From positions 1-62,086 of IMG/VR virus record IMGVR_UViG_3300009093_000013: 62,086 nucleotides of DNA; one strand, 5' to 3'. The DNA comes from a virus. Positions within the stretch are counted from its first letter, which is position 1. The number at the start of each line of letters is the position of its first letter. The notes beneath the pieces were generated by a model. It was not told where the DNA came from. It saw only the letters and a program-made list of their open reading frames with translations, and ran no database searches. This document shows, piece after piece, positions 1 through 62,086 of the stretch. The translations under genes were made by a program, and so were the position numbers.

Positions 1-123
1 CTGCTCCACGAGCGGGTGGATCGCGCTGTATGCCGTGTTGTCATACGCCTTGATCTGGGCCTTGATGGCCGGATCGGCGATGGGCGAGGTTATGTAGACC
101 GTGGCGGCGACTTCCGTCTGATC
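1..123. repeat. Terminal direct repeat, left copy
   Basis: Positions 1-123 are identical to 61964-62086. The repeat lies inside one lipoprotein reading frame that stays open when the ends are joined. The simplest reading is a circular or circularly permuted genome reported with a short assembly overlap. A true short terminal repeat is less likely because it falls inside a gene. Confidence 0.95.
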
Positions 124-234
124 GAGCGCAGCCGAAGCGGCATACAGGATCTCGGTCGGAGAGGGGCCTGACCCGTTGCTGGCGCAGCCGGCGAGAAGGG
201 CGCAGGCGAAGATGATAACCTTTTCGTTACGCAT
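1..234 (-). CDS. Small lipoprotein, 5' part (runs off the window; continues at 61862-62086)
   Basis: ATG at 234 follows an AAGGA ribosome-binding site. The first 17 residues form a lipoprotein signal ending in a lipobox (L-L-A-G-C, Cys17), so the product is probably anchored to the inner or outer membrane. Seventy-eight codons lie here; the rest is at the right end of the window, giving about 111 aa when circularised. Its place beside a two-TM protein and the phage end module suggests a lysis or superinfection-exclusion role (inference). I do not recognise the family. Confidence 0.8.
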   Translation of the reverse strand, partial: MRNEKVIIFACALLAGCASNGSGPSPTEILYAASAALDQTEVAATVYITSPIADPAIKAQIKAYDNTAYSAIHPLVEQ

Positions 235-248
235 GATGGATGGTTCCT

Positions 249-554
249 TTACGATGCGGGGGTGGGATTGACGGGCTGAGCTGGAGCGCTGGCCTGGCTG
301 GCCTTGGAAGATCCCCATAGCCAGCCGGTGAGCACACCCAATGCCGTGATCGGCGCCCCCACAACCAAAGTGAGCAGCGTCAATTCGACAGGATCGACTT
401 TGGTCCCCAGTAGGACGACCAAGAAGACGAGGATGATCACCAGCGCGACGAGCGCAAGGACGCCCTTTGCGATGACGGCGACCAACGGTTCGTAGCTCGC
501 CACAGCAGCGGTGATCTGAGGTGTTGCGGGCTGTACGCCCGAGATGTCGGTCAT
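249..554 (-). CDS. Two-TM membrane protein, holin candidate
   Basis: This 101-aa protein has two hydrophobic segments at about residues 23-50 and 58-81, a short polar loop between them, and a Pro/Ala/Ser-rich tail. Class II holins have this size and topology, and the flanking lipoprotein and tail-anchored protein fit a lysis cassette. No sequence motif proves it; any small phage membrane protein would look similar. Confidence 0.7.
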   Translation of the reverse strand: MTDISGVQPATPQITAAVASYEPLVAVIAKGVLALVALVIILVFLVVLLGTKVDPVELTLLTLVVGAPITALGVLTGWLWGSSKASQASAPAQPVNPTPAS

Positions 555-856
555 CGGATTAGCCTTTCGCTAGCATGGGAATTGGGGTAGAATCTGCGTC
601 GGTACGGCTGGGACGCACGATGTCCGGTGAGAGTCCGAAAGGTGCTGCGAGCGTCGCAGAGTGAGTTGAGCCGGGTGCCGTACCATTTTTCCCCGCTCTG
701 CTTCGGCATCGGGCATAGATGATGCGGATGGGAGAAAGCTCCTCCCAACTAGAGCCGGTAAGGTCCGGTGCTGTCTGCGCCCATACGTTAGGTTTGAGGC
801 GAGCTTGCAAGCCCAGCGGCGATAAAACCAGTGCCGGAGGTAGCGACCGGCCCGCA
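555..856 (-). other. 302-bp stretch with no convincing gene
   Basis: A leftward frame from 857 to 570 (95 aa) begins with an ATG overlapping the stop of the upstream 33-aa gene, so coupled translation is possible. Its composition (very rich in Arg, Trp, Cys) looks non-coding. A second frame, 810-559, also stays open. An overlapping spanin-type gene could be hidden here, but I see no lipobox or transmembrane segment. Confidence 0.3.
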
Positions 857-958
857 TCACATTCCCACCCCGAACAGCTTCTTCGCCCCTACAACCGCTA
901 TCACCCAGACAACAACGATAGCTGTGAAGGCTAGGGCATAGATGCGGTTCTCAGGCAT
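857..958 (-). CDS. Tiny single-TM protein (33 aa)
   Basis: The ATG at 958 overlaps the upstream TGA in a TGATG, and the frame ends with TGA at 857-859. After six polar residues the protein is one hydrophobic helix of about 20 residues followed by a Lys-Lys tail. It is probably an inner-membrane peptide of the lysis module (inference). Confidence 0.6.
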   Translation of the reverse strand: MPENRIYALAFTAIVVVWVIAVVGAKKLFGVGM

Positions 959-1398
959 CACACCTCCAGCGCCAGCCGAGCGGCATACTGATAGAGGTCA
1001 TCGGTATACCAGGGCGTATGGGTGGCTTCGTCGCGGAACCCGACCTCCTGCCGGTTGCAGCACTTTCCCCAGTTCACCAACTTGGCGACGGTATCGAGTT
1101 CGATCAGGTCTTTCCGGCCAAGCGGCAGCCATTCCGACATGTGGTCGATGTATTGCTCGGTATCATTCTGGTTAGGCGGCGCGAATTCGTAGAAGAACTT
1201 CTCCAGCGTATTGAACTTATGGACGTAGACCTTCGTGTGGGCGTCCTTCATCCCGGCTCGTAGGCCGTGGAGGGCGGAATCGAAGCCCAATAGCCCGTGA
1301 CCCGACGCCGGGCGGATCTGACCCATCCAATTGATGTGCGGGTCGTACATCAGATCGAAGGGGTTATTGAGTGTGACGCCTGGCGGGATCGCGGTCAT
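958..1398 (-). CDS. NPxNI-type phage structural/lysis-associated protein
   Basis: The 146-aa product starts at the ATG at 1398, which overlaps the upstream TGA in an ATGA; the longer start at 1413 is less likely. The N-terminus has an N-N-P-F-D followed by W-M-G-Q, then a phenylalanine- and glycine-rich patch and a conserved-looking FAPPNQNDTEQYI stretch. This pattern resembles a family of phage proteins often labelled structural protein or endolysin-like. Its position among membrane and lysis genes favours a cell-wall role, but no catalytic residues are assignable. Confidence 0.55.
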   Translation of the reverse strand: MTAIPPGVTLNNPFDLMYDPHINWMGQIRPASGHGLLGFDSALHGLRAGMKDAHTKVYVHKFNTLEKFFYEFAPPNQNDTEQYIDHMSEWLPLGRKDLIELDTVAKLVNWGKCCNRQEVGFRDEATHTPWYTDDLYQYAARLALEV

Positions 1399-1817
1399 TT
1401 CCCGTGCCCCCAAATCAGAAACGCAAGCGTGGCTGCTGAGAGGGCAATCGGGGAAACCTTGATCAGAAAACCGACGAACCCGCGTTCGCCGTCCGATTTT
1501 CCCTGCCCCACGGCCACCCGCTGCGATAACTCAGACAGCCCGGCAGCGAGCTTCTGAAGCGTATCGGTGTTGGTCTTATGGTTGTCGGCGTTCTGCTTGG
1601 CGACGAGGTCTATGGCCCCTTTCGCATCGGTGCTGAGTTGCTTGATGTCGCCCTTGATTTCGGTCAACTCGGCCCGGACATTTGCGAACTGCAAGGCATC
1701 CATATCCTTGTGCCCGGCCAGGTCGCCCTTAAGCTCGGACACGACCTCTAGGGAGCGCGTATTGATCCGCGCTTGCGGTGTCTTGGACTCAGCCACGGGC
1801 TTGGCTCTCGCTGGCAT
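1395..1817 (-). CDS. Coiled-coil, tail-anchored membrane protein
   Basis: The 140-aa protein has a basic N-terminus, a long Glu/Lys/Leu/Asp-rich region at about residues 20-105 likely to form a coiled coil, and one C-terminal hydrophobic helix at about 117-136. It overlaps the next gene by 4 bp (ATGA). Topology suggests a C-tail-anchored protein of the lysis module; the family is not recognised. Confidence 0.65.
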   Translation of the reverse strand: MPARAKPVAESKTPQARINTRSLEVVSELKGDLAGHKDMDALQFANVRAELTEIKGDIKQLSTDAKGAIDLVAKQNADNHKTNTDTLQKLAAGLSELSQRVAVGQGKSDGERGFVGFLIKVSPIALSAATLAFLIWGHGK

Positions 1818-2073
1818 CGCCTAGCATCGATTCGGGTTGCGATTCACGGTCATTGGGTGTGATGCTCCAAAGCCTCGCGAGGCCGGCGGGTTTCAGCTTT
1901 GCTGGACGCATTTACAGACAGTTCCTTTGTCTGGAGTGCGGATGAAGGGCGCTACGAACGCCCAGATTCACCCGCTGACCTGTGGTAGTATAATACCACG
2001 GAGAATCAAGCAGTGGTAGAACTTTGCTACCTATCGATACTATTTATGGGAGGTGGAGCGCGGGCGGGGGAAC
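1818..2073. other. Intergenic region upstream of the lysis/membrane module
   Basis: There is no gene on either strand here. The segment lies between the late-operon terminator and the next leftward gene, so it should hold the module's promoter and control sites. It contains the inverted repeat at 1982-1999 and two copies of a TGGTAGW motif (near 1984 and 2014). I could not assign convincing -35 and -10 boxes. Confidence 0.5.
1982..1999. promoter_or_regulatory. Perfect 6-bp inverted repeat, candidate operator
   Basis: GTGGTA and TACCAC are separated by 6 nt (GTATAA). The AT-rich centre and the second TGGTAGA copy about 30 bp away suggest a protein-binding site over a promoter for the leftward module. 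Confidence 0.4.
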
Positions 2074-2097
2074 AAAAAAGCCGCCCGAAGGCGGCTC
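2074..2097 (-). terminator. Rho-independent terminator ending the late operon
   Basis: On the minus strand a 6-bp GC stem (GCCGCC/GGCGGC) closes a UUCG tetraloop and is followed by six T. It sits about 35 bp after the stop of the last late gene. Confidence 0.93.
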
Positions 2098-2130
2098 GAT
2101 CTGGACGAGGCCAAGGCCATCCCCACGGCC

Positions 2131-3405
2131 CTACGCCTCAGCGGCCTCTCTCCAGATTTCAGCGGTCTTCGTGAAGACATCCAGCCAGCCATCGAGGAAT
2201 AGTTCACTGACAGGTGTGGCGCTGAATTTGGCGATATAGCCAACGATCAGACCGTCTGAAATTTGCTGGATAGAGCCGGATGGGTGATCAGCGTTAGCTG
2301 GCCTGAGATATAACAGCCGATTGTTTCCGAGTTTGAGCATCACGGTCTTGAGGTAGACGATGCCAACCAGGTCCAGAGCATCGTCATACGAGCGATAGAC
2401 GAAAATCTTGTCGCTGGATTGCAGGTCGCGAAGCAGCTTTTGACGAAGAAAGCCGATGCGCTTTATCGCGCCGGATCGGACGGTTTCGATATCGACATTC
2501 TCGGCGCGGAGGAAGGTCAGCATGTCCATGCTGAATTCCTTGTCCTTCGTCTTGTACTCTCCTGCCGGCGTCACATAGACTTCGGTCTGCTCTGGCGTTC
2601 CCACCCCGGCGAGCTTTGCTTGAAACGCCCGGATCAATTCACGGGGCGGTGTGCTGGTCCAGCGGAGCAAGCCTATCGGCTCGGCTCCGTAGTGACGCTG
2701 AACTAGACCGATCTCGCAGCCGGGATGGTCTCCGCCCAAACTCTCGAAGCGCATCATGAGGTTCTTGCCGGATAGCCTCTCGACCTCCTCCAGTCGATCC
2801 GAGCTTTGCGCCAAGCCACGCCTAAGACCGCCGATGAACCAATCAAATTCCTGATGCGACGGCATGTCCTGCATCACTTTCATGCAGGCGATGGCAAGGT
2901 CCCATTCATGGAAGTGAAGCGCGCCCCATCCAGCATCGACAATGGATCGTAGATCCCACTCCCTCGGGGTGGCGAGCGACTCAGTCAGGACGCGAGCGAA
3001 TTCGGTCTTACGGTTCGTTTTCCAATAGGCGTGAAGGTGACGGCCCTCTACCGCTGTCTGCGGTGCTGGCGGGGTGGTAGACTTGGCCTGTTCAAAGAAG
3101 GCATCCGCCTCATCGTATTGGCCGAGTCTTATCAAGCAGGCCCCGAGGCTGGTATATCCCCACCAATGCCTAGCCTCGGTCTCGTCAAAATAACGCCGCC
3201 AGTATCGAGCGGATTCACTCCAATTTCCGAGGCTTTCTTCAAACTGAGCCAGATCCACTAAAACGGCATATTTCGGGAAGTGGCCTTCGGCAGCGATCAG
3301 GAGTTCCCTTGCTCCACTATCGTCACCGACTTTGCGGAATTCGGAGACTGCCGTACGAAGCGCCCCAAGATCGCCCGAGGCAAGCACGGGATGTTCGCTG
3401 ACCAA
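2131..3405 (-). CDS. TPR-containing protein, possible glycan-related accessory protein
   Basis: This 424-aa protein has helical tetratricopeptide-like repeats in roughly residues 1-150. Its C-terminal half, from about 220, is mixed alpha/beta, with a K-I-F-V-Y-R-S strand followed by a Leu-rich segment. It lies alone at the end of the late operon, just before the terminator, which is typical of an added cargo gene. A second TPR protein with a clear glycosyltransferase end is encoded at 29243-30604, so this one may also act on glycans (inference). No catalytic motif is visible. Confidence 0.6.
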   Translation of the reverse strand: MVSEHPVLASGDLGALRTAVSEFRKVGDDSGARELLIAAEGHFPKYAVLVDLAQFEESLGNWSESARYWRRYFDETEARHWWGYTSLGACLIRLGQYDEADAFFEQAKSTTPPAPQTAVEGRHLHAYWKTNRKTEFARVLTESLATPREWDLRSIVDAGWGALHFHEWDLAIACMKVMQDMPSHQEFDWFIGGLRRGLAQSSDRLEEVERLSGKNLMMRFESLGGDHPGCEIGLVQRHYGAEPIGLLRWTSTPPRELIRAFQAKLAGVGTPEQTEVYVTPAGEYKTKDKEFSMDMLTFLRAENVDIETVRSGAIKRIGFLRQKLLRDLQSSDKIFVYRSYDDALDLVGIVYLKTVMLKLGNNRLLYLRPANADHPSGSIQQISDGLIVGYIAKFSATPVSELFLDGWLDVFTKTAEIWREAAEA

Positions 3406-3481
3406 CTATCGCTCCCAACCATTCTATTTTGAGAGGCGGAGTTTCGATTGTGGTTTTCCTTTCGTCAAGATGCAGGGCGCT

Positions 3482-5323
3482 CTAGTAGGCCATGCACTTG
3501 ACGTTGATAACGTCACCCCCTGCCCACGCGGTGGCTACTGACAGATTGCTGTAGTTCGTCAGAACTACGGTTGTCGCCGAGCCGCCAGTTTGCTTGGTCA
3601 AAAAAACCGACGTGGAGGTCGTCGTTATGTCGTTGGCGGTGCAGTCCCAACCGGTGGGCGCGGTGGGCATGGTGAGGGTGCCGGTCGAACCGGGCGTGGT
3701 GCTCCCCACAGTTACGCTGAAATGGAAGGTTCCGCCCGGCGTCGAGATCGTGCTTCCCGAGGCAGCAAACCCGCTGGCGATAGATGGGGCGTTGCCGGAC
3801 GAATAGCCGAGGATAGCGTTCTCGATATTGATTTCACCGCTGGTCCCTCCGGCAACCACGTCAACGGTCATGTTGCCGCTCCCAATCAGGATGTCTCCGG
3901 TCCCGTTTGTCAGGGTCGCGTTGCCCACGAAGGACGATCCACCCCCGATGATCGTGTCGTTGCTGGCGGTTGTCATCGCGCCGCCGGTATTCGACCCGAG
4001 GGCGGTGATGCCGCGAAATGACGGAGTGCCCGAGCCAGAACCGCGTCCGGCATTATAGCCGATCGCCGTCATGGCGTTCGAAGTGTTGGTGTTGTTGTTG
4101 TGCTGGCAGGAATTCTGACCGACGCAGGTCCACTGCCAAATCGCGCCGGTGGTGTCCGATGCTGCACCGGACCCGATGAGCGTAGAGACATTGACGTTGG
4201 GCGAATGACGGGCGGTCGTGTCGCCGACGAGGGTGTTGTTGCTGCCGCTTGCGCTTGTAAGCAGAACGCCGGCGCCCCCAATATAGACGTTAAATGAGCC
4301 GTTCGACTGTCCGCCAGCTTGCCACCCAAGGCAGGTATTTTCGTTACCGGTAGTGACGCCGTTGCAGGCGAGGTAGCCGACGCCGGTGAACTCATTCCCG
4401 GTCGTGAGGGCCGCACCCGCACCGAAACCGTAGTTGGTCGTATTGCTGGTATCTGAAGCATTCGGCATGAAGCGGGGCGGCAAGGTCCATTGCAGCGTAA
4501 AGGTCGCGCCAGTTCCTGACCCGGAAGTCGATCCTTGGGCGACCGGGCCAAGCGGTGGGATCGTACAGTCGCCTTGCGTCTGCACCAAGTATTTAGTGAT
4601 CTGGCCGCCGGAAACCGTCAGGACCGCGAGTGTTGGTTCAGAGGCGCAGGTGCCCCCTGTAAGCGTGATCGTGTCTCCCGCTGCGTAGCCTGACCCTGCT
4701 GCGGTCGGAGTCCCCCCCGAATCCCACGAGGCACCCCAATGCTCAAGCGCACCATTGATCTGATAGCTTTGCGAATTCGTGTTGACGAAGGTCGCATTTC
4801 GCGACGAATCGACAATCGCCGTACCGTTGACGCGGAAGGGGTTTGTGCCGGTGCCGTTGAAAAAAGCCGCTGTAATTCCCCCGGACGAACTGGTGCTGGT
4901 ATTGGCATACCAGTTCCCGTCAGACCCAATCGCCAAACTAGCGCCCTGGCCTTGTGCCAGAGTAATCGTCGCAGCGCCGTTGATGGTGGGCAGGGTCCCG
5001 CTCGAAGAGACGAGGGGGGTTAAGGTCAGTGTTCCCGCGCCCTCATTCCAGAATGAAACAGGAAAATTCTTGCCGAAGTTTCCGCCAGTCCCCGGTGCCG
5101 GAATGTTAACAACCCCTGGCGATGCCGAGTTGAAAACCTTCAGCAAGCAGACATCGTTGAAAGTCATCGTATAGGGCAACGATGTAATGGGGGCGCTTGC
5201 CTGCCCAAGTGCGTTCGGCGTTCCGGGGCAAGTCGGCGTTGAAAGCTGGGCTTGCGCCGAATGGATGGCAATCGCCGGCAGTATAAACGCTGCGAGCGCG
5301 CACAATACGATGTTAATACGCAT
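3482..5323 (-). CDS. Secreted fibre-like virion protein with N-terminal signal peptide
   Basis: The start at 5323 is chosen over 5353 because GGAG lies 8 nt upstream. The 613-aa product opens with a classical Sec signal ending A-Q-A. The rest is rich in Gly, Ser, Thr and Asn, typical of trimeric beta-structured fibres. A middle segment carries one copy of the GxGY repeat found in three other virion proteins. Toward the C-terminus are many short GSG/NNT repeats resembling bacterial head-fibre or intramolecular chaperone-type folds. It is probably a tail fibre or receptor-binding appendage; the signal peptide is unexpected for a virion protein. Confidence 0.65.
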   Translation of the reverse strand: MRINIVLCALAAFILPAIAIHSAQAQLSTPTCPGTPNALGQASAPITSLPYTMTFNDVCLLKVFNSASPGVVNIPAPGTGGNFGKNFPVSFWNEGAGTLTLTPLVSSSGTLPTINGAATITLAQGQGASLAIGSDGNWYANTSTSSSGGITAAFFNGTGTNPFRVNGTAIVDSSRNATFVNTNSQSYQINGALEHWGASWDSGGTPTAAGSGYAAGDTITLTGGTCASEPTLAVLTVSGGQITKYLVQTQGDCTIPPLGPVAQGSTSGSGTGATFTLQWTLPPRFMPNASDTSNTTNYGFGAGAALTTGNEFTGVGYLACNGVTTGNENTCLGWQAGGQSNGSFNVYIGGAGVLLTSASGSNNTLVGDTTARHSPNVNVSTLIGSGAASDTTGAIWQWTCVGQNSCQHNNNTNTSNAMTAIGYNAGRGSGSGTPSFRGITALGSNTGGAMTTASNDTIIGGGSSFVGNATLTNGTGDILIGSGNMTVDVVAGGTSGEINIENAILGYSSGNAPSIASGFAASGSTISTPGGTFHFSVTVGSTTPGSTGTLTMPTAPTGWDCTANDITTTSTSVFLTKQTGGSATTVVLTNYSNLSVATAWAGGDVINVKCMAY

Positions 5324-5349
5324 GGATTTTCTCCGAGAGCCGAACCTAA

Positions 5350-5823
5350 TCATTTGTAGTCAATATCGACAATGTATTCTGATGCTGTCGGCGCGCCGGT
5401 ATCGTTGTCGGCGATTCCGGTTGTGACGCAGAGGGTGATGGCGGTCCCGAGTGAAATGCCGTTCAGATCGGAAAAGACCAGCGCAGTCGCAGACGCCGGG
5501 ATCATGAATCGAGCGACAGGAGTTCCGCTTCCGCACGTCGTGTCCCCCTGCGCCGCGTTGTAAATTTTGATGTAGGCGAGGGTCGTGCTGTTGTTCGCCG
5601 CATGAATGGCGTAGATCTGTCCAGCCGACGTCTTCACCGCGACGGAGGTCGTGTTGTTTGGGACAATTTCCGAAAACACCGATGTACCGACGCAGGGAAC
5701 CCAGGCATAAGCCCCTGTCGATGTCGTGGTTGTTGCGCAGAACATATCGGCCTCAGTCGCGTGCGCGCTTCGCAACGACAGGGCGAGGAAAACGAAGACA
5801 GCAAGAGCAAACAGCCTCGACAT
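5350..5823 (-). CDS. Small secreted protein, likely virion accessory or adhesin
   Basis: ATG at 5823 follows AAGGAG by 5 nt. The 157-aa protein has a Sec signal (about residues 1-21, ending near A-H-A) and a beta-rich body with four Cys that could form disulfides in the periplasm. It directly precedes the signal-bearing fibre gene and is probably exported with it. The family is not recognised. Confidence 0.65.
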   Translation of the reverse strand: MSRLFALAVFVFLALSLRSAHATEADMFCATTTTSTGAYAWVPCVGTSVFSEIVPNNTTSVAVKTSAGQIYAIHAANNSTTLAYIKIYNAAQGDTTCGSGTPVARFMIPASATALVFSDLNGISLGTAITLCVTTGIADNDTGAPTASEYIVDIDYK

Positions 5824-5835
5824 AATCACTCCTTA

Positions 5836-5856
5836 ACAGTTTTTTCCTGTTAAATT
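5836..5856. other. Stem-loop between membrane and secreted-protein genes
   Basis: TTAACAG and CTGTTAA form a 7-bp stem around a T-rich loop, a few bases before the ribosome-binding site of the downstream leftward gene. There is no trailing T-run, so it is more likely an mRNA processing or control hairpin than a terminator. Confidence 0.4.
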
Positions 5857-5882
5857 ATTCCATTTCCTGGGGAGGGGATAAG

Positions 5883-6158
5883 TCACTTCTGCTTTCCCCG
5901 AATCACATGAAGGGCGAGGATGAACAGGGCATACATGCCCAGCCCGACGAGGGTTTTGACGCTCGGATCGGATGGCGAAACGAGCCAGAGCCACCACACC
6001 GACCCAACGGTCAGAAGGGTGAAGATCGCCGTCGCGAATGCTCCAAGCTTTTGACTGAGAGCCGCAAGCACGATCTGCAATCCGACGCTTGCCTCGCGCG
6101 GCGCGGAGGGATGCTGGATGACCCGCTCGGAGTCCGGAACAGGCTGAAAACCGCTCAT
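5883..6158 (-). CDS. Two-TM membrane protein
   Basis: The 91-aa protein has hydrophobic helices at about residues 38-60 and 68-86 with a basic C-terminus. It starts in an ATGA overlap with the upstream gene, downstream of the internal virion proteins. It could be a holin or a membrane component for DNA entry; the sequence does not decide. Confidence 0.65.
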   Translation of the reverse strand: MSGFQPVPDSERVIQHPSAPREASVGLQIVLAALSQKLGAFATAIFTLLTVGSVWWLWLVSPSDPSVKTLVGLGMYALFILALHVIRGKQK

Positions 6159-6367
6159 GATACTGCCCTTATCTTGTCGTGGAACTTGCTGAAATTGGCC
6201 GCGTCCTTGTCGTCTTCAGGCTTCTTGACCTTCGCGTTACCGAGGCTGTAGGCCGTCAGCGCCTTGAAGGCATCGACGCGGGTTTCGAGATCGAGATCGG
6301 CAGCCATCGCCTCGCGCGCGATGAGGTCCGCGAGCTGGCTCAGCGTGGAGTCGAATTTCTTGCTCAT
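6155..6367 (-). CDS. Small soluble phage protein, unknown function
   Basis: Seventy residues, helical and charged, with no Cys and no membrane segment. It is coupled by ATGA overlaps on both sides, which supports it being a real gene of the late operon. Confidence 0.65.
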   Translation of the reverse strand: MSKKFDSTLSQLADLIAREAMAADLDLETRVDAFKALTAYSLGNAKVKKPEDDKDAANFSKFHDKIRAVS

Positions 6368-7704
6368 TTGGCCTGCTCTCCGAGCCCGTAGAGGATTTGC
6401 GTGGCATCAGGTGGAGCGCCCATGCCGATCTGCTGGAGCAAGTCCTGGACACGCTTCATCTGCATGTCGTCTGCCAGCGACCGGGAGGCGGCTGAGCCGA
6501 AATGTCCGATGGTTTCGCCGGCCACTAGCCCCGGAAGGCCAAACTGCGATGCCCCGACCGCACCCGCAGCATAGGTCGTCAAGCGACTCCCGAAGGCGCG
6601 GAACAGGTCCGTAACGCCACCCGTTTTGGCGGCACGCTCAAGAGCCTTGATCTCCTCCTTCGAACAGCCGCGATTCTTCTTCGCGTTCGCCAGGATCGAC
6701 CGGAACCCCGCCCGGCGCGCGGAGATCGGCTGGTCCATGTATTCGGACCGCTTCACGATGTTCTCGATGTCACGCAGCTTTGCGGCCTGCGACCAAGTTT
6801 GACGGCCCTTTTTCAGCGCCTCAAATCCGGTCTTGTCGCCGATAATGTCGCCCTCTCCCGCCTCCATGATGGAGTTACGGAACTTGGATTGGATTTCGCG
6901 AAGGTCATTCCCCTCGGCATCCAGCCCGGCAACTGTGTAATGCTGGCTGATCTTGCGGCCCAACTCTTCGTCTATACCCTGGGCTTCGGCGAGCGTCAGG
7001 GGCTTGCCGGCCATCTGCTGCCTCATGGCGGCAACGATGCGGGTGGGCTCGTCTTCGCCGAAGATTTGGCTTACCAGTTTTTCGCGGGCGACCGGCTCCC
7101 CGACATGGCCGAGCATTTTATCGACGTATTGGGGCGATAGATCGCCGCCTACTGTCTTCGCTTGGCCGTAGTATTGGGCGGCCACCTTCTTCATATCTTC
7201 AGCGGACGTGATCGCCGGGGGCTTCGGCTCGGGGCGAATGACCTTCGCCATCCTCTCCCCGGCATCAATCGGCTTCATCGCGGCCGACTTTGCCATATCG
7301 GCGATTTCCGGGGCCTTTTGAACCGCAGCCTTTCCCACGGAACTGGCAGGCAGTGCGCCGATGACATCGAGCCCGGCCATGCCCTTCTGTTCGGGCGTCA
7401 AATAGCGCTTGCCCTCGGCGGTCTGCAAAAGAGCATCAGCCGAACGGAATGGGGCGCGAATGATCTCTGGAGCCGCCCACTCTGTTTTCCCGGTTCGTTT
7501 GTCCTGTGCGAACGGCAGTATTGCCCCGTACTCCTTGTTCGGATCGTCCGAGAACAGGAGAGAGGTGTCCTTCTGCGGCCCCGGAGCCGCCGGCTGTCCT
7601 ACCAGGCCGCGCTTCTGCGCTGCCTCATAGGCAGCCGTCATGTCGGGCGGCAGGATTCCCCGCTTGTAAGCCTCGGCAAGCGCCGCAGCGCGGTCGTCGG
7701 CCAT
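6364..7704 (-). CDS. Internal virion / DNA-ejection protein C
   Basis: The 446-aa protein is mostly helical, starts in a TAATG overlap and is the third of three large consecutive genes that look like podoviral ejection proteins. The middle is rich in charged residues. Near residues 375-410 is a Gly/Ala-rich hydrophobic stretch that could insert into membrane. Podoviruses such as P22 and T7 carry three internal proteins that form a conduit for DNA; this set of three fits by size, order and composition (inference). Confidence 0.6.
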   Translation of the reverse strand: MADDRAAALAEAYKRGILPPDMTAAYEAAQKRGLVGQPAAPGPQKDTSLLFSDDPNKEYGAILPFAQDKRTGKTEWAAPEIIRAPFRSADALLQTAEGKRYLTPEQKGMAGLDVIGALPASSVGKAAVQKAPEIADMAKSAAMKPIDAGERMAKVIRPEPKPPAITSAEDMKKVAAQYYGQAKTVGGDLSPQYVDKMLGHVGEPVAREKLVSQIFGEDEPTRIVAAMRQQMAGKPLTLAEAQGIDEELGRKISQHYTVAGLDAEGNDLREIQSKFRNSIMEAGEGDIIGDKTGFEALKKGRQTWSQAAKLRDIENIVKRSEYMDQPISARRAGFRSILANAKKNRGCSKEEIKALERAAKTGGVTDLFRAFGSRLTTYAAGAVGASQFGLPGLVAGETIGHFGSAASRSLADDMQMKRVQDLLQQIGMGAPPDATQILYGLGEQAK

Positions 7705-9335
7705 TATTTGATCCCCAGCTTCTTGAGCAGTTCGTCGTCGCTCATTTTGGAGGGGTCATCGGACGTGGGGGCGTTCTTGCTGGTCCCGGACAGCTCGGGA
7801 ACCTTGGTCGCCTCAACCGCCGCCCTGTGGGCCGCCTCGGCCTCTTTCAGGAACGCCGACACGCCAGCCTTGAACGCCTCGGGTCCATCAGCCGTAAGAA
7901 TCAGGCTGCACGCCTCTTCGCGCTTGGCGGCGTCCGTCCCGCCACGCGCCGCGAGTTGGTCGTACGCATTCAGGAGCGAGTTGACGTAGATTTTCAGCGT
8001 CTTGAGGTTCGGGTCCGAGATAGCTGTATCCGCAGACTGCACGAGGCGGTTTATCGTCACCCAATTGCCGCGCGGAACCTTGTCGGATGCGTCCAACACC
8101 AAAGGGGCGAACTGCTGGATTTCGTTCTGCGCGACCTCAACCTTGCCGGCCACGCCAGCGGCGACCTGTGTTTCTTTTTTCTGGGCGCCAAACTCGATCT
8201 GCCCGGTCTTCACCAAGTCCGCGATCTCGTCAGCCGACTTGTCGGGATTGCGCTCCAGAAGTCCCTGGTAGAGACTGGCCTGCTGGGCTCGGGACCGCAT
8301 TCCGGCGGGCAGGGAAACGCCGCGCTCCGCAAGCGCTGCCGCAAGCTCGCCCATCTGGGGGGTAAACGTCTTGGTGTCCCCCTTGGCCGACCCCATCACC
8401 TGAGCAATGGCGTCGGTGCGGGACATCCCTCGGCTCACAAGCTCACTGACGGCAGCCGCCTCCTGCTCGGACATTGTGTTTCCGCCACCGCCGCGCTTCG
8501 CCTCGGCCTCCATCCGTGCGGCAGCGATGTTCGCGGCCTGCTTGACCTCAATCGGCACGTCTTTCGAGCCGGGATGCGCCTGCTGCCAGGCTTTTCCTTC
8601 CGGGGTGTCCCGCCATTTCTGGATAGCGGCCTGGACGTTCGTCATATGCTCGCCGAACGCCTCCAGTTCCGGCTTCAGAGCCGCCCATCCTCTGGCCGAT
8701 GCGTCCCGCGAGTTCTGGATCTCCGATATCTTCGCCATATCGTCCAATTCCAGGTGCGTCCGCATCAATGCGTCGTCGTATTTGACGCTATCGGCGAGCA
8801 GCTTGGCCTTGGCGGCATTCATGTCGTGGTCCGCCAGCTTCATGGCGTCTTCGTAGTCGTCCCGCTGGGCTCTATGACGCTCCAGCGCGAGGTTCATGTT
8901 CTCTTTCCATGCCTCGTAAGCCTTCTTGTAGGCTTCTTCATCGTTGGCCTTGACGGCATTGATCGCCGCCGCCATCCCGTTCATCGCGTTGATAGCAGGA
9001 GTGCGGGTAAAGGCGCTGGCCGCGATGGCAAAGATCGATCCAAGCGAACCGAAGGTCTGAAGCGGGTTGGTCTGTTGCTCCTGAAGCTCCTTCTGGGCGT
9101 CCCACGGCTTCAACCTCTCCCCGATGGGCTCGATCCCCGAATAGGCGTCCTTGACGCGCTTGCTGTCCTTCGAGGCGGCATCGGACATATCCCTCATATC
9201 CGCCTGGATTACGGGGTCCTTTGCCTTTGCCGCGAGGATGTCCTGATCCTGCTTGGCGATATCGACCAGCCCCGCCAAGGGGTTCTTCCCGTTGGCGAGC
9301 GAAACGGTTTGGGAGAGGTCGAAACCGTCCGGCAT
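7704..9335 (-). CDS. Internal virion / DNA-ejection protein B
   Basis: A 543-aa Ala/Lys/Asp/Glu-rich protein predicted to be almost wholly alpha-helical, with probable coiled coils at about residues 130-200 and 380-470. One small hydrophobic patch lies near residues 95-120. It begins in a TAATG overlap with the Gly-rich gene upstream. Composition and position match podoviral internal core proteins. No peptidoglycan hydrolase motif is visible. Confidence 0.6.
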   Translation of the reverse strand: MPDGFDLSQTVSLANGKNPLAGLVDIAKQDQDILAAKAKDPVIQADMRDMSDAASKDSKRVKDAYSGIEPIGERLKPWDAQKELQEQQTNPLQTFGSLGSIFAIAASAFTRTPAINAMNGMAAAINAVKANDEEAYKKAYEAWKENMNLALERHRAQRDDYEDAMKLADHDMNAAKAKLLADSVKYDDALMRTHLELDDMAKISEIQNSRDASARGWAALKPELEAFGEHMTNVQAAIQKWRDTPEGKAWQQAHPGSKDVPIEVKQAANIAAARMEAEAKRGGGGNTMSEQEAAAVSELVSRGMSRTDAIAQVMGSAKGDTKTFTPQMGELAAALAERGVSLPAGMRSRAQQASLYQGLLERNPDKSADEIADLVKTGQIEFGAQKKETQVAAGVAGKVEVAQNEIQQFAPLVLDASDKVPRGNWVTINRLVQSADTAISDPNLKTLKIYVNSLLNAYDQLAARGGTDAAKREEACSLILTADGPEAFKAGVSAFLKEAEAAHRAAVEATKVPELSGTSKNAPTSDDPSKMSDDELLKKLGIK

Positions 9336-10681
9336 TATCCGATCCTGATAACCGGAGTCCCGGACAAGGCCGTGGCGAGATTACCGATGGCCTGCCCGGT
9401 AAGGGCGGACTGCTGCTGATCGAAGTTCATCAACTCGGCATAAATCTGAGCGGACGTATTGGTCGCATCCAGGCCCTGTTGCAGGAGCTTGTCGGCGATG
9501 GTGAACTGTTCGACCGCCGCCTGCTGAGTAATGTTGTTCAGGTCCTGGACTTCCGCGCTGGAGCCGCTCATTCCCGCCGATGCGTATTTCGATCTGACCG
9601 CTGCCTGAGCAGCTTTTGTTGCCTGGTCGATGCTGGCCTGTGCGCCAGGCGGAAGCTTTCCGCTTTGCAGATAGGATGAAAGCTGCTGTCCCTGCGACTG
9701 CAACGAGCCCGCCAACTGACCAAGCTGGTCCTGCCCTGGAACCGACTGGCTCCCGGCCAAGGAGTACAAAAGCCCACCACCGGCAATGAGCGGGCCGGCA
9801 TTTGCGCCGAGAGCCTTGACGATATTCCCGGCGGTGGGTTTGTCCCAGGCGGTTTGAATGGTGTTTCCGCCCTCGGGCAAGGTTGGGATGTCTCCAATCG
9901 GCTGGAGCTGGGTGGTGGGTTGCACACTCAACCCGCTCGGGCCGACCGGGGCTGCTCCGCTCACGCCCGCGCCGCCCGCAGACGGCAGCGGTCCCGTGAT
10001 CGCGCTGGTATCCAGTCCGGCAGTCAACGAAGCGCCTTGTCCAGGAAGGCTCAGGGGGCTTATCCCACCATCGAGACCGGCGGCACCGCCTGCCGCCGTT
10101 AGGTCGGGAGAGGCGGTCACGCCGGGCGGGGGCGCAATGGCTGCTGCCGATGTGCCGGGAGCAGTGACGCCCGCAGTTTCCCCGCCTGAAGGTGTCGTGC
10201 CGCTCAGAAGCCCCGTGGCGAGGCCACTGGCGCCCCCGAGAGCAGCGCCAGTGAGGGGATTGCCACCCGTGATTGCGGATCCAATCGCCCCGGCGCCCGC
10301 CCCAACAAGAGCATCCCCGGCGGTAGCCCCGATTCCGAGCGCATCGCCGGCCAATCCGCCGAAACCGCCGATAGCACCACCAGTCAAGCCACCGGTAAGA
10401 GCGCCGATACCCGGATCGCCGCCGGTAATCGCCGCCGTGGTAGCTCCGAGACCGGCCCCGACGCCCGCGTCTACCAGGCCCGCGCCGATCACACCGGCAG
10501 TTTCTGCGCCGATACCGGTTGCGCCCGCGATACCAGCCCCAAGACTCGCTCCAGCCGATCCAATCGCCGACCCGGCGCTCGCGAACAGTGCCGCAGCCCC
10601 CTCCAGAAGTCCGCCATTGCAGAATTGGCTCTCCAGATCGACAACAACGCCGTCAAACGGGTGCAGAGTGACCTTCAGCAC
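9335..10681 (-). CDS. Gly/Ala-rich internal virion / DNA-ejection protein A
   Basis: A GTG start at 10681 overlaps the upstream gene by 7 bp. Residues about 25-170 of this 448-aa protein are an extreme Gly/Ala low-complexity region with repeated GAG, GGA and TGG steps, suited to membrane insertion. The C-terminal 120 residues form a Gln/Ala/Ser-rich helical domain. Such Gly/Ala-rich proteins upstream of two larger helical proteins are usual in podoviral ejection modules. Confidence 0.65.
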   Translation of the reverse strand: MLKVTLHPFDGVVVDLESQFCNGGLLEGAAALFASAGSAIGSAGASLGAGIAGATGIGAETAGVIGAGLVDAGVGAGLGATTAAITGGDPGIGALTGGLTGGAIGGFGGLAGDALGIGATAGDALVGAGAGAIGSAITGGNPLTGAALGGASGLATGLLSGTTPSGGETAGVTAPGTSAAAIAPPPGVTASPDLTAAGGAAGLDGGISPLSLPGQGASLTAGLDTSAITGPLPSAGGAGVSGAAPVGPSGLSVQPTTQLQPIGDIPTLPEGGNTIQTAWDKPTAGNIVKALGANAGPLIAGGGLLYSLAGSQSVPGQDQLGQLAGSLQSQGQQLSSYLQSGKLPPGAQASIDQATKAAQAAVRSKYASAGMSGSSAEVQDLNNITQQAAVEQFTIADKLLQQGLDATNTSAQIYAELMNFDQQQSALTGQAIGNLATALSGTPVIRIG

Positions 10682-11445
10682 GACTGCACCATCTCGATCT
10701 GCCCGTCTCGGAGCGTCATCAGGCCGATATCGAAGCGGATAACCGGCGGGTCTTCGCTGACCAGGCCAATCAGGGGATGGCGGGCGGCAAAAGCCCAGCG
10801 GTTGTAGAACAGGACGGCTTTCTTGATTTGGCCGCCCCTGACCATTTCGAGGGCTGCGCCCGCATAGCGATTGTGGTTCTCGTCGTCGCCATGAAGTTCA
10901 GTCGGAATCCCTAGCCTTTCCGCCTCGGCATGGATGCGTTCGTGCAGGTGCTGCCCGCTTTCCACCAGCCCGGACGCGCTCTGCACCCAATCCTGAATTC
11001 GGAAGCTGTAAATGTCGCAGGGCGGATTCGAGCCCTTGAAGGATGGCCCGTCGTCTCGGGTGAACTCGTATTTCATGCCCGCCCGAAGCGTGAGAGCCTT
11101 GGCCGCGACGTGACCGTGCGATACGCGCGTCATGATTTCGTAAGCGTCGGTATGCGTGAACATCCACGACGCCCCAGCTCGGACAAAATCGAGCGCCCAG
11201 CGGCCTCGGCCCTCGCTTAGAACCTGGGTGTGAACCTCATAGATGCCCGGTTGGGGGCAGAAGCACAGGCAACCGCCGTATCGCCCCATCAGGAGGATGT
11301 TGTTCGTGTTTTCCACGATGGGGGAGACATCGATCTCCCCCGCGCCCATATCCGCCACCCACGGGCGCACGGCGGGATCGTTCAGGACCGCATTGATGCG
11401 ATCCGCCGACAGTTCCCGCCAGACCATTGGGTGAGCCGCCGTCAT
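10675..11445 (-). CDS. Acyltransferase-like phage protein (GNAT/DUF2824-like)
   Basis: The start at 11445 overlaps the upstream stop in an ATGA; an upstream extension to 11571 would overlap that gene by 127 bp. The 256-aa product has an N-terminal W-R-E-L segment, a GRYGGCL patch, then a G-R-G-R-W-A-L-D-F loop similar to the acetyl-CoA-binding turn of GNAT proteins. Related proteins sit next to ejection proteins in other podoviruses. Substrate unknown; it may be structural rather than enzymatic. Confidence 0.55.
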   Translation of the reverse strand: MTAAHPMVWRELSADRINAVLNDPAVRPWVADMGAGEIDVSPIVENTNNILLMGRYGGCLCFCPQPGIYEVHTQVLSEGRGRWALDFVRAGASWMFTHTDAYEIMTRVSHGHVAAKALTLRAGMKYEFTRDDGPSFKGSNPPCDIYSFRIQDWVQSASGLVESGQHLHERIHAEAERLGIPTELHGDDENHNRYAGAALEMVRGGQIKKAVLFYNRWAFAARHPLIGLVSEDPPVIRFDIGLMTLRDGQIEMVQSC

Positions 11446-11942
11446 CAGTCGATAGGCGAGAAGTAGTGTTTCAGCACGTAGAGGTCGCCGACGCCCTTTT
11501 TGATGTCGCTCTGGCGGGCGTCGGTAAGTTCGCCGAACACGATCTCCGACGCGTCCATGCCCTTTCCCCATCGCTTAAATTCGCGATAGATCGCAGCAAG
11601 GTGGGACAGGTCGCCGTCTTCCATGGTGAAGACGAAGATTTCCTCAACGAACGGCTTCGGTTCCAGGGGTCTGTGATTGGCCTGCGCCAAGCCGACCGCC
11701 TTTTCCGTGCAGATGAAAAGGTACTGATTGGTTTCGATGGCACCGCGTATCCAGGCCGCAAGATACTGCTCGGAAACGTGCGGGTATTTGTCCTTCAGAC
11801 GGTCGTGCAGCCAAAGCCCATGAATCGACAGGTCCGGCAGATTGAATCGGCGAACGGATACTACCGGAATATCTTCGACCGTCACGGAAGCCTCTGAAAT
11901 CTGCTTGGGCGGGCGTCCCGGACGGCGAGGCTCAATCTGCAT
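11445..11942 (-). CDS. Acetyltransferase-like protein with AT-hook-like N-terminus
   Basis: 165 aa. The N-terminus contains R-R-P-G-R-P-P-K, which resembles an AT-hook DNA-binding core. The body (about residues 40-160) has a GNAT-like alpha/beta pattern, including a beta strand (E-E-I-F-V-F-T) and a helix beginning D-L-S-H-L-A. It is coupled by ATGA to the acyltransferase-like gene downstream; the pair may work together. Confidence 0.5.
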   Translation of the reverse strand: MQIEPRRPGRPPKQISEASVTVEDIPVVSVRRFNLPDLSIHGLWLHDRLKDKYPHVSEQYLAAWIRGAIETNQYLFICTEKAVGLAQANHRPLEPKPFVEEIFVFTMEDGDLSHLAAIYREFKRWGKGMDASEIVFGELTDARQSDIKKGVGDLYVLKHYFSPID

Positions 11943-11943
11943 G

Positions 11944-12279
11944 TCACACTCCGAGAATCTGACTGGCTTGGAGATGTTCTCGCGCGTTCAGGTTTATCCA
12001 GGACGCACGCTCCCCCTGGTCCCTCCATTGTACATCAAGAAGGTCGTTGCCTACAATATCTAGTATGGTGTTTTGCAAGTTATGCAATATCTGGTGTTGG
12101 AAGCCAAACATGCCCAGGTCTTGCGGATTGAACGGGTCAAGAACGAACTCCGGCATTATGATGCCGTGGACCTCGAAAATCCGCCGGTTGATGTCCCTGT
12201 GATGAGCCGCGTGAGAGAATGCCCACTCATCCGTTGACGATCTGTCGGTCGGAACATTGAAGATCGCTGCAACGCCCAT
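11944..12279 (-). CDS. Conserved-looking phage protein, unknown function
   Basis: 111 aa, starting in a TGATG overlap with the fibre-like gene upstream. Several His and Trp residues (H-A-A-H-H-R-D-I-N near residue 24) could bind metal. There is no membrane segment. Its place between tail fibre and acetyltransferase-like genes suggests a virion or assembly role. Confidence 0.55.
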   Translation of the reverse strand: MGVAAIFNVPTDRSSTDEWAFSHAAHHRDINRRIFEVHGIIMPEFVLDPFNPQDLGMFGFQHQILHNLQNTILDIVGNDLLDVQWRDQGERASWINLNAREHLQASQILGV

Positions 12280-13139
12280 CAGAATTGCAGTGCAGTAAAA
12301 CGCACCCCCGAAAGGGTCAGCGTGGTGACGGTACTTGCGGTAATATTAAAAGCCCGCATCGTCACCGTTCCCGCCGCCGAGACGAAGGCATTGAACGAGA
12401 CGCCTGTTGCGGTCAGGGAGGGCAGGCCCATGACGATGGTGTCTCTCAACGCGACCGAGGCGAAGGCGAACGTCTGGTCTTGCGAGGTCTGCGGCGCAAT
12501 CGACGTGAAGATGATCGACGCGATGCTTGTCGCCAGGAAATCCTTCAGCGTCGATCCGCTGCCGACAGTCAGAGACCCCGCCGTCATGCCCCCCGAAGCG
12601 GATACGCTGACCCCCGTCACCGAAACGGCGGTGACGGCTCCGGATGAGGTCAGTCCAGAGACGGATGCCGTCCCGGAAAGGCTCAGGGACGTGCCGAACA
12701 GCGGCCCAGTGAGCGTACCCCCACCCAAAGGGAGATAGCTGCCCGAGGACGAGTTGATCCCGGTCTGAAGGTGAAAACCGCCGCCAGCTCCTAGAGCGGA
12801 ATCGTAAACCAGCGTGATCAGGTTTCCTGCCTGGATTTCGGCTCCGGTGAGGGCTGCCGGGCCTGTCGCCGTGTCTTTGTACACCGGCAGTCCGGCCAAG
12901 CTGCCAACACCCGCCGTCACCGCTCCCGTATTGTCTGCGGCGGCGATCCCCGAAAACTGCATATAGTTGGCGTAGGCCGAAACCGTGGGCGTGTTCGCTG
13001 CCGGCGTCAGCGACAGGGAGTTCGTCCCCGTCACACCGCAGGGGATTATGGTTAAAGCACCCACCGCCGCGAAGTCCTGATCGAGCGATGAAAGCGGTAC
13101 GGGGCTGCTGAGATTGGCGAAGGTGACAGGTAACGTCAT
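12279..13139 (-). CDS. Tail fibre-like protein with Ser/Thr/Gly repeats
   Basis: 286 aa, almost entirely Ser, Thr, Gly, Val and Ala in short hydrophobic-polar repeats. It includes an L-P-L-G-G-G-T-L-T-G-P motif at about residues 135-145 that is common in tail fibre shafts. The C-terminal 90 residues are less repetitive and may be the tip. It is ATGA-coupled to the large GxGY-repeat protein upstream. Confidence 0.7.
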   Translation of the reverse strand: MTLPVTFANLSSPVPLSSLDQDFAAVGALTIIPCGVTGTNSLSLTPAANTPTVSAYANYMQFSGIAAADNTGAVTAGVGSLAGLPVYKDTATGPAALTGAEIQAGNLITLVYDSALGAGGGFHLQTGINSSSGSYLPLGGGTLTGPLFGTSLSLSGTASVSGLTSSGAVTAVSVTGVSVSASGGMTAGSLTVGSGSTLKDFLATSIASIIFTSIAPQTSQDQTFAFASVALRDTIVMGLPSLTATGVSFNAFVSAAGTVTMRAFNITASTVTTLTLSGVRFTALQF

Positions 13140-15415
13140 TGTCTGTGCCCCCAGATTTCATCTGTGACGGTCATGGAAATCAGCGCCATATCCGCCGCGC
13201 TGGTGGTGACGGTAAGGCCGGTAAGCGCGCCGTTCTGCGCTACGGCAATCGGGTTGATGACGAACACGCCCGTTCCCGAACCCGTGGACCACGAGACGGT
13301 GGCGTGGGAGCCGTTCTGCCAGGAGACGAGGTTATTGGAGTTGTTTTTCCAGTTGATGACGCCTGGGGTTCCGTCGATGGTATACGGATCGGACGGGGCG
13401 TCTTCGTTATCGACGGTGACGGTAAGTTGCCCGCCGTTTGGGTTGTAATAATACGCCAGTCCCGCAAGCCGCGTGGCGGTCTTGGTTACTGAGTACCCCC
13501 CTGGGGCCGCCCACAATTTTGACTGCACGGTCTTGGTGAACTGTGTTGTCGGGCGGGCAAACAGTTGGCGGATTTGCGATCCATCCGTACCCCAGGCATT
13601 GATGACCGAATTGATTTCCTGGTGCGCGATATAGATCAGGTCCATGTTCTGCTGGCTGGACCACCACTGCTCGCCGTTCCACATGAACAGCTTGTTAACC
13701 TGGTCTCCCGATATCGGATCGATCACCGGGATAAGGATCATCCAGACTTTCTTGCCGAAGATGATTGCCTTGGCGGCAGAGGGCTCAAACCCTCCGAAGT
13801 TCGGGACGGAGTTGTAAATCCCGTCCAGCGGACGCGAGATTTTGCTGACGGCGCCGCCGTAGGAAACATGAACTCCGAACGGATTGCCGAAAACGATATT
13901 TCGACTGAACACGTCGATTGCGGCAGCATAAGGCGTGCCGATTTCGGGGTCCGCGTTCTGGTTCGTATAAGTCGTGGTCGGCGGGGTTCCCGATGTCTGG
14001 ACGCCCGAGATGTAATTGATCGAGCTATCGGCTATCAGGTACAGGAAGCCGTTCGTCTGGATCGGCTGGATGTACTTGACGCGCAGGAAAGAATCGGTCG
14101 ATTGAGCAAACCCGCCCCCGCCCGAGGTCGAGAAGTCCCCAAGCGATTCCGGCGCGCTGAATTGCAGTAGAGCGCCATCGACAATCCACGCCCGAGACTG
14201 ATAGGTCTCGATTGCGTTGCCCTTGACCCCGAAGGGCATGATATCGATGGTCGCCGACGCGGCATCGTTACCGCCGGTAAACACAACCTGCGCCTTGGTA
14301 TAACCCAGGCCGGGATTGGTGACGTTAACCGCCGTCACCATGCCCGATCCTATCACCGCTTGAAGCTGAGCCCCGGTGCCGTCACCCAAGATTGTCGCAG
14401 ATGGAGCCGTGACATAGCCGGAGCCCCCGCCGGTGATCGTTACGGACCCGATCTGTCCAGTCGCAATCACGGCTGTCGCCGCGAACGCAAACCCTGTCGA
14501 TGTCGGGTCGAATATGTCAACGGTGGGCGCACTGGTATAACCCTGGCCCGGATCGAGGATGGTGACGCCAAGGCACTGCCCGTTGGAAAACTGGCCCTGG
14601 ACGATTGCGCCGTGCCCGCCGCCGCCAGTAAGCGTCACATAGCTTCCGGCCCCGTATTGAGCGCCGATGGCCGAGACATTGATGCTCTGTATCCCGCCGC
14701 CCGTTATGACGGCGGCTGTTGCCGACGCGCTGTCATCGGATCCACCCCCGGTAATCGTTAGGATCGGGGTATCACCAACAACGTATCCGCTGCCCGGATG
14801 TACGATGAAGATGTTCTCGATAGCCCCGCCGCCAAGCTGGGCGGTGAACGTGGCCCCCGAACCAGACCCGCCGGAAATCGTGATCTTCGGCTGTGACGTA
14901 TAGTTCTTTCCGCTATTCGTCACATTGACGATGGGAGATATCGTCCCGGAGGAATAAAGCGCCGTCCCGTCCCAGATAAAATAACCGTTCTGCTGGTTGG
15001 CGACGATCAGGATGTACTGGCTGCCCCACTGGCTAAGCCCGACATTCGTACGCGACGGGTTATGGATCGTTCCTGCGCCGCCGATATGGGTCACAACGCC
15101 GGTATTCGTATTCACTTGATCGATTGAGCCGTCCGACAGGAAAACGATGCAGATCGGGCTTGCCCCGAGATTGGCAAACGAGAAATAGACGATCTGTTTG
15201 GTTCCGGTGGCGGTATAAAGGGGCGTGCCTACCCCGTAGAGCGTACGGAGGTTGTTTTTGCCGAGCGGCATGAAGCCGTCGCACCATGCCATCGCCTCGT
15301 CCGCGATGCCCGGCCGAGACGACGATGTGTCGATCCCGATAAAGGTATCGAAGACGAGCGGAGTACCCGGAGGAAGATATGGGTTCTCCTGTTCCTGGGG
15401 AGGCTGTTCTGCCAT
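13136..15415 (-). CDS. Large tail protein with GxGY repeats
   Basis: The start at 15415 (one base after the upstream stop) is preferred over 15478. The 759-aa protein has an N-terminal globular domain, then about residues 160-395 with at least six copies of a unit ending in G-x-G-Y followed by a beta strand (P-x-V-x-I). The C-terminal half is a separate beta-rich domain with many aromatic residues. The repeat is shared with the capsid-associated protein, a tail adaptor and a fibre. Likely a tail tube, stabilisation or tailspike-base protein. Confidence 0.65.
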   Translation of the reverse strand: MAEQPPQEQENPYLPPGTPLVFDTFIGIDTSSSRPGIADEAMAWCDGFMPLGKNNLRTLYGVGTPLYTATGTKQIVYFSFANLGASPICIVFLSDGSIDQVNTNTGVVTHIGGAGTIHNPSRTNVGLSQWGSQYILIVANQQNGYFIWDGTALYSSGTISPIVNVTNSGKNYTSQPKITISGGSGSGATFTAQLGGGAIENIFIVHPGSGYVVGDTPILTITGGGSDDSASATAAVITGGGIQSINVSAIGAQYGAGSYVTLTGGGGHGAIVQGQFSNGQCLGVTILDPGQGYTSAPTVDIFDPTSTGFAFAATAVIATGQIGSVTITGGGSGYVTAPSATILGDGTGAQLQAVIGSGMVTAVNVTNPGLGYTKAQVVFTGGNDAASATIDIMPFGVKGNAIETYQSRAWIVDGALLQFSAPESLGDFSTSGGGGFAQSTDSFLRVKYIQPIQTNGFLYLIADSSINYISGVQTSGTPPTTTYTNQNADPEIGTPYAAAIDVFSRNIVFGNPFGVHVSYGGAVSKISRPLDGIYNSVPNFGGFEPSAAKAIIFGKKVWMILIPVIDPISGDQVNKLFMWNGEQWWSSQQNMDLIYIAHQEINSVINAWGTDGSQIRQLFARPTTQFTKTVQSKLWAAPGGYSVTKTATRLAGLAYYYNPNGGQLTVTVDNEDAPSDPYTIDGTPGVINWKNNSNNLVSWQNGSHATVSWSTGSGTGVFVINPIAVAQNGALTGLTVTTSAADMALISMTVTDEIWGHRQ

Positions 15416-15416
15416 G

Positions 15417-18227
15417 TCAGCACGCAGCGCCCGCAATGTTGCTGCAACCCTTGATCGTGACCGCCGCCGAGCCGCCAACCCCCGTGACGAAACCCTTCAG
15501 TATGAGCTGGCTTTCTCCGCCCGCCAGGCCGCTTGCCGGAACGGTAGTGATGCCGGACAGCGTGATGCTGGCGTCGGGAACGGCCAGAGTGATGGTGTGG
15601 TTTGAATGGTTGATCCACACGATTGAGAACTGCTGCCCGACATATGCCGTGCCAAGCGCCGTTAGGATGTTGGCGGCCGTGTCGAACGTGTAGGTCGGGG
15701 TCGAGACAAAACCGGAGGTCTCAAGAGTCTCGGGCCTTCCCTGGGTGCCGAGATACAGGTTTGGGTAGCTGGCGACAGTGAGGGACTTGTCGCCGGCGGT
15801 CGGAATGACCGTATTCGGAAGTGGGCGATAGACCCCGTTGACCACGATCTCCGTTGTCGGACCGCACTGATCGTAGATGTTCGAGACTTGCCCCTTCCAA
15901 ACCCCGTCGATCCGGGGGTACGCGCACCCGGCGTCCAGCAGGATGCCGTAGTTGGCGCTCGCGGCGATCTGCGGGGTCAGAATGTTGTGGCTGGTCCCGC
16001 CCTCTACGGTCATGTCGGTGCATTGGGCGGTGCATTCGATGTTGGCGGTGACGTTGTTGATTACGTCGATCCCGTTCAGTTCGGTCGCGAACCCGTTGTT
16101 GGTGATACCGTTGACGCCGCCGGTAATAATCCCGCCGATGAACTTGACCGATGTCGAGGCGGCCCCGACAAGAACAGCCTGGGCATTGGCTGTTCCACCT
16201 GTGACCTGCTGGATGTAGGGGACGTAAAACTCGTAGTTCGTGGCCGTGGTGAGGATCGCGCACGCGCGCCAGCAGGTGTTAAACCCCATCTCCCGGTGGT
16301 AGCCATAGATAGCCGTCTGCGCGGCGCCAACGGCATTGTTGACCACCAGTTCGGTCGGGGCGCTTTCCATACCGAAGTGCCATGTACGGATCGATGCGGC
16401 GTTCCCGTCGATGTGCAGGCTGATCCCTTGATAGGCAGCGGCACTGTTGACCTGCTGCATATCCCAAACGCCCGCCTGGGTGGAAACTCCCGATCCCGTG
16501 CCCCAATAATACCAACCGACATCACCACGCCGGGCCGTATCGGCCCAATAATTATATACGAAGCCCACAAAACTGTCGGTGATCTGGGCCTCGTTGTAGC
16601 AGCTCGTGACCGCGATATCCTTGAGCATGACGCGGTTGCTGCCGTTGACGGTCGTGCAGAACCCGCCGGCCATTCCAACTGCCTGGATGCGCATGTTCTT
16701 CAACTGCTGATTGATCAGCGTGCCGGACGCGCTCGTTATCGTGACGACATCGAATGAGCTGCCATCGGCGAACAGGGCCGCGCATCCCCGGCCAGCGCCT
16801 TGAAACACTTGGCCGCTTACTTGATTTACCACCAGACCCCGAGTGACGTGGAACGATCCGCAGGGAAGGACCGTGTTAGTCTCGGCGTTCAGGGTGTTCT
16901 GGATAGCGGTGGTGGCGTCATGCTCGACAACAGCCCCACTGACCGAACTCGTCGCGGTCGGCGTCACGGTCATGGAGAGGGCAAGGGTGTTGATCGCAGT
17001 AATCGTGCCCCGATAGAGGTCGGCAGTCGCGGAACTCGGGGGAGACGTGGGGAGCCAGCTCGGGCATCCATCGTGCTGCGCGTAGTCGCGCCATGCGTGG
17101 GCCGCCGTCACCGCTTGGCAGGTCTCCGCCCCCTGAAGCCCCGTATAGACGGCATACGCTGTCGGCGGCGTTCCTGCGGGAACGCTCCACTGAATGAACG
17201 CATCGCTCGAATCAGAGTTGGGCGAGGGGATCGAAAAGGCGATGTTGGTCGCGGCGTTGCAGACCTCGGTCGTAGCTGCGCCGAAGCCGTGATCGGCATC
17301 GATGGCAACGATCCGGACACAGTAATTGCTCGCGCCGGAGTTGTTCTCCAGCGTGATCGAAACCCCCGTCGCGGGATTAAGGGTAAAGGCCGCTCCAGCC
17401 CCGTACACATCGAGCGCCTGGCCGACCGAATACCCCGACACAGAGGCAACGCTGAGAGTACTGCTTGACCCTGAAATGCTGCCGGTCGTGGTCGCCGTAG
17501 ATGCGACCGCGCCCCACTGCCGGACATCGTACGCAGTCTGATTGCCGAGCAGCCAGCAATTGTGAGCCGTGTTCGAGGGGATCTGAGAACCCCCGTCCCC
17601 CAATCCCGCGCCCAGGCTGCAATCCGTGGTGCTGAGATAGTAGAGCGACGGCGGAGCGTCGCCAACACTGTAATATCCGCCCCTTGTAACCGAGTACCCT
17701 GCACTATGCCCTGTCAGGGAAAGGGCCTGGAGAGCAGCAGTGGTCTGGACGTAGTTCGCCGCCGGGCCGCCGTCCTTGAGCAGCGTCCCGCCGGTCCCAT
17801 TGAATACCGCCAAGTCGCCGTCCACCGAGGACGGAGGTCCGTCCACATTGCCGTTTCCCGGCCCCGGAAACGAATAAGTGACGCCGTTGATAATGAAGTC
17901 CAGCCCGACGTTCGGCGCACCGTTGATACTCTGGAGCGCAAAATACGCGTGAGAGTTATCCACCCCGGCGCAAAGCTGATTGTGGGGGTTGGTGATTGGG
18001 GATCCGACCGGGAAACCGTTGATCCCGAACGCGCAGCCGCCGAGCTTGGCGATGCCCAACTCCGAAAGATTGCCGCTGGTCGCCGCCCCACCGTCGCCGA
18101 TCACGCCGTTCGTTACCCAGGACGGCGGATGGCCGGGCGTGACCGTTCCGGACTGCTGGACGTTACCGCTGGCAAAAGCCTGACCGGCGAACAGGAAAAA
18201 TGCCAGGGATATGAGCCTCTTCATCAT
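15417..18227 (-). CDS. Tailspike-like protein with Sec signal peptide and beta-helix
   Basis: 936 aa. Residues 1-19 are a classical signal peptide ending A-F-A-S. An N-terminal domain of about 400 residues precedes a region (about 430-800) whose short, Asn-, Gly- and Val-rich turns suggest a right-handed parallel beta-helix of the pectate-lyase or tailspike type. The C-terminal 100 residues form a beta sandwich-like segment. It could bind and degrade a surface polysaccharide. The start overlaps the adaptor gene stop in a TGATG. Confidence 0.65.
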   Translation of the reverse strand: MMKRLISLAFFLFAGQAFASGNVQQSGTVTPGHPPSWVTNGVIGDGGAATSGNLSELGIAKLGGCAFGINGFPVGSPITNPHNQLCAGVDNSHAYFALQSINGAPNVGLDFIINGVTYSFPGPGNGNVDGPPSSVDGDLAVFNGTGGTLLKDGGPAANYVQTTAALQALSLTGHSAGYSVTRGGYYSVGDAPPSLYYLSTTDCSLGAGLGDGGSQIPSNTAHNCWLLGNQTAYDVRQWGAVASTATTTGSISGSSSTLSVASVSGYSVGQALDVYGAGAAFTLNPATGVSITLENNSGASNYCVRIVAIDADHGFGAATTEVCNAATNIAFSIPSPNSDSSDAFIQWSVPAGTPPTAYAVYTGLQGAETCQAVTAAHAWRDYAQHDGCPSWLPTSPPSSATADLYRGTITAINTLALSMTVTPTATSSVSGAVVEHDATTAIQNTLNAETNTVLPCGSFHVTRGLVVNQVSGQVFQGAGRGCAALFADGSSFDVVTITSASGTLINQQLKNMRIQAVGMAGGFCTTVNGSNRVMLKDIAVTSCYNEAQITDSFVGFVYNYWADTARRGDVGWYYWGTGSGVSTQAGVWDMQQVNSAAAYQGISLHIDGNAASIRTWHFGMESAPTELVVNNAVGAAQTAIYGYHREMGFNTCWRACAILTTATNYEFYVPYIQQVTGGTANAQAVLVGAASTSVKFIGGIITGGVNGITNNGFATELNGIDVINNVTANIECTAQCTDMTVEGGTSHNILTPQIAASANYGILLDAGCAYPRIDGVWKGQVSNIYDQCGPTTEIVVNGVYRPLPNTVIPTAGDKSLTVASYPNLYLGTQGRPETLETSGFVSTPTYTFDTAANILTALGTAYVGQQFSIVWINHSNHTITLAVPDASITLSGITTVPASGLAGGESQLILKGFVTGVGGSAAVTIKGCSNIAGAAC

Positions 18228-19153
18228 CAGTAGCGTCCATAGGGGTTTGTCATCCGGCCCGGACGCGAATAGGTCCCGTATCGCGTGACGAACTGATCGA
18301 ACAGCGCGAGCATGTTCCGGGCAGAATTGTGGTTTTGCAGGCTGAGATAGGCCCTGTAGGCCGCCATGTACGGGACAGCCTCGGTCCAGGGATCGGGGAT
18401 GGCCTCAACTCCCTGATCGTCCTCCAAATCCTGCGGCCAGCAGAAACAATCCCACTCGGCCTGATAGGATTGGGACGGAAGCGGGTACATGTAGAGCGAT
18501 CCGCTCGCACCCTGCCCGAATTGCGAGAAAATGACCGGGACGTACTGATATTGAAAAGGGTACTGCCGGATTCTCGCCTGATAAGTCGAGAAATCGTAGA
18601 ACGGCAAGGAATAGCGGTAATTCGCGTAGACAAGAGACACCGATTTGACCATGAATATTTCCCCGACACCGGGAAACATGCTCAAATCGACGCCAGAGAA
18701 CGGATAAACCTCCTGCCCCTGACTGACCTGATTGATATAGGTCAGCACAATGGACGTTTCCGCGCCGCTCCCGGTGGGATCGGTGATCGTGACGATGGGC
18801 TGGTAGTATCCCGACCCGCCGTTCGTGATGTTGATGGTCGAAATCCCACCCAGGAACAGCTCAGCCGTCGCCGTCGCCTGCAATCCGTTTGGATAGGGCA
18901 GCAGTCCTGACGGATAGTCGGGATAGGAGATCGTGACGGTGGGGTTCGTGTAGCCCGAACCGGGATTCGTCACCGTGATCTGCTGGATCGATCCCGAAGT
19001 CGGGGGGAGGACGCGGATGCACTGCGCCCGCATCGCGACTTCGCGCCGCCCGATATTGATGAACCGAACCAGATCCTGGGGATCGAGTAGTTCCTGCTTG
19101 GCGTCGGCCATCAGGGTTTGCAGGTCCTGCATATAGGAGAACAGGCTAGCCAC
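18227..19153 (-). CDS. Head-tail adaptor / tail tube protein, copy 2, with GxGY insertion
   Basis: 308 aa. Residues 1-50 and 150-308 match the neighbouring adaptor at 19146-19880 in layout: an R-x-x-I-N-x-x-R-x-x-x-A motif, a central Y-P-F, a G-Q-G-x-x-G-S turn and an E-A-I-P-x-P-W-T-x-A-V segment. Between them is an insertion of about 80 residues with two GxGY repeats that the paralogue lacks. Paralogous adaptors often form successive rings below the portal (inference). Confidence 0.7.
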   Translation of the reverse strand: MASLFSYMQDLQTLMADAKQELLDPQDLVRFINIGRREVAMRAQCIRVLPPTSGSIQQITVTNPGSGYTNPTVTISYPDYPSGLLPYPNGLQATATAELFLGGISTINITNGGSGYYQPIVTITDPTGSGAETSIVLTYINQVSQGQEVYPFSGVDLSMFPGVGEIFMVKSVSLVYANYRYSLPFYDFSTYQARIRQYPFQYQYVPVIFSQFGQGASGSLYMYPLPSQSYQAEWDCFCWPQDLEDDQGVEAIPDPWTEAVPYMAAYRAYLSLQNHNSARNMLALFDQFVTRYGTYSRPGRMTNPYGRY

Positions 19154-19880
19154 CGTTGGCCCCCTGCTGCGGCGCTATCCCCAGTTGGCTTGACCGGACA
19201 GGGCTCGGTGCCTGTTCGTAGAGGTACGGCATGATCGACGGGTTGCTGTACTTCCGCGCCCGGTTCTTGAACTCCTGATACCGGGTCATCATCCGGTCGG
19301 CATCGGCTTGACGAGCCGCGCTTTGGGCGCTCAGCAGGGCGTAATAGGCAGCCAGGAAGCAGACCGCATCGGTCCAGGGATAGGGGATTGCCTCAACTGT
19401 GCTGTCGTCCACCAGATCGATGGGAACGCAGACGGTATCGATGGGCAGCGTGTAGCTGTTGTCCGGAATCGGATCGATGAAGATCGAGCCGGTCTCGCCC
19501 TGGCCGTACTGGCTCCAGACCTGCGGGGCTCCTGGGGTAGGGACCGGGTTGTTGAGCTTGTACTGCGCGAACCACGCCCACGGGCGGGGCCGCATGGACT
19601 TCTGTCCGTCCCCGACCAGATACCACGCATAGCGGATGTTGAAGATACCGGCGATACCCGCCGAGGGGGAACCAAGGACAACGTCCGCGAACGGATACTG
19701 CCGCTGGGCGGCGACAATCGGCAGGGTCGCGTAATTGCGGATGCACTCCGCATCGCCCGCGATCTGGCCCCGCGCCCGGTTGATGTAGGACGTGAGGTCG
19801 CTATCCGAATAAAGCGGATTGGCGTTGGCCGGCGGGTTCTGGAGAAGCTGTTTCGTTTGGAGGAGGTATGTGGTTAACAT
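19146..19880 (-). CDS. Head-tail adaptor / tail tube protein, copy 1
   Basis: 244 aa. Its N-terminal I-N-R-A-R-G-Q-I-A-G helix, central G-Q-G-E-T-G-S turn and E-A-I-P-Y-P-W-T-D-A-V motif are shared with the next gene. The position right after the capsid genes fits a gp4- or gp10-like connector of podoviruses. A GGGAGGGG ribosome-binding site precedes the ATG; it overlaps the next gene by 8 bp. Confidence 0.7.
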   Translation of the reverse strand: MLTTYLLQTKQLLQNPPANANPLYSDSDLTSYINRARGQIAGDAECIRNYATLPIVAAQRQYPFADVVLGSPSAGIAGIFNIRYAWYLVGDGQKSMRPRPWAWFAQYKLNNPVPTPGAPQVWSQYGQGETGSIFIDPIPDNSYTLPIDTVCVPIDLVDDSTVEAIPYPWTDAVCFLAAYYALLSAQSAARQADADRMMTRYQEFKNRARKYSNPSIMPYLYEQAPSPVRSSQLGIAPQQGANGG

Positions 19881-19898
19881 CTGCCCCTCCCAGGCATG

Positions 19899-19920
19899 GG
19901 GGAGGGCGCGAACCCTCCCC
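19899..19920. other. Strong GC stem-loop between capsid-associated and adaptor genes
   Basis: GGGGAGGG pairs with CCCTCCCC around a 6-nt loop. It lies just after the stop of the leftward gene at 19927 and before the adaptor start. No T-run follows, so it may trim expression or protect mRNA 3' ends between high-level capsid genes and later genes. Confidence 0.5.
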
Positions 19921-19926
19921 GCGTGA

Positions 19927-21048
19927 TTACAGAGCCTGGATGCCCAAGGTGTACGGAGCCGAACCCATGGTCAGGAGAACGGTCGCCGCCGTGGAGGGCG
20001 CGCCGTTGCTGGTCACGACCGCAGTCGGCGCGCTCACGAACAGGCCGCCGTCGATCACCGCGCCGACCGAAGTCAGCGAGGTCGCGACCAGCGTCGCCGG
20101 CCCGATCACCGCCTTGCGCGGAATGAACCCCGCCTGCTCGATGGCCGGATTGACGAACGCCTCGACGTTGGTGTTCCCGCCGCCGATGGTGGAGATTTCC
20201 GCCGCCGTGCCGTAGCCGACACCCGCACCCGAGATCGAGGCCGAGGTCACTGTCTGGAGCAGCACCGCCGCAACGGTCGCACCCGAACCGCCCGTGCCGG
20301 AAACCGTCAGGGTCGGGGCCGAGGAAACCGCCGCGCCGTTGTTGGTGCAGAGGACCGCCGTGATCTTGCCCGACGAATTCAGGCCGAACGTCACCGAGGC
20401 CGTGGTGATCGACACCGAACCCGAGAGGAAGTTGGTGTCGTTCGGAGCCGGGACGATGGTCGCGGTCGGAGCCGTGGTATAGCCCGCGCCGACGTTGCTC
20501 AGGGTCACACCCGACACCGTACCAGCCGAGAGGGTGGCATAGGCAGTCGCCACAACGCCGGGGTTCGGCGGAGCCGGGATGAGGATCAGCGGCGGGACAG
20601 CGTAGTTGGCGCCCGCGTTGGTGATCGACACGACCGAAAGCTGGCCGCCGACGATGGGCTGCCAGGTCGAACCGCCAGCGGAGGCAATGCAGGTCGTGGT
20701 TGCCTGGGTGTAGCCCGAGCCGCCGCCGGTCACGACCGCCGCAATCGGGCAGCCGGTCAGGTTGGCGACGCGCCGGGTGAAGCCGTCCGAGGGGATCGGG
20801 GTCGGCCCCTGCCTGCCGGTGAACTCGTTCCGCCAGATGCCGGTGGTCGGATCCAGATACTGGAGGAAGAGACCTGAGCCGAGGCTGACCCATTCGGTTC
20901 CGGCCTGGAGGTTGATGGTGTCGCCGGGCGCGAGGGAGATGTAGTTGGTGCCCACATCGTTCGGCGCTCCACCCAGTTCCGAGGGATAGTAGAACTGATT
21001 GGGGGGAAGCCCGATGCCGGGACCCGAGATGTTGGTCTGCAAGGCCAT
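19927..21048 (-). CDS. Capsid-associated protein with GxGY repeats (decoration or head-fibre candidate)
   Basis: 373 aa directly downstream of the major capsid gene. Residues 1-95 form a compact domain with a Pro/Tyr-rich start; from about 105 to 300 come four or five copies of the GxGY beta-repeat seen in tail proteins. Composition (Ala, Thr, Val, Gly) suits an extended beta structure on the virion surface. An AAGGGGAG ribosome-binding site precedes the ATG. Confidence 0.65.
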   Translation of the reverse strand: MALQTNISGPGIGLPPNQFYYPSELGGAPNDVGTNYISLAPGDTINLQAGTEWVSLGSGLFLQYLDPTTGIWRNEFTGRQGPTPIPSDGFTRRVANLTGCPIAAVVTGGGSGYTQATTTCIASAGGSTWQPIVGGQLSVVSITNAGANYAVPPLILIPAPPNPGVVATAYATLSAGTVSGVTLSNVGAGYTTAPTATIVPAPNDTNFLSGSVSITTASVTFGLNSSGKITAVLCTNNGAAVSSAPTLTVSGTGGSGATVAAVLLQTVTSASISGAGVGYGTAAEISTIGGGNTNVEAFVNPAIEQAGFIPRKAVIGPATLVATSLTSVGAVIDGGLFVSAPTAVVTSNGAPSTAATVLLTMGSAPYTLGIQAL

Positions 21049-21061
21049 GTGCTAGCTCCCC

Positions 21062-22099
21062 TTAGAAGGCCGCGCCGCCGAGGCCGTAGCCCCAGGCTCC
21101 GGATGACGACTTGGCGCAAACGATGTTGTAGCCAAGCACCATCACGCCCTGCTGGCCGATCTGGCCCAAGGGAACCAGCGAGTAGAACCCGGAGAAGTCC
21201 AGGTTCGCGTCCTCGTTGATGTACATGTTGAAATACTTGGTATTGACGGCGAACACGTTGCCGACCGGGACGAAGTGATCGGCGAAGATCGGCACGCCCG
21301 CGACGTTGAGGTTCGGGAAGGACGTTCTGCGGAACGTGCCCATCTCGTACTGCTTGCCGGGATCGACAAACGCCGTTTCAGTCCCGATGAAGTCATTGTT
21401 CAGGGTGGCGTGGTCGGCGGGGTTCATCACCACATAGCTGGGCGATTCACCGCCCGCGTTGTTGGTGACGTAGGTCAGGAAGGCCGACATCTTCGCGCGG
21501 GTGAACCCGGCGGAGAGAGACCAGGGCGCGGCGGCGAGGTTGATGTACTGGCCCTGGAAGGCCGAATTGCTCGGAACCAGCCGGTTGATGCCGCCGTAGG
21601 TCGGGAAGTTGGTCCCGTTGTCGAAGGCATCCTGGAAGCTGTTCGGCAGAAGCGGGTTGTTGCCGTTGTTGGTGAAGAACAGCCGCGCCATGTTCTGGCG
21701 AGTGGTGGCGTACACGTCGTTCATGCGCGCCTTGAGCAGCGGGATGACCGTTTCCGTGGACTGGATGATCGTTTCGCCGAAAGGCAGCGGGACCGGGACG
21801 ACCCAGAAGGCCGTATTCCACTGCCCGTTCTGGATACCGGGCGTGATCACCGGGGCGTTGAAGCCGCCGCCGTAGCCGGTGAACTGGCCCTGGACCATCG
21901 ACTGGCCCTGCATCGGGATCGTGATCTGGTTCTGACCGCCCGCCGATCTCTGCGACCCGCCCAGCATGTAGAACAGGGTCGGCGAGCCGAAATAGAGCTG
22001 GACGAACAGCTTCGGAACGAATGCCCTGCGCGTGACGGAGGTCAGTTCGTTGTTGATGTTGCCGGCGGGCGGTGCCGCACCAAGTCCTGGAATGGGCAT
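21062..22099 (-). CDS. Major capsid protein
   Basis: 345 aa with the length, order and composition of an HK97-fold capsid protein: a Pro/Gly-rich N-terminus, a probable E-loop around residues 55-85 (G-G-Q-N-Q-I-T-I-P-M), a long spine helix near 120-145, and a Y-V-V-M-N-P-A-D motif near 222-229 typical of the P-domain. It follows the scaffold gene and has a strong AAGGAG ribosome-binding site. Confidence 0.85.
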   Translation of the reverse strand: MPIPGLGAAPPAGNINNELTSVTRRAFVPKLFVQLYFGSPTLFYMLGGSQRSAGGQNQITIPMQGQSMVQGQFTGYGGGFNAPVITPGIQNGQWNTAFWVVPVPLPFGETIIQSTETVIPLLKARMNDVYATTRQNMARLFFTNNGNNPLLPNSFQDAFDNGTNFPTYGGINRLVPSNSAFQGQYINLAAAPWSLSAGFTRAKMSAFLTYVTNNAGGESPSYVVMNPADHATLNNDFIGTETAFVDPGKQYEMGTFRRTSFPNLNVAGVPIFADHFVPVGNVFAVNTKYFNMYINEDANLDFSGFYSLVPLGQIGQQGVMVLGYNIVCAKSSSGAWGYGLGGAAF

Positions 22100-22118
22100 G
22101 GTCTTGTTTTCTCCTTAC

Positions 22119-22712
22119 TCAGCGACCGCCCGACCGAAAGTCGGTAATGGCTTGGCGGATCATGTCGTTTTCGACCATCGGGTCTCCGTCGGCGCCGGCA
22201 GCGAGCAGCTTCTTGAAGTTCTCGTTGTCGCGATCCGATGAGTTGAATGTGTCGAACGGGCCGACGCCGCTGGACTGAGCGACGGGCGGGGGCGGGTTCT
22301 GCTTCTCGAAGTGAGCTGCGGCGACTTCGAGGTTCGCGATCCCGAGCGTCTTGGCGTGTTCCTCGGCCTTCTCGATGCCCTCGTCGGTCCAGCCCTGCTT
22401 GCGGAGAGCGGCCTTCTGGGCGTCCCACTGAGAGGTGAACTGATTGACGAGCTTTTCCTGCTCGCGAGCGGCGGTATCGTCCTCGATCCGCTTCTGAAGC
22501 GCGGCGATGGTCTCGCGCAGCGGCTCGATCTCGCCCCGAATCTGCTCCTTGGCGTCGAGTTCTGGGGTGACGGCGTTCGGATTGACCTCTTTCGCGGCCT
22601 TGGTGAGCAGTTCCCGCGATTTCGGGTTCTGCATCATCTTCGAATACAGCGCCGTCAGGAGCTGCTGGTTCTGGTATTCGGTCTCATCGACCTCAATCGC
22701 GACTTTGGGCAT
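22119..22712 (-). CDS. Capsid scaffolding protein
   Basis: The start at 22712 is chosen because the longer GTG start at 22718 overlaps the upstream stop. The 197-aa protein is Glu/Lys/Gln-rich and helical, with a coiled coil at about residues 50-130. It ends in an Asp/Glu/Arg-rich helix-turn-helix-like tail, the part that usually binds capsid protein. Position immediately upstream of the capsid gene is standard for scaffolds. Confidence 0.75.
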   Translation of the reverse strand: MPKVAIEVDETEYQNQQLLTALYSKMMQNPKSRELLTKAAKEVNPNAVTPELDAKEQIRGEIEPLRETIAALQKRIEDDTAAREQEKLVNQFTSQWDAQKAALRKQGWTDEGIEKAEEHAKTLGIANLEVAAAHFEKQNPPPPVAQSSGVGPFDTFNSSDRDNENFKKLLAAGADGDPMVENDMIRQAITDFRSGGR

Positions 22713-22714
22713 GA

Positions 22715-22882
22715 TCACGCCTTATTCGGGACGTGAACGATGGACATCGGCGGCGACTGCGGAGACTGGCTCGGCAGATTGTCCTTCCGGCCGGCGATCT
22801 GGAGTTCGTCCATGCTGACGCGGACGATCATGCTGTCCGAGGTCGGCACCTTCTTGGTCGAATCCTGAAAAATGCTGGGCAT
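22715..22882 (-). CDS. Small phage protein between portal and scaffold genes
   Basis: The ATG at 22882 follows AGGAG by 7 nt; the longer frame to 22960 overlaps the upstream gene and looks non-coding. The product (55 aa) has a short beta-rich middle and a Ser/Gln/Pro-rich end. Function unknown. Confidence 0.6.
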   Translation of the reverse strand: MPSIFQDSTKKVPTSDSMIVRVSMDELQIAGRKDNLPSQSPQSPPMSIVHVPNKA

Positions 22883-22892
22883 GGCTTGACTC

Positions 22893-23306
22893 CTATGCCG
22901 CGCGGGGCATCTGGGGCGGGGCGGCGGGGGGCTGGCCGGGCTGCTGGGCAGGAGCGCCACCCTGGCGCATCATCTGCATCTGCTGGCCCTGCTTCTGAGC
23001 AGCGATGGTGAGCTGCTGCATGACTTTGAGTTTGTCTTGCCCGGAGACGGAGCCGGGAGGGACCAACTTGGAGAGCTTGGTGATGCCCTCCAGGATGGCC
23101 CGCCCGGACTCCGAACTCGGTCCGACGAGGCTGGCGGCCAGCATTAGGCCATCAACCGCAACCGCCAGGATTTTGACGGCAGCCGCTTCCTGGCCCTTGT
23201 TCTGAGTGGGACCCGTAGCCGGGGAGGAGCCGAATGGCGGCTGACCCGGATTAGGCCCCTGAGAACCGGGGGGCGGTGCTGCTTGTCCTGGGGTTACGTC
23301 GGGCAT
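22893..23306 (-). CDS. Pro/Gln-rich phage protein with hydrophobic core
   Basis: 137 aa: Pro/Gly-rich linker-like ends (about 1-38 and 115-137) flank a helical core with a hydrophobic segment at about residues 45-62 and a Gln/Met-rich helix near 90-110. It sits between the tiny basic peptides and the scaffold, so an assembly or minor virion role is likely. Not recognised. Confidence 0.6.
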   Translation of the reverse strand: MPDVTPGQAAPPPGSQGPNPGQPPFGSSPATGPTQNKGQEAAAVKILAVAVDGLMLAASLVGPSSESGRAILEGITKLSKLVPPGSVSGQDKLKVMQQLTIAAQKQGQQMQMMRQGGAPAQQPGQPPAAPPQMPRAA

Positions 23307-23315
23307 GGGAGGGAA

Positions 23316-23351
23316 TTACTTCCGACCCTTGCGATGGGACTTGCGCCGCAT
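23316..23351 (-). CDS. Tiny basic peptide, second copy (MRRKSHRKGRK)
   Basis: An 11-codon frame plus TAA begins 2 bases after the stop of the first copy. It repeats that peptide's C-terminal R-R-K-S-H-R-K-G-R-K exactly. Nine of 11 residues are Arg, Lys or His or small polar, as in DNA-condensing virion peptides such as microvirus J proteins (analogy only). The codons differ between copies while the peptide is kept, which points to selection on the protein. Confidence 0.6.
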   Translation of the reverse strand: MRRKSHRKGRK

Positions 23352-23353
23352 GA

Positions 23354-23401
23354 TTACTTGCGGCCCTTGCGGTGCGACTTACGGCGCTCACGAATGTCCA
23401 T
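23354..23401 (-). CDS. Tiny basic peptide, first copy (MDIRERRKSHRKGRK)
   Basis: A 15-codon frame with a perfect AGGAGGT ribosome-binding site ending 6 nt before its ATG, one of the strongest in the genome. It lies immediately downstream of the portal gene region and upstream of scaffold and capsid genes. The peptide is almost all Arg, Lys, His, Ser and Glu. Too short for gene callers. Likely roles are DNA binding inside the capsid or a translated leader (inference). Confidence 0.65.
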   Translation of the reverse strand: MDIRERRKSHRKGRK

Positions 23402-23594
23402 TTTGGACCTCCTGTGAATGGGTTGACATCACCCAGGGCTCCTCGTTTCAACCGCCGACCGAATGCTGTCACCAGCACGGGAAGGCAAATTGCCTGGGTC
23501 TGACTACCTATTGCCGTCAAAATGCTTGCGCACACAATATATAGTATGCTACTTAGTGTTTACCTACTGGATGTAGTGTACGGAGTGGCTGTAG

Positions 23595-23780
23595 TTGGCT
23601 GTCGAGCGCGACAACGACCTAGTTCCGAAGCAGGCTGCCGCAATAGTCGGCATGTCTGTTCACTGGCTTTACAAAAAGATCAGAGCTGGGGAGGGGCCGC
23701 GCTACAGGCGGCGCGGTAAATGTATCCTCATTACCAAGGCCGACTTGGCCGAGTGGGATTCTCAGCCAGAAATACGCTAG
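23595..23780 (+). CDS. Excisionase/MerR-type small HTH protein on the opposite strand
   Basis: TTG start at 23595 (a TAG immediately precedes it). The 61-aa product has a helix-turn-helix of the AlpA/excisionase type: V-P-K-Q-A-A-A-I-V-G-M-S then V-H-W-L-Y-K-K-I-R-A-G, a basic wing (Y-R-R-R-G-K) and I-T-K-A-D-L-A-E-W. It is the only rightward gene inside the 30-kb leftward late operon, and its stop shares CTAG with the portal gene stop. It could be a directionality factor or a late regulator. Confidence 0.75.
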   Translation: MAVERDNDLVPKQAAAIVGMSVHWLYKKIRAGEGPRYRRRGKCILITKADLAEWDSQPEIR

Positions 23781-25513
23781 TGGTGGCCTTTGCCGCCTGC
23801 CGCTTTTTCCATGACTTTCGCGAAGGCTTCCGGGTCCTGCTTTTGCAGCGCCGCAAGTTGAGCAGCCTGCGCTTCTTCCCTCTTCGTCAGTCGCTGTAGC
23901 AGCTTCTTCTTGTGCGGGAAGGGCAGTTCTTCGATGCCGGAGTGCGGATCGACCAGATTCGCCTTGAGGCCGAACGCGATCAACTGTTGGTGATCGTCGG
24001 CGAAGATCGGCGAGGACGAATGGCTATCGACCGTCACGCGCCTGTCTTCGGGAATATCGGCCAAAGTAAACTTCGTGGCCTCGATCTTCTCGACTGAATC
24101 GCCAGTGGTCCAATAATTATGCGGGTCTTTCGCTTCCATGAGTGAGAGGCGCAAATCTCCAGCCGCCGCACACTGCCGCTCGACCAAAAGGGATCGATCC
24201 CGCAATCTGGGCGAGGCGGTTTTCATCATCGTGTCAGCATGGACGCCCGCTCTTACGCCAGGTTCGCCTTGGCCGGACAGGATGTTGTCGAAGCCGCCGA
24301 TCATGTTGATGATCTTGACCATGTATTCCAGCATCTGGAGAGCCTGCGTGGGCATTTGAGGCGTGAGGTCCGTCATTGTCGCGCCGGGGGATGCGTTGAT
24401 GAATCCCGCCCCCCTCATCTGCCCATAGCGTTCCTCGGTAATACCGTCGTCACCGGCAAATCCGATGATCTTGTCGATCTGAAGGCCGTACAGGCGTTTT
24501 GTGTCCTCTGCCCAAATCGACAGAAGCTCTTGCGGGGAGATCAGATCCAATAACTCCGACCGGCCCCAGAAATCTCCCCAGGCGCGGTTTGGCTGGATCA
24601 GGGTGTAGGGGTGGAGCATACTCTTCGCCCCGGAAATCAACAGGTTCGACTTCCGCATCCGGGGGGCAATGAGAATATCGGGCTCGATGATCTGGATCGT
24701 GGTGTAGTCGTCTTCGTCCTTCACCCAAAGCTCGTGCATCTTGACCATATCGGCGGTCAATTGGGTTCCCGGAGGTCCGCCCCCGGTATCCGCCGCAAGC
24801 TGCACGATGCCGCCGGGCTGCATCCGGGTCATGCCCACGTCGCTGGTGTTCAGCGGAGAGGTAGACAGGACCGAATGCGAGAAGCTGTTGTATTCGTCGT
24901 CGGCAAGGCCCTTCTTGGAATTGCTCTTGACCTGGCGGAACAGGTAGTCGGCGTTCGGGAGGTGATGAATTCTTCGCCAGACCTCGGGCAGGGACAGGGT
25001 GATGGTCTCGCACATCGCCTCCTGTCTTGAGAGGTCGTTGATATCCTCGCGGTAGACGCCGAACTGCCAGGGCATGACGAGAGAGGACCGGGCGACGTTG
25101 GTTGATTCCTCTCCCTCCTGTTCCGTCCACTGCTTCAGCAGGCAGGAGCCGTACTTGAGGGATTCGAACACGCCCTGACCGAACAGCATGTCGGTGTTAT
25201 TGCGCTCCCAATCCCGCGTGAGAACGTCCGCAGCAACATCCCCCCTTGCGGTGATGTCCGGCGGGTACAGGTTTTCGAAGTCAATGGAAAACCGGAGGTC
25301 GGTCGGGCTGTAGAGATGGGCGGAGAGCCGGTCCAGGTGGGCGTAAAGCAGGTTGATCAGCGAGCGGGCGCTTCCGTCGATCCTGCCGGTCTCGGTGATG
25401 GCGTTGAGAACCCGATAATAGGCCGAGCGCGTGCCCGCAGAGGCCCGACAGATCGCCACGGTTTCGTTGGCGAAATTGATCAGGTCTTTTCTATCGGTCG
25501 GAACGCGCAGCAT
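23777..25513 (-). CDS. Portal protein
   Basis: 578 aa, the usual size for podoviral portal (head-tail connector) proteins, and encoded between terminase and scaffold/capsid genes. The N-terminal half is helical with D-R-L-S-A-H-L-Y-S-P-T-D-L near residues 90-102. A central W-V-K-D-E-D-D-Y region and a C-terminal Lys/Gln/Ala-rich helix (about 535-570) match a wing, clip and crown/barrel plan. It forms the ring through which DNA is packaged and ejected. Confidence 0.85.
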   Translation of the reverse strand: MLRVPTDRKDLINFANETVAICRASAGTRSAYYRVLNAITETGRIDGSARSLINLLYAHLDRLSAHLYSPTDLRFSIDFENLYPPDITARGDVAADVLTRDWERNNTDMLFGQGVFESLKYGSCLLKQWTEQEGEESTNVARSSLVMPWQFGVYREDINDLSRQEAMCETITLSLPEVWRRIHHLPNADYLFRQVKSNSKKGLADDEYNSFSHSVLSTSPLNTSDVGMTRMQPGGIVQLAADTGGGPPGTQLTADMVKMHELWVKDEDDYTTIQIIEPDILIAPRMRKSNLLISGAKSMLHPYTLIQPNRAWGDFWGRSELLDLISPQELLSIWAEDTKRLYGLQIDKIIGFAGDDGITEERYGQMRGAGFINASPGATMTDLTPQMPTQALQMLEYMVKIINMIGGFDNILSGQGEPGVRAGVHADTMMKTASPRLRDRSLLVERQCAAAGDLRLSLMEAKDPHNYWTTGDSVEKIEATKFTLADIPEDRRVTVDSHSSSPIFADDHQQLIAFGLKANLVDPHSGIEELPFPHKKKLLQRLTKREEAQAAQLAALQKQDPEAFAKVMEKAAGGKGHH

Positions 25514-25528
25514 ATCGAATTGTCCTCG

Positions 25529-26104
25529 TTATCCGGTATGCGTGCCGATTTCAGCGCGCCTGTTCATCTCGCGGTGGTTCTGCGTGTGGAATTGGTTCAG
25601 CATTGTCCTAGTCTTCGCCCCAGCATAGGCATTCGGGCCGGTAGTTGTAGCCGCCGCGTATTGCTGTGGCGTATTTCCGAGCGCATCGGGGACTGTTCCG
25701 GCGGTGTGGCCGAACAATCCGGGGTTGGCGTCGATGGCCTTGGTCACTTCGTTGACGACCGGGACCGCCGCAATGTCCCCTTCCCGGAGATTGTCTTGCA
25801 GGTTGGTGATCTTGAGGTCGGAGAACTCGGATATATCCCCGCCGGTCATCTCGGCCGCCGCGTGCATCCGGTCTTCGGACTGCGCCTCCATCTGGCGATA
25901 GGTCCCGTCAACGGCCTTCCCGATGGATTTGGCGATATGCGGGGCAACGATAGCCTTATCGAATCCTTCCATCGAATCGTACCCGCAAATCCCGCAGAAG
26001 CGGGGTAGGGGATCGTCCTCGATAGAGGGGTGGTGCATGTAGCGGAACCTGTGAGGGGGATGGTCGTCGGTTCCTGGACACTCATAGGTCAATTGGATGG
26101 TCAT
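25529..26104 (-). CDS. Phage protein between terminase and portal, possible zinc-binding end
   Basis: The ATG at 26104 overlaps the terminase stop in an ATGA. The 191-aa product has Cys at about residues 9, 37 and 40 with His nearby (a partial C-x2-C finger) and a mostly helical middle. Its end is rich in Asn, Thr and Ala. A protein of this type often fills this slot in alphaproteobacterial podoviruses; role unknown. Confidence 0.6.
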   Translation of the reverse strand: MTIQLTYECPGTDDHPPHRFRYMHHPSIEDDPLPRFCGICGYDSMEGFDKAIVAPHIAKSIGKAVDGTYRQMEAQSEDRMHAAAEMTGGDISEFSDLKITNLQDNLREGDIAAVPVVNEVTKAIDANPGLFGHTAGTVPDALGNTPQQYAAATTTGPNAYAGAKTRTMLNQFHTQNHREMNRRAEIGTHTG

Positions 26105-28050
26105 CGCCGCACGCCCCTGCGCCATGCGTCTCGGGCGGATTGAATCTGAGCGCGTTTCCGCTGGGATTCCTTCGCCGCGAAGAAATATTGAAGCTGGTTG
26201 GTGTGGAACATCGAGGCTTGCTCATGGATAGTCAGCCGGCGCTTTGCCTGCTCGCTCTCACGCGTCCGTCCGAGGGACGACATCTGCTTGCGGACCCGCT
26301 CTTCCCAGCAACGCACACCCATCGCCAGGGCCATAACGCGGTCGTCCTTCTTCGACCCGCCGGCCTCGATTGAATCGCCTTCGCGGGTGATCGACTTCAT
26401 TTCCTCCAGCGTGTCCATCGACCGGATGATGCAGTGGTTATGCTCGGCGAAGTCTCTCAGGCGCTCCATGATGGACACCTTGAGCCGCCCGGTGGTCTTC
26501 CAATGGTAATTTTTGCCCGGAGCCATAGCGTCCGCGCGACCGTACAGGTAGTTTTTGACGTTAGCGAAGATGTCGCGGAGGCCCCTTTCTTCCACCTGTT
26601 GGGGCTGATATCCCCTGTTCAACTGGTGTTTGAGGTCGCGTAGCTCCAGCCATACGGATTCACCGGGGCCGTTCAGTTCAAGGATGAAGTAACACTCCTT
26701 GTACCAGCCCAATAGGCTCGCGATCACCCATGCAAACTGCTTGGTGTTGATCAGCGGCCAAGCATATTCCGCGACCTGCTCGACGCAATCTGCATAGCAG
26801 CGCAGAACCTGGATCGCGGAGCGGTCGTTGTCCTCGTTCGAGCCGAAAGCCGGGTCGGCGGAGAGGACATAGACGCCATCCGGGTCCGGTTCCTCCCATA
26901 CTTTGAGCTGGACAGACTTCGCATTGTGCGCCTTGTAGACAGAGCAGGCGGTGAAATCGATGCCGGCGGAATAGGCGTAGGTATTGTATTTCTTGCTAGC
27001 GTGCTTGTTAGCCAGTTCGGTGAGATTCGCGGGTTCGAAGAAGGTGGCGCCCGTCATTTGGAACGCCTCTTCCTCGGTCCAGGGCTGCTCCTGGATCTTC
27101 AGAACGTCGCCCTCGAACTCGACCGGCGCATCCCCCGAAGACTGAGCCCCAGGATCCATCTTGCGGCGATACCAAGCCAATTGCTCTTGGGTCACATCCC
27201 AATCGTACTGATCTTTGACCTGCTTGATCTTGCGGGCTTCGTTTTCCGAGGGCGGTTGAGTGCCGTAGCGGGCGAAATCCGGGTGATTGCGGGAAATCTG
27301 TTGGTTGTCCTTGGCCCACCAGCCCAGGAAGATCGTGACTTGGTGATCAGGATCGGCCTTGGCGTCCTCCCACATCTCATGCCACTGGTTATAGCCACGG
27401 GCGGTCGATTCCCAAATATAGAGGCGGTCCGGAAAGTCCTCCGCCATCGCGTTTTTGTAGCTCTCAAGACCTTCCGTATTATCCCACGAACACATTTCTG
27501 AGTTGTGGCTGAAGTTAATGCCGCTCGACCGGCCCAAAGTGCCCGATGATTTGGATTGTCGGACACCAGCGGAGGCGAAATTCAGCAGGGAATGGTTGCT
27601 CAACTCCAAAAGCGTCCGGTTTTCCCTCTGAATTCCCGGAAATCCGAGGTTTTTCGGCAGGGACTTGATCATGGTGAGTAGTTCTAGGCGGGCTTCCTCC
27701 TTGTGATCGCTGGTATCGAAGGTCACATAGCCATGCAACCCGGCATGGACGCCGTTCCAGAACAGGGTGAGGGCGCGGGAGAAGGTTGAAATGCCCAACT
27801 GGCGGGACTTGAGGATTTTGAAGTCGTGCTTTCCCTCGCGCAGCCCTTTCAAGATGCTGTCCAGAAGGCGGAGTTGGGCGCGGTAAACATGCTCCCCAAG
27901 GATGATCTGGCCTTTTTCCTTCGAGTTGATGCGGACGTGCATCAGGAACTCAAGGAACTGCTCCTTGAAAACGTCGCACTTCTCCTGGCTCCAGCCGTAG
28001 GAGAAATCGGCGTCGAAATCCCGCTCGTATGTATACTCGTCGCCGCTCAT
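26101..28050 (-). CDS. terL: Terminase large subunit
   Basis: 649 aa. The ATPase domain has a deviant Walker A at residues 81-88 (K-S-R-Q-L-G-I-S), followed near 211-219 by a Y-I-W-E-S-T-A-R-G segment typical of the Walker B and coupling region. The nuclease domain begins near D399 (S-A-D-P-A-F-G) with a distal K-K-D-D-R-V-M-A-L-A. It cuts concatemers and pumps DNA through the portal. No separate small subunit is recognisable; the 88-aa protein just upstream is the best positional candidate. Confidence 0.93.
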   Translation of the reverse strand: MSGDEYTYERDFDADFSYGWSQEKCDVFKEQFLEFLMHVRINSKEKGQIILGEHVYRAQLRLLDSILKGLREGKHDFKILKSRQLGISTFSRALTLFWNGVHAGLHGYVTFDTSDHKEEARLELLTMIKSLPKNLGFPGIQRENRTLLELSNHSLLNFASAGVRQSKSSGTLGRSSGINFSHNSEMCSWDNTEGLESYKNAMAEDFPDRLYIWESTARGYNQWHEMWEDAKADPDHQVTIFLGWWAKDNQQISRNHPDFARYGTQPPSENEARKIKQVKDQYDWDVTQEQLAWYRRKMDPGAQSSGDAPVEFEGDVLKIQEQPWTEEEAFQMTGATFFEPANLTELANKHASKKYNTYAYSAGIDFTACSVYKAHNAKSVQLKVWEEPDPDGVYVLSADPAFGSNEDNDRSAIQVLRCYADCVEQVAEYAWPLINTKQFAWVIASLLGWYKECYFILELNGPGESVWLELRDLKHQLNRGYQPQQVEERGLRDIFANVKNYLYGRADAMAPGKNYHWKTTGRLKVSIMERLRDFAEHNHCIIRSMDTLEEMKSITREGDSIEAGGSKKDDRVMALAMGVRCWEERVRKQMSSLGRTRESEQAKRRLTIHEQASMFHTNQLQYFFAAKESQRKRAQIQSARDAWRRGVRR

Positions 28051-28313
28051 CGCCGACCGTAACTCTGGCCCAATCGCTCTGCCTCCTGGATTTCGGACAG
28101 GGCGATCTCCGCCGTGGTGCGCAGCAGGCCCCAGAAGATGGCGGCGCTCTGGCTGTTATCCAGGACCAGGAGGGATTTCTGCTTGCCGTCCGGGGGAACG
28201 ATCACGAACGCGCCCGAGAAATCCTCGGCGGCGTTCTTGGCGATCCGCTCCGCCATTTCGGTGAAGGCGGATGTGTGATCGATGGGGGTGGCGGTGGGTT
28301 CGATGTAGGTCAC
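28047..28313 (-). CDS. Small phage protein upstream of terminase
   Basis: GTG start at 28313 overlaps the upstream TGA. 88 aa; a beta-rich centre (F-V-I-V-P-P-D-G-K) and a helical C-terminus. It directly precedes terminase with a 4-bp overlap. A small terminase subunit is possible by position but no DNA-binding motif is evident. Confidence 0.6.
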   Translation of the reverse strand: MTYIEPTATPIDHTSAFTEMAERIAKNAAEDFSGAFVIVPPDGKQKSLLVLDNSQSAAIFWGLLRTTAEIALSEIQEAERLGQSYGRR

Positions 28314-29050
28314 AGCTCAATCCCCTTCATCGCCAGAAACCGCTCATAGACCGCGAAGTCTCGGACGTGGGTCAGCGCGTCGATCCCATAAGGGAAGAAA
28401 TGTTCGATGTTGTTGACCGTCAGCCGGTTGAGGTCATCGCGGAAGGTTCGGATCGGGAGGACGAACAGTTCATCCTTGAACAGTCGTTCGCAGACCATCT
28501 CGGGGATTTCCATCGGGTCTGCCGAGCGGGTCCTGTTCTCCCAATCGTACCGCTCAACAAAGCGGCTTTCCTTCAGGTACTGGACATCCAACAGCATGAT
28601 GCCGTTTTCGAGGAAGTTGTAGGTGGTGTCCCAGGGGATCGACACCTTGACGCCGGTCCTGCGCATCTTCTCGATCATGGGGGTGATCGGGAGGGCTAGG
28701 ATGTTGTCGCAGTCGATGTAGGCGATGTAGTCGTAGCCGACCTCTGTCGCCGTCTCGACCCCGAGCGAGAGAGCGCGCCCCCAACCGTCACGTCCCGTGG
28801 TGTTCAAATGCCCCACGTTGTCGGAGAACTGATAGACCTGCACGCTGCTGCGGTTGTCGCCTAGGATCATCCGGTCATCCCAACCGGGGGACGCACTATC
28901 GACAATCAAAACCTCGGCGTTCGGGTTCAGCTTGAGCGCAACATCCACCCACAGCTTGACAACCCTAGCGCCGTAGTTCTGCGCGCCTTCTGTGCCAGCG
29001 CTGATATACGAGGTGCCGAGGATCAGCGTCTTACAGGTATCGGTGGTCAT
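28310..29050 (-). CDS. Glycosyltransferase-like protein (GT-A type)
   Basis: 246 aa. The pattern is that of a GT-A fold: an N-terminal beta strand and loop, then Y-I-A-Y-I-D-C-D-N near residues 108-116, where D113-x-D115 would bind the metal and nucleotide sugar. An E-N-G-I-M-L-L-D segment follows. It is part of the sugar cassette 28.3-32.8 kb. Probable acceptors are capsid or tail proteins, or host surface glycans (inference). Confidence 0.7.
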   Translation of the reverse strand: MTTDTCKTLILGTSYISAGTEGAQNYGARVVKLWVDVALKLNPNAEVLIVDSASPGWDDRMILGDNRSSVQVYQFSDNVGHLNTTGRDGWGRALSLGVETATEVGYDYIAYIDCDNILALPITPMIEKMRRTGVKVSIPWDTTYNFLENGIMLLDVQYLKESRFVERYDWENRTRSADPMEIPEMVCERLFKDELFVLPIRTFRDDLNRLTVNNIEHFFPYGIDALTHVRDFAVYERFLAMKGIEL

Positions 29051-29243
29051 GCTGATCCTTCACCATCTCGTTCAGCGCGCCGTTGATCGACCATGCATTG
29101 GTTACAGATCTGGCCTTATCGGCGTCCACGCCCGAATAGATCGAGGTCTTGCCGTTCTTCCATTTGACATGAAGTTCCTTCGTCTCGGGATCGTGGCCGA
29201 TCTCGGCGACTGTCGAGGAAAATACAGGCTGCATGGTGGGCAT
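29031..29243 (-). CDS. KTSC-domain protein
   Basis: 70 aa matching the KTSC pattern: S-S-T-V-A-E-I-G-H-D, then L-H-V-K-W-K-N-G-K and I-Y-S-G-V, and a C-terminal N-G-A-L-N half-helix. KTSC domains are small, often fused or next to RNA- or DNA-related proteins; function poorly known. It lies between two glycosyltransferase genes with overlaps on both sides. Confidence 0.7.
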   Translation of the reverse strand: MPTMQPVFSSTVAEIGHDPETKELHVKWKNGKTSIYSGVDADKARSVTNAWSINGALNEMVKDQHDHRYL

Positions 29244-30604
29244 CAGCCGACCCTCTCCTTCAGCGCCTCAACGATCCGCTCGAATACCGGCCCCCACTGA
29301 CCATCCGGCCCCTGTCGGAATAGCGTCGTCTTATCGTCCCAAACGGGATGATCTCGATGCCGACCGCACCGGAAATCCCCGCTGCCGTAATATGGATATG
29401 GAACCCAGCACTCGACACCCAAAAGCCCGGCAATGTGTCTCGGTGCGCTCTCCACCGTTACCACCAGGTCAAGATCACGCATGATCGAGGCCGTCTCGGC
29501 GACATCGCGAATATAGGGGGAGAGGTCCTTTACCAATGCCTGTGCGCCGGCTGCATGGATGTCAGCCGCACGGGGGCCGACCTGCAAGCCGTAGAGCTGC
29601 ACGCCGGGGACGCGGCAGAGTTCCAAGACCTGCTCGATGTTGAACGACCGCCATCGGTCGATATCGTTCTGCGTCGATCCGGCCCACGCGACGCCGACAT
29701 GGAACTTCTTGCCGGGGGTTTTCCAGGGCACGGTCGCGGCAAGGCTGGTATAGGGGACCTTCGGAGCCTTGGCGTTGACGATCTCCTTATCTGTCAGAAC
29801 ACGGGCGAAGGGCAGGGACGTGATCGCGCACCAGTAGTCAGCCGCCGGCAGAGCCTGCACAAGCGGGCCGACCTCGACCGAGGGGTATCTTTCGAACATT
29901 TGTGCGACGAACCGGACAAGCTCGGACTGGACCTGCAATATGACCTTGACGCCGCCGGTCGGAACGAAGCGGAGGAAGGACAGCGTATCCCCCAATCCCT
30001 GCTCGGCGACGACCAGCAGGGTTTTCCCCTCGATGTCCTCCCCCATCCACCGGGGATAGGGATAGTTCAGGTAGTTGGCGTATTGCTGGAGGCGGTATTC
30101 GAACTTGGCTTCGAAGTGCTTGAACCCCTCCTGCCAGCGTTCGGAATTGAGACAGGCGATTGCCAGCGCAAATTCCGTGATCGGCTGCTTGTCCAGTTCG
30201 AAAGCCTGCTTGGCGAGTTCGTATGAACGTTCTGTGTTGTTGTCAGCCAGTTCGATGATCGACAGGTTGACCAATGCGAACGGATGATCGGGCTGCATCT
30301 CCAAGGCCCGCTCGGTATAAATCCGCGCCTCGGCGTTCATGCCCCGGTGATAGAGCCGGTGGCCGAGATTGACGACGGCGGCGATGTTATCCGGAGCCAG
30401 GGAGACAGCCTGGCGGGCGGCGGCGACACACGCGGGGAGCAGGTTCATATCCCCGTTGGCGTTGCTGACCGTGATCCAGCCCTCTGGAAATGAGGGATCG
30501 ACCATGACCGATGACGTGAACAGCCGATAGGCATGGGCGGCATCCGAGGGCAGAACCTGGATGGCCTTGTTATAGAAATCGACGGCTTGTTCGCGCGGGT
30601 TCAT
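29243..30604 (-). CDS. TPR-linked glycosyltransferase
   Basis: Start at 30604 (ATGA overlap). The 453-aa protein has N-terminal tetratricopeptide repeats through about residue 190, with the familiar A-Y-x-L-A and A-L-E-M-Q-P-D-H patterns. A C-terminal glycosyltransferase domain follows: G-L-G-D-T-L-S-F near 210 and G-V-A-W-A-G-S-T-Q-N-D near 325, a loop also seen in GT41-like and heptosyltransferase-like enzymes. It may add sugars to a phage or host protein. Confidence 0.75.
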   Translation of the reverse strand: MNPREQAVDFYNKAIQVLPSDAAHAYRLFTSSVMVDPSFPEGWITVSNANGDMNLLPACVAAARQAVSLAPDNIAAVVNLGHRLYHRGMNAEARIYTERALEMQPDHPFALVNLSIIELADNNTERSYELAKQAFELDKQPITEFALAIACLNSERWQEGFKHFEAKFEYRLQQYANYLNYPYPRWMGEDIEGKTLLVVAEQGLGDTLSFLRFVPTGGVKVILQVQSELVRFVAQMFERYPSVEVGPLVQALPAADYWCAITSLPFARVLTDKEIVNAKAPKVPYTSLAATVPWKTPGKKFHVGVAWAGSTQNDIDRWRSFNIEQVLELCRVPGVQLYGLQVGPRAADIHAAGAQALVKDLSPYIRDVAETASIMRDLDLVVTVESAPRHIAGLLGVECWVPYPYYGSGDFRCGRHRDHPVWDDKTTLFRQGPDGQWGPVFERIVEALKERVG

Positions 30605-31803
30605 TCCAGCGTCACCTTCGGGAAGTAGGTCAGGAACTTGTCGTCGCATTCAGGACGAGCCGCCTTGATCCGCGCGATGATCTCGGTCCTGAAGTTCCAC
30701 GCCGTGATGATCCAGGCTATTTTCCCGACAGAGGGGATTTCACCAAGGACAGGTGAGCCGATGCCGGGGCAGTATTTTCCCTGCTTGAGGGGCGAGTCAT
30801 CCATGATGAAGGCGAGATCGAGGTACGCGTAGTTGAGGAACATCATCGCCTTGGCCGCCGCTCCGTACCCGGCGAGAACCCGCCCTTCCCGTTTGAGAAG
30901 GGCCATGGTTGAGCGGACATGCTCGACATGGACATCGAACTTGGATTGCAGGGTCGCATACAAGTCCAGGTTGTAATAGGCGAGAGACTTTTCCCGCTGC
31001 CAGACATAGTAGCCCCCGGCTGAAGAGGCGGGATCGGCGGACAGGCTCACCAGGTACGAAGTACCGTGGATCGCGACATGCTCGATGTCCACGATATGCA
31101 GGCCGGCCCTTGAGGCGAGGGTCTTGAACGAGTTGGCGGTGAAGAACGACAGATGCTCGTGATAGCAGGTGTCGAAGTCCGCGTTCTTCAACATCTCAGC
31201 CTGGCTGGTCTGGATATAAATCCGTCCGCCTGGAGCGAGATACTTCTTGGCGAGGGTCAGGAATTTCAGTGGATCCGAAACGTGCCCCAGGACGTTCATC
31301 GCGACGATCACGTCGAAGGACGACCAATTGCGGGATTCCATCTGCTCTTCGATCCCGTCGCCCCAAAAGGCGTGTATCGTCGGGATGTCCTCCGGAGATA
31401 GGTTGCTTGCCGGGTCTACGCCCGCAACGAAGTGGCCTTTATGCGCGAAGGCCCGCAGGAGCGAACCATCATTCGACGCGATGTCGAGAACGTGGAATTT
31501 TCTTCCACTCTTGCCGACATCCTGCTCGACCCGCTCCACGAAGGCCGTAAAATAGTCCCGCAAGGTTTTGCTGGTCCCGGAAGCATAGGCGTAATCCCGG
31601 TAGAGGATTTCGGGATCGACCGCTATCGCCTGTTGCGAGTGCCAGCAGGACATGCAGACGTTGATCTTGATGTCGTAGGACGGAACTTCCGTCGGTTCGG
31701 ACGTGAAGGCGTTCGCCAGGGGCTGGGCGCCGAGGTCCAGATAGCGGTGGAGGTTGTCCGATCCGCAGGCCAGACAGTGGCGCAGGAGCGTGAAGTCGGT
31801 CAT
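30601..31803 (-). CDS. SAM-dependent C-methyltransferase of sugar type
   Basis: 400 aa in three parts. A zinc-binding N-terminus has Cys10, Cys13, Cys50 and Cys53. A class I SAM-binding domain follows, with V-L-D-I-A-S-N-D-G-S at about 105-114. The C-terminal domain has a G-Y-G-A-A-A-K motif. This arrangement is that of NDP-hexose C-methyltransferases (TylCIII/NovU type), which methylate nucleotide-sugar intermediates. It is coupled to the epimerase gene upstream. Confidence 0.82.
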   Translation of the reverse strand: MTDFTLLRHCLACGSDNLHRYLDLGAQPLANAFTSEPTEVPSYDIKINVCMSCWHSQQAIAVDPEILYRDYAYASGTSKTLRDYFTAFVERVEQDVGKSGRKFHVLDIASNDGSLLRAFAHKGHFVAGVDPASNLSPEDIPTIHAFWGDGIEEQMESRNWSSFDVIVAMNVLGHVSDPLKFLTLAKKYLAPGGRIYIQTSQAEMLKNADFDTCYHEHLSFFTANSFKTLASRAGLHIVDIEHVAIHGTSYLVSLSADPASSAGGYYVWQREKSLAYYNLDLYATLQSKFDVHVEHVRSTMALLKREGRVLAGYGAAAKAMMFLNYAYLDLAFIMDDSPLKQGKYCPGIGSPVLGEIPSVGKIAWIITAWNFRTEIIARIKAARPECDDKFLTYFPKVTLE

Positions 31804-32627
31804 GCGGCCTTCTTCATCTTCCTGGAATAATAATCCACCAGATCGCCGATTACTGACTGAAGTGTCTCACGGGGTTCGTTGTCCGGTTCCATCGCGAAGT
31901 CGTAGGCGAATGTCGAGGGCGTTCGGTTGATCTTCGCCCCGGTCGCCTCTTTGACAGCCCATGCCGCCTGTTCCGGGCAGATGGTGAAGCTGCACAGATC
32001 ATCGATCCGCCCGATGTTCAGGGAGTCCCCGAACGCCAGGGCTTTCTCGACTGCCCAGCAGAGATCGTTCATCGCCAGGATCGGCTTGCGGATAAAGGGA
32101 TTGGCGACGTTGATAATCCCTGTTTCCAGTGCGGACTTGACCATGGCGTTCAGGATCAGGTCATGGCGCATATTGGCCGACAGCCCGCACACAGAGGCGA
32201 ACCGCAGACCGATGGAACGGGGATAGATCGTCGGAACCACCCCCTCCAGGGTGCGCTTGGTGGAATCGTAGACCGAGACGACATCGGACAGGACCGACCC
32301 GGAAGAGGCCCACAACAGCAGGGGAGGCCGGGCGGATTCCTTCATCAGCCGGATCAGCTTGAAGAATCCGGTAAGGTTGTTGCTCAGCGCCTCCATCGGG
32401 TCGTCGTCGCAGGACTTGACCGACGAATGGCCGGCGAGATGGATCACCGCGTCGTAATCCGAGAAGGCGAAGTCCTCGGTCAGATACCGGAAATCCTGCT
32501 TGACGTTCGGCAGCCCCGGATTGCCCCTGGCCTCGCTGTCGAGGGAATAAACCTCGTGCTTCCGTCCCAGGGTCGCGAAGAGCGTCGAGCCGATATACCC
32601 GCAGCCGCCGATGATTAAAATCTTCAC
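31800..32627 (-). CDS. NAD-dependent epimerase/dehydratase (extended SDR)
   Basis: 275 aa. GTG start at 32627 overlaps the upstream stop (GTGA). The Rossmann dinucleotide motif G-G-C-G-Y-I-G is at residues 7-13, D30 follows the second strand, and the catalytic Y120-x3-K124 (Y-D-S-T-K) is in place with Ser111 upstream. It should convert a nucleotide sugar for the methyltransferase and transferases encoded next. Confidence 0.85.
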   Translation of the reverse strand: MKILIIGGCGYIGSTLFATLGRKHEVYSLDSEARGNPGLPNVKQDFRYLTEDFAFSDYDAVIHLAGHSSVKSCDDDPMEALSNNLTGFFKLIRLMKESARPPLLLWASSGSVLSDVVSVYDSTKRTLEGVVPTIYPRSIGLRFASVCGLSANMRHDLILNAMVKSALETGIINVANPFIRKPILAMNDLCWAVEKALAFGDSLNIGRIDDLCSFTICPEQAAWAVKEATGAKINRTPSTFAYDFAMEPDNEPRETLQSVIGDLVDYYSRKMKKAA

Positions 32628-32791
32628 GCCGACGCCTCCGCCTTTTCGAGAAGTGCATCGCGCGCCCAGCTCCCCGGAGCCTTGCCGACCCCGTGAGCCG
32701 TCTTCTTCACCTTCTCCATCTGCTCCGGTTTCAGGCAGATCGTGAAGTGGACCGAGTGATGGTCATCTAGTGGGCGCTTCGGATACACCAT
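32624..32791 (-). CDS. Small RHH-like protein, first gene of the late operon
   Basis: 55 aa. The pattern of a short beta strand (H-S-V-H-F-T-I-C-L) followed by two helices (K-P-E-Q-M-E-K-V-K-K and G-S-W-A-R-D-A-L-L) fits a ribbon-helix-helix DNA-binding fold. The ATG at 32791 lies about one base from the predicted start of transcription, so the mRNA may be leaderless. Probable autoregulator of the late promoter. Confidence 0.65.
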   Translation of the reverse strand: MVYPKRPLDDHHSVHFTICLKPEQMEKVKKTAHGVGKAPGSWARDALLEKAEASA

Positions 32792-32798
32792 ACAAGAT

Positions 32799-32827
32799 AT
32801 AGTAGTGTCCTATACCTTGGGCGTCAA
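32799..32827 (-). promoter_or_regulatory. Promoter for the leftward late operon
   Basis: On the minus strand TTGACG is followed after 17 nt by TACTAT. Transcription would begin near 32792, next to the ATG of the first gene. It is the best sigma70-type promoter at the head of the sugar, packaging and virion genes. Confidence 0.7.
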
Positions 32828-32969
32828 CGAAATCGTGAATAAATTATCCGCACATTCCCGATTCGTCCGGGATATTTTTTCACTCGCCCCGAGTCGTTTG
32901 GATCGATATGATCATGGTTCGCGGAACGTTGGCGGTTTAGTCCTTGTCCCTCACCAGCACAGCGGGCGC

Positions 32970-33287
32970 TTATGATGTTGCCGCGTCAGTGGCCGAGCAA
33001 TCAGCCACCTCTGACGGTCCATCCACATCATCGGCAAAGGTTAGGTTGGCATTCGCGTAGTAACCCGGCGTAATGCCCTTGGGCGACACGGGGAACGGGC
33101 GCGACAGGTAAACGGTGCGTCCGTGGAAATCGAGGTAACGGCGACCTTCCTTCATCTCCTTGGAAACCTGCGATCCATCGGACCACGTAACGGGCAGACC
33201 GCACGCGAAGGCGTGCAAGGCTGTATAATCGTCGTGGGTGCCATCCCCGTACAGAATCGCGACTGCTAGTGCGGCGGCAAGCATCAT
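32970..33287 (-). CDS. Small exported-looking protein, unknown
   Basis: 105 aa. Residues 2-13 form a short hydrophobic segment that could be a weak signal or anchor. The rest has two Cys and a Tyr/Pro-rich region. It lies downstream of a 14-codon coupled ORF; not recognised. Confidence 0.5.
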   Translation of the reverse strand: MMLAAALAVAILYGDGTHDDYTALHAFACGLPVTWSDGSQVSKEMKEGRRYLDFHGRTVYLSRPFPVSPKGITPGYYANANLTFADDVDGPSEVADCSATDAATS

Positions 33288-33328
33288 GATTTCTCCACCA
33301 GTTCACGCAACCGCTTTAGCTCGGACAT
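33284..33328 (-). CDS. 14-residue coupled leader-like ORF
   Basis: An ATG at 33328 overlaps the upstream gene stop (TGATG), and its TGA overlaps the ATG of the next gene (ATGA). The peptide is a charged helix (L-K-R-L-R-E-L-V-E). It may only link translation of its neighbours. Confidence 0.35.
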   Translation of the reverse strand: MSELKRLRELVEKS

Positions 33329-33621
33329 CAGTCTCTCAGCGCCTCGTCGATCATCGCTGACCAGCAATCCCGATTGGTTGTATATCCTGCGCCATCACAT
33401 TCTAGGCAGTCCCAGTTTGGGGCGGCGTCTAACATTGCATCGGTCGGCTCACGCATAGAGGTGATGGCAACACGGGCAGATTGTCTCCATCTGTCGGCTA
33501 ATTCGTCCGAAAACTGGTGCCAGTTTGCATCTGCGATTTCCAAGGCAAGCTTGAAGCTGACCGTTGGCCCGAGACTGGCGGCAAACAGCGACCGCGCCAC
33601 ACGCTCAATCATCTCGCTCAC
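33328..33621 (-). CDS. Phage protein of unknown function
   Basis: 97 aa, with a C-terminal C-L-E-C-D-G-A-G-Y motif (C-x2-C) resembling half a zinc knuckle or DnaJ-type repeat. A Met-Arg-Glu-Pro-Thr-Asp-Ala-Met-Leu stretch is common in small phage early proteins. It is coupled to neighbours by ATGA overlaps. Confidence 0.55.
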   Translation of the reverse strand: MSEMIERVARSLFAASLGPTVSFKLALEIADANWHQFSDELADRWRQSARVAITSMREPTDAMLDAAPNWDCLECDGAGYTTNRDCWSAMIDEALRD

Positions 33622-33932
33622 TCCAGCATCTCCTTCGCCTTAACCAAAGCCTCTAGCTCTTTGAGCCGGGCCGTTCGTTTCGCTCGCCACTTTCGCATGT
33701 AGTCTCGCTGGTAGGCAGCGCGGTCGAACCTTCCCGGTAATCCTGCGGAATCCGGATTGTTAGGTGAGGCCCGATCTTTATCGGCCAACTTCCCCACAGC
33801 TCTTTCATCCGCTCGATTCCGGCCTGGCGCCGGCGATTGTTCTCGATGTTTTGCCTTACCCTTTCCGATGAGGATTTCGCAGACATGATCGACCTCGCGT
33901 TTGCCGCAGAACTTGCATTTGATGGCATCCAT
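33618..33932 (-). CDS. Zinc-ribbon phage protein
   Basis: 104 aa. Residues 6-18 hold C-K-F-C...H-V-C, a likely zinc site. The C-terminal third is strongly basic (Y-M-R-K-W-R-A-K-R) and helical, fitting nucleic-acid binding. The operator-like repeats at 33936-33962 lie just upstream. Confidence 0.6.
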   Translation of the reverse strand: MDAIKCKFCGKREVDHVCEILIGKGKAKHREQSPAPGRNRADERAVGKLADKDRASPNNPDSAGLPGRFDRAAYQRDYMRKWRAKRTARLKELEALVKAKEMLE

Positions 33933-33935
33933 AAC

Positions 33936-33962
33936 CGTTAGTCTAACGTAAGTCTCACGTTA
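33936..33962. promoter_or_regulatory. Three CTAACG half-sites upstream of the zinc-ribbon gene
   Basis: CGTTAGTCTAACG is an inverted repeat with 5-bp arms; ACGTTA follows 8 nt later. The same word makes a perfect palindrome, CCTAACGTTAGG, at 35357-35368. One regulator may bind both sites. Confidence 0.5.
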
Positions 33963-34144
33963 AAGCTATGGCGATCTATATCGAGCAAAACCGAAATTCT
34001 TTGGGGGGACGGAAGAGGTGGCCTCCCTGCCTTTGACCGGGTTCGCGTCCCGACGCCCTGGGGAATTTCACGCCCGCGCCGGCCTCGGCCAGCTCCGCCA
34101 AGATACACGCGCAGGTAGCAGACTTTGGCGATCCGCGAGGCCAT
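33938..34144 (-). CDS. Doubtful small ORF
   Basis: 68 aa, very Arg/Gly/Pro-rich, with no domain. It lies downstream of a fair minus-strand promoter but overlaps the operator-like repeats, so it may instead be leader sequence for the zinc-ribbon gene. Confidence 0.25.
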   Translation of the reverse strand: MASRIAKVCYLRVYLGGAGRGRRGREIPQGVGTRTRSKAGRPPLPSPQRISVLLDIDRHSFNVRLTLD

Positions 34145-34161
34145 TTTCCATAATAGCGATT

Positions 34162-34189
34162 ATGATATATGTGATACCAGCAATATCAA
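34162..34189 (-). promoter_or_regulatory. Candidate leftward promoter
   Basis: TTGATA and TATCAT are 16 nt apart on the minus strand, in an AT-rich divergent region. Confidence 0.5.
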
Positions 34190-34212
34190 TGCGTTAGCTA
34201 TTCAATCATAAG

Positions 34213-34242
34213 TTGCGCCGAACGACCTACTACCAGTAGTAT
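34213..34242 (+). promoter_or_regulatory. Candidate rightward promoter with an inverted repeat over the -10
   Basis: TTGCGC and TAGTAT are separated by 18 nt. TACTACCAGTAGTA (34228-34241) overlaps the -10, a likely operator for control of the gene that follows. Confidence 0.5.
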
Positions 34243-34285
34243 GCCCATATCGCATTCCAGTCCCGAGATCGGTAGAATCGTGGCC

Positions 34286-34744
34286 ATGACAGACCAGGCA
34301 CAGAGCGGGATCCGGCCCGAGTTCCAGGAGTGGCTCGACACGTACGCGCGGCGGAAGCACACCATCTCTCACGTCAAATCCTTCGTCCCAAAATATTCCC
34401 CGAGTTTGCACTGTACCGCAATGAACCGGGCGCTGAAGTGGCTTCTGCCGTGGGAGGCGTTTGAGTACCCTGGCATTATACAGGGTTCGTGCGAGGCTTT
34501 GCCGGGCCTATCGATGTGGTCGATCCTGGCTTACCGCAAGGGAACGAGGCGCACGCCTCCGCACGTTGCTAGAGCTCTAGCAGAGATAGTGCGGGCTGAG
34601 GTTGAGAAGGGAAAGGCAGTGCTTGCCGAGCTTGAAGAGATCGCGGCACAGCCGGCTGGGCGTAAGCGCTCCGGGTTCATGGTCGTACGAGATCGGGGCG
34701 AGGGAGTTCCTACGGATAAGCGCAGGCGAGGAAGGCGGGTTTAG
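34286..34744 (+). CDS. Phage protein, possible regulator
   Basis: 152 aa from the ATG at 34286; an in-frame ATG at 34241 lies in the promoter and is unlikely. The N-terminus is basic with a K-H-T-I-S-H-V-K helix. A central Trp-rich segment precedes R-K-G-T-R-R-T-P-P-H-V-A-R-A-L, which looks like the recognition part of a Cro/YdaS-like HTH. The C-terminus is basic and disordered. It is a lone rightward gene with its own promoter and operator. Confidence 0.5.
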   Translation: MTDQAQSGIRPEFQEWLDTYARRKHTISHVKSFVPKYSPSLHCTAMNRALKWLLPWEAFEYPGIIQGSCEALPGLSMWSILAYRKGTRRTPPHVARALAEIVRAEVEKGKAVLAELEEIAAQPAGRKRSGFMVVRDRGEGVPTDKRRRGRRV

Positions 34745-35079
34745 CGACCGCACGCCTTGTTCCACTGGCCGATATAGTCGTCACCGAGAACAGCAGCGCA
34801 GCGTCCTTGGCTGTTGGTTTTTAGTACGGCGCGCACCGATTCGTCCTTCGCACACATTAGGCCGATTTCTGCGTTGGTCCTTTGCTTAAGTTCGGCATCA
34901 ATGTGATACAAGGGTCGAGTGCCGCTCGTCGTTGCCATGACGTGGGACGACTGGCCTGCGGGAAATTGAACGTTATCGCCGAGCGCAATGCTACAACTCT
35001 GGCCGGCGGCTTGGCTGCACGCGTTCATGCCGATGCATATAAGGAACGAGCCGGTCGCAACAGCACTCATCCCCAGCAC
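34741..35079 (-). CDS. Exported Cys-rich protein, possible lipoprotein
   Basis: 112 aa. A hydrophobic N-terminus ends in M-N-A-C, an imperfect lipobox, and five more Cys follow, suggesting a disulfide-bonded periplasmic protein. It converges on, and overlaps by 4 bp, the gene before it. Superinfection exclusion is a possible role (inference). Confidence 0.5.
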   Translation of the reverse strand: MLGMSAVATGSFLICIGMNACSQAAGQSCSIALGDNVQFPAGQSSHVMATTSGTRPLYHIDAELKQRTNAEIGLMCAKDESVRAVLKTNSQGRCAAVLGDDYIGQWNKACGR

Positions 35080-35179
35080 CCCTGTCTGTCGATATCCACC
35101 GCCTTGATCATGCTTGAATCATAACATCTCTGAGGCTTTAAGCCAAGATGCTGGGCTTGGGGAGGGGGGTTTGCTTCAT

Positions 35180-35311
35180 TTATCGCTCCAGCCGATCTAC
35201 GATAGCCGTCATGAGGGAAACATACTTGCCGTGTTGATCCAGATGCGATGTCCCGGCGAACGCCAGCGCCATCAGTGCAACGAATATGATTAGCGCGCTC
35301 AGGTCGCTCAC
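35180..35311 (-). CDS. Small TM protein (43 aa)
   Basis: GTG start at 35311 overlaps an upstream TGA. Residues 5-20 are a hydrophobic helix, followed by a polar tail. The coupled upstream ORF (25 codons, from about 35385, with an AGAAGG site) may also be translated. Confidence 0.45.
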   Translation of the reverse strand: MSDLSALIIFVALMALAFAGTSHLDQHGKYVSLMTAIVDRLER

Positions 35312-35356
35312 TTCCCCACCCCCTCGATCACTGCCAAAAAATAGGTCTTGACCGAT

Positions 35357-35368
35357 CCTAACGTTAGG
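35357..35368. promoter_or_regulatory. Perfect 12-bp palindrome CCTAACGTTAGG
   Basis: It lies between divergent genes and matches the CTAACG half-sites at 33936-33962, so it is probably the binding site of a phage regulator. Confidence 0.5.
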
Positions 35369-35430
35369 CGCATATTCCTTCTCATGACGGATGGCAATCG
35401 TGCCGCCGAGACTGGCTTAAGGAGCCGATG

Positions 35431-35658
35431 ATGAGCAAAACCCCGATCACAAAGCTGGATGCCGATTGCCGCGATCAGATTCGTAGCGCGGTTTACGACT
35501 ATTGCCGGTATGCGCCCAACAGCCATTTGGGCGACCTTAGCGCACGCGACGATATCCGCAGCGCTTTCTACATTCTGCGTAGCTGGAATGAAGGCAACAA
35601 CATCTTGGTCGCTATTGGCCAGCTTGAGCGCAATGCTTATTCCATGATGGATATGTAA
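35431..35658 (+). CDS. Small phage protein
   Basis: 75 aa from the second of two ATG codons, 6 nt after AAGGAG. Mostly helical, with a R-S-A-V-Y-D-Y-C-R-Y start and a W-N-E-G-N-N middle. First of three rightward genes; not recognised. Confidence 0.6.
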   Translation: MSKTPITKLDADCRDQIRSAVYDYCRYAPNSHLGDLSARDDIRSAFYILRSWNEGNNILVAIGQLERNAYSMMDM

Positions 35659-35661
35659 CGG

Positions 35662-35907
35662 ATGCTCAGAACGCGCACTAAGCGCCGTAGAATTCTCAGG
35701 ATCGCGTCTCGATGGAGGCGCGATGCTTGTGCTTTGCGTGACCTTGGATTCCCGGAAATGGCAAACGCCCATGACGCTCGACGTGACGATCCAGCGTCTG
35801 AAACTATGCGCAACCTTTGGACTGCCATAGGACAAGCCGAATGCTTCAATGGAATGTCGGACCAATACATCGCCGAAATTCTGAGCCCGGAAGCGCCCAA
35901 GAGATGA
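35662..35907 (+). CDS. Small basic phage protein
   Basis: 81 aa with a strongly basic N-terminus (R-T-K-R-R-R) and a helical C-terminal half. It ends in an ATGA overlap with the following HTH gene, and could act as a DNA-binding partner. Confidence 0.5.
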   Translation: MLRTRTKRRRILRIASRWRRDACALRDLGFPEMANAHDARRDDPASETMRNLWTAIGQAECFNGMSDQYIAEILSPEAPKR

Positions 35908-36116
35908 CCCCGGACCTTCTCCGCGAACTCGGCGAACTCCTGTACGGCAAGCTCTGGCAATCGGAGCTTGCCCGTCAGCATGGGGTAAACGATAGGCGTG
36001 TGCGGGCCTGGATCGCCGAGGAACGTCCAATACCCGAAGGCTTGCAGGACGAGCTTGTGACCGCCCTGCGTGCGCGCCGAGACGCGATGACAGCGATGCT
36101 GAGAAAGCTCTCATAG
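35904..36116 (+). CDS. HTH protein
   Basis: 70 aa from an ATG at 35904 overlapping the upstream stop. Residues about 18-40 (L-A-R-Q-H-G-V-N-D-R-R-V-R-A-W) form a clear helix-turn-helix with a second helix after P-I-P-E-G-L. It is a probable small transcription regulator. Confidence 0.65.
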   Translation: MTPDLLRELGELLYGKLWQSELARQHGVNDRRVRAWIAEERPIPEGLQDELVTALRARRDAMTAMLRKLS

Positions 36117-36824
36117 CCTCTTCTCCAGTACCGCCCTAGCATCCACCCGGAACTGTTCCCATGCTTCGGTCTTAGCGAGGGTGAAGAGTTGATTTAGGGT
36201 GTTATCGGATAGGGTAGGGGTGGGTTTGAAGCGGCGGAGGGCGAGATTTATCGCATCCACTACCTGCCTCGTGCTTAGCCGGGCACCATAGAATTCTTGT
36301 AGCGCGGGAAATTCACTGGAAAGCAGCGCGTATATCGCTTCATCGGAGGGATATACCTGCTCTGCGACCTCGCACCTGGGGCACGGATCACCGTCGCCGC
36401 CGTCAAACCAATGACCGCACTTGACGCACTCGCGCGAAGGCTTCCCTCCCTCTGTATCTGCTGATGGTGGCAGGCACGGGGCGACGTAGCGCCAGCCGCG
36501 ACGATGCATTTCCTTGCCAGTGATCGGGCCGACTTCATTTGCCGAATACCAAGCGCCGCCTACCCAATGGGCAACATGAGGCTCCCAGGCGCGCTCGGAA
36601 TCCAACCAGTGGTTCATGTGTTCGCGATGCTCGTCAGGCGGCTCACACGTCTTTACTGCTTCCTGGGTGGATGAGCGGGAGAGGTAGTCGCGGAGGGCAT
36701 CAATCGCCGAGGCGAGCGGATTGATCGTTTCGAAGCTGACGCGCGTCTTGGCTTCGTCGGCCAAGCGGCAGGCAGCTTCCACCACCTGGTCCTTTAGGCG
36801 CTGGTGTTCGGTGTCAGTGGTCAT
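36111..36824 (-). CDS. Phage protein with zinc-ribbon
   Basis: The 237-aa product from 36824 has an N-terminal helical part, then W-V-G-G-A-W-Y-S near 90. C-V-K-C-G-H-W and C-P-R-C follow at about 135-150, forming a four-Cys zinc ribbon. The C-terminus is helical. Overlaps the membrane-protein gene by 11 bp. Function unknown. Confidence 0.6.
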   Translation of the reverse strand: MTTDTEHQRLKDQVVEAACRLADEAKTRVSFETINPLASAIDALRDYLSRSSTQEAVKTCEPPDEHREHMNHWLDSERAWEPHVAHWVGGAWYSANEVGPITGKEMHRRGWRYVAPCLPPSADTEGGKPSRECVKCGHWFDGGDGDPCPRCEVAEQVYPSDEAIYALLSSEFPALQEFYGARLSTRQVVDAINLALRRFKPTPTLSDNTLNQLFTLAKTEAWEQFRVDARAVLEKRL

Positions 36825-37071
36825 GACGAATTTTCCGTTCGAAGAGATCAAAATCCTCAGACAGCAACCGGATTTGGAAGTATGTCCACGGGACAAATAG
36901 AGCCGCCAATATCAATTGGCCTGTGTCCGGCCGGCCGTTGGCTAGACGGTCAAGCGCAAAGAGGATCAGGCCGAGATTGAGCGTGATTGCAAACACTCTC
37001 GCGACAATGCAGCCGCGCTTCCCTCTCGACATGCTCCATTTGGCCGCCACTGATCGCGTGTCGTCCATCAT
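36814..37071 (-). CDS. Two-TM membrane protein
   Basis: 85 aa with hydrophobic helices at about 25-43 and 52-67 and a charged C-terminus. Starts in an ATGA overlap. Confidence 0.6.
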   Translation of the reverse strand: MMDDTRSVAAKWSMSRGKRGCIVARVFAITLNLGLILFALDRLANGRPDTGQLILAALFVPWTYFQIRLLSEDFDLFERKIRHDH

Positions 37072-37388
37072 TCAGTCTCCTTGGTGATGAGGGATCGCCC
37101 GCCAATTTTGAGCAGGTAGGCGAGCGGCAGGCTTGACCAGTCGAAGTCGTCCTTGAAGTCTCCACAGTGATGCGTGCGCGTGGTGAGGACGTGTCCGGCG
37201 CCCCTCGGCATAGAATGGCTTGTGATGCCAAGCATCGCGATGCGCTCAGCCCACGGCACGGGTGCGGACTTCGTGCATTCTCCGGCAACGCCAGTGCTAG
37301 TGCGCCACCAATCACAGCCCGCGCAGCAAGGGCCGTGCTCGACATAGAACCGGTCCATGAGTTCCTGTAGCTGTCGAGCGTCGCTCAC
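37068..37388 (-). CDS. Cys-rich zinc-binding phage protein
   Basis: 106 aa with C-C-A-G-C-D-W-W near 21-28, a further Cys near 38 and H-H-C-G-D-F near 73. The same C-x2-C ... C ... H-x-C-G pattern occurs in small early proteins of alphaproteobacterial phages; role unknown. Confidence 0.6.
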   Translation of the reverse strand: MSDARQLQELMDRFYVEHGPCCAGCDWWRTSTGVAGECTKSAPVPWAERIAMLGITSHSMPRGAGHVLTTRTHHCGDFKDDFDWSSLPLAYLLKIGGRSLITKETE

Positions 37389-37723
37389 GTCCCCTTACTC
37401 CCGTCATTGGAATAGGCGGTGAGGATGGCGTATATCAGCGATATCGGTGCGGTATCGCCGGGGATGTTCTCCAGGCGCTGGCCGTCATACCAGTTCCGGG
37501 CATTCTGGATCGCGCCGTTCAGCCCCTCTAGCTTGTCGGCGGTTAGGCGTAGGCGGGTGATGAGGCAGTCGGGCTTATGATCGAGACCGCCCCCGCCAGC
37601 GCGCCAGGGTCCTTTGCAGGCGGCGCAGTAGTATTGGGTGCTGCCGAAATTGCGCGGCGTCGCAACTTGGCCTTCAAGGAATGAGAGGGTTTCCCGCATA
37701 ATCCCCGATATGGATTGGTCCAT
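37385..37723 (-). CDS. Phage protein with Cys pairs
   Basis: 112 aa; Y-Y-C-A-A-C-K-G (C-x2-C) near 32-39 and H-K-P-D-C near 49-53 could bind zinc. The C-terminal half is helical. ATGA-coupled to the next gene. Confidence 0.55.
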   Translation of the reverse strand: MDQSISGIMRETLSFLEGQVATPRNFGSTQYYCAACKGPWRAGGGGLDHKPDCLITRLRLTADKLEGLNGAIQNARNWYDGQRLENIPGDTAPISLIYAILTAYSNDGSKGT

Positions 37724-37726
37724 CGT

Positions 37727-38089
37727 CTATTCCCCCTTGTCTTCGGTGGTGAGGGTGTTGCCCTCGGTCTGGTTGAAAGACGCCATCCAACGCCGAGCAC
37801 CCTCCTGAGCCTTCGGCGCATTGGGGAAGGCCAGTAGATAGCGAATCGCCTCAGCGCCATTGCGGATGCCTTCGGCCATTTCGAGGACAAGATCGCGCCG
37901 CGCCTTCACTTGGGACTCAAGTTCTCCGACATAGGACAGGGCCTCCCGTAAGTCGGCCTTGGCCACCTTTACGTCCTTGAGCCAATGGCCGACTGTGCCG
38001 TCACTGAGCCTGCAAAGCGCCTCTCGCTGAGCCGGCGTAGCCTTCTCATAGCGGGAGGTAATGGCGGAGAGGTCTGGTTTGCCGGTCAT
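37727..38089 (-). CDS. Helical phage protein
   Basis: 120 aa from the ATG at 38089, which has a GGAGG site and overlaps the stop of a 30-aa gene. Mostly charged alpha-helix with a coiled-coil stretch around 40-70. Not recognised. Confidence 0.55.
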   Translation of the reverse strand: MTGKPDLSAITSRYEKATPAQREALCRLSDGTVGHWLKDVKVAKADLREALSYVGELESQVKARRDLVLEMAEGIRNGAEAIRYLLAFPNAPKAQEGARRWMASFNQTEGNTLTTEDKGE

Positions 38090-38178
38090 GGGGATTTCCT
38101 CCGCGTTTCCGCACGAATGGGAAGAAGCAGGATCAAAGTTGGCGCGAAAATCAGGGCGACAAGCAGAAGCCATCTCAT
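38086..38178 (-). CDS. Tiny single-TM protein (30 aa)
   Basis: An ATG at 38178 overlaps the upstream TGA and its stop overlaps the next ATG. A helix of about 18 Leu/Ile/Ala residues is followed by a basic tail (R-R-K). It is too short for standard ORF filters. Confidence 0.55.
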   Translation of the reverse strand: MRWLLLVALIFAPTLILLLPIRAETRRKSP

Positions 38179-38786
38179 GGCGTAGTTGCCCTCTTGAAGG
38201 CCTTGTCCAGGCCGTGGGTGGGGATGGGGAGAGCCGCTTTGAGCATCCGCAGCGTGTCGGCGATCACCTTCTCCGTTTCGGCGCTCGGTGATCGGTCATC
38301 GGCATCCGGGCTATCGTCGCTCTCGGTCATCGCCAGAGCCTTCTCCATCGCCACCAAATCCCCGCGCATCCTGTTCAGGGCTGGCTGGATTTCATCCCAG
38401 ACCGCACCAGGCGCCGGCAGGCAGAAGGTGTTTGTCCAGTGCTTCAGGACTTCCGCCAGGCCGGTGGCTAGGAGGCTTGCCGGCATATCCCGGCAACTCG
38501 CCTTCCAGGTCGCATGAAGGCTTGCCGTGTCTGGTGCCTTGATCCCGGTTGCCTCGGCGTGGCGCAGGAGAGCCTTGCAGATGACTCCGATCTCAGGATC
38601 TGTCGGCCCCGCGAGTACGCGGCGCTGGGCCTCAATGGCGCTGCGCAGGGTTGTCGATGACAATCCCTCCGGCAGGGTCGGCGAAGGGTTCCAGCGGGCC
38701 AGCGCCGTCACCACAGAGCCGATCAAGTTCGGCGAACTGGTCGTCGAGAGTTGGCTTTGCTGAGCGTATGCGAGTGCCGTTGACAT
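38175..38786 (-). CDS. Phage early protein overlapping the replication initiator gene
   Basis: 203 aa if it starts at the ATG at 38786, which overlaps the upstream gene by 155 bp; a later start is possible. The body is helical with a W-K-A-S-C-R-D-M-P motif and an acidic linker near 150-165. It could be a helicase loader or partner of the initiator by position, but no AAA motif is visible. Confidence 0.5.
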   Translation of the reverse strand: MSTALAYAQQSQLSTTSSPNLIGSVVTALARWNPSPTLPEGLSSTTLRSAIEAQRRVLAGPTDPEIGVICKALLRHAEATGIKAPDTASLHATWKASCRDMPASLLATGLAEVLKHWTNTFCLPAPGAVWDEIQPALNRMRGDLVAMEKALAMTESDDSPDADDRSPSAETEKVIADTLRMLKAALPIPTHGLDKAFKRATTP

Positions 38787-39678
38787 TGGCGATCTCCGGT
38801 AGGGGCTTGGCGAGTTCGGCGGCGTATGAAGCGATTGCTTTTTCGACGTAGGCGATGCTGCCAGGCGGCCCCAGCGGTCCACGGCTCAGCATCATTTTCT
38901 CGACGGCTGGCAGGATGAGGTTTTCAGCGGACCAGCCCTGCTTGATCCACATCTCGACGCGGGCCATCGCACCGAACCATTTCTGCTCGTCGGAGCTGAT
39001 GCCCATCAGGGCGAGCATCTTTCGCCAGACAATGACGTGCGGGCGCTCTGGCGCATCATCATCATCATCTATAATTCCCTGTCCCTGTCTCTTGGATGGC
39101 GTTTCCTCGGGGACAGTATGGGGACAAGCAGGCTCTGTCCCTGGGGACATTCTGCCCGTGTCCCCAGGGACACCTGTGGCGTGTCTCAGGGACAGGAACT
39201 GCTCCAGCGTCGGCATCGGCATCTGCGCTGAAGAGTCATTGGCGTGGCGCTGATTGTGCTTCTTGATCCGGCCACATTCGCTGCGCCAACGCTGTTCGAG
39301 TTTGGACTTCCATGCGTCGTTGACGCCCTCTGCTACGACGGAATGATAGAGCCTCCCATCAGCGCACTTGCCCCAGCCATGCAGCGCGCCGGCCTTGATC
39401 TTCTTCCATGTTTTGAGGTCGCGTCCGAGTTCGGCTAGGCGGCACAGGTCAACATCGTCGTCAGGCAGCGATCCCGCCGGAACCTGATCCCATGATTTAA
39501 GCCATAGGGTGACGCCGGCACGCCATTCGCTGTCGGACGCGCGGGCATGGAAGCTTGATCCGAACAGACGAGCGCGGAACATCGGCGTGAATGCGAAATC
39601 ACGGATATCGACATCTGCGGCAACAGGGGGAGCAGGAAACGTCACGCTGTAACTACCCTCACACTCTCGCCAGGGCAC
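38632..39678 (-). CDS. Replication initiator-like protein (DUF1376 type)
   Basis: 348 aa. The N-terminal 125 residues show the DUF1376 pattern: F-H-A-R-A-S-D-S-E-W near 40-55, then W-D-Q-V-P-A-G-S-L-P-D-D-D and a C-terminal G-R-L-Y-H-S-V-V-A-E. Such proteins act as replisome organisers in temperate phages. After an acidic, disordered linker (about 200-215) comes a C-terminal helical domain. The gene is followed by the DUF1064-type nuclease genes of the early operon. Confidence 0.65.
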   Translation of the reverse strand: MPWRECEGSYSVTFPAPPVAADVDIRDFAFTPMFRARLFGSSFHARASDSEWRAGVTLWLKSWDQVPAGSLPDDDVDLCRLAELGRDLKTWKKIKAGALHGWGKCADGRLYHSVVAEGVNDAWKSKLEQRWRSECGRIKKHNQRHANDSSAQMPMPTLEQFLSLRHATGVPGDTGRMSPGTEPACPHTVPEETPSKRQGQGIIDDDDDAPERPHVIVWRKMLALMGISSDEQKWFGAMARVEMWIKQGWSAENLILPAVEKMMLSRGPLGPPGSIAYVEKAIASYAAELAKPLPEIANVNGTRIRSAKPTLDDQFAELDRLCGDGAGPLEPFADPAGGIVIDNPAQRH

Positions 39679-40000
39679 AACCCGTCAGGCTGAAGTCATG
39701 GCTCGATGGACGTGACATCGAAACGAACGGCTCCTTACGCTCCGCACGGGGGCTGTTGGTGAAGGAAAGACCGCTTGCTGAGATTAGCTTGGCAAACGCC
39801 TTGTCGCCCCCGATACCCTTGTCGATCATCGATGCCCGGTCAGGGGCGGTTGGGTGTCCCCCTTTAATGCGATCAACATGATATCGAACGGCGGAATGGC
39901 CGCAGCCATACTCCCTTGCGACTTCACAGACACCGCGATCCCCAGCAATAATTGCCCGAAGAACGCTTTCCGGTATGTGGTATTTGCTGGTGAATGGCAT
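39659..40000 (-). CDS. HTH protein, possible regulator
   Basis: 113 aa with S-V-L-R-A-I-I-A-G-D-R-G-V-C-E-V-A-R-E-Y-G-style spacing near 11-33, a helix-turn-helix with H-S-A-V-R-Y-H as the recognition helix. The C-terminal half looks disordered. It overlaps the initiator gene by 20 bp. Confidence 0.55.
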   Translation of the reverse strand: MPFTSKYHIPESVLRAIIAGDRGVCEVAREYGCGHSAVRYHVDRIKGGHPTAPDRASMIDKGIGGDKAFAKLISASGLSFTNSPRAERKEPFVSMSRPSSHDFSLTGCALARV

Positions 40001-40042
40001 CGGCTAGGGTCCCGTTGGCGATAGTGTTTTGGAAGTCAAAGG

Positions 40043-40056
40043 GGTCTTTTCAGACC
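40043..40056. other. Small GNRA-type hairpin
   Basis: On the minus strand GGTCT and AGACC enclose GAAA. It lies in the 96-bp gap between two leftward genes. It may be a transcription or RNA-processing signal. Confidence 0.3.
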
Positions 40057-40096
40057 ATGCAACTAGGTTGAATCGTGGTGTTGGGTGTTGGTCATG

Positions 40097-40435
40097 TCAC
40101 ACCGTCTCGATCTTGATTGGATACAGAGCTTCGACTTCCCGGCGCTTGATCTTGAAGCTGTCGGTTTCGATGCCCTTTGTGTCGATGAAGTGAACGCTAT
40201 CGTCCGTGCGAAACTCGACGAAATCGATCACCAGCTTTGTCCCGCCGGGAAGATGAATCGGGACTTGGCGCAGGAAGAACAGTACCTCGCCCATCTGCTG
40301 GCGGTATTTGATCGTGTCGTAGTAGTTCGCCTCTTTCTTGCTGGCGAACTTGATCCCGTCGCGCTCGGTTTGGATGGCGCGGAACTTGTGCTGAACCTTA
40401 CGGCGGGGTCCGAAGATGTCGGCGGGGCTGGTCAT
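40097..40435 (-). CDS. DUF1064-like nuclease
   Basis: 112 aa. The order F-A-S-K-K-E-A-N-Y-Y near 30-40 (E34), V-I-D-F-V-E-F near 69-75, and F-I-D-T-K-G near 83-88 makes a D/E...D...D-x-K pattern typical of DUF1064 and VRR-NUC-type nucleases. In phages these often sit with replication genes and may resolve junctions. ATGA overlap with the radical SAM gene. Confidence 0.72.
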   Translation of the reverse strand: MTSPADIFGPRRKVQHKFRAIQTERDGIKFASKKEANYYDTIKYRQQMGEVLFFLRQVPIHLPGGTKLVIDFVEFRTDDSVHFIDTKGIETDSFKIKRREVEALYPIKIETV

Positions 40436-41469
40436 GCTGGCACCACCTGTAAAAGGTCGGGCTGGAACTGACCTTTCGCCGGGGCTCTGGCACTCACGCG
40501 GTAATCAGCGAAGTCGGGGCATTTGCCGCGATAGATTCCTGAGTTCACCCACCGCTGGAAATCCATCAGCCGTTGATGACCAATGTTGCCGTTATATCCC
40601 CCTAGGGGCAGGCGCTCCCGCCGCCGATCCTTGGTCATGATGTACGGCTTGATCTTGAGTTCCCGCATCCGATTGAAGCGGTGGAAGATCGACGCCCATG
40701 TCTCGTCTGGATCGTCTCCAGTCAGCATGTAGACCATGAGCGAACTCGGCTTGATGCCGACAGCGCGCAGGCGATCTACGCCACGAAAGAACAGGGCCTC
40801 ATCACCGATGCTATCCCATGCGGTATAGAGCCGGCTGCGCTTGAAGCTATCGTCGGTGAATTTAATGGAGGCGAGGTCAACGGCTATCTCATCGGTGATG
40901 ACGCGGATGTTGATGCCTTGGTTAAAGCAGACCTTGAATTTACCTTCCCGGATCTCGGCTAGGCGAGATTTCCAAACTACCTTTGGTACACCGAAGAAAT
41001 CGTTATCGAGAAGGTGGATGTGTTTCGGGTAGGGAGCGCCGCGCCAAATCGGTGCGATTTCGGACACCGGAACGGGCTTTCCTTCCTTGCCCGGGACCAC
41101 GCAGAAAGTGCATTTGAAACGGCATCCGCGTTGTGAGAAACCAAGGCTCGCGGTGAAATCCGGCCAATGGTCATAATCCACGCCATCATAATCGCCGATG
41201 ACGCTTTCGACCTTAAGCTTCCCCTCGGGGTCAACGCCCGTTCCACCGATTAGCGCTTCGGGAAACTCCCGGCGAAAAGCTTCGACATGCTTGCGGGAAT
41301 AGTCGAATATAGTGCTGCCGTAGACCGCGCCATAATCAGGCTCGTCCATCCGACGATACGGGGAACGCGAGAAATGTACGGCGTCGCCCCGAGCCTTGTG
41401 AAACCCGGAAAGCCTCATCAGGGCAAAGTTCGGCAGCTTGCCGTCCAGTTGGGTAAGGCGAACGTTCAC
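40432..41469 (-). CDS. Radical SAM enzyme
   Basis: 345 aa. A Cys-x3-Cys-x2-Cys [4Fe-4S] motif (C116, C120, C123) binds the cluster that activates SAM. The preceding 110 residues form a Rossmann-like region (E-A-L-I-G-G-T-G near 71-78) reminiscent of the B12-binding-linked radical SAM layout, but no Asp-x-His-x2-Gly cobalamin motif is evident. A tail of about 200 residues follows. GTG start overlapping the stop of a 33-codon ORF (GTGA). The substrate is unknown; tRNA or DNA base modification, or peptide modification, are possibilities. Confidence 0.8.
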   Translation of the reverse strand: MNVRLTQLDGKLPNFALMRLSGFHKARGDAVHFSRSPYRRMDEPDYGAVYGSTIFDYSRKHVEAFRREFPEALIGGTGVDPEGKLKVESVIGDYDGVDYDHWPDFTASLGFSQRGCRFKCTFCVVPGKEGKPVPVSEIAPIWRGAPYPKHIHLLDNDFFGVPKVVWKSRLAEIREGKFKVCFNQGINIRVITDEIAVDLASIKFTDDSFKRSRLYTAWDSIGDEALFFRGVDRLRAVGIKPSSLMVYMLTGDDPDETWASIFHRFNRMRELKIKPYIMTKDRRRERLPLGGYNGNIGHQRLMDFQRWVNSGIYRGKCPDFADYRVSARAPAKGQFQPDLLQVVPA

Positions 41470-41567
41470 GCTGCCCTCGCCACATCGAACAGCGTCTCTA
41501 CAACCCTCTCACCTTCCCCATTATCAGATACTGGAGGATGGTAGCCGGGGAGGATTAGGGTCTTCAT
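41466..41567 (-). CDS. 33-aa peptide coupled to the radical SAM gene
   Basis: ATG at 41567 overlaps the upstream stop (ATGA) and its own stop overlaps the radical SAM start. It opens M-K-T-L-I-L-P-G-Y-H-P-P and ends in a helical half. It may be a precursor or partner of the enzyme, a truncated N-terminal domain, or a coupling leader. Confidence 0.5.
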   Translation of the reverse strand: MKTLILPGYHPPVSDNGEGERVVETLFDVARAA

Positions 41568-41821
41568 TGGACGAAGGCTTCCTGCTTCCCGGGGTGGCCG
41601 ACGTGCTTCCTGCGCTCGTAGGACTGCACGATCACCTTGCCGGCCTCTTCAGCGGCCTGCTTTTTCTGCTCAGCTATTTCCGGCTTCATGGCGCGGGCCA
41701 CAGCGAGGGCGAGTTCTCGGAATGCCTTCGCCTGTCCGTGATGGTGGCGACGGGCTTTGGAGAGATTCGCCTTGGCATGGTCAATCGCCGGATCGACTAG
41801 AAGAAGCCTGAGTTGTGACAT
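41564..41821 (-). CDS. Small helical, basic phage protein
   Basis: 85 aa from the ATG at 41821 after GGAGG. A long amphipathic helix rich in Ala, Lys, His and Arg with a H-H-H patch near 26-28. Not recognised. Confidence 0.5.
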   Translation of the reverse strand: MSQLRLLLVDPAIDHAKANLSKARRHHHGQAKAFRELALAVARAMKPEIAEQKKQAAEEAGKVIVQSYERRKHVGHPGKQEAFVQ

Positions 41822-41836
41822 CACTTCTTCGCCTCC

Positions 41837-42223
41837 CTATCGATCCAGTCCTGGAGTTTCGCTGCCAAGCCAGAATAGAAATCGGCCTTGTCGCTCAGCT
41901 TCTCCGCCTTCTTCAGCAGCCGTTTCACTCTCCATCGCGCGACGCTTAATCTCAGCGACATTTTCCCGTGTCTTTCTGATAGAGGTCTGTATGCGGGCGA
42001 TGTCCTGTCGCCGCGTCATGTCCTGCCAGAGAGCGCGTTGAACGCGGGCAGCCTCTTCAAGTTTCTCGCGTGCCTCCTGCGGGGGATTTCCCTTCTTGTA
42101 GAAGAACGCGACGATACGAGCGTACGAAAGGCCGCTGGCCTCCGATGCCCGCACAAGAGCAGACTGTCGGGATTCCCCTGGAATTCCGGGTAGTGCGCAG
42201 TCGAGTACTAGGCTGCGGGTGTC
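41837..42223 (-). CDS. HTH-like helical phage protein
   Basis: 128 aa from the ATG at 42223, chosen because the gene upstream ends 5 bases before it; longer starts overlap. An N-terminal S-G-L-S-Y-A-R-I-V-A-F-F-Y-K helix could be the recognition helix of an HTH. The rest is a coiled-coil-rich segment. Confidence 0.5.
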   Translation of the reverse strand, partial: DTRSLVLDCALPGIPGESRQSALVRASEASGLSYARIVAFFYKKGNPPQEAREKLEEAARVQRALWQDMTRRQDIARIQTSIRKTRENVAEIKRRAMESETAAEEGGEAERQGRFLFWLGSETPGLDR

Positions 42224-42227
42224 CATC

Positions 42228-42497
42228 TCACTTTTTCCATTTTGGAAAGACTTTTTCTCCACCTGAAACATCCCTTCGATCATTGTCGGGGCGTTCAGGA
42301 GGACACGAGAGATGCATGGACCTAGGCATATCAGCGAATTCACGGATCTGATCTTGGCGGAACTGTCCGTGACCGCTGGTTGCCAAAGGTGCGTCGTCGT
42401 TAACCTGGCCGAATGGAGGCATGCTCACGCTCGTGCCAAAACCAAAACAAGCGTAGCTACCGAGAGCCAAGCGGTGGCACTGTTCGAGGGGGGTCAT
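42228..42497 (-). CDS. Small phage protein, unknown
   Basis: 89 aa starting in an ATGA overlap with the zinc-finger HTH gene. Contains several His, Cys and Asp residues but no clear motif. A rightward frame (42312-42545) also stays open but lacks a ribosome-binding site. Confidence 0.4.
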   Translation of the reverse strand: MTPLEQCHRLALGSYACFGFGTSVSMPPFGQVNDDAPLATSGHGQFRQDQIREFADMPRSMHLSCPPERPDNDRRDVSGGEKVFPKWKK

Positions 42498-42856
42498 AGC
42501 CGCCCCACGGAATGCGCGGTTACGAACCTAGCGGCCTCGCCGTGACCGCAGGACTTGCATCGGTCACAGATGCGATTGTGCGGACCGTCGCTAACAAAAT
42601 CCCGATGGCACGAGAGGCAATCGCGGATCGAACGGGTAGAGACAGGCGTCTTGAACCGTTTGGCGGAGGATCGCTTCTGTATCGGCTTGTCGAGAGAGGC
42701 CCAGACCAGCGCCCTAACCTTATCCCTCACGCGGGAATAGGGCATGCCGAGGATGCGGGCGATCTCCGGGACGGGCGTCCCATCAACCAGATGCTGCGCG
42801 ATCAATTCCGCCTGTTCGCTCGTGAAGCGGATGTAATTTCCCGCACCCCGGCTCAT
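42494..42856 (-). CDS. HTH plus zinc-finger regulator
   Basis: 120 aa. Residues about 25-50 (I-A-Q-H-L-V-D-G-T-P-V-P-E-I-A-R-I-L-G-M) make a HTH, and C-L-S-C-H-R...C-D-R-C-K at about 80-100 forms a four-Cys zinc site. It is the first convincing gene after the structured gap and probably controls the early leftward operon. Confidence 0.65.
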   Translation of the reverse strand: MSRGAGNYIRFTSEQAELIAQHLVDGTPVPEIARILGMPYSRVRDKVRALVWASLDKPIQKRSSAKRFKTPVSTRSIRDCLSCHRDFVSDGPHNRICDRCKSCGHGEAARFVTAHSVGRL

Positions 42857-42943
42857 GTCAGGTCCTTCGTGTTCGGATTATTCCCGTATATCGGGTTGAT
42901 CTCGTCGGAGAGGGGTGGTGGGTCCATGTTTGGGGACCACGGG

Positions 42944-43023
42944 CGTTCCTGCGGCGATGCTGAAGCCGAACTCCTAACAGCCGGAATATGCCCACTACGG
43001 GCGGCCAAGCCGCCGCAGGAACG
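42944..43023. repeat. 12-bp perfect inverted repeat, 56-nt spacer
   Basis: CGTTCCTGCGGC at 42944-42955 matches GCCGCAGGAACG at 43012-43023. The spacer contains two near-identical TGCCCAYTACGGGCG copies (one just after the first arm region, one beyond). Confidence 0.6.
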
Positions 43024-43465
43024 AGGGCTGCCCATTACGGGCGAAACTGTGCCGTCTCTCCGAGCTGTCACGCCTGTATCTTCCGGACCAGCCCGAAAGC
43101 TGCCTCTCGCGTATCCGGCGTTCGATTGCGTTGCCGGTCTTTCCCGGCTGTCAGCCCGAGCGTCGGGCACGGTATACGACGGAATCCTTTCTGATCCCGT
43201 CGTGTTCTGGAATGCGCTGTGGGCGTTCTGCGGGCCAGCCAACCCTCTGCGGGAAGGCTCAGCCGTCGCCGGCCGGCGCCGATCGGTCAGATGTCGGTGT
43301 GCTTCAGCACTGCAAGCAAGGACGGAATGTGACAACATCGCGTCATGTGCGGCTCCTTTCTTTGGTGGCGAGTTTGGCGGAAATGCGGGAAGCTCCCGCT
43401 TGCCGAGCCAACGCCCGGCGCTGTCCCCGATGGAGGCAATTTCGTCCACCAACGGGGTAACGGAA

Positions 43466-43497
43466 GAAAAGACCCCGACAGCCGAAGCCATCGGGGT
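43466..43497 (-). terminator. Terminator for the leftward immunity operon
   Basis: On the minus strand ACCCCGA and TCGGGGT pair around a 12-nt loop and are followed by CTTTTCTT. It would stop transcription from the cro-side operon before the replication genes, so antitermination or a second promoter is needed. Confidence 0.75.
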
Positions 43498-43637
43498 TAG
43501 CACCGCGCATAGGCCACCAGGGAGGGGTGACGACCGCGAGGGAATGCGGCGCGCGGTTGACGACAAAGAGGAAGCCGATCCGCAGAAAGCGAACCGGGAA
43601 AAGTGGTCACGGTGGCTGAGGCAGGAGGGCGCACCCA

Positions 43638-43817
43638 TCAATACGGCTCCTTCCAATAGGAGCCGTAGGGCGGGTGAGCCATCACGAAGTCCCGACGGGA
43701 AGCCGCCAAGTGCATGAGCACTCGGAAGGTCAGGATCAGCGCGTCAACACCGGAATGGTATTTGACGGCACGGGCGAATATCTCAGCCTCGGCTCTGTGG
43801 GTTTCCGGGCGGATCAC
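43638..43817 (-). CDS. Small phage protein
   Basis: 59 aa from GTG at 43817, which overlaps the upstream TGA; the longer start at 43832 is less likely. Helical, with His and Arg patches. Last gene before the terminator. Confidence 0.45.
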   Translation of the reverse strand: MIRPETHRAEAEIFARAVKYHSGVDALILTFRVLMHLAASRRDFVMAHPPYGSYWKEPY

Positions 43818-43993
43818 CAGTGGCGCTCCCATTCGGAATACCGAGGCTCAAGCTTGGCCGCCCGCCACAGCCCAACATACGACTTGACCAGCCATATGAA
43901 TCCACAGAGGGCGGCGAAGAGAAGGCAGCAAGCTCCGTACAGTTGCTCGCCCTGGAGGGTTTGGAGCGTGTCCAAGAGGTGGTGGCCGGTCAT
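43814..43993 (-). CDS. Single-TM protein (59 aa)
   Basis: ATG at 43993 overlaps the upstream stop (ATGA). A hydrophobic helix at about 20-38 is followed by a basic/aromatic tail. Confidence 0.55.
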   Translation of the reverse strand: MTGHHLLDTLQTLQGEQLYGACCLLFAALCGFIWLVKSYVGLWRAAKLEPRYSEWERHW

Positions 43994-44157
43994 GATTGCA
44001 CCGGGGGCTTGGGGGCTTGCCACTTGAGACCAGATTCGATCAGCGCAATGCGGGCGATCTGCCGAGCGGTCTCTCCGCCAAGTGGACGCCCGCAATCGGT
44101 TCGACCAACGGCAATCCGGCTCAGCGCATCCAGAAGCGTTTCGGATTGGGCGCTCAT
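43990..44157 (-). CDS. Small soluble phage protein (55 aa)
   Basis: ATG at 44157 overlaps the upstream stop. Helical: E-T-L-L-D-A-L-S-R-I-A near the start. Coupled to two membrane-protein genes. Confidence 0.5.
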   Translation of the reverse strand: MSAQSETLLDALSRIAVGRTDCGRPLGGETARQIARIALIESGLKWQAPKPPVQS

Positions 44158-44348
44158 GGCTGCGCCGACGCAATCAGCCCAGCCGCAACCGAGAACCACA
44201 CGATGAACCCAAGAGACACCAGGGCGAGACCCCGGAAGTCAGCGAGCGTTCTGTGCTCAGGCTTGGTCGAGATCGTCCAGACGCCGAAGCCGATGGCAAA
44301 GGAAAAGCCGGCGGTCAGGAGAACTGTAATGAGGATGAGCGGTGTCAC
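44154..44348 (-). CDS. Two-TM membrane protein (64 aa)
   Basis: GTG start overlaps the upstream TGA. Hydrophobic helices at about 3-25 and 41-60. Possibly an immunity or exclusion protein made in the lysogen or early after infection. Confidence 0.55.
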   Translation of the reverse strand: MTPLILITVLLTAGFSFAIGFGVWTISTKPEHRTLADFRGLALVSLGFIVWFSVAAGLIASAQP

Positions 44349-44479
44349 GGTTCCCAGTCCTCCGGGTCACGAGCAGGAAGAGTCGCCCAATCCTCCGCAA
44401 CAGCCTTCCTGCCCTTAGCCAAGGCACGGGGAATCAATATGGCTGCTAATAGACAGGGAATGAGGAGGAGCCAGGGCAT
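44345..44479 (-). CDS. Small N-anchored protein (44 aa)
   Basis: ATG at 44479 shares a base with the cro-like stop (TAATG). A hydrophobic N-terminus (residues 2-20) precedes a polar tail. Tight coupling supports expression. Confidence 0.55.
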   Translation of the reverse strand: MPWLLLIPCLLAAILIPRALAKGRKAVAEDWATLPARDPEDWEP

Positions 44480-44640
44480 TAGGCTGCGTCCTCAAGGTTG
44501 AGAAAGTCGTTTGCTGTGACCTCGCCGCCCGTCTCACGGATGATCGCCACCATGTTCTTGTCGGACGGCTTCAACTCGCCGCGAAGCCAGCGATAGATGC
44601 TGTTCGCCTGTCCCAAGCCGAGGCGCTTGCCCATTTGCAT
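44479..44640 (-). CDS. Cro-like repressor
   Basis: The 53-aa frame from ATG at 44640 includes the HTH (G-K-R-L-G-L-G-Q-A-N-S-I-Y-R-W-L). The same frame is open back to about 44700 and encodes a plausible extra N-terminal helix (L-S-T-W-L-E-K-N-D) that Cro proteins normally have, but contains no ATG, GTG or TTG there. A noncanonical start or leaderless initiation is possible. It is the first gene leftward of the operator-bearing promoter at 44687-44714. Confidence 0.65.
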   Translation of the reverse strand: MQMGKRLGLGQANSIYRWLRGELKPSDKNMVAIIRETGGEVTANDFLNLEDAA

Positions 44641-44686
44641 GGGGCTAACGTCGTTCTTTTCGAGCCATGTGCTGAGTTTAGGACGA

Positions 44687-44714
44687 CAATTTAGCGGGAT
44701 CGGCTATCATGTCA
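44687..44714 (-). promoter_or_regulatory. Leftward immunity promoter
   Basis: TTGACA (44709-44714) and TAAATT (44687-44692), 16 nt apart on the minus strand. Operator 44690-44706 overlaps the -10 and spacer, so repressor binding would block it. Confidence 0.8.
44690..44706. promoter_or_regulatory. Repressor operator 1 (TTAGC-N7-GCTAT)
   Basis: One of four 17-bp sites sharing TTAGC-N7-GCTAW around the repressor gene. It overlaps the leftward promoter. Confidence 0.8.
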
Positions 44715-44720
44715 ACAAAA

Positions 44721-44737
44721 ATTAGCGGATTTCGCTT
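44721..44737. promoter_or_regulatory. Repressor operator 2 (TTAGC-N7-GCTTA)
   Basis: A second copy 31 bp from the first, with one half-site less perfect. Spacing near three helical turns suits cooperative dimer binding. Confidence 0.7.
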
Positions 44738-44762
44738 ATCGCGCAATTCCGGGGATTTGTGT

Positions 44763-45362
44763 ATGCCCGGCGACATGGCCGCACCAACGAATCGCTTAGA
44801 GTTCTGGCGGAAGGAGAGGGGATTGTCGCGCAGGGCACTGGGCGACCTGGCTAAATGTCACCCGCTCACAATCGAAAAATTAGAGCGCGGCAAGATGAGC
44901 TTGACCGACGAATGGCTTGCCCGCCTGGCACCGATTTTAGGTGTTGCGAAGGGCGAAATTTTGGAAGACAGTAACGCCATTCCAATTAACGTCAAGATAA
45001 TCCCTGTCCTTAAGTGGGGCGACGGGCGGGACCTGGGGGAATCTCCCAATATGGGCGACACAGTTGCTGTTGCCACCGATCTGGATGACCTGAGGGCCAC
45101 CCGTGTTGTGGGCAATGCTATGAGTAGGGTCGCGGCAGCAGATACCGTGATCATCTTCGATAAGAGTGACCTAGAGCTGGTCAATCGGAAGCGCTATCTC
45201 ATACGTCTCAACGGTGAGATTTTTTTTCGACAATTTAAGAATGTTGGCGGCCCTCCCCGCTTCGAAGCGGAAAGCACGGAGGTTTACGAGGCCATCTACC
45301 CGTCCGATCTCAATCCCGTAGAGGTTATTGCGAGGGTGTTGCACGCTGTCGCCGATTTGTGA
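44763..45362 (+). CDS. Repressor with inactive S24 (LexA-like) domain
   Basis: 199 aa. The ATG at 44763 has GGGGA 7 nt before it; earlier in-frame ATG codons overlap the promoter. N-terminal HTH at about 11-45 (L-S-R-R-A-L-G-D-L-A-K-C-H-P-L-T-I-E-K-L). The C-terminal part follows the S24/LexA fold, but where the nucleophile motif G-D-S-M is usual it has G-N-A-M (residues 117-120), and the general-base Lys is replaced by Arg (F-F-R-Q-F, 154-158). It should therefore bind the four operators but not cleave itself. Confidence 0.85.
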   Translation: MPGDMAAPTNRLEFWRKERGLSRRALGDLAKCHPLTIEKLERGKMSLTDEWLARLAPILGVAKGEILEDSNAIPINVKIIPVLKWGDGRDLGESPNMGDTVAVATDLDDLRATRVVGNAMSRVAAADTVIIFDKSDLELVNRKRYLIRLNGEIFFRQFKNVGGPPRFEAESTEVYEAIYPSDLNPVEVIARVLHAVADL

Positions 45363-45379
45363 TTAGCGAGATCGGCTAA
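45363..45379. promoter_or_regulatory. Repressor operator 3 (TTAGC-N7-GCTAA)
   Basis: The most symmetric copy, with full TTAGC/GCTAA arms. It lies just after the repressor stop and upstream of the rightward promoter. Confidence 0.8.
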
Positions 45380-45387
45380 AAAACTTC

Positions 45388-45415
45388 TGGACATGTTAGC
45401 GTAATCCGCTATAGT
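45388..45415 (+). promoter_or_regulatory. Rightward early promoter
   Basis: TGGACA (45388-45393) and TATAGT (45410-45415) with a 16-nt spacer. Operator 4 covers the spacer and touches the -10. Confidence 0.8.
45396..45412. promoter_or_regulatory. Repressor operator 4 (TTAGC-N7-GCTAT)
   Basis: A fourth copy, 33 bp from the third, over the rightward promoter. The pair of operators on each side mirrors lambda oL and oR. Confidence 0.8.
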
Positions 45416-45459
45416 CGCTCCATCACGCCATTGATTGGCGGAAAGATGGGGACGATAGA

Positions 45460-46095
45460 ATGGCGCAGACAATCGAAATTATCGCTGACCGCCTGGAGCG
45501 GCTTCAGTCTTTCTCCCTCGGTAAGGGGTCGCACACCTCAATCGAGAATGGCGCCTGCATCATGGAGGCCGCTGCCTGGATCGCCGGGGAGCGCTGGTCC
45601 GACCATCCGAAATGCGCCTGCCCAGTCATCACTGCATTTCTGCAGAACTGGAATGACAGCCTTTCGGATGAGGACCGCAATCGGCTCTTGAAGCCGCTAG
45701 TCCTGCGCGTCGTTGGAACTCGGGCAACACCGGAAATCGAAAAGCGCCGCGCCATTATGGCGGCCGATTGGTATGTCCGCGTCCAGACGCCCACATGGCT
45801 GCGGCTCGCTGGACTGGCCGAGCAAGCCGATGCGGTCGCCGCGCTTCCCGAAATCACCGATTTCCTACAATGCCCATCGCTGATGCCGGTGCTGACCGCC
45901 GTCCGCGATCAATCGTCGGCGGCACGGTCGGCGGCAGAGTCGGCGGCATGGTCGGCGGCACGGTCGGCGGCACGGTCGGCGGCAGAGTCGGCGGCACGGT
46001 CGGCCCTCGAAACCACCCGCATTGAACTCCAGCAGTCAGCCCTCGATCTGGTCATTCGCATGATCGATCTGAGTGCGCTTCCCGTCGCCGCCTAA
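45460..46095 (+). CDS. First rightward early protein, with SAAx tetrapeptide repeats
   Basis: 211 aa. A globular N-terminal 145 residues contain C-A-C near 52-54. From about residue 151 a tandem of S-A-A-R/E/W tetrapeptides (encoded by seven 12-bp units) makes an Ala-rich helix, then a short C-terminal helix. As first gene of the repressed operon it could be an antirepressor or lysogeny-breaking protein (inference). No family assigned. Confidence 0.65.
   Translation: MAQTIEIIADRLERLQSFSLGKGSHTSIENGACIMEAAAWIAGERWSDHPKCACPVITAFLQNWNDSLSDEDRNRLLKPLVLRVVGTRATPEIEKRRAIMAADWYVRVQTPTWLRLAGLAEQADAVAALPEITDFLQCPSLMPVLTAVRDQSSAARSAAESAAWSAARSAARSAAESAARSALETTRIELQQSALDLVIRMIDLSALPVAA
45916..45999 (+). 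repeat. Seven tandem 12-bp units, in frame
   Basis: The unit is TCGGCGGCAnnG, with variants CG, GA and TG at the two variable bases. Because it is 12 bp long, gain or loss of units would lengthen or shorten the protein without a frameshift. Confidence 0.9.
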
Positions 46096-46123
46096 CCCCA
46101 AAGGTAACGGGAGAGCAGATATC

Positions 46124-46423
46124 ATGGCACTCACCAATATTTTCCGCGAGCCTCGCCGAGAGATCACTGAGAGCGTCATCGGGATCACGATCATCGGCGC
46201 CCTTGGATATGCCGATCTCAAATTTGCTCGTTGGCTTCAGGAGGTATCCGGCCCAGGCTACAATGAGGTCCCGTGGCCCCTCGGGATGATGGTTGGCCTC
46301 CTAGTCGCTGCGGTCTTCATTTTCCTGCTTTTCCTCACTCACGAAGTCGGCGATTCCATCTGCGATGCGCTAGCTGAGCGCGGCCTGGAGCTTCGCCCGA
46401 AGAACCGTCCGGGGCGTCGGTGA
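46124..46423 (+). CDS. TM protein
   Basis: 99 aa from ATG at 46124 after a GGGAG site. Hydrophobic segments at about 20-33 (weak) and 51-72 (strong), then a charged C-terminus. It probably sits in the inner membrane. Confidence 0.6.
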   Translation: MALTNIFREPRREITESVIGITIIGALGYADLKFARWLQEVSGPGYNEVPWPLGMMVGLLVAAVFIFLLFLTHEVGDSICDALAERGLELRPKNRPGRR

Positions 46424-46809
46424 TGACCCACTCCCTGATCAATAGCGGCCTCTCCGTGGGTACTCGCTTCCCCGATGAATCCACCCATCATGAGTATAGC
46501 GCCGAGACGATGGACCGTGAGGCCGAACTGATCCGTCAGTCCGAGGCCGCTTTCGCTGAGCGCTTTGCCGCCGGCCTCGTCGGCTTCACCGAACTCTGCC
46601 GGGAAGCCGGTATGCCCCATCGCCAGATCAAGGCTTGCCGGGATGCCATCGGGTTATCGGTGGATCGGAGGGAGGTCTTCGCCGCGCTCGCATCGACCCT
46701 TCCGAGTGACATCGTTCGTGCCGGAAGCGTGTCGCATTACGTGGATGCCTATCTCCGGGAGATCGCGGCGGATGCAGGGCTGCTCCAGATGGCGGACGCT
46801 GCCGAATGA
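46423..46809 (+). CDS. Early phage protein, helical
   Basis: 128 aa starting in a TGATG overlap. The central C-R-E-A-G-M-P-H-R-Q-I-K looks like an HTH recognition element. Acidic and Ala-rich at both ends. ATGA-coupled to the next gene. Confidence 0.5.
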   Translation: MTHSLINSGLSVGTRFPDESTHHEYSAETMDREAELIRQSEAAFAERFAAGLVGFTELCREAGMPHRQIKACRDAIGLSVDRREVFAALASTLPSDIVRAGSVSHYVDAYLREIAADAGLLQMADAAE

Positions 46810-47174
46810 CTGACCTCATCGCCCAACTTCGCACCGCCGAGACAGTCGCCGAACAGGCAAATGCTGCCCTGGCGAACACACACAAGTTCGAGCGCGATCT
46901 ATCCGCAGCCACCGAGATCGTATGGCGAGCATTCCTCCGGGAACTGCCAGAGGATCGCCGCTCCCTGATCACGGCAGATGCCATGCGTGAAGCCGCCGAC
47001 GCCGCAGTCTCAAGGCTTCTATCCCCCATCCTCGAACCCACCCAGGAGCATGCCGAAGCAATGGCCAATGCCCTCTTTGAGATCGAGCGGGAACTTGCCG
47101 ATGAGCGGCTTGGGATAGGGGTATCGATACCTGCGCTCGATATGGCGGACCATCTTCGGGACGCTGCCGAATGA
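46806..47174 (+). CDS. Ala/Glu-rich helical early protein
   Basis: 122 aa, probably one long helical bundle with heptad-like repeats. No Cys. Coupled by ATGA on both sides. Unknown function. Confidence 0.55.
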   Translation: MTDLIAQLRTAETVAEQANAALANTHKFERDLSAATEIVWRAFLRELPEDRRSLITADAMREAADAAVSRLLSPILEPTQEHAEAMANALFEIERELADERLGIGVSIPALDMADHLRDAAE

Positions 47175-47542
47175 GCGCGAAATGGACCCAAGAGCAGGCT
47201 ATCGAGCTGTGCCGCAAGATCGAAGTGATCGCGCCGAAATACGGCTGTCACGTCGCCCTGACCGGCGGGACGCTCTACCACTTCGGGGAGCGGAAGGACG
47301 CCGACATCCTGTTCTACCGCATCCGGCAGATCGCCTACATCGACGTAGACGGCCTGATGCTCGCCCTGTCGGAGATCGGCATTGAGGCCATCCGTGATTA
47401 CGGCTGGTGCTACAAGGCGGCATACGGTGAGCAGCCGATAGACTTCTTCTTCCCGGAGCGCGACGGCATCGAATATCCGGGTCACTCAGACCCGCCAAGC
47501 GTGGCCTTTGCACCCACCGAGGAGCCGGAGGTCGTGTTCTGA
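47171..47542 (+). CDS. Nucleotidyltransferase-like protein
   Basis: 123 aa. V-A-L-T-G-G-T-L-Y-H-F-G near 28-39, followed by K-D-A-D-I-L-F near 42-48, resembles the G-G/S...D-x-D core of MNT-type nucleotidyltransferases. A later I-D-F-F-F-P could give the third acidic residue. Similar small proteins occur in phages; substrate unknown. Confidence 0.6.
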   Translation: MSAKWTQEQAIELCRKIEVIAPKYGCHVALTGGTLYHFGERKDADILFYRIRQIAYIDVDGLMLALSEIGIEAIRDYGWCYKAAYGEQPIDFFFPERDGIEYPGHSDPPSVAFAPTEEPEVVF

Positions 47543-47727
47543 TGCGCCGCTCCCGCAATACGCCGCTCGACCGAAAAATACAGAAGCGGTGGAGCGCTCC
47601 CGTTGTCGAGCCTCCATGCCGCATCAAAACCGGGATCACCGGAAGCGACCCCGATTCAAATTGCTTCAACGTCTGCATCAAGTGCGGCTCTCGTTTTGGG
47701 CAGCCTTGTCGGGAGGAGCAGCCATGA
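47542..47727 (+). CDS. Small Cys-containing protein
   Basis: 61 aa with C-I-K-C-G near the C-terminus and a basic N-terminus. TGATG overlap on entry and ATGA on exit. Possibly a zinc ribbon. Confidence 0.5.
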   Translation: MRRSRNTPLDRKIQKRWSAPVVEPPCRIKTGITGSDPDSNCFNVCIKCGSRFGQPCREEQP

Positions 47728-48098
47728 CCCTCCGGGAAGCACTCTCATCATCCATAGAGATCGAAGAGGCGAGGGAACGGACAACGTGGCGGCCGATTGA
47801 AACGGCTCCACGCGACGGGACGGAAATCCTCGCTTACAGCGCCATCGGATGCACCGATGTCATGCTGGTTCGCTTTACGTCAATGGCCGAGTTCCTCACC
47901 GACAGTGAGGTTGACGCGTACATCGATGCTGGTGCCGACGCCGACATGATCGAACAAAGCGACTGGTTCTTTGCCGACTTTGTCCATGGCGACCGACTGT
48001 CTCCCGATTGCTACCCGACGCACTGGATGCCGCTACCCAAACCCCCTGAGCCACCGGGGGAGATCAGTCTGGCCGATGGGCGGAAGACAGCAGGTTAA
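47724..48098 (+). CDS. DUF551-like protein, longer copy
   Basis: 124 aa. After an N-terminal helix comes W-R-P-I-E-T-A-P-R-D-G-T-E-I-L and, at the end, H-W-M-P-L-P-K-P-P, the DUF551 hallmarks. A shorter paralogue is at 58604. Common in phages; function unknown. Confidence 0.72.
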   Translation: MTLREALSSSIEIEEARERTTWRPIETAPRDGTEILAYSAIGCTDVMLVRFTSMAEFLTDSEVDAYIDAGADADMIEQSDWFFADFVHGDRLSPDCYPTHWMPLPKPPEPPGEISLADGRKTAG

Positions 48099-48121
48099 CC
48101 GAAATAGAGAGGATCTGAATT

Positions 48122-48535
48122 ATGCCGTTCGACAGCCTGACATTCGATGATGTCTCAGTACCGGTCGCCAAGCCATTCGATTTCGATACGGCGACGCCTG
48201 ACGAAAGGCTCTGTGAACTCGCCAGACTTCTGGAGAATGAGCAGGAGTGGCGGGATATGATGATCTGGGATTACGGCGTTGAGCTTCAAACCGGTGGCAT
48301 CTGCGGAACTTCGGGCTGCGCGATGGGTCTCGCCCGCGTGACGTGGAGCGGATACGCAGCCATTTTCCAGCGTAATATCTTTGCCGAGAAAGAAGCCTTC
48401 GACCTCACGAGCAAGCAAGCGGACTTTCTGTTTGGTGGCGAGGCGTATGGCGGCAAAGACAGCGACTATATCACCCCCGGCATGGTCGCCACCGCCATCC
48501 GCCAGTTCGTCGCCAACCGTCAGTCCGCATCATGA
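48122..48535 (+). CDS. Phage early protein of unknown function
   Basis: 137 aa from an ATG at 48122. A I-C-G-T-S-G-C-A-M-G motif in the middle resembles a Cys pair. It ends in an ATGA overlap with the split DUF6197-like gene. Confidence 0.6.
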   Translation: MPFDSLTFDDVSVPVAKPFDFDTATPDERLCELARLLENEQEWRDMMIWDYGVELQTGGICGTSGCAMGLARVTWSGYAAIFQRNIFAEKEAFDLTSKQADFLFGGEAYGGKDSDYITPGMVATAIRQFVANRQSAS

Positions 48536-48875
48536 CCACCGAGACACCCCGTACAGCATCAGATGTTCTCAGGGCGGCTAGGGAGAAGATCGAGAAGCCG
48601 GAGAATTGGACGACAGGCGCGATGGCTCGCGGGAAACTCGCCGTCCATGTTTGCCGCTTTCCAAGGCTGCGCGGTGCTGGTGCAGCATGGGAGCAATCGA
48701 GGTCGCAGCCGGCGGATCGGATGAGGGCGCATATGCCCGCGACATCCTCCGGAAAGCCACTGGTGCCCATACTATCGGCAAGTGGAACGACGAACACGAC
48801 CACGCCGACATTCTCAACGGGTTCGACCGTGCAATCCAACTAGCAGACAGCGCAGATAAGGGGGAAGTGGTATGA
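48532..48875 (+). pseudogene. DUF6197-like gene with an internal frameshift
   Basis: The start (48532) overlaps the upstream stop and the end (48873-48875) overlaps the next ATG, so the locus behaves like one gene. The N-terminal half matches DUF6197 in frame 1 (R-A-A-R-E-K-I then W-T-T-G-A-M-A-R). The C-terminal half (W-C-S-M-G-A-I-E, then K-W-N-D and I-L-N-G-F-D-R-A-I) continues only in the -1 frame. The switch falls near 48620-48640. It could be a decayed gene, programmed frameshift or sequencing error. Confidence 0.75.
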
Positions 48876-49141
48876 GCGGCCCACGATTTTTGCAAACCGG
48901 CTTCGAGAAAATCCTGTCCCATTCCGTCGAGGAATGCGGCGAATTCCTGGCCGCAGCCGGTAAGACGCAGCGTTGGGGCGCGAACAGCTTCAACCCGCTT
49001 CTCCCGCCGTCCGAGCGCGAAACCAATCTGGTCTGGCTGCGGCGGGACATGCGCGACGTGATCGAGGTTCTTCGCCGTCTGGATAGGGCGATGCAGGCCG
49101 AGTGCGGCTGCGATCCGATCTTTGAGGATGCCGCGCCATGA
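48872..49141 (+). CDS. MazG-like pyrophosphohydrolase-type protein
   Basis: 89 aa. V-E-E-C-G-E-F-L-A-A-A-G-K near 19-31 matches the E-E-x2-E helix of MazG and related all-alpha NTP pyrophosphohydrolases, with a D near 59 as possible partner. Phages use such enzymes to adjust nucleotide pools or (p)ppGpp. Confidence 0.6.
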   Translation: MSGPRFLQTGFEKILSHSVEECGEFLAAAGKTQRWGANSFNPLLPPSERETNLVWLRRDMRDVIEVLRRLDRAMQAECGCDPIFEDAAP

Positions 49142-49308
49142 GCGAACCCACAAAATGTGCCTGCGTCTCGCCAGACGCCAAGGTCTGCGCCGACCGCCGG
49201 TACAACCGATACATCTTCGATGACTGTGACCACGAGTTCTACGAAGAGGGCGATCCCTGCGATTGCCCTTGCCACGATGAACACGAGGAAGAGGATTTGT
49301 GGCCATGA
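49138..49308 (+). CDS. Cys/Asp/Glu-rich small zinc protein (56 aa)
   Basis: ATGA overlaps at both ends. It has C-A-C, C, C-D and C-D-C-P-C-H clusters with many acidic residues, typical of a small metal-binding protein. Confidence 0.6.
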   Translation: MSEPTKCACVSPDAKVCADRRYNRYIFDDCDHEFYEEGDPCDCPCHDEHEEEDLWP

Positions 49309-49469
49309 TCACCCTCCGCGACACGCTGATCGACACGCGCAATCTCCCTCCTATCCGGTCACAGGGCGCGGCCTACAAGTCCAAGCGCACCATTGGCTTC
49401 TGGATGATCTTGTCAGCTTTAGCTGCTGGTATGGCTGTGGCGATCTATGGGGTGCTGAAGCATGGGTGA
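49305..49469 (+). CDS. Small C-terminal-TM protein (54 aa)
   Basis: Starts in an ATGA overlap. A soluble N-terminal 30 residues precede a TM helix of about 20 residues, so it is tail-anchored. Confidence 0.55.
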   Translation: MITLRDTLIDTRNLPPIRSQGAAYKSKRTIGFWMILSALAAGMAVAIYGVLKHG

Positions 49470-49701
49470 GAACCTGGCGAAGGCCGAGAAATGGTCCCTA
49501 ACCACCGATGAAATAATCGACGCCCTGAAAGAGCTTGTCGATCTATCTGAGTGCGAGACAGCACGGATAACGCTGTTCGTTAACGGTGGCGCTGCGGTTG
49601 CGATTGGCGGTGAACATGCCCGGTCACAGTTCCCTGGAAAGACCGCTGAACTGGCGCTCATCAAGGCGCGCGATGCGATCCTGAAGACGAGGGCGGCATG
49701 A
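49462..49701 (+). CDS. Small phage protein
   Basis: 79 aa with a beta-strand core (I-T-L-F-V-N-G-G-A-A-V-A-I-G-G) between helices. Overlaps the upstream gene by 8 bp. Confidence 0.55.
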   Translation: MGENLAKAEKWSLTTDEIIDALKELVDLSECETARITLFVNGGAAVAIGGEHARSQFPGKTAELALIKARDAILKTRAA

Positions 49702-49910
49702 GCGATCTATCGCGCATATCGGGACTGTTCGTCGGCCAACTGAGCGACGCGGAACTGGTGGAATTCAATGAGGCCGTCCGCGAGGGTCGCGCCCGTCGCA
49801 GCTATGAGGGGGCTATGGGCTTCTTAGGCTGTCCGGTCGTGAGGCTCATGGACCCCGATTTCGAGAACGAGTGCCGCGATTACAAGCTCCACCAACACGA
49901 TTACCTGTGA
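49698..49910 (+). CDS. Small phage protein
   Basis: 70 aa, charged and helical; L-S-D-A-E-L-V-E-F-N near 15-24. It is seven bases upstream of ERF. Confidence 0.5.
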   Translation: MSDLSRISGLFVGQLSDAELVEFNEAVREGRARRSYEGAMGFLGCPVVRLMDPDFENECRDYKLHQHDYL

Positions 49911-49917
49911 GGATGAA

Positions 49918-50739
49918 ATGACCGATCTATTGGATATGGGGCAAGTCCCGACGATCAGCACGCCGAAGCGCGCCAGCGTGGCCGTAAAGGCTCCGCGCGT
50001 GCCGAGGAAGGCCGCGCCAGCCAATCTCCCTGCCGTCGAGGAAGCCCCGCCCAACATGCTGTCGGCCATCGTCATGCTGGCAAAGGACCAGTCCGTCGAT
50101 GTCGCCAAGCTGGACGCGATCTTGCAGATGCAGGAGCGTTTAGAGGACCGCCAGGCCAAGGTGGAATTCAGTCGAGCGCTGACTCGCCTCGCCGGCAAGC
50201 TTCCGCGCGTCAAGAAGAACGGCACCATCAGCCTCGGCCAGGGCAAAGGAGAAATCCCGTTCGCCAAGTGGGAGGACATGGACAAGATCATCCGCCCGCT
50301 GATGGATGAAGAGGGTTTTACCCTTTCCTTCGACAGCGACCAGCGAGCCGACCAGGGCGGCGGGATCATCGTTACCGGCGAACTGCTCCACCGCGACGGC
50401 CACAGCAAGACCGCCAAGATGGCGCTGCCGCTCGATACCGGGCCGGGCCGCAATAACCTCCAGGCGATGGGTTCAAGCCTCTCCTACGGCAAGCGGTACT
50501 GCGCGGAAATGCTGCTCAACATCGTCCGCGAAGGTGCGGATGATGACGGCGCGAAAGGTGGCGTTCAGTTCATCGGCCCCGGCCAGCTAGCGACCATCAA
50601 GAAGCTGCTGGCCGAGACGAACACGAACGAAATCCGGTTCCTCGAAACCATCGGCGTGTCCGAGCTTACGGACATCAAGGTCGGGGAGTTCACCATTGCG
50701 GTGAACCTGCTGAACGCGAAGAAGGCGGCGGCAAAATGA
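49918..50739 (+). CDS. ERF-family single-strand annealing protein
   Basis: 273 aa. The ERF core runs from about residue 60 to 205: F-S-R-A-L-T-R-L-A, the K-N-G-T-I...F-A-K-W-E-D-M segment, D-E-E-G-F-T-L-S-F and the G-S-S-L-S-Y-G-K-R-Y motif. ERF proteins anneal ssDNA for RecA-independent recombination. It is followed immediately by the YqaJ exonuclease that would supply ssDNA, and the C-terminal helical tail may bind it. Confidence 0.85.
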   Translation: MTDLLDMGQVPTISTPKRASVAVKAPRVPRKAAPANLPAVEEAPPNMLSAIVMLAKDQSVDVAKLDAILQMQERLEDRQAKVEFSRALTRLAGKLPRVKKNGTISLGQGKGEIPFAKWEDMDKIIRPLMDEEGFTLSFDSDQRADQGGGIIVTGELLHRDGHSKTAKMALPLDTGPGRNNLQAMGSSLSYGKRYCAEMLLNIVREGADDDGAKGGVQFIGPGQLATIKKLLAETNTNEIRFLETIGVSELTDIKVGEFTIAVNLLNAKKAAAK

Positions 50740-51425
50740 AGATCATCCAGTGCGCGCAGAACACGCCGGAATGGATGGCTGCCCGGCGCGGCATCCCTAC
50801 CGCGTCGTGCTTCCATCATATCGTTACGCCGGCCAAGGGCGAGTTGTCCAAGTCATCGAAGGCATACGCCTACAAGCTGCTGGCGGAAAAGCTGCTCAAC
50901 GCGCCAGCCGAAGACGGGCCGAAGTCCCATTGGATGGAACGTGGAAACGATCTGGAATCGGCAGCGGCCACCCAATACAGCTTCGTCAATGAGGTGGATC
51001 TGGAGCGCGTCGGCTTCATCACGACTGATGACGGTTTGATCGGGGCCAGCCCCGATAGGCTCATCAAGGGCAAATCGGCGGGGCTGGAGATCAAGGTTCC
51101 GGCACCGCACACGCATCTTCAATATCTGCTCGAAGGCCCCGGCGCCGACTACCGCGTACAAGTCCAGGGACAAAATTACGTCTGTGAGTTCGACTACGTG
51201 GACTTCCTGTCCTACTCCGACCGGATGCCCCACTGCACGATCCGCACAGGCCGCGACGAGCCGTTCATCAAGCTTCTGTCGTCGGCGCTTAACGCCTTCA
51301 ACGAGATGATGGCAGGGATGGAGCAACGGGCGCGGGCGCTCGGTCTGTTCCAGGCTTATGCCGAAGCTGAAGCCGATGCTGCCGCCGAACTTGATGCGGT
51401 GTTCCGCGCGGAGATTGCCGCATGA
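50736..51425 (+). CDS. YqaJ-type exonuclease
   Basis: 229 aa. The catalytic pattern of the lambda-exonuclease/YqaJ fold is present: E-R-G-N-D-L-E near 69-74, D107 in G-A-S-P-D-R-L and E118-x-K120 in L-E-I-K. It should digest dsDNA 5' to 3' and work with the upstream ERF. ATGA overlap at each end. Confidence 0.88.
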   Translation: MKIIQCAQNTPEWMAARRGIPTASCFHHIVTPAKGELSKSSKAYAYKLLAEKLLNAPAEDGPKSHWMERGNDLESAAATQYSFVNEVDLERVGFITTDDGLIGASPDRLIKGKSAGLEIKVPAPHTHLQYLLEGPGADYRVQVQGQNYVCEFDYVDFLSYSDRMPHCTIRTGRDEPFIKLLSSALNAFNEMMAGMEQRARALGLFQAYAEAEADAAAELDAVFRAEIAA

Positions 51426-51907
51426 CAGCCGAGGCTTCACAGGCGGCCGCCATCGCCAGGCAGTCTTACTGCGAGGCGAAAAAGGACCGGCTTGCCCAAA
51501 ATCAGGATGGGGCGTGGAAGATCACGCTCAATTCGTTGGACCTCCCGCCGCACGTAATCGCCGCCCCGATGGGCACCCGATACATGATCGCGTTCGTGGA
51601 ACTTGGCGACAACGAAGAGCCAGTTTCGCCTCTCGGCCCATCGGCCAGCGAGCGCGCCAAAGCAGCCTATCAGGCAAGCTCACCCGGAGATCAAGCTAGA
51701 GCGCGATCAGTCATGCTGTGCCGCGATCCCGACTTCCAGGCATGGGCGCAAGCAACCGATGAAGCCGAGGCGGCGACGTTTATCCGCAGGAGCTGCCGGG
51801 TTAACACCCGGGCTGCGTTCGCAGACAATCCCAAGGCCCTTGAAACCTTCCTCGCCCTGGAGCGGGAATACAAAGCCTCGCACCGCTTCCATGGAGATAG
51901 GCGATGA
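51422..51907 (+). CDS. Phage recombination-module protein, unknown
   Basis: 161 aa with an N-terminal part (K-I-T-L-N-S-L-D-L-P near 34-43) and a helical end. Proteins of this type often follow YqaJ genes. It may modulate nuclease activity (inference). Confidence 0.5.
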   Translation: MTAEASQAAAIARQSYCEAKKDRLAQNQDGAWKITLNSLDLPPHVIAAPMGTRYMIAFVELGDNEEPVSPLGPSASERAKAAYQASSPGDQARARSVMLCRDPDFQAWAQATDEAEAATFIRRSCRVNTRAAFADNPKALETFLALEREYKASHRFHGDRR

Positions 51908-52320
51908 TCCGCTCCGGCCTCCAGCGCAAGGAGAGGGGCGGCTACATCGCTCGGAAGAAAAAGCCGCGCACCGGCTTGGCACCCGAAGGCCCGTACCGCT
52001 CGCACAAGCATCTTCAGTGGATCAGGGGGAATATCTGCTACGAGTGCGGAGCCGGCGGGAAGATTGAAGCCGCGCACGTCCGTATCGGGACTGACGGCGG
52101 CGAGCGGGTGAAGCCTTCGGATTATTGGGTGATACCGCTGTGCATTCCCTGCCATGACCGGCAGCACGACGGCGAGCGCACCTTTTGGGGGCTGCGCAAT
52201 CCCAAGGCTATAGCGCTCGAATTCGCCCGCCAGTCCACCGACAAGACCATCAAGCTTTCGGCGATGCGAGCACCGAGCGGGACTGACTTCCGCCGCCTTG
52301 AAATCGTGGAGGCCCCATGA
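51904..52320 (+). CDS. DUF968-like protein (HNH-like zinc nuclease)
   Basis: 138 aa. C-Y-E-C-G...A-A-H-V...P-L-C-I-P-C-H-D-R-Q-H follows the DUF968 pattern: a C-x2-C pair, a central His, then C-x2-C-H-x3-H. Such proteins sit with recombination genes and may be Holliday-junction or structure-specific nucleases. The recombination location supports this. Confidence 0.75.
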   Translation: MIRSGLQRKERGGYIARKKKPRTGLAPEGPYRSHKHLQWIRGNICYECGAGGKIEAAHVRIGTDGGERVKPSDYWVIPLCIPCHDRQHDGERTFWGLRNPKAIALEFARQSTDKTIKLSAMRAPSGTDFRRLEIVEAP

Positions 52321-52365
52321 CCCCCAACCACATATCCCAATCTAGCTATAGGGGAGGGTGAGGGG

Positions 52366-52623
52366 ATGAAGCCCACGCTGCATCAGCGCAAAATCCTCAA
52401 GCTCTTAGAGCCCATTGGATCAAATGGAGGGTATCCTGCGCGCCGCCTCGGAAAGCTGATTTGGGATGGATGGAGCGCCGGCACGGCATCGGGTTTCGCC
52501 AACCATGAATGCCGCCAGATGGAACGCGCAGGTTGGCTGAAGCGCCTTGACGATCAAAAGCCAATTGTTTGGCAGATCACTGAATCGGGTCGCGCCGCTA
52601 TCGGGATCGATAAGGAGGGATGA
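52366..52623 (+). CDS. Winged-helix protein A
   Basis: 85 aa after GGGGAGGGTGAGGGG. Helices 1-3 then a wing (W-L-K-R-L...P-I-V-W-Q-I-T-E-S-G-R), the pattern of a wHTH DNA-binding protein. A short 14-codon ORF (52317-52361) precedes it and contains its ribosome-binding site. Confidence 0.6.
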   Translation: MKPTLHQRKILKLLEPIGSNGGYPARRLGKLIWDGWSAGTASGFANHECRQMERAGWLKRLDDQKPIVWQITESGRAAIGIDKEG

Positions 52624-52838
52624 TGGGAAAGCTGACCGAACCTCAGCGCGTTCTCCTGAACGATTTCGCATCCGCTCGCGGAACATGCGATGACGGATAC
52701 CCACCACTCAAGAAGCTTATGGCCCTCGGCTATGTCCAGCGGGTCAAGCTGAAATACGGCGACGTATTCGAGATAACCGACGCGGGCCGTTCAGCGCTCA
52801 ATCCAGCCGCCGATCAAAACACTGAGGGGGAGGGGTGA
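52623..52838 (+). CDS. Winged-helix protein B, paralogue of A
   Basis: 71 aa with the same helix-helix-wing plan ending in E-I-T-D-A-G-R-S-A-L. Two tandem copies suggest duplication or a heterodimer. A 12-codon coupled ORF (52838-52876) links it to the next gene. Confidence 0.55.
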   Translation: MGKLTEPQRVLLNDFASARGTCDDGYPPLKKLMALGYVQRVKLKYGDVFEITDAGRSALNPAADQNTEGEG

Positions 52839-52872
52839 TGACCCCGATCCGCGAAGACTGGGCTGGCGAGCC

Positions 52873-53469
52873 ATGATCTACTTTATCCAGGGCAACGCCG
52901 GTACGCCGATAAAGATCGGGTTCACGCAGTACAATGATGTAAGCGGGCGCATGGCAAGCCTGCAAACGGCCTACCCATGGACGCTGCGCTGTCTGATGCG
53001 AATCACTGACGGGGATCAGCAATTAGAGCGGCGCATCCATGCACTGTTCGATGCCGAGCGCCTTCCCGGAGAGTGGTTCGAGCCCAGCGGCAGGATTTTG
53101 CTTTTCATTGATCAGATCGTGTCGTTCGGTGTCGAGCGCGCAATCGAGGCTGTCGAGCTGTCGGCAGGCATAACCGACGATCATATTGGCGATCTTTGGA
53201 TCGCCGAGAGCGCGATCCCAAAGGTTTTCCGGATCAAGTATTATGTCATCCCGCAGGCACGCCGTTCGGGTAACTGCCCTCCCGTTGAGCTTTGGAGGGG
53301 TGGCTCGAACACCTATCGATATTACAATATCGCTCAACTCAAGGCGTGGCTCGCTCGCAACGAAATCAAATATCATATCGATTGGGTGAAGGCCCAATGG
53401 CACATCAAGCGCCGCGAAGACATCGTGCGGACGCCGGCTGCCCTGGAAATAGCCGGGATGGATGCATAG
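52873..53469 (+). CDS. GIY-YIG/T5orf172-like protein
   Basis: 198 aa. The N-terminus M-I-Y-F-I-Q-G and P-I-K-I-G-F-T near 14-20, with R-M-A-S-L-Q and a following E-R-R-I-H-A-L-F, fits the T5orf172 (Mug113) domain, a GIY-YIG nuclease relative. The C-terminal 100 residues are a separate helical domain. May process or nick DNA. Confidence 0.7.
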   Translation: MIYFIQGNAGTPIKIGFTQYNDVSGRMASLQTAYPWTLRCLMRITDGDQQLERRIHALFDAERLPGEWFEPSGRILLFIDQIVSFGVERAIEAVELSAGITDDHIGDLWIAESAIPKVFRIKYYVIPQARRSGNCPPVELWRGGSNTYRYYNIAQLKAWLARNEIKYHIDWVKAQWHIKRREDIVRTPAALEIAGMDA

Positions 53470-53660
53470 TGGCCCGCGCTCAACTCACATTCCGACAGAC
53501 CGACGTGACGCGGGCTATCCGTGCCGCGCAGGCTGCTGGCGTGTCCGTTGGGCGCGTGGAGATTGACAAGAGCGGAAAGATTGTCATCGTCGCCGGATCG
53601 CCAGCTAACAGCAACGAGCCGGGGGACGAAAGCAGCGAATGGGACGACGTCCTACAATGA
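53469..53660 (+). CDS. Small protein preceding the integrase
   Basis: 63 aa from a GTG at 53469 overlapping the upstream TAG. F-R-Q-T-D-V-T-R-A-I-R-A-A near 8-20 and a later I-V-I-V-A strand are common to small proteins before phage integrases. It could help control integration. Confidence 0.6.
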   Translation: MARAQLTFRQTDVTRAIRAAQAAGVSVGRVEIDKSGKIVIVAGSPANSNEPGDESSEWDDVLQ

Positions 53661-54748
53661 TCCCGCTGCAATACGTCCATGCCTACCGTGATCGCCACGG
53701 CAAGATGCGGCGGTACTTCCGGCGTCCAGGGATGAAGAAAATCCCCCTGCTTGGCGAGCCCGGCTCGGATCAATTCATGCTGGCCTACGGGGCTGCGTGC
53801 GAGGGCAAGGAGCTTCCGAAACCGGAGATCGGCGCGAGCCGCACGAAACCCGGAACGATAGCGGCGCTGACTGTCGCATATTACAATTCAAGCGAGTTCA
53901 AGACGCTCGCGAAATCGACGCAGGACGCCTATCGCAACCAGATCGACAGCTTCCGCGAGAAGTACGGAAGCAGGCAGATCGCGCCACTGACACAGGCGCA
54001 TATCAAAGGCATCATCGCGGCCAAGGCCGAAACACCCGCCTCCGCGAACAACTTGCTGGACCGGCTGCGCGGTCTGATGCAACTCGCCGTCGCAATGGAT
54101 CTGATCAAAGCCGACCCGACCGTTGGCGTGAAGAACCTGCGCAACAAGACGGACGGCTTCAAGGAATGGCCCGAAGCGCATATCGAGCGGTTCCGCAAAC
54201 ATCACAAGCTCGGGACGCGCGCCAGGCTGGCATTCGAAATCCTGCTGAACACGATCCAGCGCCGCGGCGATGTCGTCCGCATGGGGCGCCAGCACATCCG
54301 AGATGAAACACTATCGATCGTGCAGCAGAAGACCGGAACCGCCGTGGATATCCCGGTGCTTCCGGACCTACGGGAAGCGCTCGACGCGTCGCCGGCTGAC
54401 AACCTCACCTTCCTGACAACAGACTTCGGCAAGCCGTTCTCCGCTGCCGGATTCGGAAATTGGTTCCGCGAGGTTTGCAACGAGGCTGGCGTTCCGAAGG
54501 GATATTCAGCTCACGGGCTGCGCAAGGCGGGCGCAACGCGCCTGGCGGATCATGGCGCGACCGAGCATGAGCTGATGGCATGGGGCGGATGGAAAACGCT
54601 CGCCGAGGTGCAGCGCTATACGAAGGCGGCGAACCGCAAGCGCTTGGCGAAATCCGGCGGCGCAAAGCTCATAGCAGGAACATCGATTGGCTCACCTTCA
54701 GAAAAGGTTAGCCAAACCGACCCGCAACCCATTGAATCGACAGGGTGA
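53657..54748 (+). CDS. int: Tyrosine integrase
   Basis: 363 aa. N-terminal SAM-like/core-binding helices run to about residue 170. The catalytic set is complete: Arg in Q-R-R-G-D (about 202-203), Lys in K-T-G (about 225), His286-x2-Arg289 in H-G-L-R, Trp312 and Tyr321. It catalyses attP x attB recombination. I could not identify attP by eye. Confidence 0.9.
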   Translation: MIPLQYVHAYRDRHGKMRRYFRRPGMKKIPLLGEPGSDQFMLAYGAACEGKELPKPEIGASRTKPGTIAALTVAYYNSSEFKTLAKSTQDAYRNQIDSFREKYGSRQIAPLTQAHIKGIIAAKAETPASANNLLDRLRGLMQLAVAMDLIKADPTVGVKNLRNKTDGFKEWPEAHIERFRKHHKLGTRARLAFEILLNTIQRRGDVVRMGRQHIRDETLSIVQQKTGTAVDIPVLPDLREALDASPADNLTFLTTDFGKPFSAAGFGNWFREVCNEAGVPKGYSAHGLRKAGATRLADHGATEHELMAWGGWKTLAEVQRYTKAANRKRLAKSGGAKLIAGTSIGSPSEKVSQTDPQPIESTG

Positions 54749-54752
54749 GAAA

Positions 54753-54917
54753 ATGAGGGTGGTGATCCCGGTGGTTATGCCACCGGATAGCAGAATCAAT
54801 GACGTAGAGAGGCTAACCGGACTATCGGCACGTACTGATTCTAAAGGCCGATTCCATCTATTGGCTAACCCAGTTTCCCCTCCCCCTTATAGCGATAGCC
54901 TGGGAGGGGAGTCGTGA
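54753..54917 (+). CDS. Small phage protein
   Basis: 54 aa from ATG at 54753, five bases after the integrase. I-N-D-V-E-R-L-T-G-L-S-A-R-T looks like part of a HTH or att-related protein; a start at 54687 overlaps the integrase. Uncertain. Confidence 0.4.
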   Translation: MRVVIPVVMPPDSRINDVERLTGLSARTDSKGRFHLLANPVSPPPYSDSLGGES

Positions 54918-55264
54918 GGGTGCTTGTCTGTGGCGGCCGGAACTTCACCGACTGGCAAACGGTCCGCAACACGCTGCGCAACCTCATCGCTGAACGCGGG
55001 CTGATCACCGCCATTATCCACGGTGGAGCGTCTGGAGCCGACCGGATGGCCCATGTCTTTGCTGACTTTCAGCGAGTCCCCTGCGAGACGTTTAAGGCTG
55101 ATTGGGAGGCCCATGGCAAAGCCGCCGGCCCGATCCGCAATAGGCGCATGATCGATGAAGGCAAACCCGATCTAGTCGTAGCCTTCCCCGGAGGTCGTGG
55201 GACTGCCGACATGATCCGGAGGGCCAAAGCTGCCGGGATCGAGGTGATCGAGGTGCGCCCATGA
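54914..55264 (+). CDS. SLOG-family protein (YspA/DUF2493-like)
   Basis: 116 aa. GTG start overlapping the upstream stop. C-G-G-R-N-F near 6-11, G-G-A-S-G-A-D near 37-43 and P-G-G-R-G-T-A near 91-97 are the nucleotide-binding loops of SLOG proteins. SLOG domains sense or process NAD- or nucleotide-derived signals, often in antiphage contexts. Confidence 0.8.
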   Translation: MRVLVCGGRNFTDWQTVRNTLRNLIAERGLITAIIHGGASGADRMAHVFADFQRVPCETFKADWEAHGKAAGPIRNRRMIDEGKPDLVVAFPGGRGTADMIRRAKAAGIEVIEVRP

Positions 55265-55292
55265 CCTATAGCACTGACCTGGGAGGGTGGGG

Positions 55293-55505
55293 ATGAGCGA
55301 AAACTTCCTCGTGATCTTCTACCGCAAGGACTCGGATTCATTCCTCAGCTTGGGGCCGTTCGAGTGTGTGTCTTCGGATGGGGAATGCCTCTACGGGGAC
55401 AGTGAACAGCCGATAGCGCGATACGGCGACTTCGCCTGGCGCACGGCCCATCACAATTGGGACGGCTATCGACTCGTCCCCACCGACCACACCAAGGAGC
55501 CTTAA
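55293..55505 (+). CDS. Small phage protein
   Basis: 70 aa from ATG at 55293 after GGGTGGGG. Beta-rich with many acidic and Trp residues. Unknown. Confidence 0.5.
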   Translation: MSENFLVIFYRKDSDSFLSLGPFECVSSDGECLYGDSEQPIARYGDFAWRTAHHNWDGYRLVPTDHTKEP

Positions 55506-55507
55506 GG

Positions 55508-55576
55508 ATGTCTGAGATCAGATCCCGCCTTCGTGCGGCATCCACTGAGTCGGTGAAGGAGAGCAAGGGTGGCTAG
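55508..55576 (+). CDS. 22-residue coupled ORF
   Basis: ATG at 55508, three bases after the previous gene, after an AAGGAGCC-like site. It ends with TAG overlapping the following gene's GTG. The peptide is charged and helical; a leader function is possible. Confidence 0.4.
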   Translation: MSEIRSRLRAASTESVKESKGG

Positions 55577-55946
55577 GCACTGGCGTCCGAAAAAGCACGT
55601 CACCTGCACAGCCTGCGGGTGGTTCGGTTTCAGAGTGATCCGGGCGAAAGCGTGCCCGAATTGCGGCCACTGGCATCCGACCGAGACGGTGGTCGCCAAG
55701 TCGGCGTTTCTGGCTGTCTCGGACGGTTACAACAAGCAGGTTGACGAGATCGCCGCCCTCCGCGCCGAGGTATCGAGGCTGCGTGAGGCACTAGAGTTAT
55801 TTGCTTGGCTTGGAGTTGAATTGCCGGGGCGCAACCCAAACTGCGTTATGCACTTAGTAGGGTTTCCTACAGGCGAAATCCTCTGCATCGAATACATACT
55901 AAAAGCCCGCGCCGCCCTCTCTCCCCAGGAGAAGAGCAATGGGTGA
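55569..55946 (+). CDS. Zinc-ribbon coiled-coil protein
   Basis: 125 aa from GTG at 55569. C-T-A-C-G-W near 13-18 and C-P-N-C-G-H near 29-34 form a zinc ribbon, followed by a coiled coil (about 55-80) and a hydrophobic C-terminal half. Likely nucleic-acid binding. Confidence 0.6.
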   Translation: MARHWRPKKHVTCTACGWFGFRVIRAKACPNCGHWHPTETVVAKSAFLAVSDGYNKQVDEIAALRAEVSRLREALELFAWLGVELPGRNPNCVMHLVGFPTGEILCIEYILKARAALSPQEKSNG

Positions 55947-56367
55947 CGGGTATCCGCTCCCTCATCATCACCTAGAGGGGAATGGTTAAGAGGGCTTTAT
56001 GGGTTTGGGGGTGGGCATAGTTCCGCTCTCTTCCTCCTGTCGGTATGGTCTTGGATTCCATGCCTTCAGCCCTTGGCTATTGGGAGGGTCATGCGACCCC
56101 GAGTACCGAGTTACCTCTTGGCTTTCGCCCCGCGCCTTGCAACTGGTCGCGGCCTCCACGCCATTCTTGGGCTGCGTTACGGATCGCTTCATTCTGGCAG
56201 CCACGCCAGTTAGCACACGATCCGCTGTCGTACCCTGACCGGGAGTTACCCGGCACCGTATAGGCGCTGGTTGTCAGAGCGGAGACAGAGCCAGCTTTGG
56301 TTTTCGGCTTTGAGAGCGGGAGCCGAACGAACGCGCGGGCCACAGATTGATTGTCAGGAGGATGTGA
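55947..56367. other. 421-bp non-coding or uncertain stretch
   Basis: No frame on either strand is convincing. Leftward frames 55986-56216 and 56089-56427 remain open, and one is unusually rich in Trp, Gln and Gly. The stretch ends with the strong AGGAGG site of the small ORF at 56368. It may hold a promoter for the next module. Confidence 0.35.
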
Positions 56368-56532
56368 ATGCGTTATACATTCCGTCCTGGACCCCTGACG
56401 GTCCACATGCGTTGGGACTGCGACCACAGACCAACGCCGAGGGCGCGAGAGCTGATAACTCCGCGCCCTTTTCTTTTATCGGAATCGGGTTGTTCGGTCA
56501 ACGTTCTTATGTGGGAACGTACTAGGATTTAG
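56368..56532 (+). CDS. Small ORF with strong ribosome-binding site, overlapping a terminator
   Basis: AGGAGG lies 6 nt before the ATG. The 54-codon frame covers the terminator hairpin at 56441-56477. If transcripts end there only a truncated mRNA without stop would form, so it is more likely a leader/attenuator than a full protein. It overlaps the RHH gene on the other strand by 11 bp. Confidence 0.35.
   Translation: MRYTFRPGPLTVHMRWDCDHRPTPRARELITPRPFLLSESGCSVNVLMWERTRI
56441..56477 (+). terminator. Rho-independent terminator for the rightward early operon
   Basis: GGGCGCG and CGCGCCC are separated by 14 nt and followed by TTTTCTTTT. It follows the integrase/accessory genes. Confidence 0.85.
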
Positions 56533-56728
56533 CTGCCAGTCCGATTTCAACAAGACGGCGGAACGCATCAGCCCGGCTCGGCAAGTCAGGTTGATCCCGT
56601 CTCCACGCATCCACCTTCGCTATCAGCGAATCCGGTGCCGGGATTTGCAGCCTTCGGGTGGTCGAGTTCTCGTCGAGCTTTCGCGACATGCGCCCTTTGG
56701 GTGGTGCGGGAATCGTCGCGATCTCCAT
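56522..56728 (-). CDS. Ribbon-helix-helix regulator
   Basis: 68 aa. S-T-T-R-R-L-Q-I-P-A-P (ribbon), then L-I-A-K-V-D-A-W and S-R-A-D-A-F-R-R-L-V-E (two helices), the RHH fold. Divergent from the rightward gene at 56802; the palindrome at 56766-56776 in between is a likely binding site, so it may repress both. Confidence 0.75.
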   Translation of the reverse strand: MEIATIPAPPKGRMSRKLDENSTTRRLQIPAPDSLIAKVDAWRRDQPDLPSRADAFRRLVEIGLAAKS

Positions 56729-56737
56729 AACATTTCC

Positions 56738-56766
56738 TTGTCCATAATAGCCACTGTGTGTATAGT
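56738..56766 (+). promoter_or_regulatory. Rightward promoter
   Basis: TTGTCC and TATAGT with a 17-nt spacer. Drives the accessory genes 56.8-59.9 kb. Confidence 0.7.
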
Positions 56767-56776
56767 ACTGACAGTA
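56766..56776. promoter_or_regulatory. 11-bp palindrome TACTGACAGTA, RHH operator candidate
   Basis: Perfect 5-bp arms about a central A, touching the -10 end of the rightward promoter, next to the divergent RHH gene. Confidence 0.55.
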
Positions 56777-56801
56777 TTAACGATGCGCAAGGTTTTTGAA
56801 A

Positions 56802-57659
56802 ATGGCAGTTCGCACAAGTGCGGTTCCGCGTAATCGCGTCCTGGTTTTCGGTGCCGGTGATTTCGTGGTGGATACCGGCGAGCATAATGAGCATCCGGCG
56901 GTCTTCATCTCGCGGGCTAAGCAGCCTGAAGCGCCGGGCGAAAGCGCGAAGCGGGAAAAGATACCGCTCGACAGCCTCCTATCGGACGACATCGTTTTAG
57001 AGTTCCCGACGCGCGACCAAGCGCACACCGTCGCGGATGCATTGGTCGCAGTTCTGCATGAGCCGTTGAAGGCTCTGATGCTGGAGGTTGACCGGATCGG
57101 CTCGGTTGATGCGAGCGAGGAACAGTGGGCCAAGGCGATTCGGCGTCCGCTGTACGGCTTGGTTCGCGCCTATCACGGAGAAACCGAGGCCACGGACGCG
57201 CCGGGCCCTGAAGTCGAGGCCGAATGCAATGAGGAGCTAATCGCGGGGCTCCGCCCGACGCCGCGAATCTGCGCCAAGTGCGGTCACGGTCCATGCAGAA
57301 GATACGAGGGCGATCCGGCAAACCGCATTCACCGTGACCCGCTTCAGGAGCTAACCTTCGACCAACTGGTCGGCGAACTGCGCCGCCGTGGCGCAACGGT
57401 TACGCCCGCTCTGTCACTGCCTCCGGGCGATGATGCGAACGGCCCAGCATTGACACCGCCCCCTCGCGGCGTTCGCCCAACTATTTTCCCTCTTCCCACC
57501 ATCACTGTCGGATGCAGAGTGCATTTTCCGGGTAAAACCGATGTCTGGCGTGTCGTCTCGAATGATAACGGATGGCTCGTCCTCCAGCGCGGCGGCTGGT
57601 TCAGGCGCGAGACGAAAGAGTGCCGAGAGGATGGGGTCGTGCGGGCTCCGGTGCAGTAA
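56802..57659 (+). CDS. Accessory protein with a four-Cys site and a C-terminal SH3-like end
   Basis: 285 aa from ATG at 56802 (or TTG at 56796). An N-terminal domain of about 115 residues is followed by R-I-C-A-K-C-G-H-G-P-C near 157-167 (C-x2-C...C). A Pro-rich linker follows, then a beta-rich C-terminus (W-R-V-V-S-N-D-N-G-W) resembling an SH3 barrel. No family assigned. Confidence 0.55.
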   Translation: MAVRTSAVPRNRVLVFGAGDFVVDTGEHNEHPAVFISRAKQPEAPGESAKREKIPLDSLLSDDIVLEFPTRDQAHTVADALVAVLHEPLKALMLEVDRIGSVDASEEQWAKAIRRPLYGLVRAYHGETEATDAPGPEVEAECNEELIAGLRPTPRICAKCGHGPCRRYEGDPANRIHRDPLQELTFDQLVGELRRRGATVTPALSLPPGDDANGPALTPPPRGVRPTIFPLPTITVGCRVHFPGKTDVWRVVSNDNGWLVLQRGGWFRRETKECREDGVVRAPVQ

Positions 57660-57660
57660 A

Positions 57661-57972
57661 ATGAGCGTGATCGATTTTCCAACCGAACCGCCAAGCGCTC
57701 CAGGCGATTTCCTCTTCAAGACCGAGTATTGGGAATGCGTCATTGAGGGGCGCGTTATCCCGAAGCTGACAGGATGGGAGATGGATGACGGCACGATTGC
57801 GCTCTGCGTTGACCGGCGGTTTACCGTCGCCGTTCAAGCTGATCGCGCGAAGGATGTGGCTTGGCTTCTTGCCTGCGCACTCGCCGTTGGCGCGGGATAC
57901 AGCAACATCCACGCGGAGAGCAAAGAGCGGCCATTCGCGCCTAAGCTTATGCGACTGGACGGGGAAAGCTAA
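57661..57972 (+). CDS. Accessory phage protein
   Basis: 103 aa from ATG at 57661, one base after the upstream stop. Beta strands (W-E-C-V-I-E-G-R-V-I) and a helix with A-W-L-L-A-C-A-L-A. Unknown. Confidence 0.5.
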   Translation: MSVIDFPTEPPSAPGDFLFKTEYWECVIEGRVIPKLTGWEMDDGTIALCVDRRFTVAVQADRAKDVAWLLACALAVGAGYSNIHAESKERPFAPKLMRLDGES

Positions 57973-57978
57973 ACAAAA

Positions 57979-58296
57979 ATGCCGCTCCTTCAGAATGAGA
58001 AAGCACTGCTGAAAGAATTGGTTTCGGTTGTTTCGTCGCTCGACCCCGGTCACGCCCAAAGTCTGCAAGACCTGCTAGACGAGATAATGAGCGATACGGA
58101 CACCGTGGATTCGCTCGCCCCGTGTCCGTTCTGTGGTGGACCGGGACGCTGCTATCCAGACGAAGTTGGAAGCGGCGGACAGCACGTCCCTCCATATCAC
58201 GCAGGCTGCAAATCATGTCGCCAGTACTTCACCGCTGACGATGCCATTGATGCAATCCGCCTATGGAATGCCAGATTCTCTTCGATGCGCGCGTAG
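57979..58296 (+). CDS. Lar-like restriction-alleviation protein
   Basis: 105 aa. After a helical N-terminus, C-P-F-C-G-G near 49-54 pairs with C-K-S-C near 77-80, and the C-terminus has A-I-R-L-W-N-A-R, the W-N-x-R mark of the Lar family. Lar proteins modulate type I restriction-modification to protect incoming DNA (assignment by motif). Confidence 0.7.
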   Translation: MPLLQNEKALLKELVSVVSSLDPGHAQSLQDLLDEIMSDTDTVDSLAPCPFCGGPGRCYPDEVGSGGQHVPPYHAGCKSCRQYFTADDAIDAIRLWNARFSSMRA

Positions 58297-58317
58297 TTAC
58301 GGAAAGGAAGCTATATA

Positions 58318-58557
58318 GTGAGTGCAACAATATTTTGGGAACGGCCCGTTAAAAACACTCTCTACGTGTCATCGCCATCTTCGTTCATTGAAGCGATGGA
58401 CAGGGCTGACATGACCTTAGCGAGGAACTTCACGGCTGACGATATTCCGGTATTGCGGGGCATGGCCTCGGTTCATCGCGGCGACGAGAATCCGTACCAA
58501 AGCCTGATCGACATCATCGAGAAATGCGGGACTATCCGAGTTTGGACGGAATATTAG
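58318..58557 (+). CDS. Small phage protein
   Basis: 79 aa from GTG at 58318 after GGAAGC. Helix plus a central D-D-I-P-V-L-R-G strand. Unknown. Confidence 0.45.
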   Translation: MSATIFWERPVKNTLYVSSPSSFIEAMDRADMTLARNFTADDIPVLRGMASVHRGDENPYQSLIDIIEKCGTIRVWTEY

Positions 58558-58603
58558 CCCACCCCCTAATCCTCCCCAATCACAGAGAGAAGGGTAACTG
58601 ATG

Positions 58604-58807
58604 ATGGCCGACTGGCAGCCGATTGAAACCGCGCCGAAGGATGGGACCACCATCCTGGGATATGGGCGCTACCTTGGCATTCTGCCTGTGTATTGGGGGA
58701 GAACCGGAGAACTAAACCCGCTCGCGTGGCTTGGCGGTCATTGCCGGGTCCATCATATCGAACAGCCGACACACTGGATGCCGCTCCCGATCCCACCCTC
58801 GTCGTAA
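58604..58807 (+). CDS. DUF551-like protein, shorter copy
   Basis: 67 aa. W-Q-P-I-E-T-A-P-K-D-G-T and H-W-M-P-L-P-I-P-P match the copy at 47724 and mark DUF551. The middle is shortened. Confidence 0.72.
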   Translation: MADWQPIETAPKDGTTILGYGRYLGILPVYWGRTGELNPLAWLGGHCRVHHIEQPTHWMPLPIPPSS

Positions 58808-58839
58808 CCCCCAAGGTATCCCTGTAAGGAGGAGTAGAT

Positions 58840-58986
58840 ATGGCCGAGGAAACTTCCGAGATCGAACGGCTGCGGTCCGCTCTCAAGCTGATCAGCGGCT
58901 TTAGCGTTATCCCAGGTCCGAAGCAGCGCCCTATTCCCACGCCCGAGGCGAAGATCGCAATGGAAGCTCTGAAGGCCACATCATGA
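58840..58986 (+). CDS. Small phage protein (48 aa)
   Basis: Start after AAGGAGG; the exact first base could be off by one in my count. Helix (E-I-E-R-L-R-S-A-L-K) then a Pro-rich loop and second helix. ATGA overlap with the next gene. Confidence 0.55.
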   Translation: MAEETSEIERLRSALKLISGFSVIPGPKQRPIPTPEAKIAMEALKATS

Positions 58987-59333
58987 CCCTATCCGACCTA
59001 TCGCGGGACTTTCACATTGAAGCGCTTCGCCGGGTAACGGATTGCCCGTCGCTAAGGCGTGTAGAATGGCTTCCGGGTGATCCGTTCGTCACCGTAGCCA
59101 AGCGTCATCCAGCCCCATTCTGGCGTGAACCCAAGACCACCGAGCGCGAGTTGTATTCACCGCACTTCGCATGGGAAGTCGGGGGCGGGCGACACTCCTA
59201 CTTCGTGCCGGTGGTCGTGCGCGGCGAAGGCACCAGCAACCCGACATACGACTACGATGCCATGACGCGCAACTTGGTTGAGGCCGTCAGATCCACCGCC
59301 CTCAAGGCCAGATCATCAGATACAGGGGAGTAG
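58983..59333 (+). CDS. Accessory phage protein
   Basis: 116 aa. A W-L-P-G-D-P-F-V-T-V segment then a central P-H-F-A-W-E-V strand, G-G-G-R-H-S-Y-F-V-P-V and a helix. Unknown. Confidence 0.5.
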   Translation: MTLSDLSRDFHIEALRRVTDCPSLRRVEWLPGDPFVTVAKRHPAPFWREPKTTERELYSPHFAWEVGGGRHSYFVPVVVRGEGTSNPTYDYDAMTRNLVEAVRSTALKARSSDTGE

Positions 59334-59335
59334 CC

Positions 59336-59425
59336 ATGTCACGGGCTGATCTAGAGAGGGTGGCGCGGGCGATGTGCGGCTGTCTTGGACGGGATGCTGA
59401 CGAAGCCGAGCGCATCGGGTTGTAG
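59336..59425 (+). CDS. Short (29 aa), possibly truncated phage protein
   Basis: ATG at 59336 after GGGGAG. It opens M-S-R-A-D-L-E-R-V-A-R-A-M, the start of a family usually two to three times longer, but stops at TAG 59423. Likely a remnant. Confidence 0.45.
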   Translation: MSRADLERVARAMCGCLGRDADEAERIGL

Positions 59426-59456
59426 CCCCCAGTATAGGTAGTGAAGGAGATTGAGG

Positions 59457-59918
59457 ATGGACATTCAGAATGTAAAAATCGGTGATGCCGTCAAAATTTG
59501 GCTTCCCGGCGAAACGCCATGGGCGGATGTCGTCGCCCTACAGGATGACGGCACCATAGATGTTAAGGTCGCTAACCGACTCATTCCGGAAATGACGGAA
59601 GAAAAATTGATCGCGTACTTCGGCGGGAACCCACCGCACGAGAGCCGCAGAAAGCTACACGCTTACCGACTGGGGCAGACTGTCCGAGTCTTTCCTACGG
59701 GATGGGGTGGCGTCCACTGGGCAGTGAAAGGCTTCGGCGAAAACGATGAGGCGGCTGATTTTCCGCGGGCTCCGGAGAAGCCATTACGTGAGCGACTTAT
59801 CGAGGGCATCGCTGCGATCACGCAGGAACTCAAGGGGCCGATGTCTAACGTGGAGCGCGCGTGGCTTGTCGCAGACCGCGCCGACATGCGGGCCGAACTC
59901 GCGAAACTTGCCCCCTAA
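59457..59918 (+). CDS. Accessory phage protein, last rightward gene
   Basis: 153 aa from ATG at 59457 after AAGGAG. The N-terminal 55 residues suggest an SH3-like barrel (G-D-A-V-K-I-W...I-D-V-K-V). A F-P-T-G-W-G-G-V-H-W middle and an acidic helical C-terminus follow. No family. Confidence 0.5.
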   Translation: MDIQNVKIGDAVKIWLPGETPWADVVALQDDGTIDVKVANRLIPEMTEEKLIAYFGGNPPHESRRKLHAYRLGQTVRVFPTGWGGVHWAVKGFGENDEAADFPRAPEKPLRERLIEGIAAITQELKGPMSNVERAWLVADRADMRAELAKLAP

Positions 59919-59930
59919 AACGACAAAATC

Positions 59931-59968
59931 GCCCGATCTCCCAGCCCCAAAGGACCAAGAGATCGGGC
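59931..59968. terminator. Long stem-loop between convergent operons
   Basis: GCCCGATCTC and GAGATCGGGC form a perfect 10-bp stem. Read leftward it is followed by GATTTTG, a weak T-run; read rightward there is none. Probably a bidirectional terminator between the last rightward gene and the tRNA. Confidence 0.6.
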
Positions 59969-60168
59969 GCAGGTTCGCAGGACTGCCGCCTTAGCGGCAT
60001 CGGCACCAGGGAAGGGGAAGGATTTACGGGTTCAGCCGTCATCGGCGCAGAAGATAAAGGACCTCAAAACCTGCGCGCAACAGTATCGTGGTGACGGACA
60101 GCAAGAGGGAACCAGTAGCAAGCCACCGTGCTGTTTCCAAAATCATAGCCTGTTCCCATCTCGGAATT

Positions 60169-60244
60169 TGGTGCTGCCTGCAAGGATTCGAACCCGCGAC
60201 CTGAATCTTACAGGGAAACTGCTCTACCGCTGAGCTAAGGCAGC
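60169..60244 (-). tRNA. tRNA-Thr(UGU)-like gene, degenerate
   Basis: 76 nt. The acceptor stem (GCTGCCT/AGGCAGC) is perfect, CCA is encoded, and the D arm (GCTC...GAGC) and T-loop core TTCGAAT are intact. Canonical numbering gives anticodon TGT, but position 33 is C instead of U. The anticodon stem has two T-T mismatches, and the T arm has one extra base. It may be a decaying copy of a host tRNA, an altered function, or a former attachment site. It overlaps a small gene's 3' end. Confidence 0.6.
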
Positions 60245-60373
60245 ATAGAAGTCCTTGAGGCGCGGATGGAGTCTGTAGCCGCGCATTTTGGCGATCCTCT
60301 CGGCCGCCCTGTTGGCTTTCGCCAATTGCTCTCTTGCCGCTGCAATTTCAGCGTCTGAAAGTTTCTTCGCCAT
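60224..60373 (-). CDS. Small basic helical protein
   Basis: 49 aa from ATG at 60373 with a GAAAGA site. A single Ala/Lys/Glu helix then R-L-H-P-R-L-K. The end overlaps the tRNA 5' end by 21 bp. A longer frame begins at 60481 and would include the inverted repeat at 60398-60433. Confidence 0.45.
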   Translation of the reverse strand: MAKKLSDAEIAAAREQLAKANRAAERIAKMRGYRLHPRLKDFYAALAQR

Positions 60374-60397
60374 CTCATCTTTCTTTCGCGCGCGGAA

Positions 60398-60433
60398 GCG
60401 GCTTGGCGTCCCTATGAGCCACCGCCAAGCCGC
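60398..60433. repeat. 11-bp perfect inverted repeat, 14-nt loop
   Basis: GCGGCTTGGCG and CGCCAAGCCGC. Likely an RNA hairpin or protein-binding site just upstream of the small gene. Confidence 0.6.
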
Positions 60434-60565
60434 CGACCTTCGCTTTTTCAACCACGCATGGAGAAACATGCGTGCCAGCATTTTGCCAATCTGAGATTCC
60501 GCGTCAACGCCTACTTGCTTGAAATGTGCGGATCGCCGAAGCGTTTGATATAGGCCGCTATCCAG

Positions 60566-61102
60566 CTACCGCACGTGCTTCCAGCGGCGCCCCATTAGAA
60601 CGGTGCCAATCAATCCGGTGGTGACGCCGTAATCCTCAGCCAGCACCCTATATAGCGCGCCTGCGGCTCGCCGCTTCTTGATCTCTCGAACGTCTTCCTC
60701 TGTCAGCTTTGCTCCAACGTGCCGAGATCCAATTGGGCGGCGGTCGCGGTCGGTTTTATCGGCTTCGTTCTCAAGTCGGGTTGCCCACCGCAGGTTGGAA
60801 GCGCGGTTGTTCGATGGGTTGTCGTCTCCATGGGCGCAATGATGATCGGATGTTGGAGACGGCCCATGAAAGGTTTCGCAGACAAGGCGGCTCAGGCGGA
60901 TCGTCACGGTCCTTCCCTCGCTGGAGAGGCCGTGCTGTGGATAGCCCGAGTAGTGCATTGCAGCTCGAAGGATCGTTCCCGCTTTGGCGCTCGTGCGTGT
61001 CGTTAGCCGGCGCACACGCCCAAGGGACGAAATCTCGTAATCGGGAAATGATGGGTTTACCTTCCAAACCTCAGCTTCGGGAGGTAAATCTAAGTCAGCC
61101 AC
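60566..61102 (-). CDS. HNH homing-type endonuclease (NUMOD4 + HNH)
   Basis: 178 aa. Residues about 10-50 are NUMOD4 (W-K-V-N-P-S-F-P-D-Y-E-I-S-S-L-G-R-V-R). The HNH core follows near 82-105: S-D-H-H-C-A-H-G-D-D-N-P and N-L-R-W-A-T. A C-terminal helical segment ends in K-L-T-E-E-D-V-R-E-I-K, the usual DNA-binding helix of such enzymes. Probably a free-standing mobile endonuclease gene. Confidence 0.88.
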   Translation of the reverse strand: MADLDLPPEAEVWKVNPSFPDYEISSLGRVRRLTTRTSAKAGTILRAAMHYSGYPQHGLSSEGRTVTIRLSRLVCETFHGPSPTSDHHCAHGDDNPSNNRASNLRWATRLENEADKTDRDRRPIGSRHVGAKLTEEDVREIKKRRAAGALYRVLAEDYGVTTGLIGTVLMGRRWKHVR

Positions 61103-61134
61103 GATGACCTCTTGCCAGGTTGTTTCGGTTAGAG

Positions 61135-61162
61135 CTGCCGGACGCTTCCAACGTTCCGGCAG
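61135..61162. other. 8-bp hairpin between HNH genes
   Basis: CTGCCGGA and TCCGGCAG around a 12-nt loop, between two leftward genes, without a T-run. Confidence 0.35.
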
Positions 61163-61167
61163 TTCGC

Positions 61168-61674
61168 CTATTGTACCCTAGCGTCGGTCGGAATACCAAA
61201 GAGTTCTCGATACCTGTCGATCCACTTTCCGAGGAAAATGGATCGGGCTTTATCCAGGCTCATTCCGCCAGTTGGCAAGCAAATGGATCGCGCCGCGTTA
61301 TCCTCGACACGATCCTTGTCATGGGCGTTCCACGGACCGCTGTAGGACTGCACGGACAGGTTTTTGATGTCGTCGGCCCCGCCCAGGCTCCTGGGGACAC
61401 GGTGATCGATCTCGCAGGGGCAGCGCGGGTCTTTCTGGCCGAGCGGATAGCCATATTCCCGGAAGACTTCCATCTTCATGGCCTCGGTCACAGCGCGGCG
61501 ATCCTGCCCCCACTTCACCGCGCAGATTTGCTGCAAGGTCAGCTCGGGCCGGATAACGCCCGGCGTTAGCTGGTCTTTCGGCAGGTAGGGCGCCGGATCG
61601 ATCACACCGGGCGGCAAATCCCCCGCCACCGCCGCCCCACTGAACAAGCATAGGGAGAGGATGAGGCGGATCAT
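61168..61674 (-). CDS. Secreted HNH-like nuclease
   Basis: 168 aa from ATG at 61674, in a TGATG overlap. A Sec signal (1-17, ending A-V-A) precedes a body with C-P-C-E-I-D-H-R-V-P-R-S-L-G-G and W-N-A-H-D-K-D, the pattern of a family of exported HNH-type proteins. It could degrade DNA in the periplasm, helping entry exclusion or nucleotide supply (inference). Confidence 0.7.
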   Translation of the reverse strand: MIRLILSLCLFSGAAVAGDLPPGVIDPAPYLPKDQLTPGVIRPELTLQQICAVKWGQDRRAVTEAMKMEVFREYGYPLGQKDPRCPCEIDHRVPRSLGGADDIKNLSVQSYSGPWNAHDKDRVEDNAARSICLPTGGMSLDKARSIFLGKWIDRYRELFGIPTDARVQ

Positions 61675-61862
61675 CAAGCAGCCTGCAATGCGGCGTGGTG
61701 GCTCGACATCGCAGCGTCGAGAGCGGCCCACTGTGCCTGCGTCGGTTCGGTCCCGTTCTTCAGCATGGCCGAGACTTGGTTGAACAGCGCAATGGCTTCT
61801 GGTGCGTCCTGTACAATACTCTGCAGCACACCGAGGAGCGCGAGGATTGAGGTAATGCCCAT
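61674..61862 (-). CDS. Small phage protein
   Basis: 62 aa. Residues 3-15 (I-T-S-I-L-A-L-L-G-V-L) hydrophobic, then helical with T-Q-A-Q-W-A-A-L-D. Starts in a TAATG overlap with the lipoprotein gene. Seen in many phage lysis regions; role unknown. Confidence 0.6.
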   Translation of the reverse strand: MGITSILALLGVLQSIVQDAPEAIALFNQVSAMLKNGTEPTQAQWAALDAAMSSHHAALQAA

Positions 61863-62086
61863 TACTTGATCCCTTTCGAAATGAGGTAGCTGGAAAGCTG
61901 GCTGACGGCTGCCTGAGCCGCCTGCGCCTCGATGGCCGTCACAACCGACTGGCCGGCGCCCGCCTGCTCCACGAGCGGGTGGATCGCGCTGTATGCCGTG
62001 TTGTCATACGCCTTGATCTGGGCCTTGATGGCCGGATCGGCGATGGGCGAGGTTATGTAGACCGTGGCGGCGACTTCCGTCTGATC
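61862..62086 (-). CDS. Small lipoprotein, 3' part (5' part at 1-234)
   Basis: Seventy-five codons including the TAA at 61862-61864, in the same frame as the left-end part; the first 41 repeat codons 38-78 of that part. The C-terminal segment is Ala/Gln-rich helix. Confidence 0.8.
   Translation of the reverse strand, partial: DQTEVAATVYITSPIADPAIKAQIKAYDNTAYSAIHPLVEQAGAGQSVVTAIEAQAAQAAVSQLSSYLISKGIK
61964..62086. repeat. Terminal direct repeat, right copy
   Basis: Identical to 1-123; see the left copy. Confidence 0.95.

Follow-up and report, generated by a model that had tools for sequence, protein, structure and literature searches.

Protein J of the microviruses belongs to ssDNA phages that package their genomes without a terminase motor, measures about 24-40 residues and ends in a capsid-binding C-terminus. 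The adenovirus protein mu (pX) and the baculovirus protein P6.9 are short Arg/Lys-rich chains that act by charge on encapsidated dsDNA. The N protein of phage lambda is longer and is encoded in an early operon. J of phiX174 is described as a DNA-binding protein (PMC7096446, citing Bernal 2004; PMC13386984).

We analysed a 62,086-base virus record from IMG/VR, hereafter the window, in which two tiny basic peptides are encoded in tandem (Table 1). Like J, peptides of this type are very small and strongly basic and are encoded among structural genes, between the portal and the major capsid protein (MCP); by analogy, they would be expected to bind the phosphate backbone of the genome. Unlike J, they comprise 11-19 residues, belong to a 62-kb dsDNA genome with terminase and portal genes and not to an ssDNA T=1 virus, and end in basic residues, with no aromatic or hydrophobic capsid-binding C-terminus. 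An earlier note on this DNA had likened them to J. Their size, charge and company of structural genes agree with this, but the peptides lack the aromatic C-terminus by which J binds the capsid, and the comparison is functional only. Compared with mu and P6.9, the peptides are shorter and often in tandem; those two proteins belong to unrelated eukaryotic viruses, and the likeness is one of charge that need not mean shared ancestry. With the N motif of lambdoid phages they share a short basic segment adjoining structured RNA. Unlike N, they are free peptides in the head block, and any specific RNA partner is putative.

Read leftward, the gene order of the window is terminase, a 198-aa protein, portal, an opposite 61-aa ORF, an RNA leader, the two peptides, the Pro/Gln-rich 137-aa gene, an 81-aa ORF, an acidic 199-aa protein and the MCP. 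The peptides, which follow the portal and precede the MCP, thus open the head block. The terminase matches PF17289 and is 38% identical to that of MW202753, and the MCP is 33% identical to the annotated MCPs of MW202753 and MW202825. The portal protein carries a net charge of -16. It lies about 375 bases upstream of the peptides, with the opposite ORF in between, which qualifies the earlier note's placing of the peptides next to it. The Pro/Gln-rich family was found in 112 distinct loci and is present across the whole lineage; neither it nor the 199-aa protein has a PHROG or Pfam match. Between portal and peptide, three related loci (L007, L010, L011) encode not only the helix-turn-helix-like protein but also another conserved antisense protein, about 115 aa long (MFTLGIVFGTQQQLAFAFKSEENAKKAF...). 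A tRNA gene is located at 60172-60244 on the minus strand of the window (Rfam RF00005, 45.3 bits).

Table 1. Features of the peptide locus in the window, and annotations lying over peptide genes in two related records.
Feature	Position	Strand	Remarks
MCP gene	21062..22099	-	PHROG 9953 major head protein, 3.3e-8
199-aa acidic protein	22119..22718	-	Net charge -9; scaffold-like by position and charge
Pro/Gln-rich 137-aa protein gene	22893..23306	-	Directly downstream of the peptides; without own SD
Peptide gene 2	23316..23351	-	MRRKSHRKGRK; net charge +7; no good SD of its own
Peptide gene 1	23354..23401	-	MDIRERRKSHRKGRK; net charge +6 (K/R minus D/E); ORF behind AGGAGGT
SD of peptide gene 1, AGGAGGT	23407..23413	-	Duplex energy -11.5 kcal/mol
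Structured RNA leader	23431..23500	-	Closing stem P1, inner stems P2 and P3
Helix-turn-helix/excisionase-like 61-aa ORF	23595..23780	+	Between portal and leader; assigned by inspection only
Portal protein gene	23777..25513	-	28% identical to annotated portals of MW202753 and MW202825; anchor for relatives
Antisense annotations over peptide genes	L024 4740-5038; L025 5779-6039		GenBank MW202753, MW202825

The two ORFs are the sole tiny basic ORFs with such sequence in the window; one unrelated Arg-rich frame elsewhere in it has no Shine-Dalgarno (SD) site. On the minus strand, CACAGGAGGTCCAAA precedes gene 1, which reads ATG GAC ATT CGT GAG CGC CGT AAG TCG CAC CGC AAG GGC CGC AAG TAA and, after TC, gene 2 reads ATG CGG CGC AAG TCC CAT CGC AAG GGT CGG AAG TAA, its start being placed 2 bases past the stop of gene 1 (TAA TC ATG). 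Sequence, strand, coordinates, AGGAGGT site and two-base gap are all as the earlier note had them, in a minus-strand reading. The SD named there belongs to gene 1 (-11.5 kcal/mol); gene 2 has no good site (-4.2 kcal/mol), so its translation probably depends on reinitiation. A scan for sigma-70 promoters found nothing. The ten residues shared by the two copies are identical, and the 6 codon bases of 30 that differ are all synonymous third positions; if six changes fell at random, the chance of their all being synonymous, with none nonsynonymous, would be P = 7e-5. The proposal that identical residues under different codons reflect selection is borne out by this count. A repeated DNA signal, such as a pac or cos site, was rejected as an explanation because the copies differ at synonymous third positions only.

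Relatives were collected through the portal protein, first 13 loci and then 80 using an alignment. Those holding the Pro/Gln-rich gene, with near-duplicates removed, make up a set of 64 distinct loci. A tiny basic peptide is encoded between the portal and the Pro/Gln-rich gene, or at the start of that gene, in 62 of the 64; L078 and L096 are the only two of this set in which no such peptide was found. When only SD-preceded ORFs of 8-25 aa with a K/R/H share of at least 50% are counted, the sense strand of the interval holds 62 ORFs in 53 loci, or 1.04 per kb, and its antisense strand a single ORF (0.017 per kb). Elsewhere, 13 ORFs were counted in 943 kb (0.014 per kb), some of which are true peptides just beyond the interval boundary. 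SD-preceded tiny basic ORFs are thus about 70 times denser in the interval than elsewhere. The mean SD energy at peptide starts is -8.6 kcal/mol, against -4.2 in shuffled sequence. Frame and ribosome-binding site are therefore kept among relatives, a check that had been proposed for this locus. Examples of the peptides of relatives are MDIRYRRKRRHGRK, MTRNRKSRRGRRH, MLTYNRRGRRGRRK and METLRYRRGRKHRRK, and a lysine/glycine version also occurs (MAKKTKGKGKKKGKGSK). The C-termini of the peptides are basic, for example RKGRK or GRKHR, and 65 of the peptides have 11-19 residues and net charges of +6 to +9. A phage has one to three peptide genes, with at least two peptide calls in 46 of the 112 distinct loci; this larger set was partly chosen by motif, and its 107 peptide-positive loci are not an unbiased rate. 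Loci with a peptide span a G+C of 0.36-0.67. An artefact of G+C-rich composition was rejected, as the peptides are basic at G+C 0.36-0.5 and the antisense and flanking controls are nearly empty. A C-terminal remnant of a larger protein was likewise rejected, each peptide having an SD and a start. An apparent second peptide family in L064, L069, L073 and L074 was discarded: it consists of out-of-frame ORFs within a charged scaffold-like gene.

Selection on the peptides was estimated from 45 pairs picked by the relatedness of neighbouring genes and not by the peptide, since an earlier estimate (pN/pS 0.33) was biased by its pairs having been chosen by peptide identity. The pairs were aligned ungapped from the C-terminus, a procedure in which indels inflate dN, and gave a dN/dS of 0.47, which corresponds to moderate selection at distance. 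Their synonymous fraction was 0.38; in 300 neutral simulations it averaged 0.27 and never exceeded 0.32. By these measures, which complete the dN/dS analysis of homologues suggested in the earlier note, the peptide is under purifying selection. Sequence, length and K/R usage vary among the peptides compared, and positive charge is the property that is kept. As to coding and selection, the peptide ORFs are almost certainly real, conserved and selected genes of the head block.

We also scanned all IMG/VR contigs blindly for an SD, an ATG and an ending RKGRK-stop. The scan returned 118 places, of which 80 were examined. Seventy-five of these lie in the interval between portal and Pro/Gln-rich gene of this lineage, with portals 25-52% identical to that of the window; the other five comprise four out-of-frame matches and an unrelated ORF. 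The motif is therefore almost specific to one deep lineage. The search turned up no cultured member, and the lineage's named records are two Manatee Springs assemblies, MW202753.1 and MW202825.1. These have the gene order of the window and two homologous tiny basic ORFs each; they differ from it in that the two peptides are of two types and the downstream gene has its own SD. The peptides are unannotated in both records, and the antisense hypothetical proteins UOF81572, UOF81573 and UOF82412, annotated over them, are probably mis-annotations. Relatives also occur in three metagenome-assembled bacterial genomes binned as Verrucomicrobia, Acetobacteraceae and Patescibacteria, a binning that does not settle the host. 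Searches by DNA similarity and of PHROGs, known phage libraries and the literature returned no description of the peptide, which is too short for most family searches; one peptide family search was run on joined pairs.

Our leading reading, held tentatively, is that the peptide neutralises or condenses DNA in the head. A polybasic microprotein family is characteristic of one deep lineage of uncultured phages that have terminase and portal genes. Its members open the head block as first cistrons, preceded by a strong SD and, in the clade of the window, by a structured 5' leader. The peptides would be made in large amounts late in infection; that their region is highly expressed, as the earlier note held, is something we infer. 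They would bind DNA electrostatically and most likely enter the head with it, or coat DNA awaiting packaging, and part of the DNA charge would be neutralised in the manner of microvirus J, adenovirus mu and baculovirus P6.9. Their presence in the virion as DNA-condensing components is, by this analogy, plausible. The points that count for this reading are the near-universal fixed place, the clustering of the blind-scan matches in this lineage, the strong SD, the purifying selection, the kept charge, the copy dosage and the position between portal and MCP. Against it count the lack of a J-like part for binding the capsid and the only moderate selection at distance. The charge demand is large: neutralising 10% of the 124,000 phosphates of 62 kb would by arithmetic take about 950 copies of each window peptide (+6 and +7), so the peptides may also act only partially or locally, e.g. 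on DNA close to the portal. Motor-packaging tailed phages are reported to be distinct from viruses that rely on positively charged protein domains for packing (PMC7096446); if the peptide is packaged, this lineage would depart from that pattern. RNA, host DNA and acidic proteins are equally conceivable partners of a polybasic peptide.

The tiny ORF might instead serve mainly to load ribosomes that reinitiate on the Pro/Gln-rich gene, its basic sequence being secondary. The arrangement of the genes bears directly on this explanation. Two ARRANGEMENTS were seen in the 112 distinct loci: clade A, which includes the window, and clade B. A single peptide is usual in clade A, though two or three occur, and the peptide stop commonly lies 0-20 nt before the Pro/Gln-rich start, which lacks an SD (mean -2.8 kcal/mol, weaker than the -4.2 of shuffled sequence). 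The Pro/Gln-rich gene of clade A, that of the window included, is probably translationally coupled to the peptide ORF, which is moreover the first cistron after a structured leader. Clade B regularly carries a pair of peptides of different type, e.g. MYGRKMKRGRKTRR and MRKGRKGRKGRK, most of which are preceded by an SD. In most loci the Pro/Gln-rich gene starts after a further 64-1091 nt, and it often has its own SD; at some loci of this clade the peptide is lengthened by an in-frame start further upstream. Since the pair is kept despite the distance of that gene and its frequent SD, coupling is not the sole role. Selection at the amino-acid level, the constant charge and the tandem copies, which contribute nothing to coupling, also speak against ribosome loading as the main function. 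We consider it unlikely; among the rivals it is the only one that the data exclude in part. If the peptide neutralises DNA in the head, its ORF would, in the clade of the window, probably also deliver ribosomes to the SD-less Pro/Gln-rich gene.

The leader upstream of the peptides raises a further possibility, an arginine-rich RNA-binding regulator resembling the lambda N motif, with the structured leader or late transcripts as its target. The leader, the SD-less start of the next gene and the clade B pair all go beyond what the earlier note covered. We built a covariance model from six leaders aligned to a structure drawn from single folds; its match in the window spans 23399-23504, and a conserved segment, GGCGGUUGAAACGAGGA, is found at 23456-23440 (GGCGGYUGAAACGAGGA across leaders). 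The model matched six further loci, each match ending exactly at the peptide ATG, with E values from 1.8e-4 to 0.32, the weakest of which are suggestive only. In the resulting 12 leaders, 15 of the 20 pairs are changed on both sides. The covariation score is 0.414, against 0.227 for shuffled alignments (0/500) and at most 0.174 when slid, in an alignment fitted to the structure, which favours the score. Single-sequence folding gave z values of -0.7 to -2.2, for most members not significant, and the covariation is the only support for the structure. RNAalifold on a MAFFT alignment produced a poor leader structure, and the one drawn from single folds worked. Against Rfam, the leader gave no match above the gathering threshold of any family. 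The 12 loci in which a covarying leader runs precisely up to the start codon of the peptide would suit an RNA-binding regulator, as would a conserved element between the two peptides of clade B. However, the clade A leader was not recognised in most peptide-bearing relatives, other subclades having different upstream sequences, and the peptide sequence is kept loosely while its charge is kept tightly. We regard such a regulator as decidedly improbable. The clade B element, GGGTATGGCTGCTTCCCC...AAGTAAGTGGCC, follows a small hairpin in loci such as L104, L135 and L141 and is possibly another structured RNA or a pseudoknot; it had no Rfam match in five loci.

An assembly factor, bridging the acidic scaffold-like protein (net -9) or the portal (net -16) and then lost from or kept in the mature head, would be consistent with the order portal, peptide, Pro/Gln-rich protein, 199-aa protein, MCP and with the acidity of these neighbours, and is in our judgement highly unlikely. 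Least probable is a host-directed late peptide, e.g. one binding the host nucleoid, ribosomes or envelope: short polybasic peptides are commonly host-directed, but host-directed genes are usually more variable, and the place of this one is fixed inside the head block across phages of presumably different hosts.

A DNA-neutralising peptide, if that is what these genes encode, would be unusual for phages that pump DNA by a motor. Were it packaged, some motor-driven phages would supplement small cations with encoded peptides, and the question of capsid pressure and DNA charge would be directly approachable using synthetic peptides. The fuller proposal of lineage-wide, protamine-like head peptides of about a dozen residues, with gene-copy dosage and partly controlled by a new class of RNA leader, is doubtful as a whole. 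The peptide gene would be almost universal in the head block of a large and widespread group of uncultured tailed-type phages, and annotation misses it because it is under 20 codons; leader RNA and peptide together provide a strong sequence signature for finding such viruses. In one relative (L009, 5955-5987), an extra basic ORF with a good SD, MRKMRRKGRR, sits after another small gene and looks like a relocated copy.
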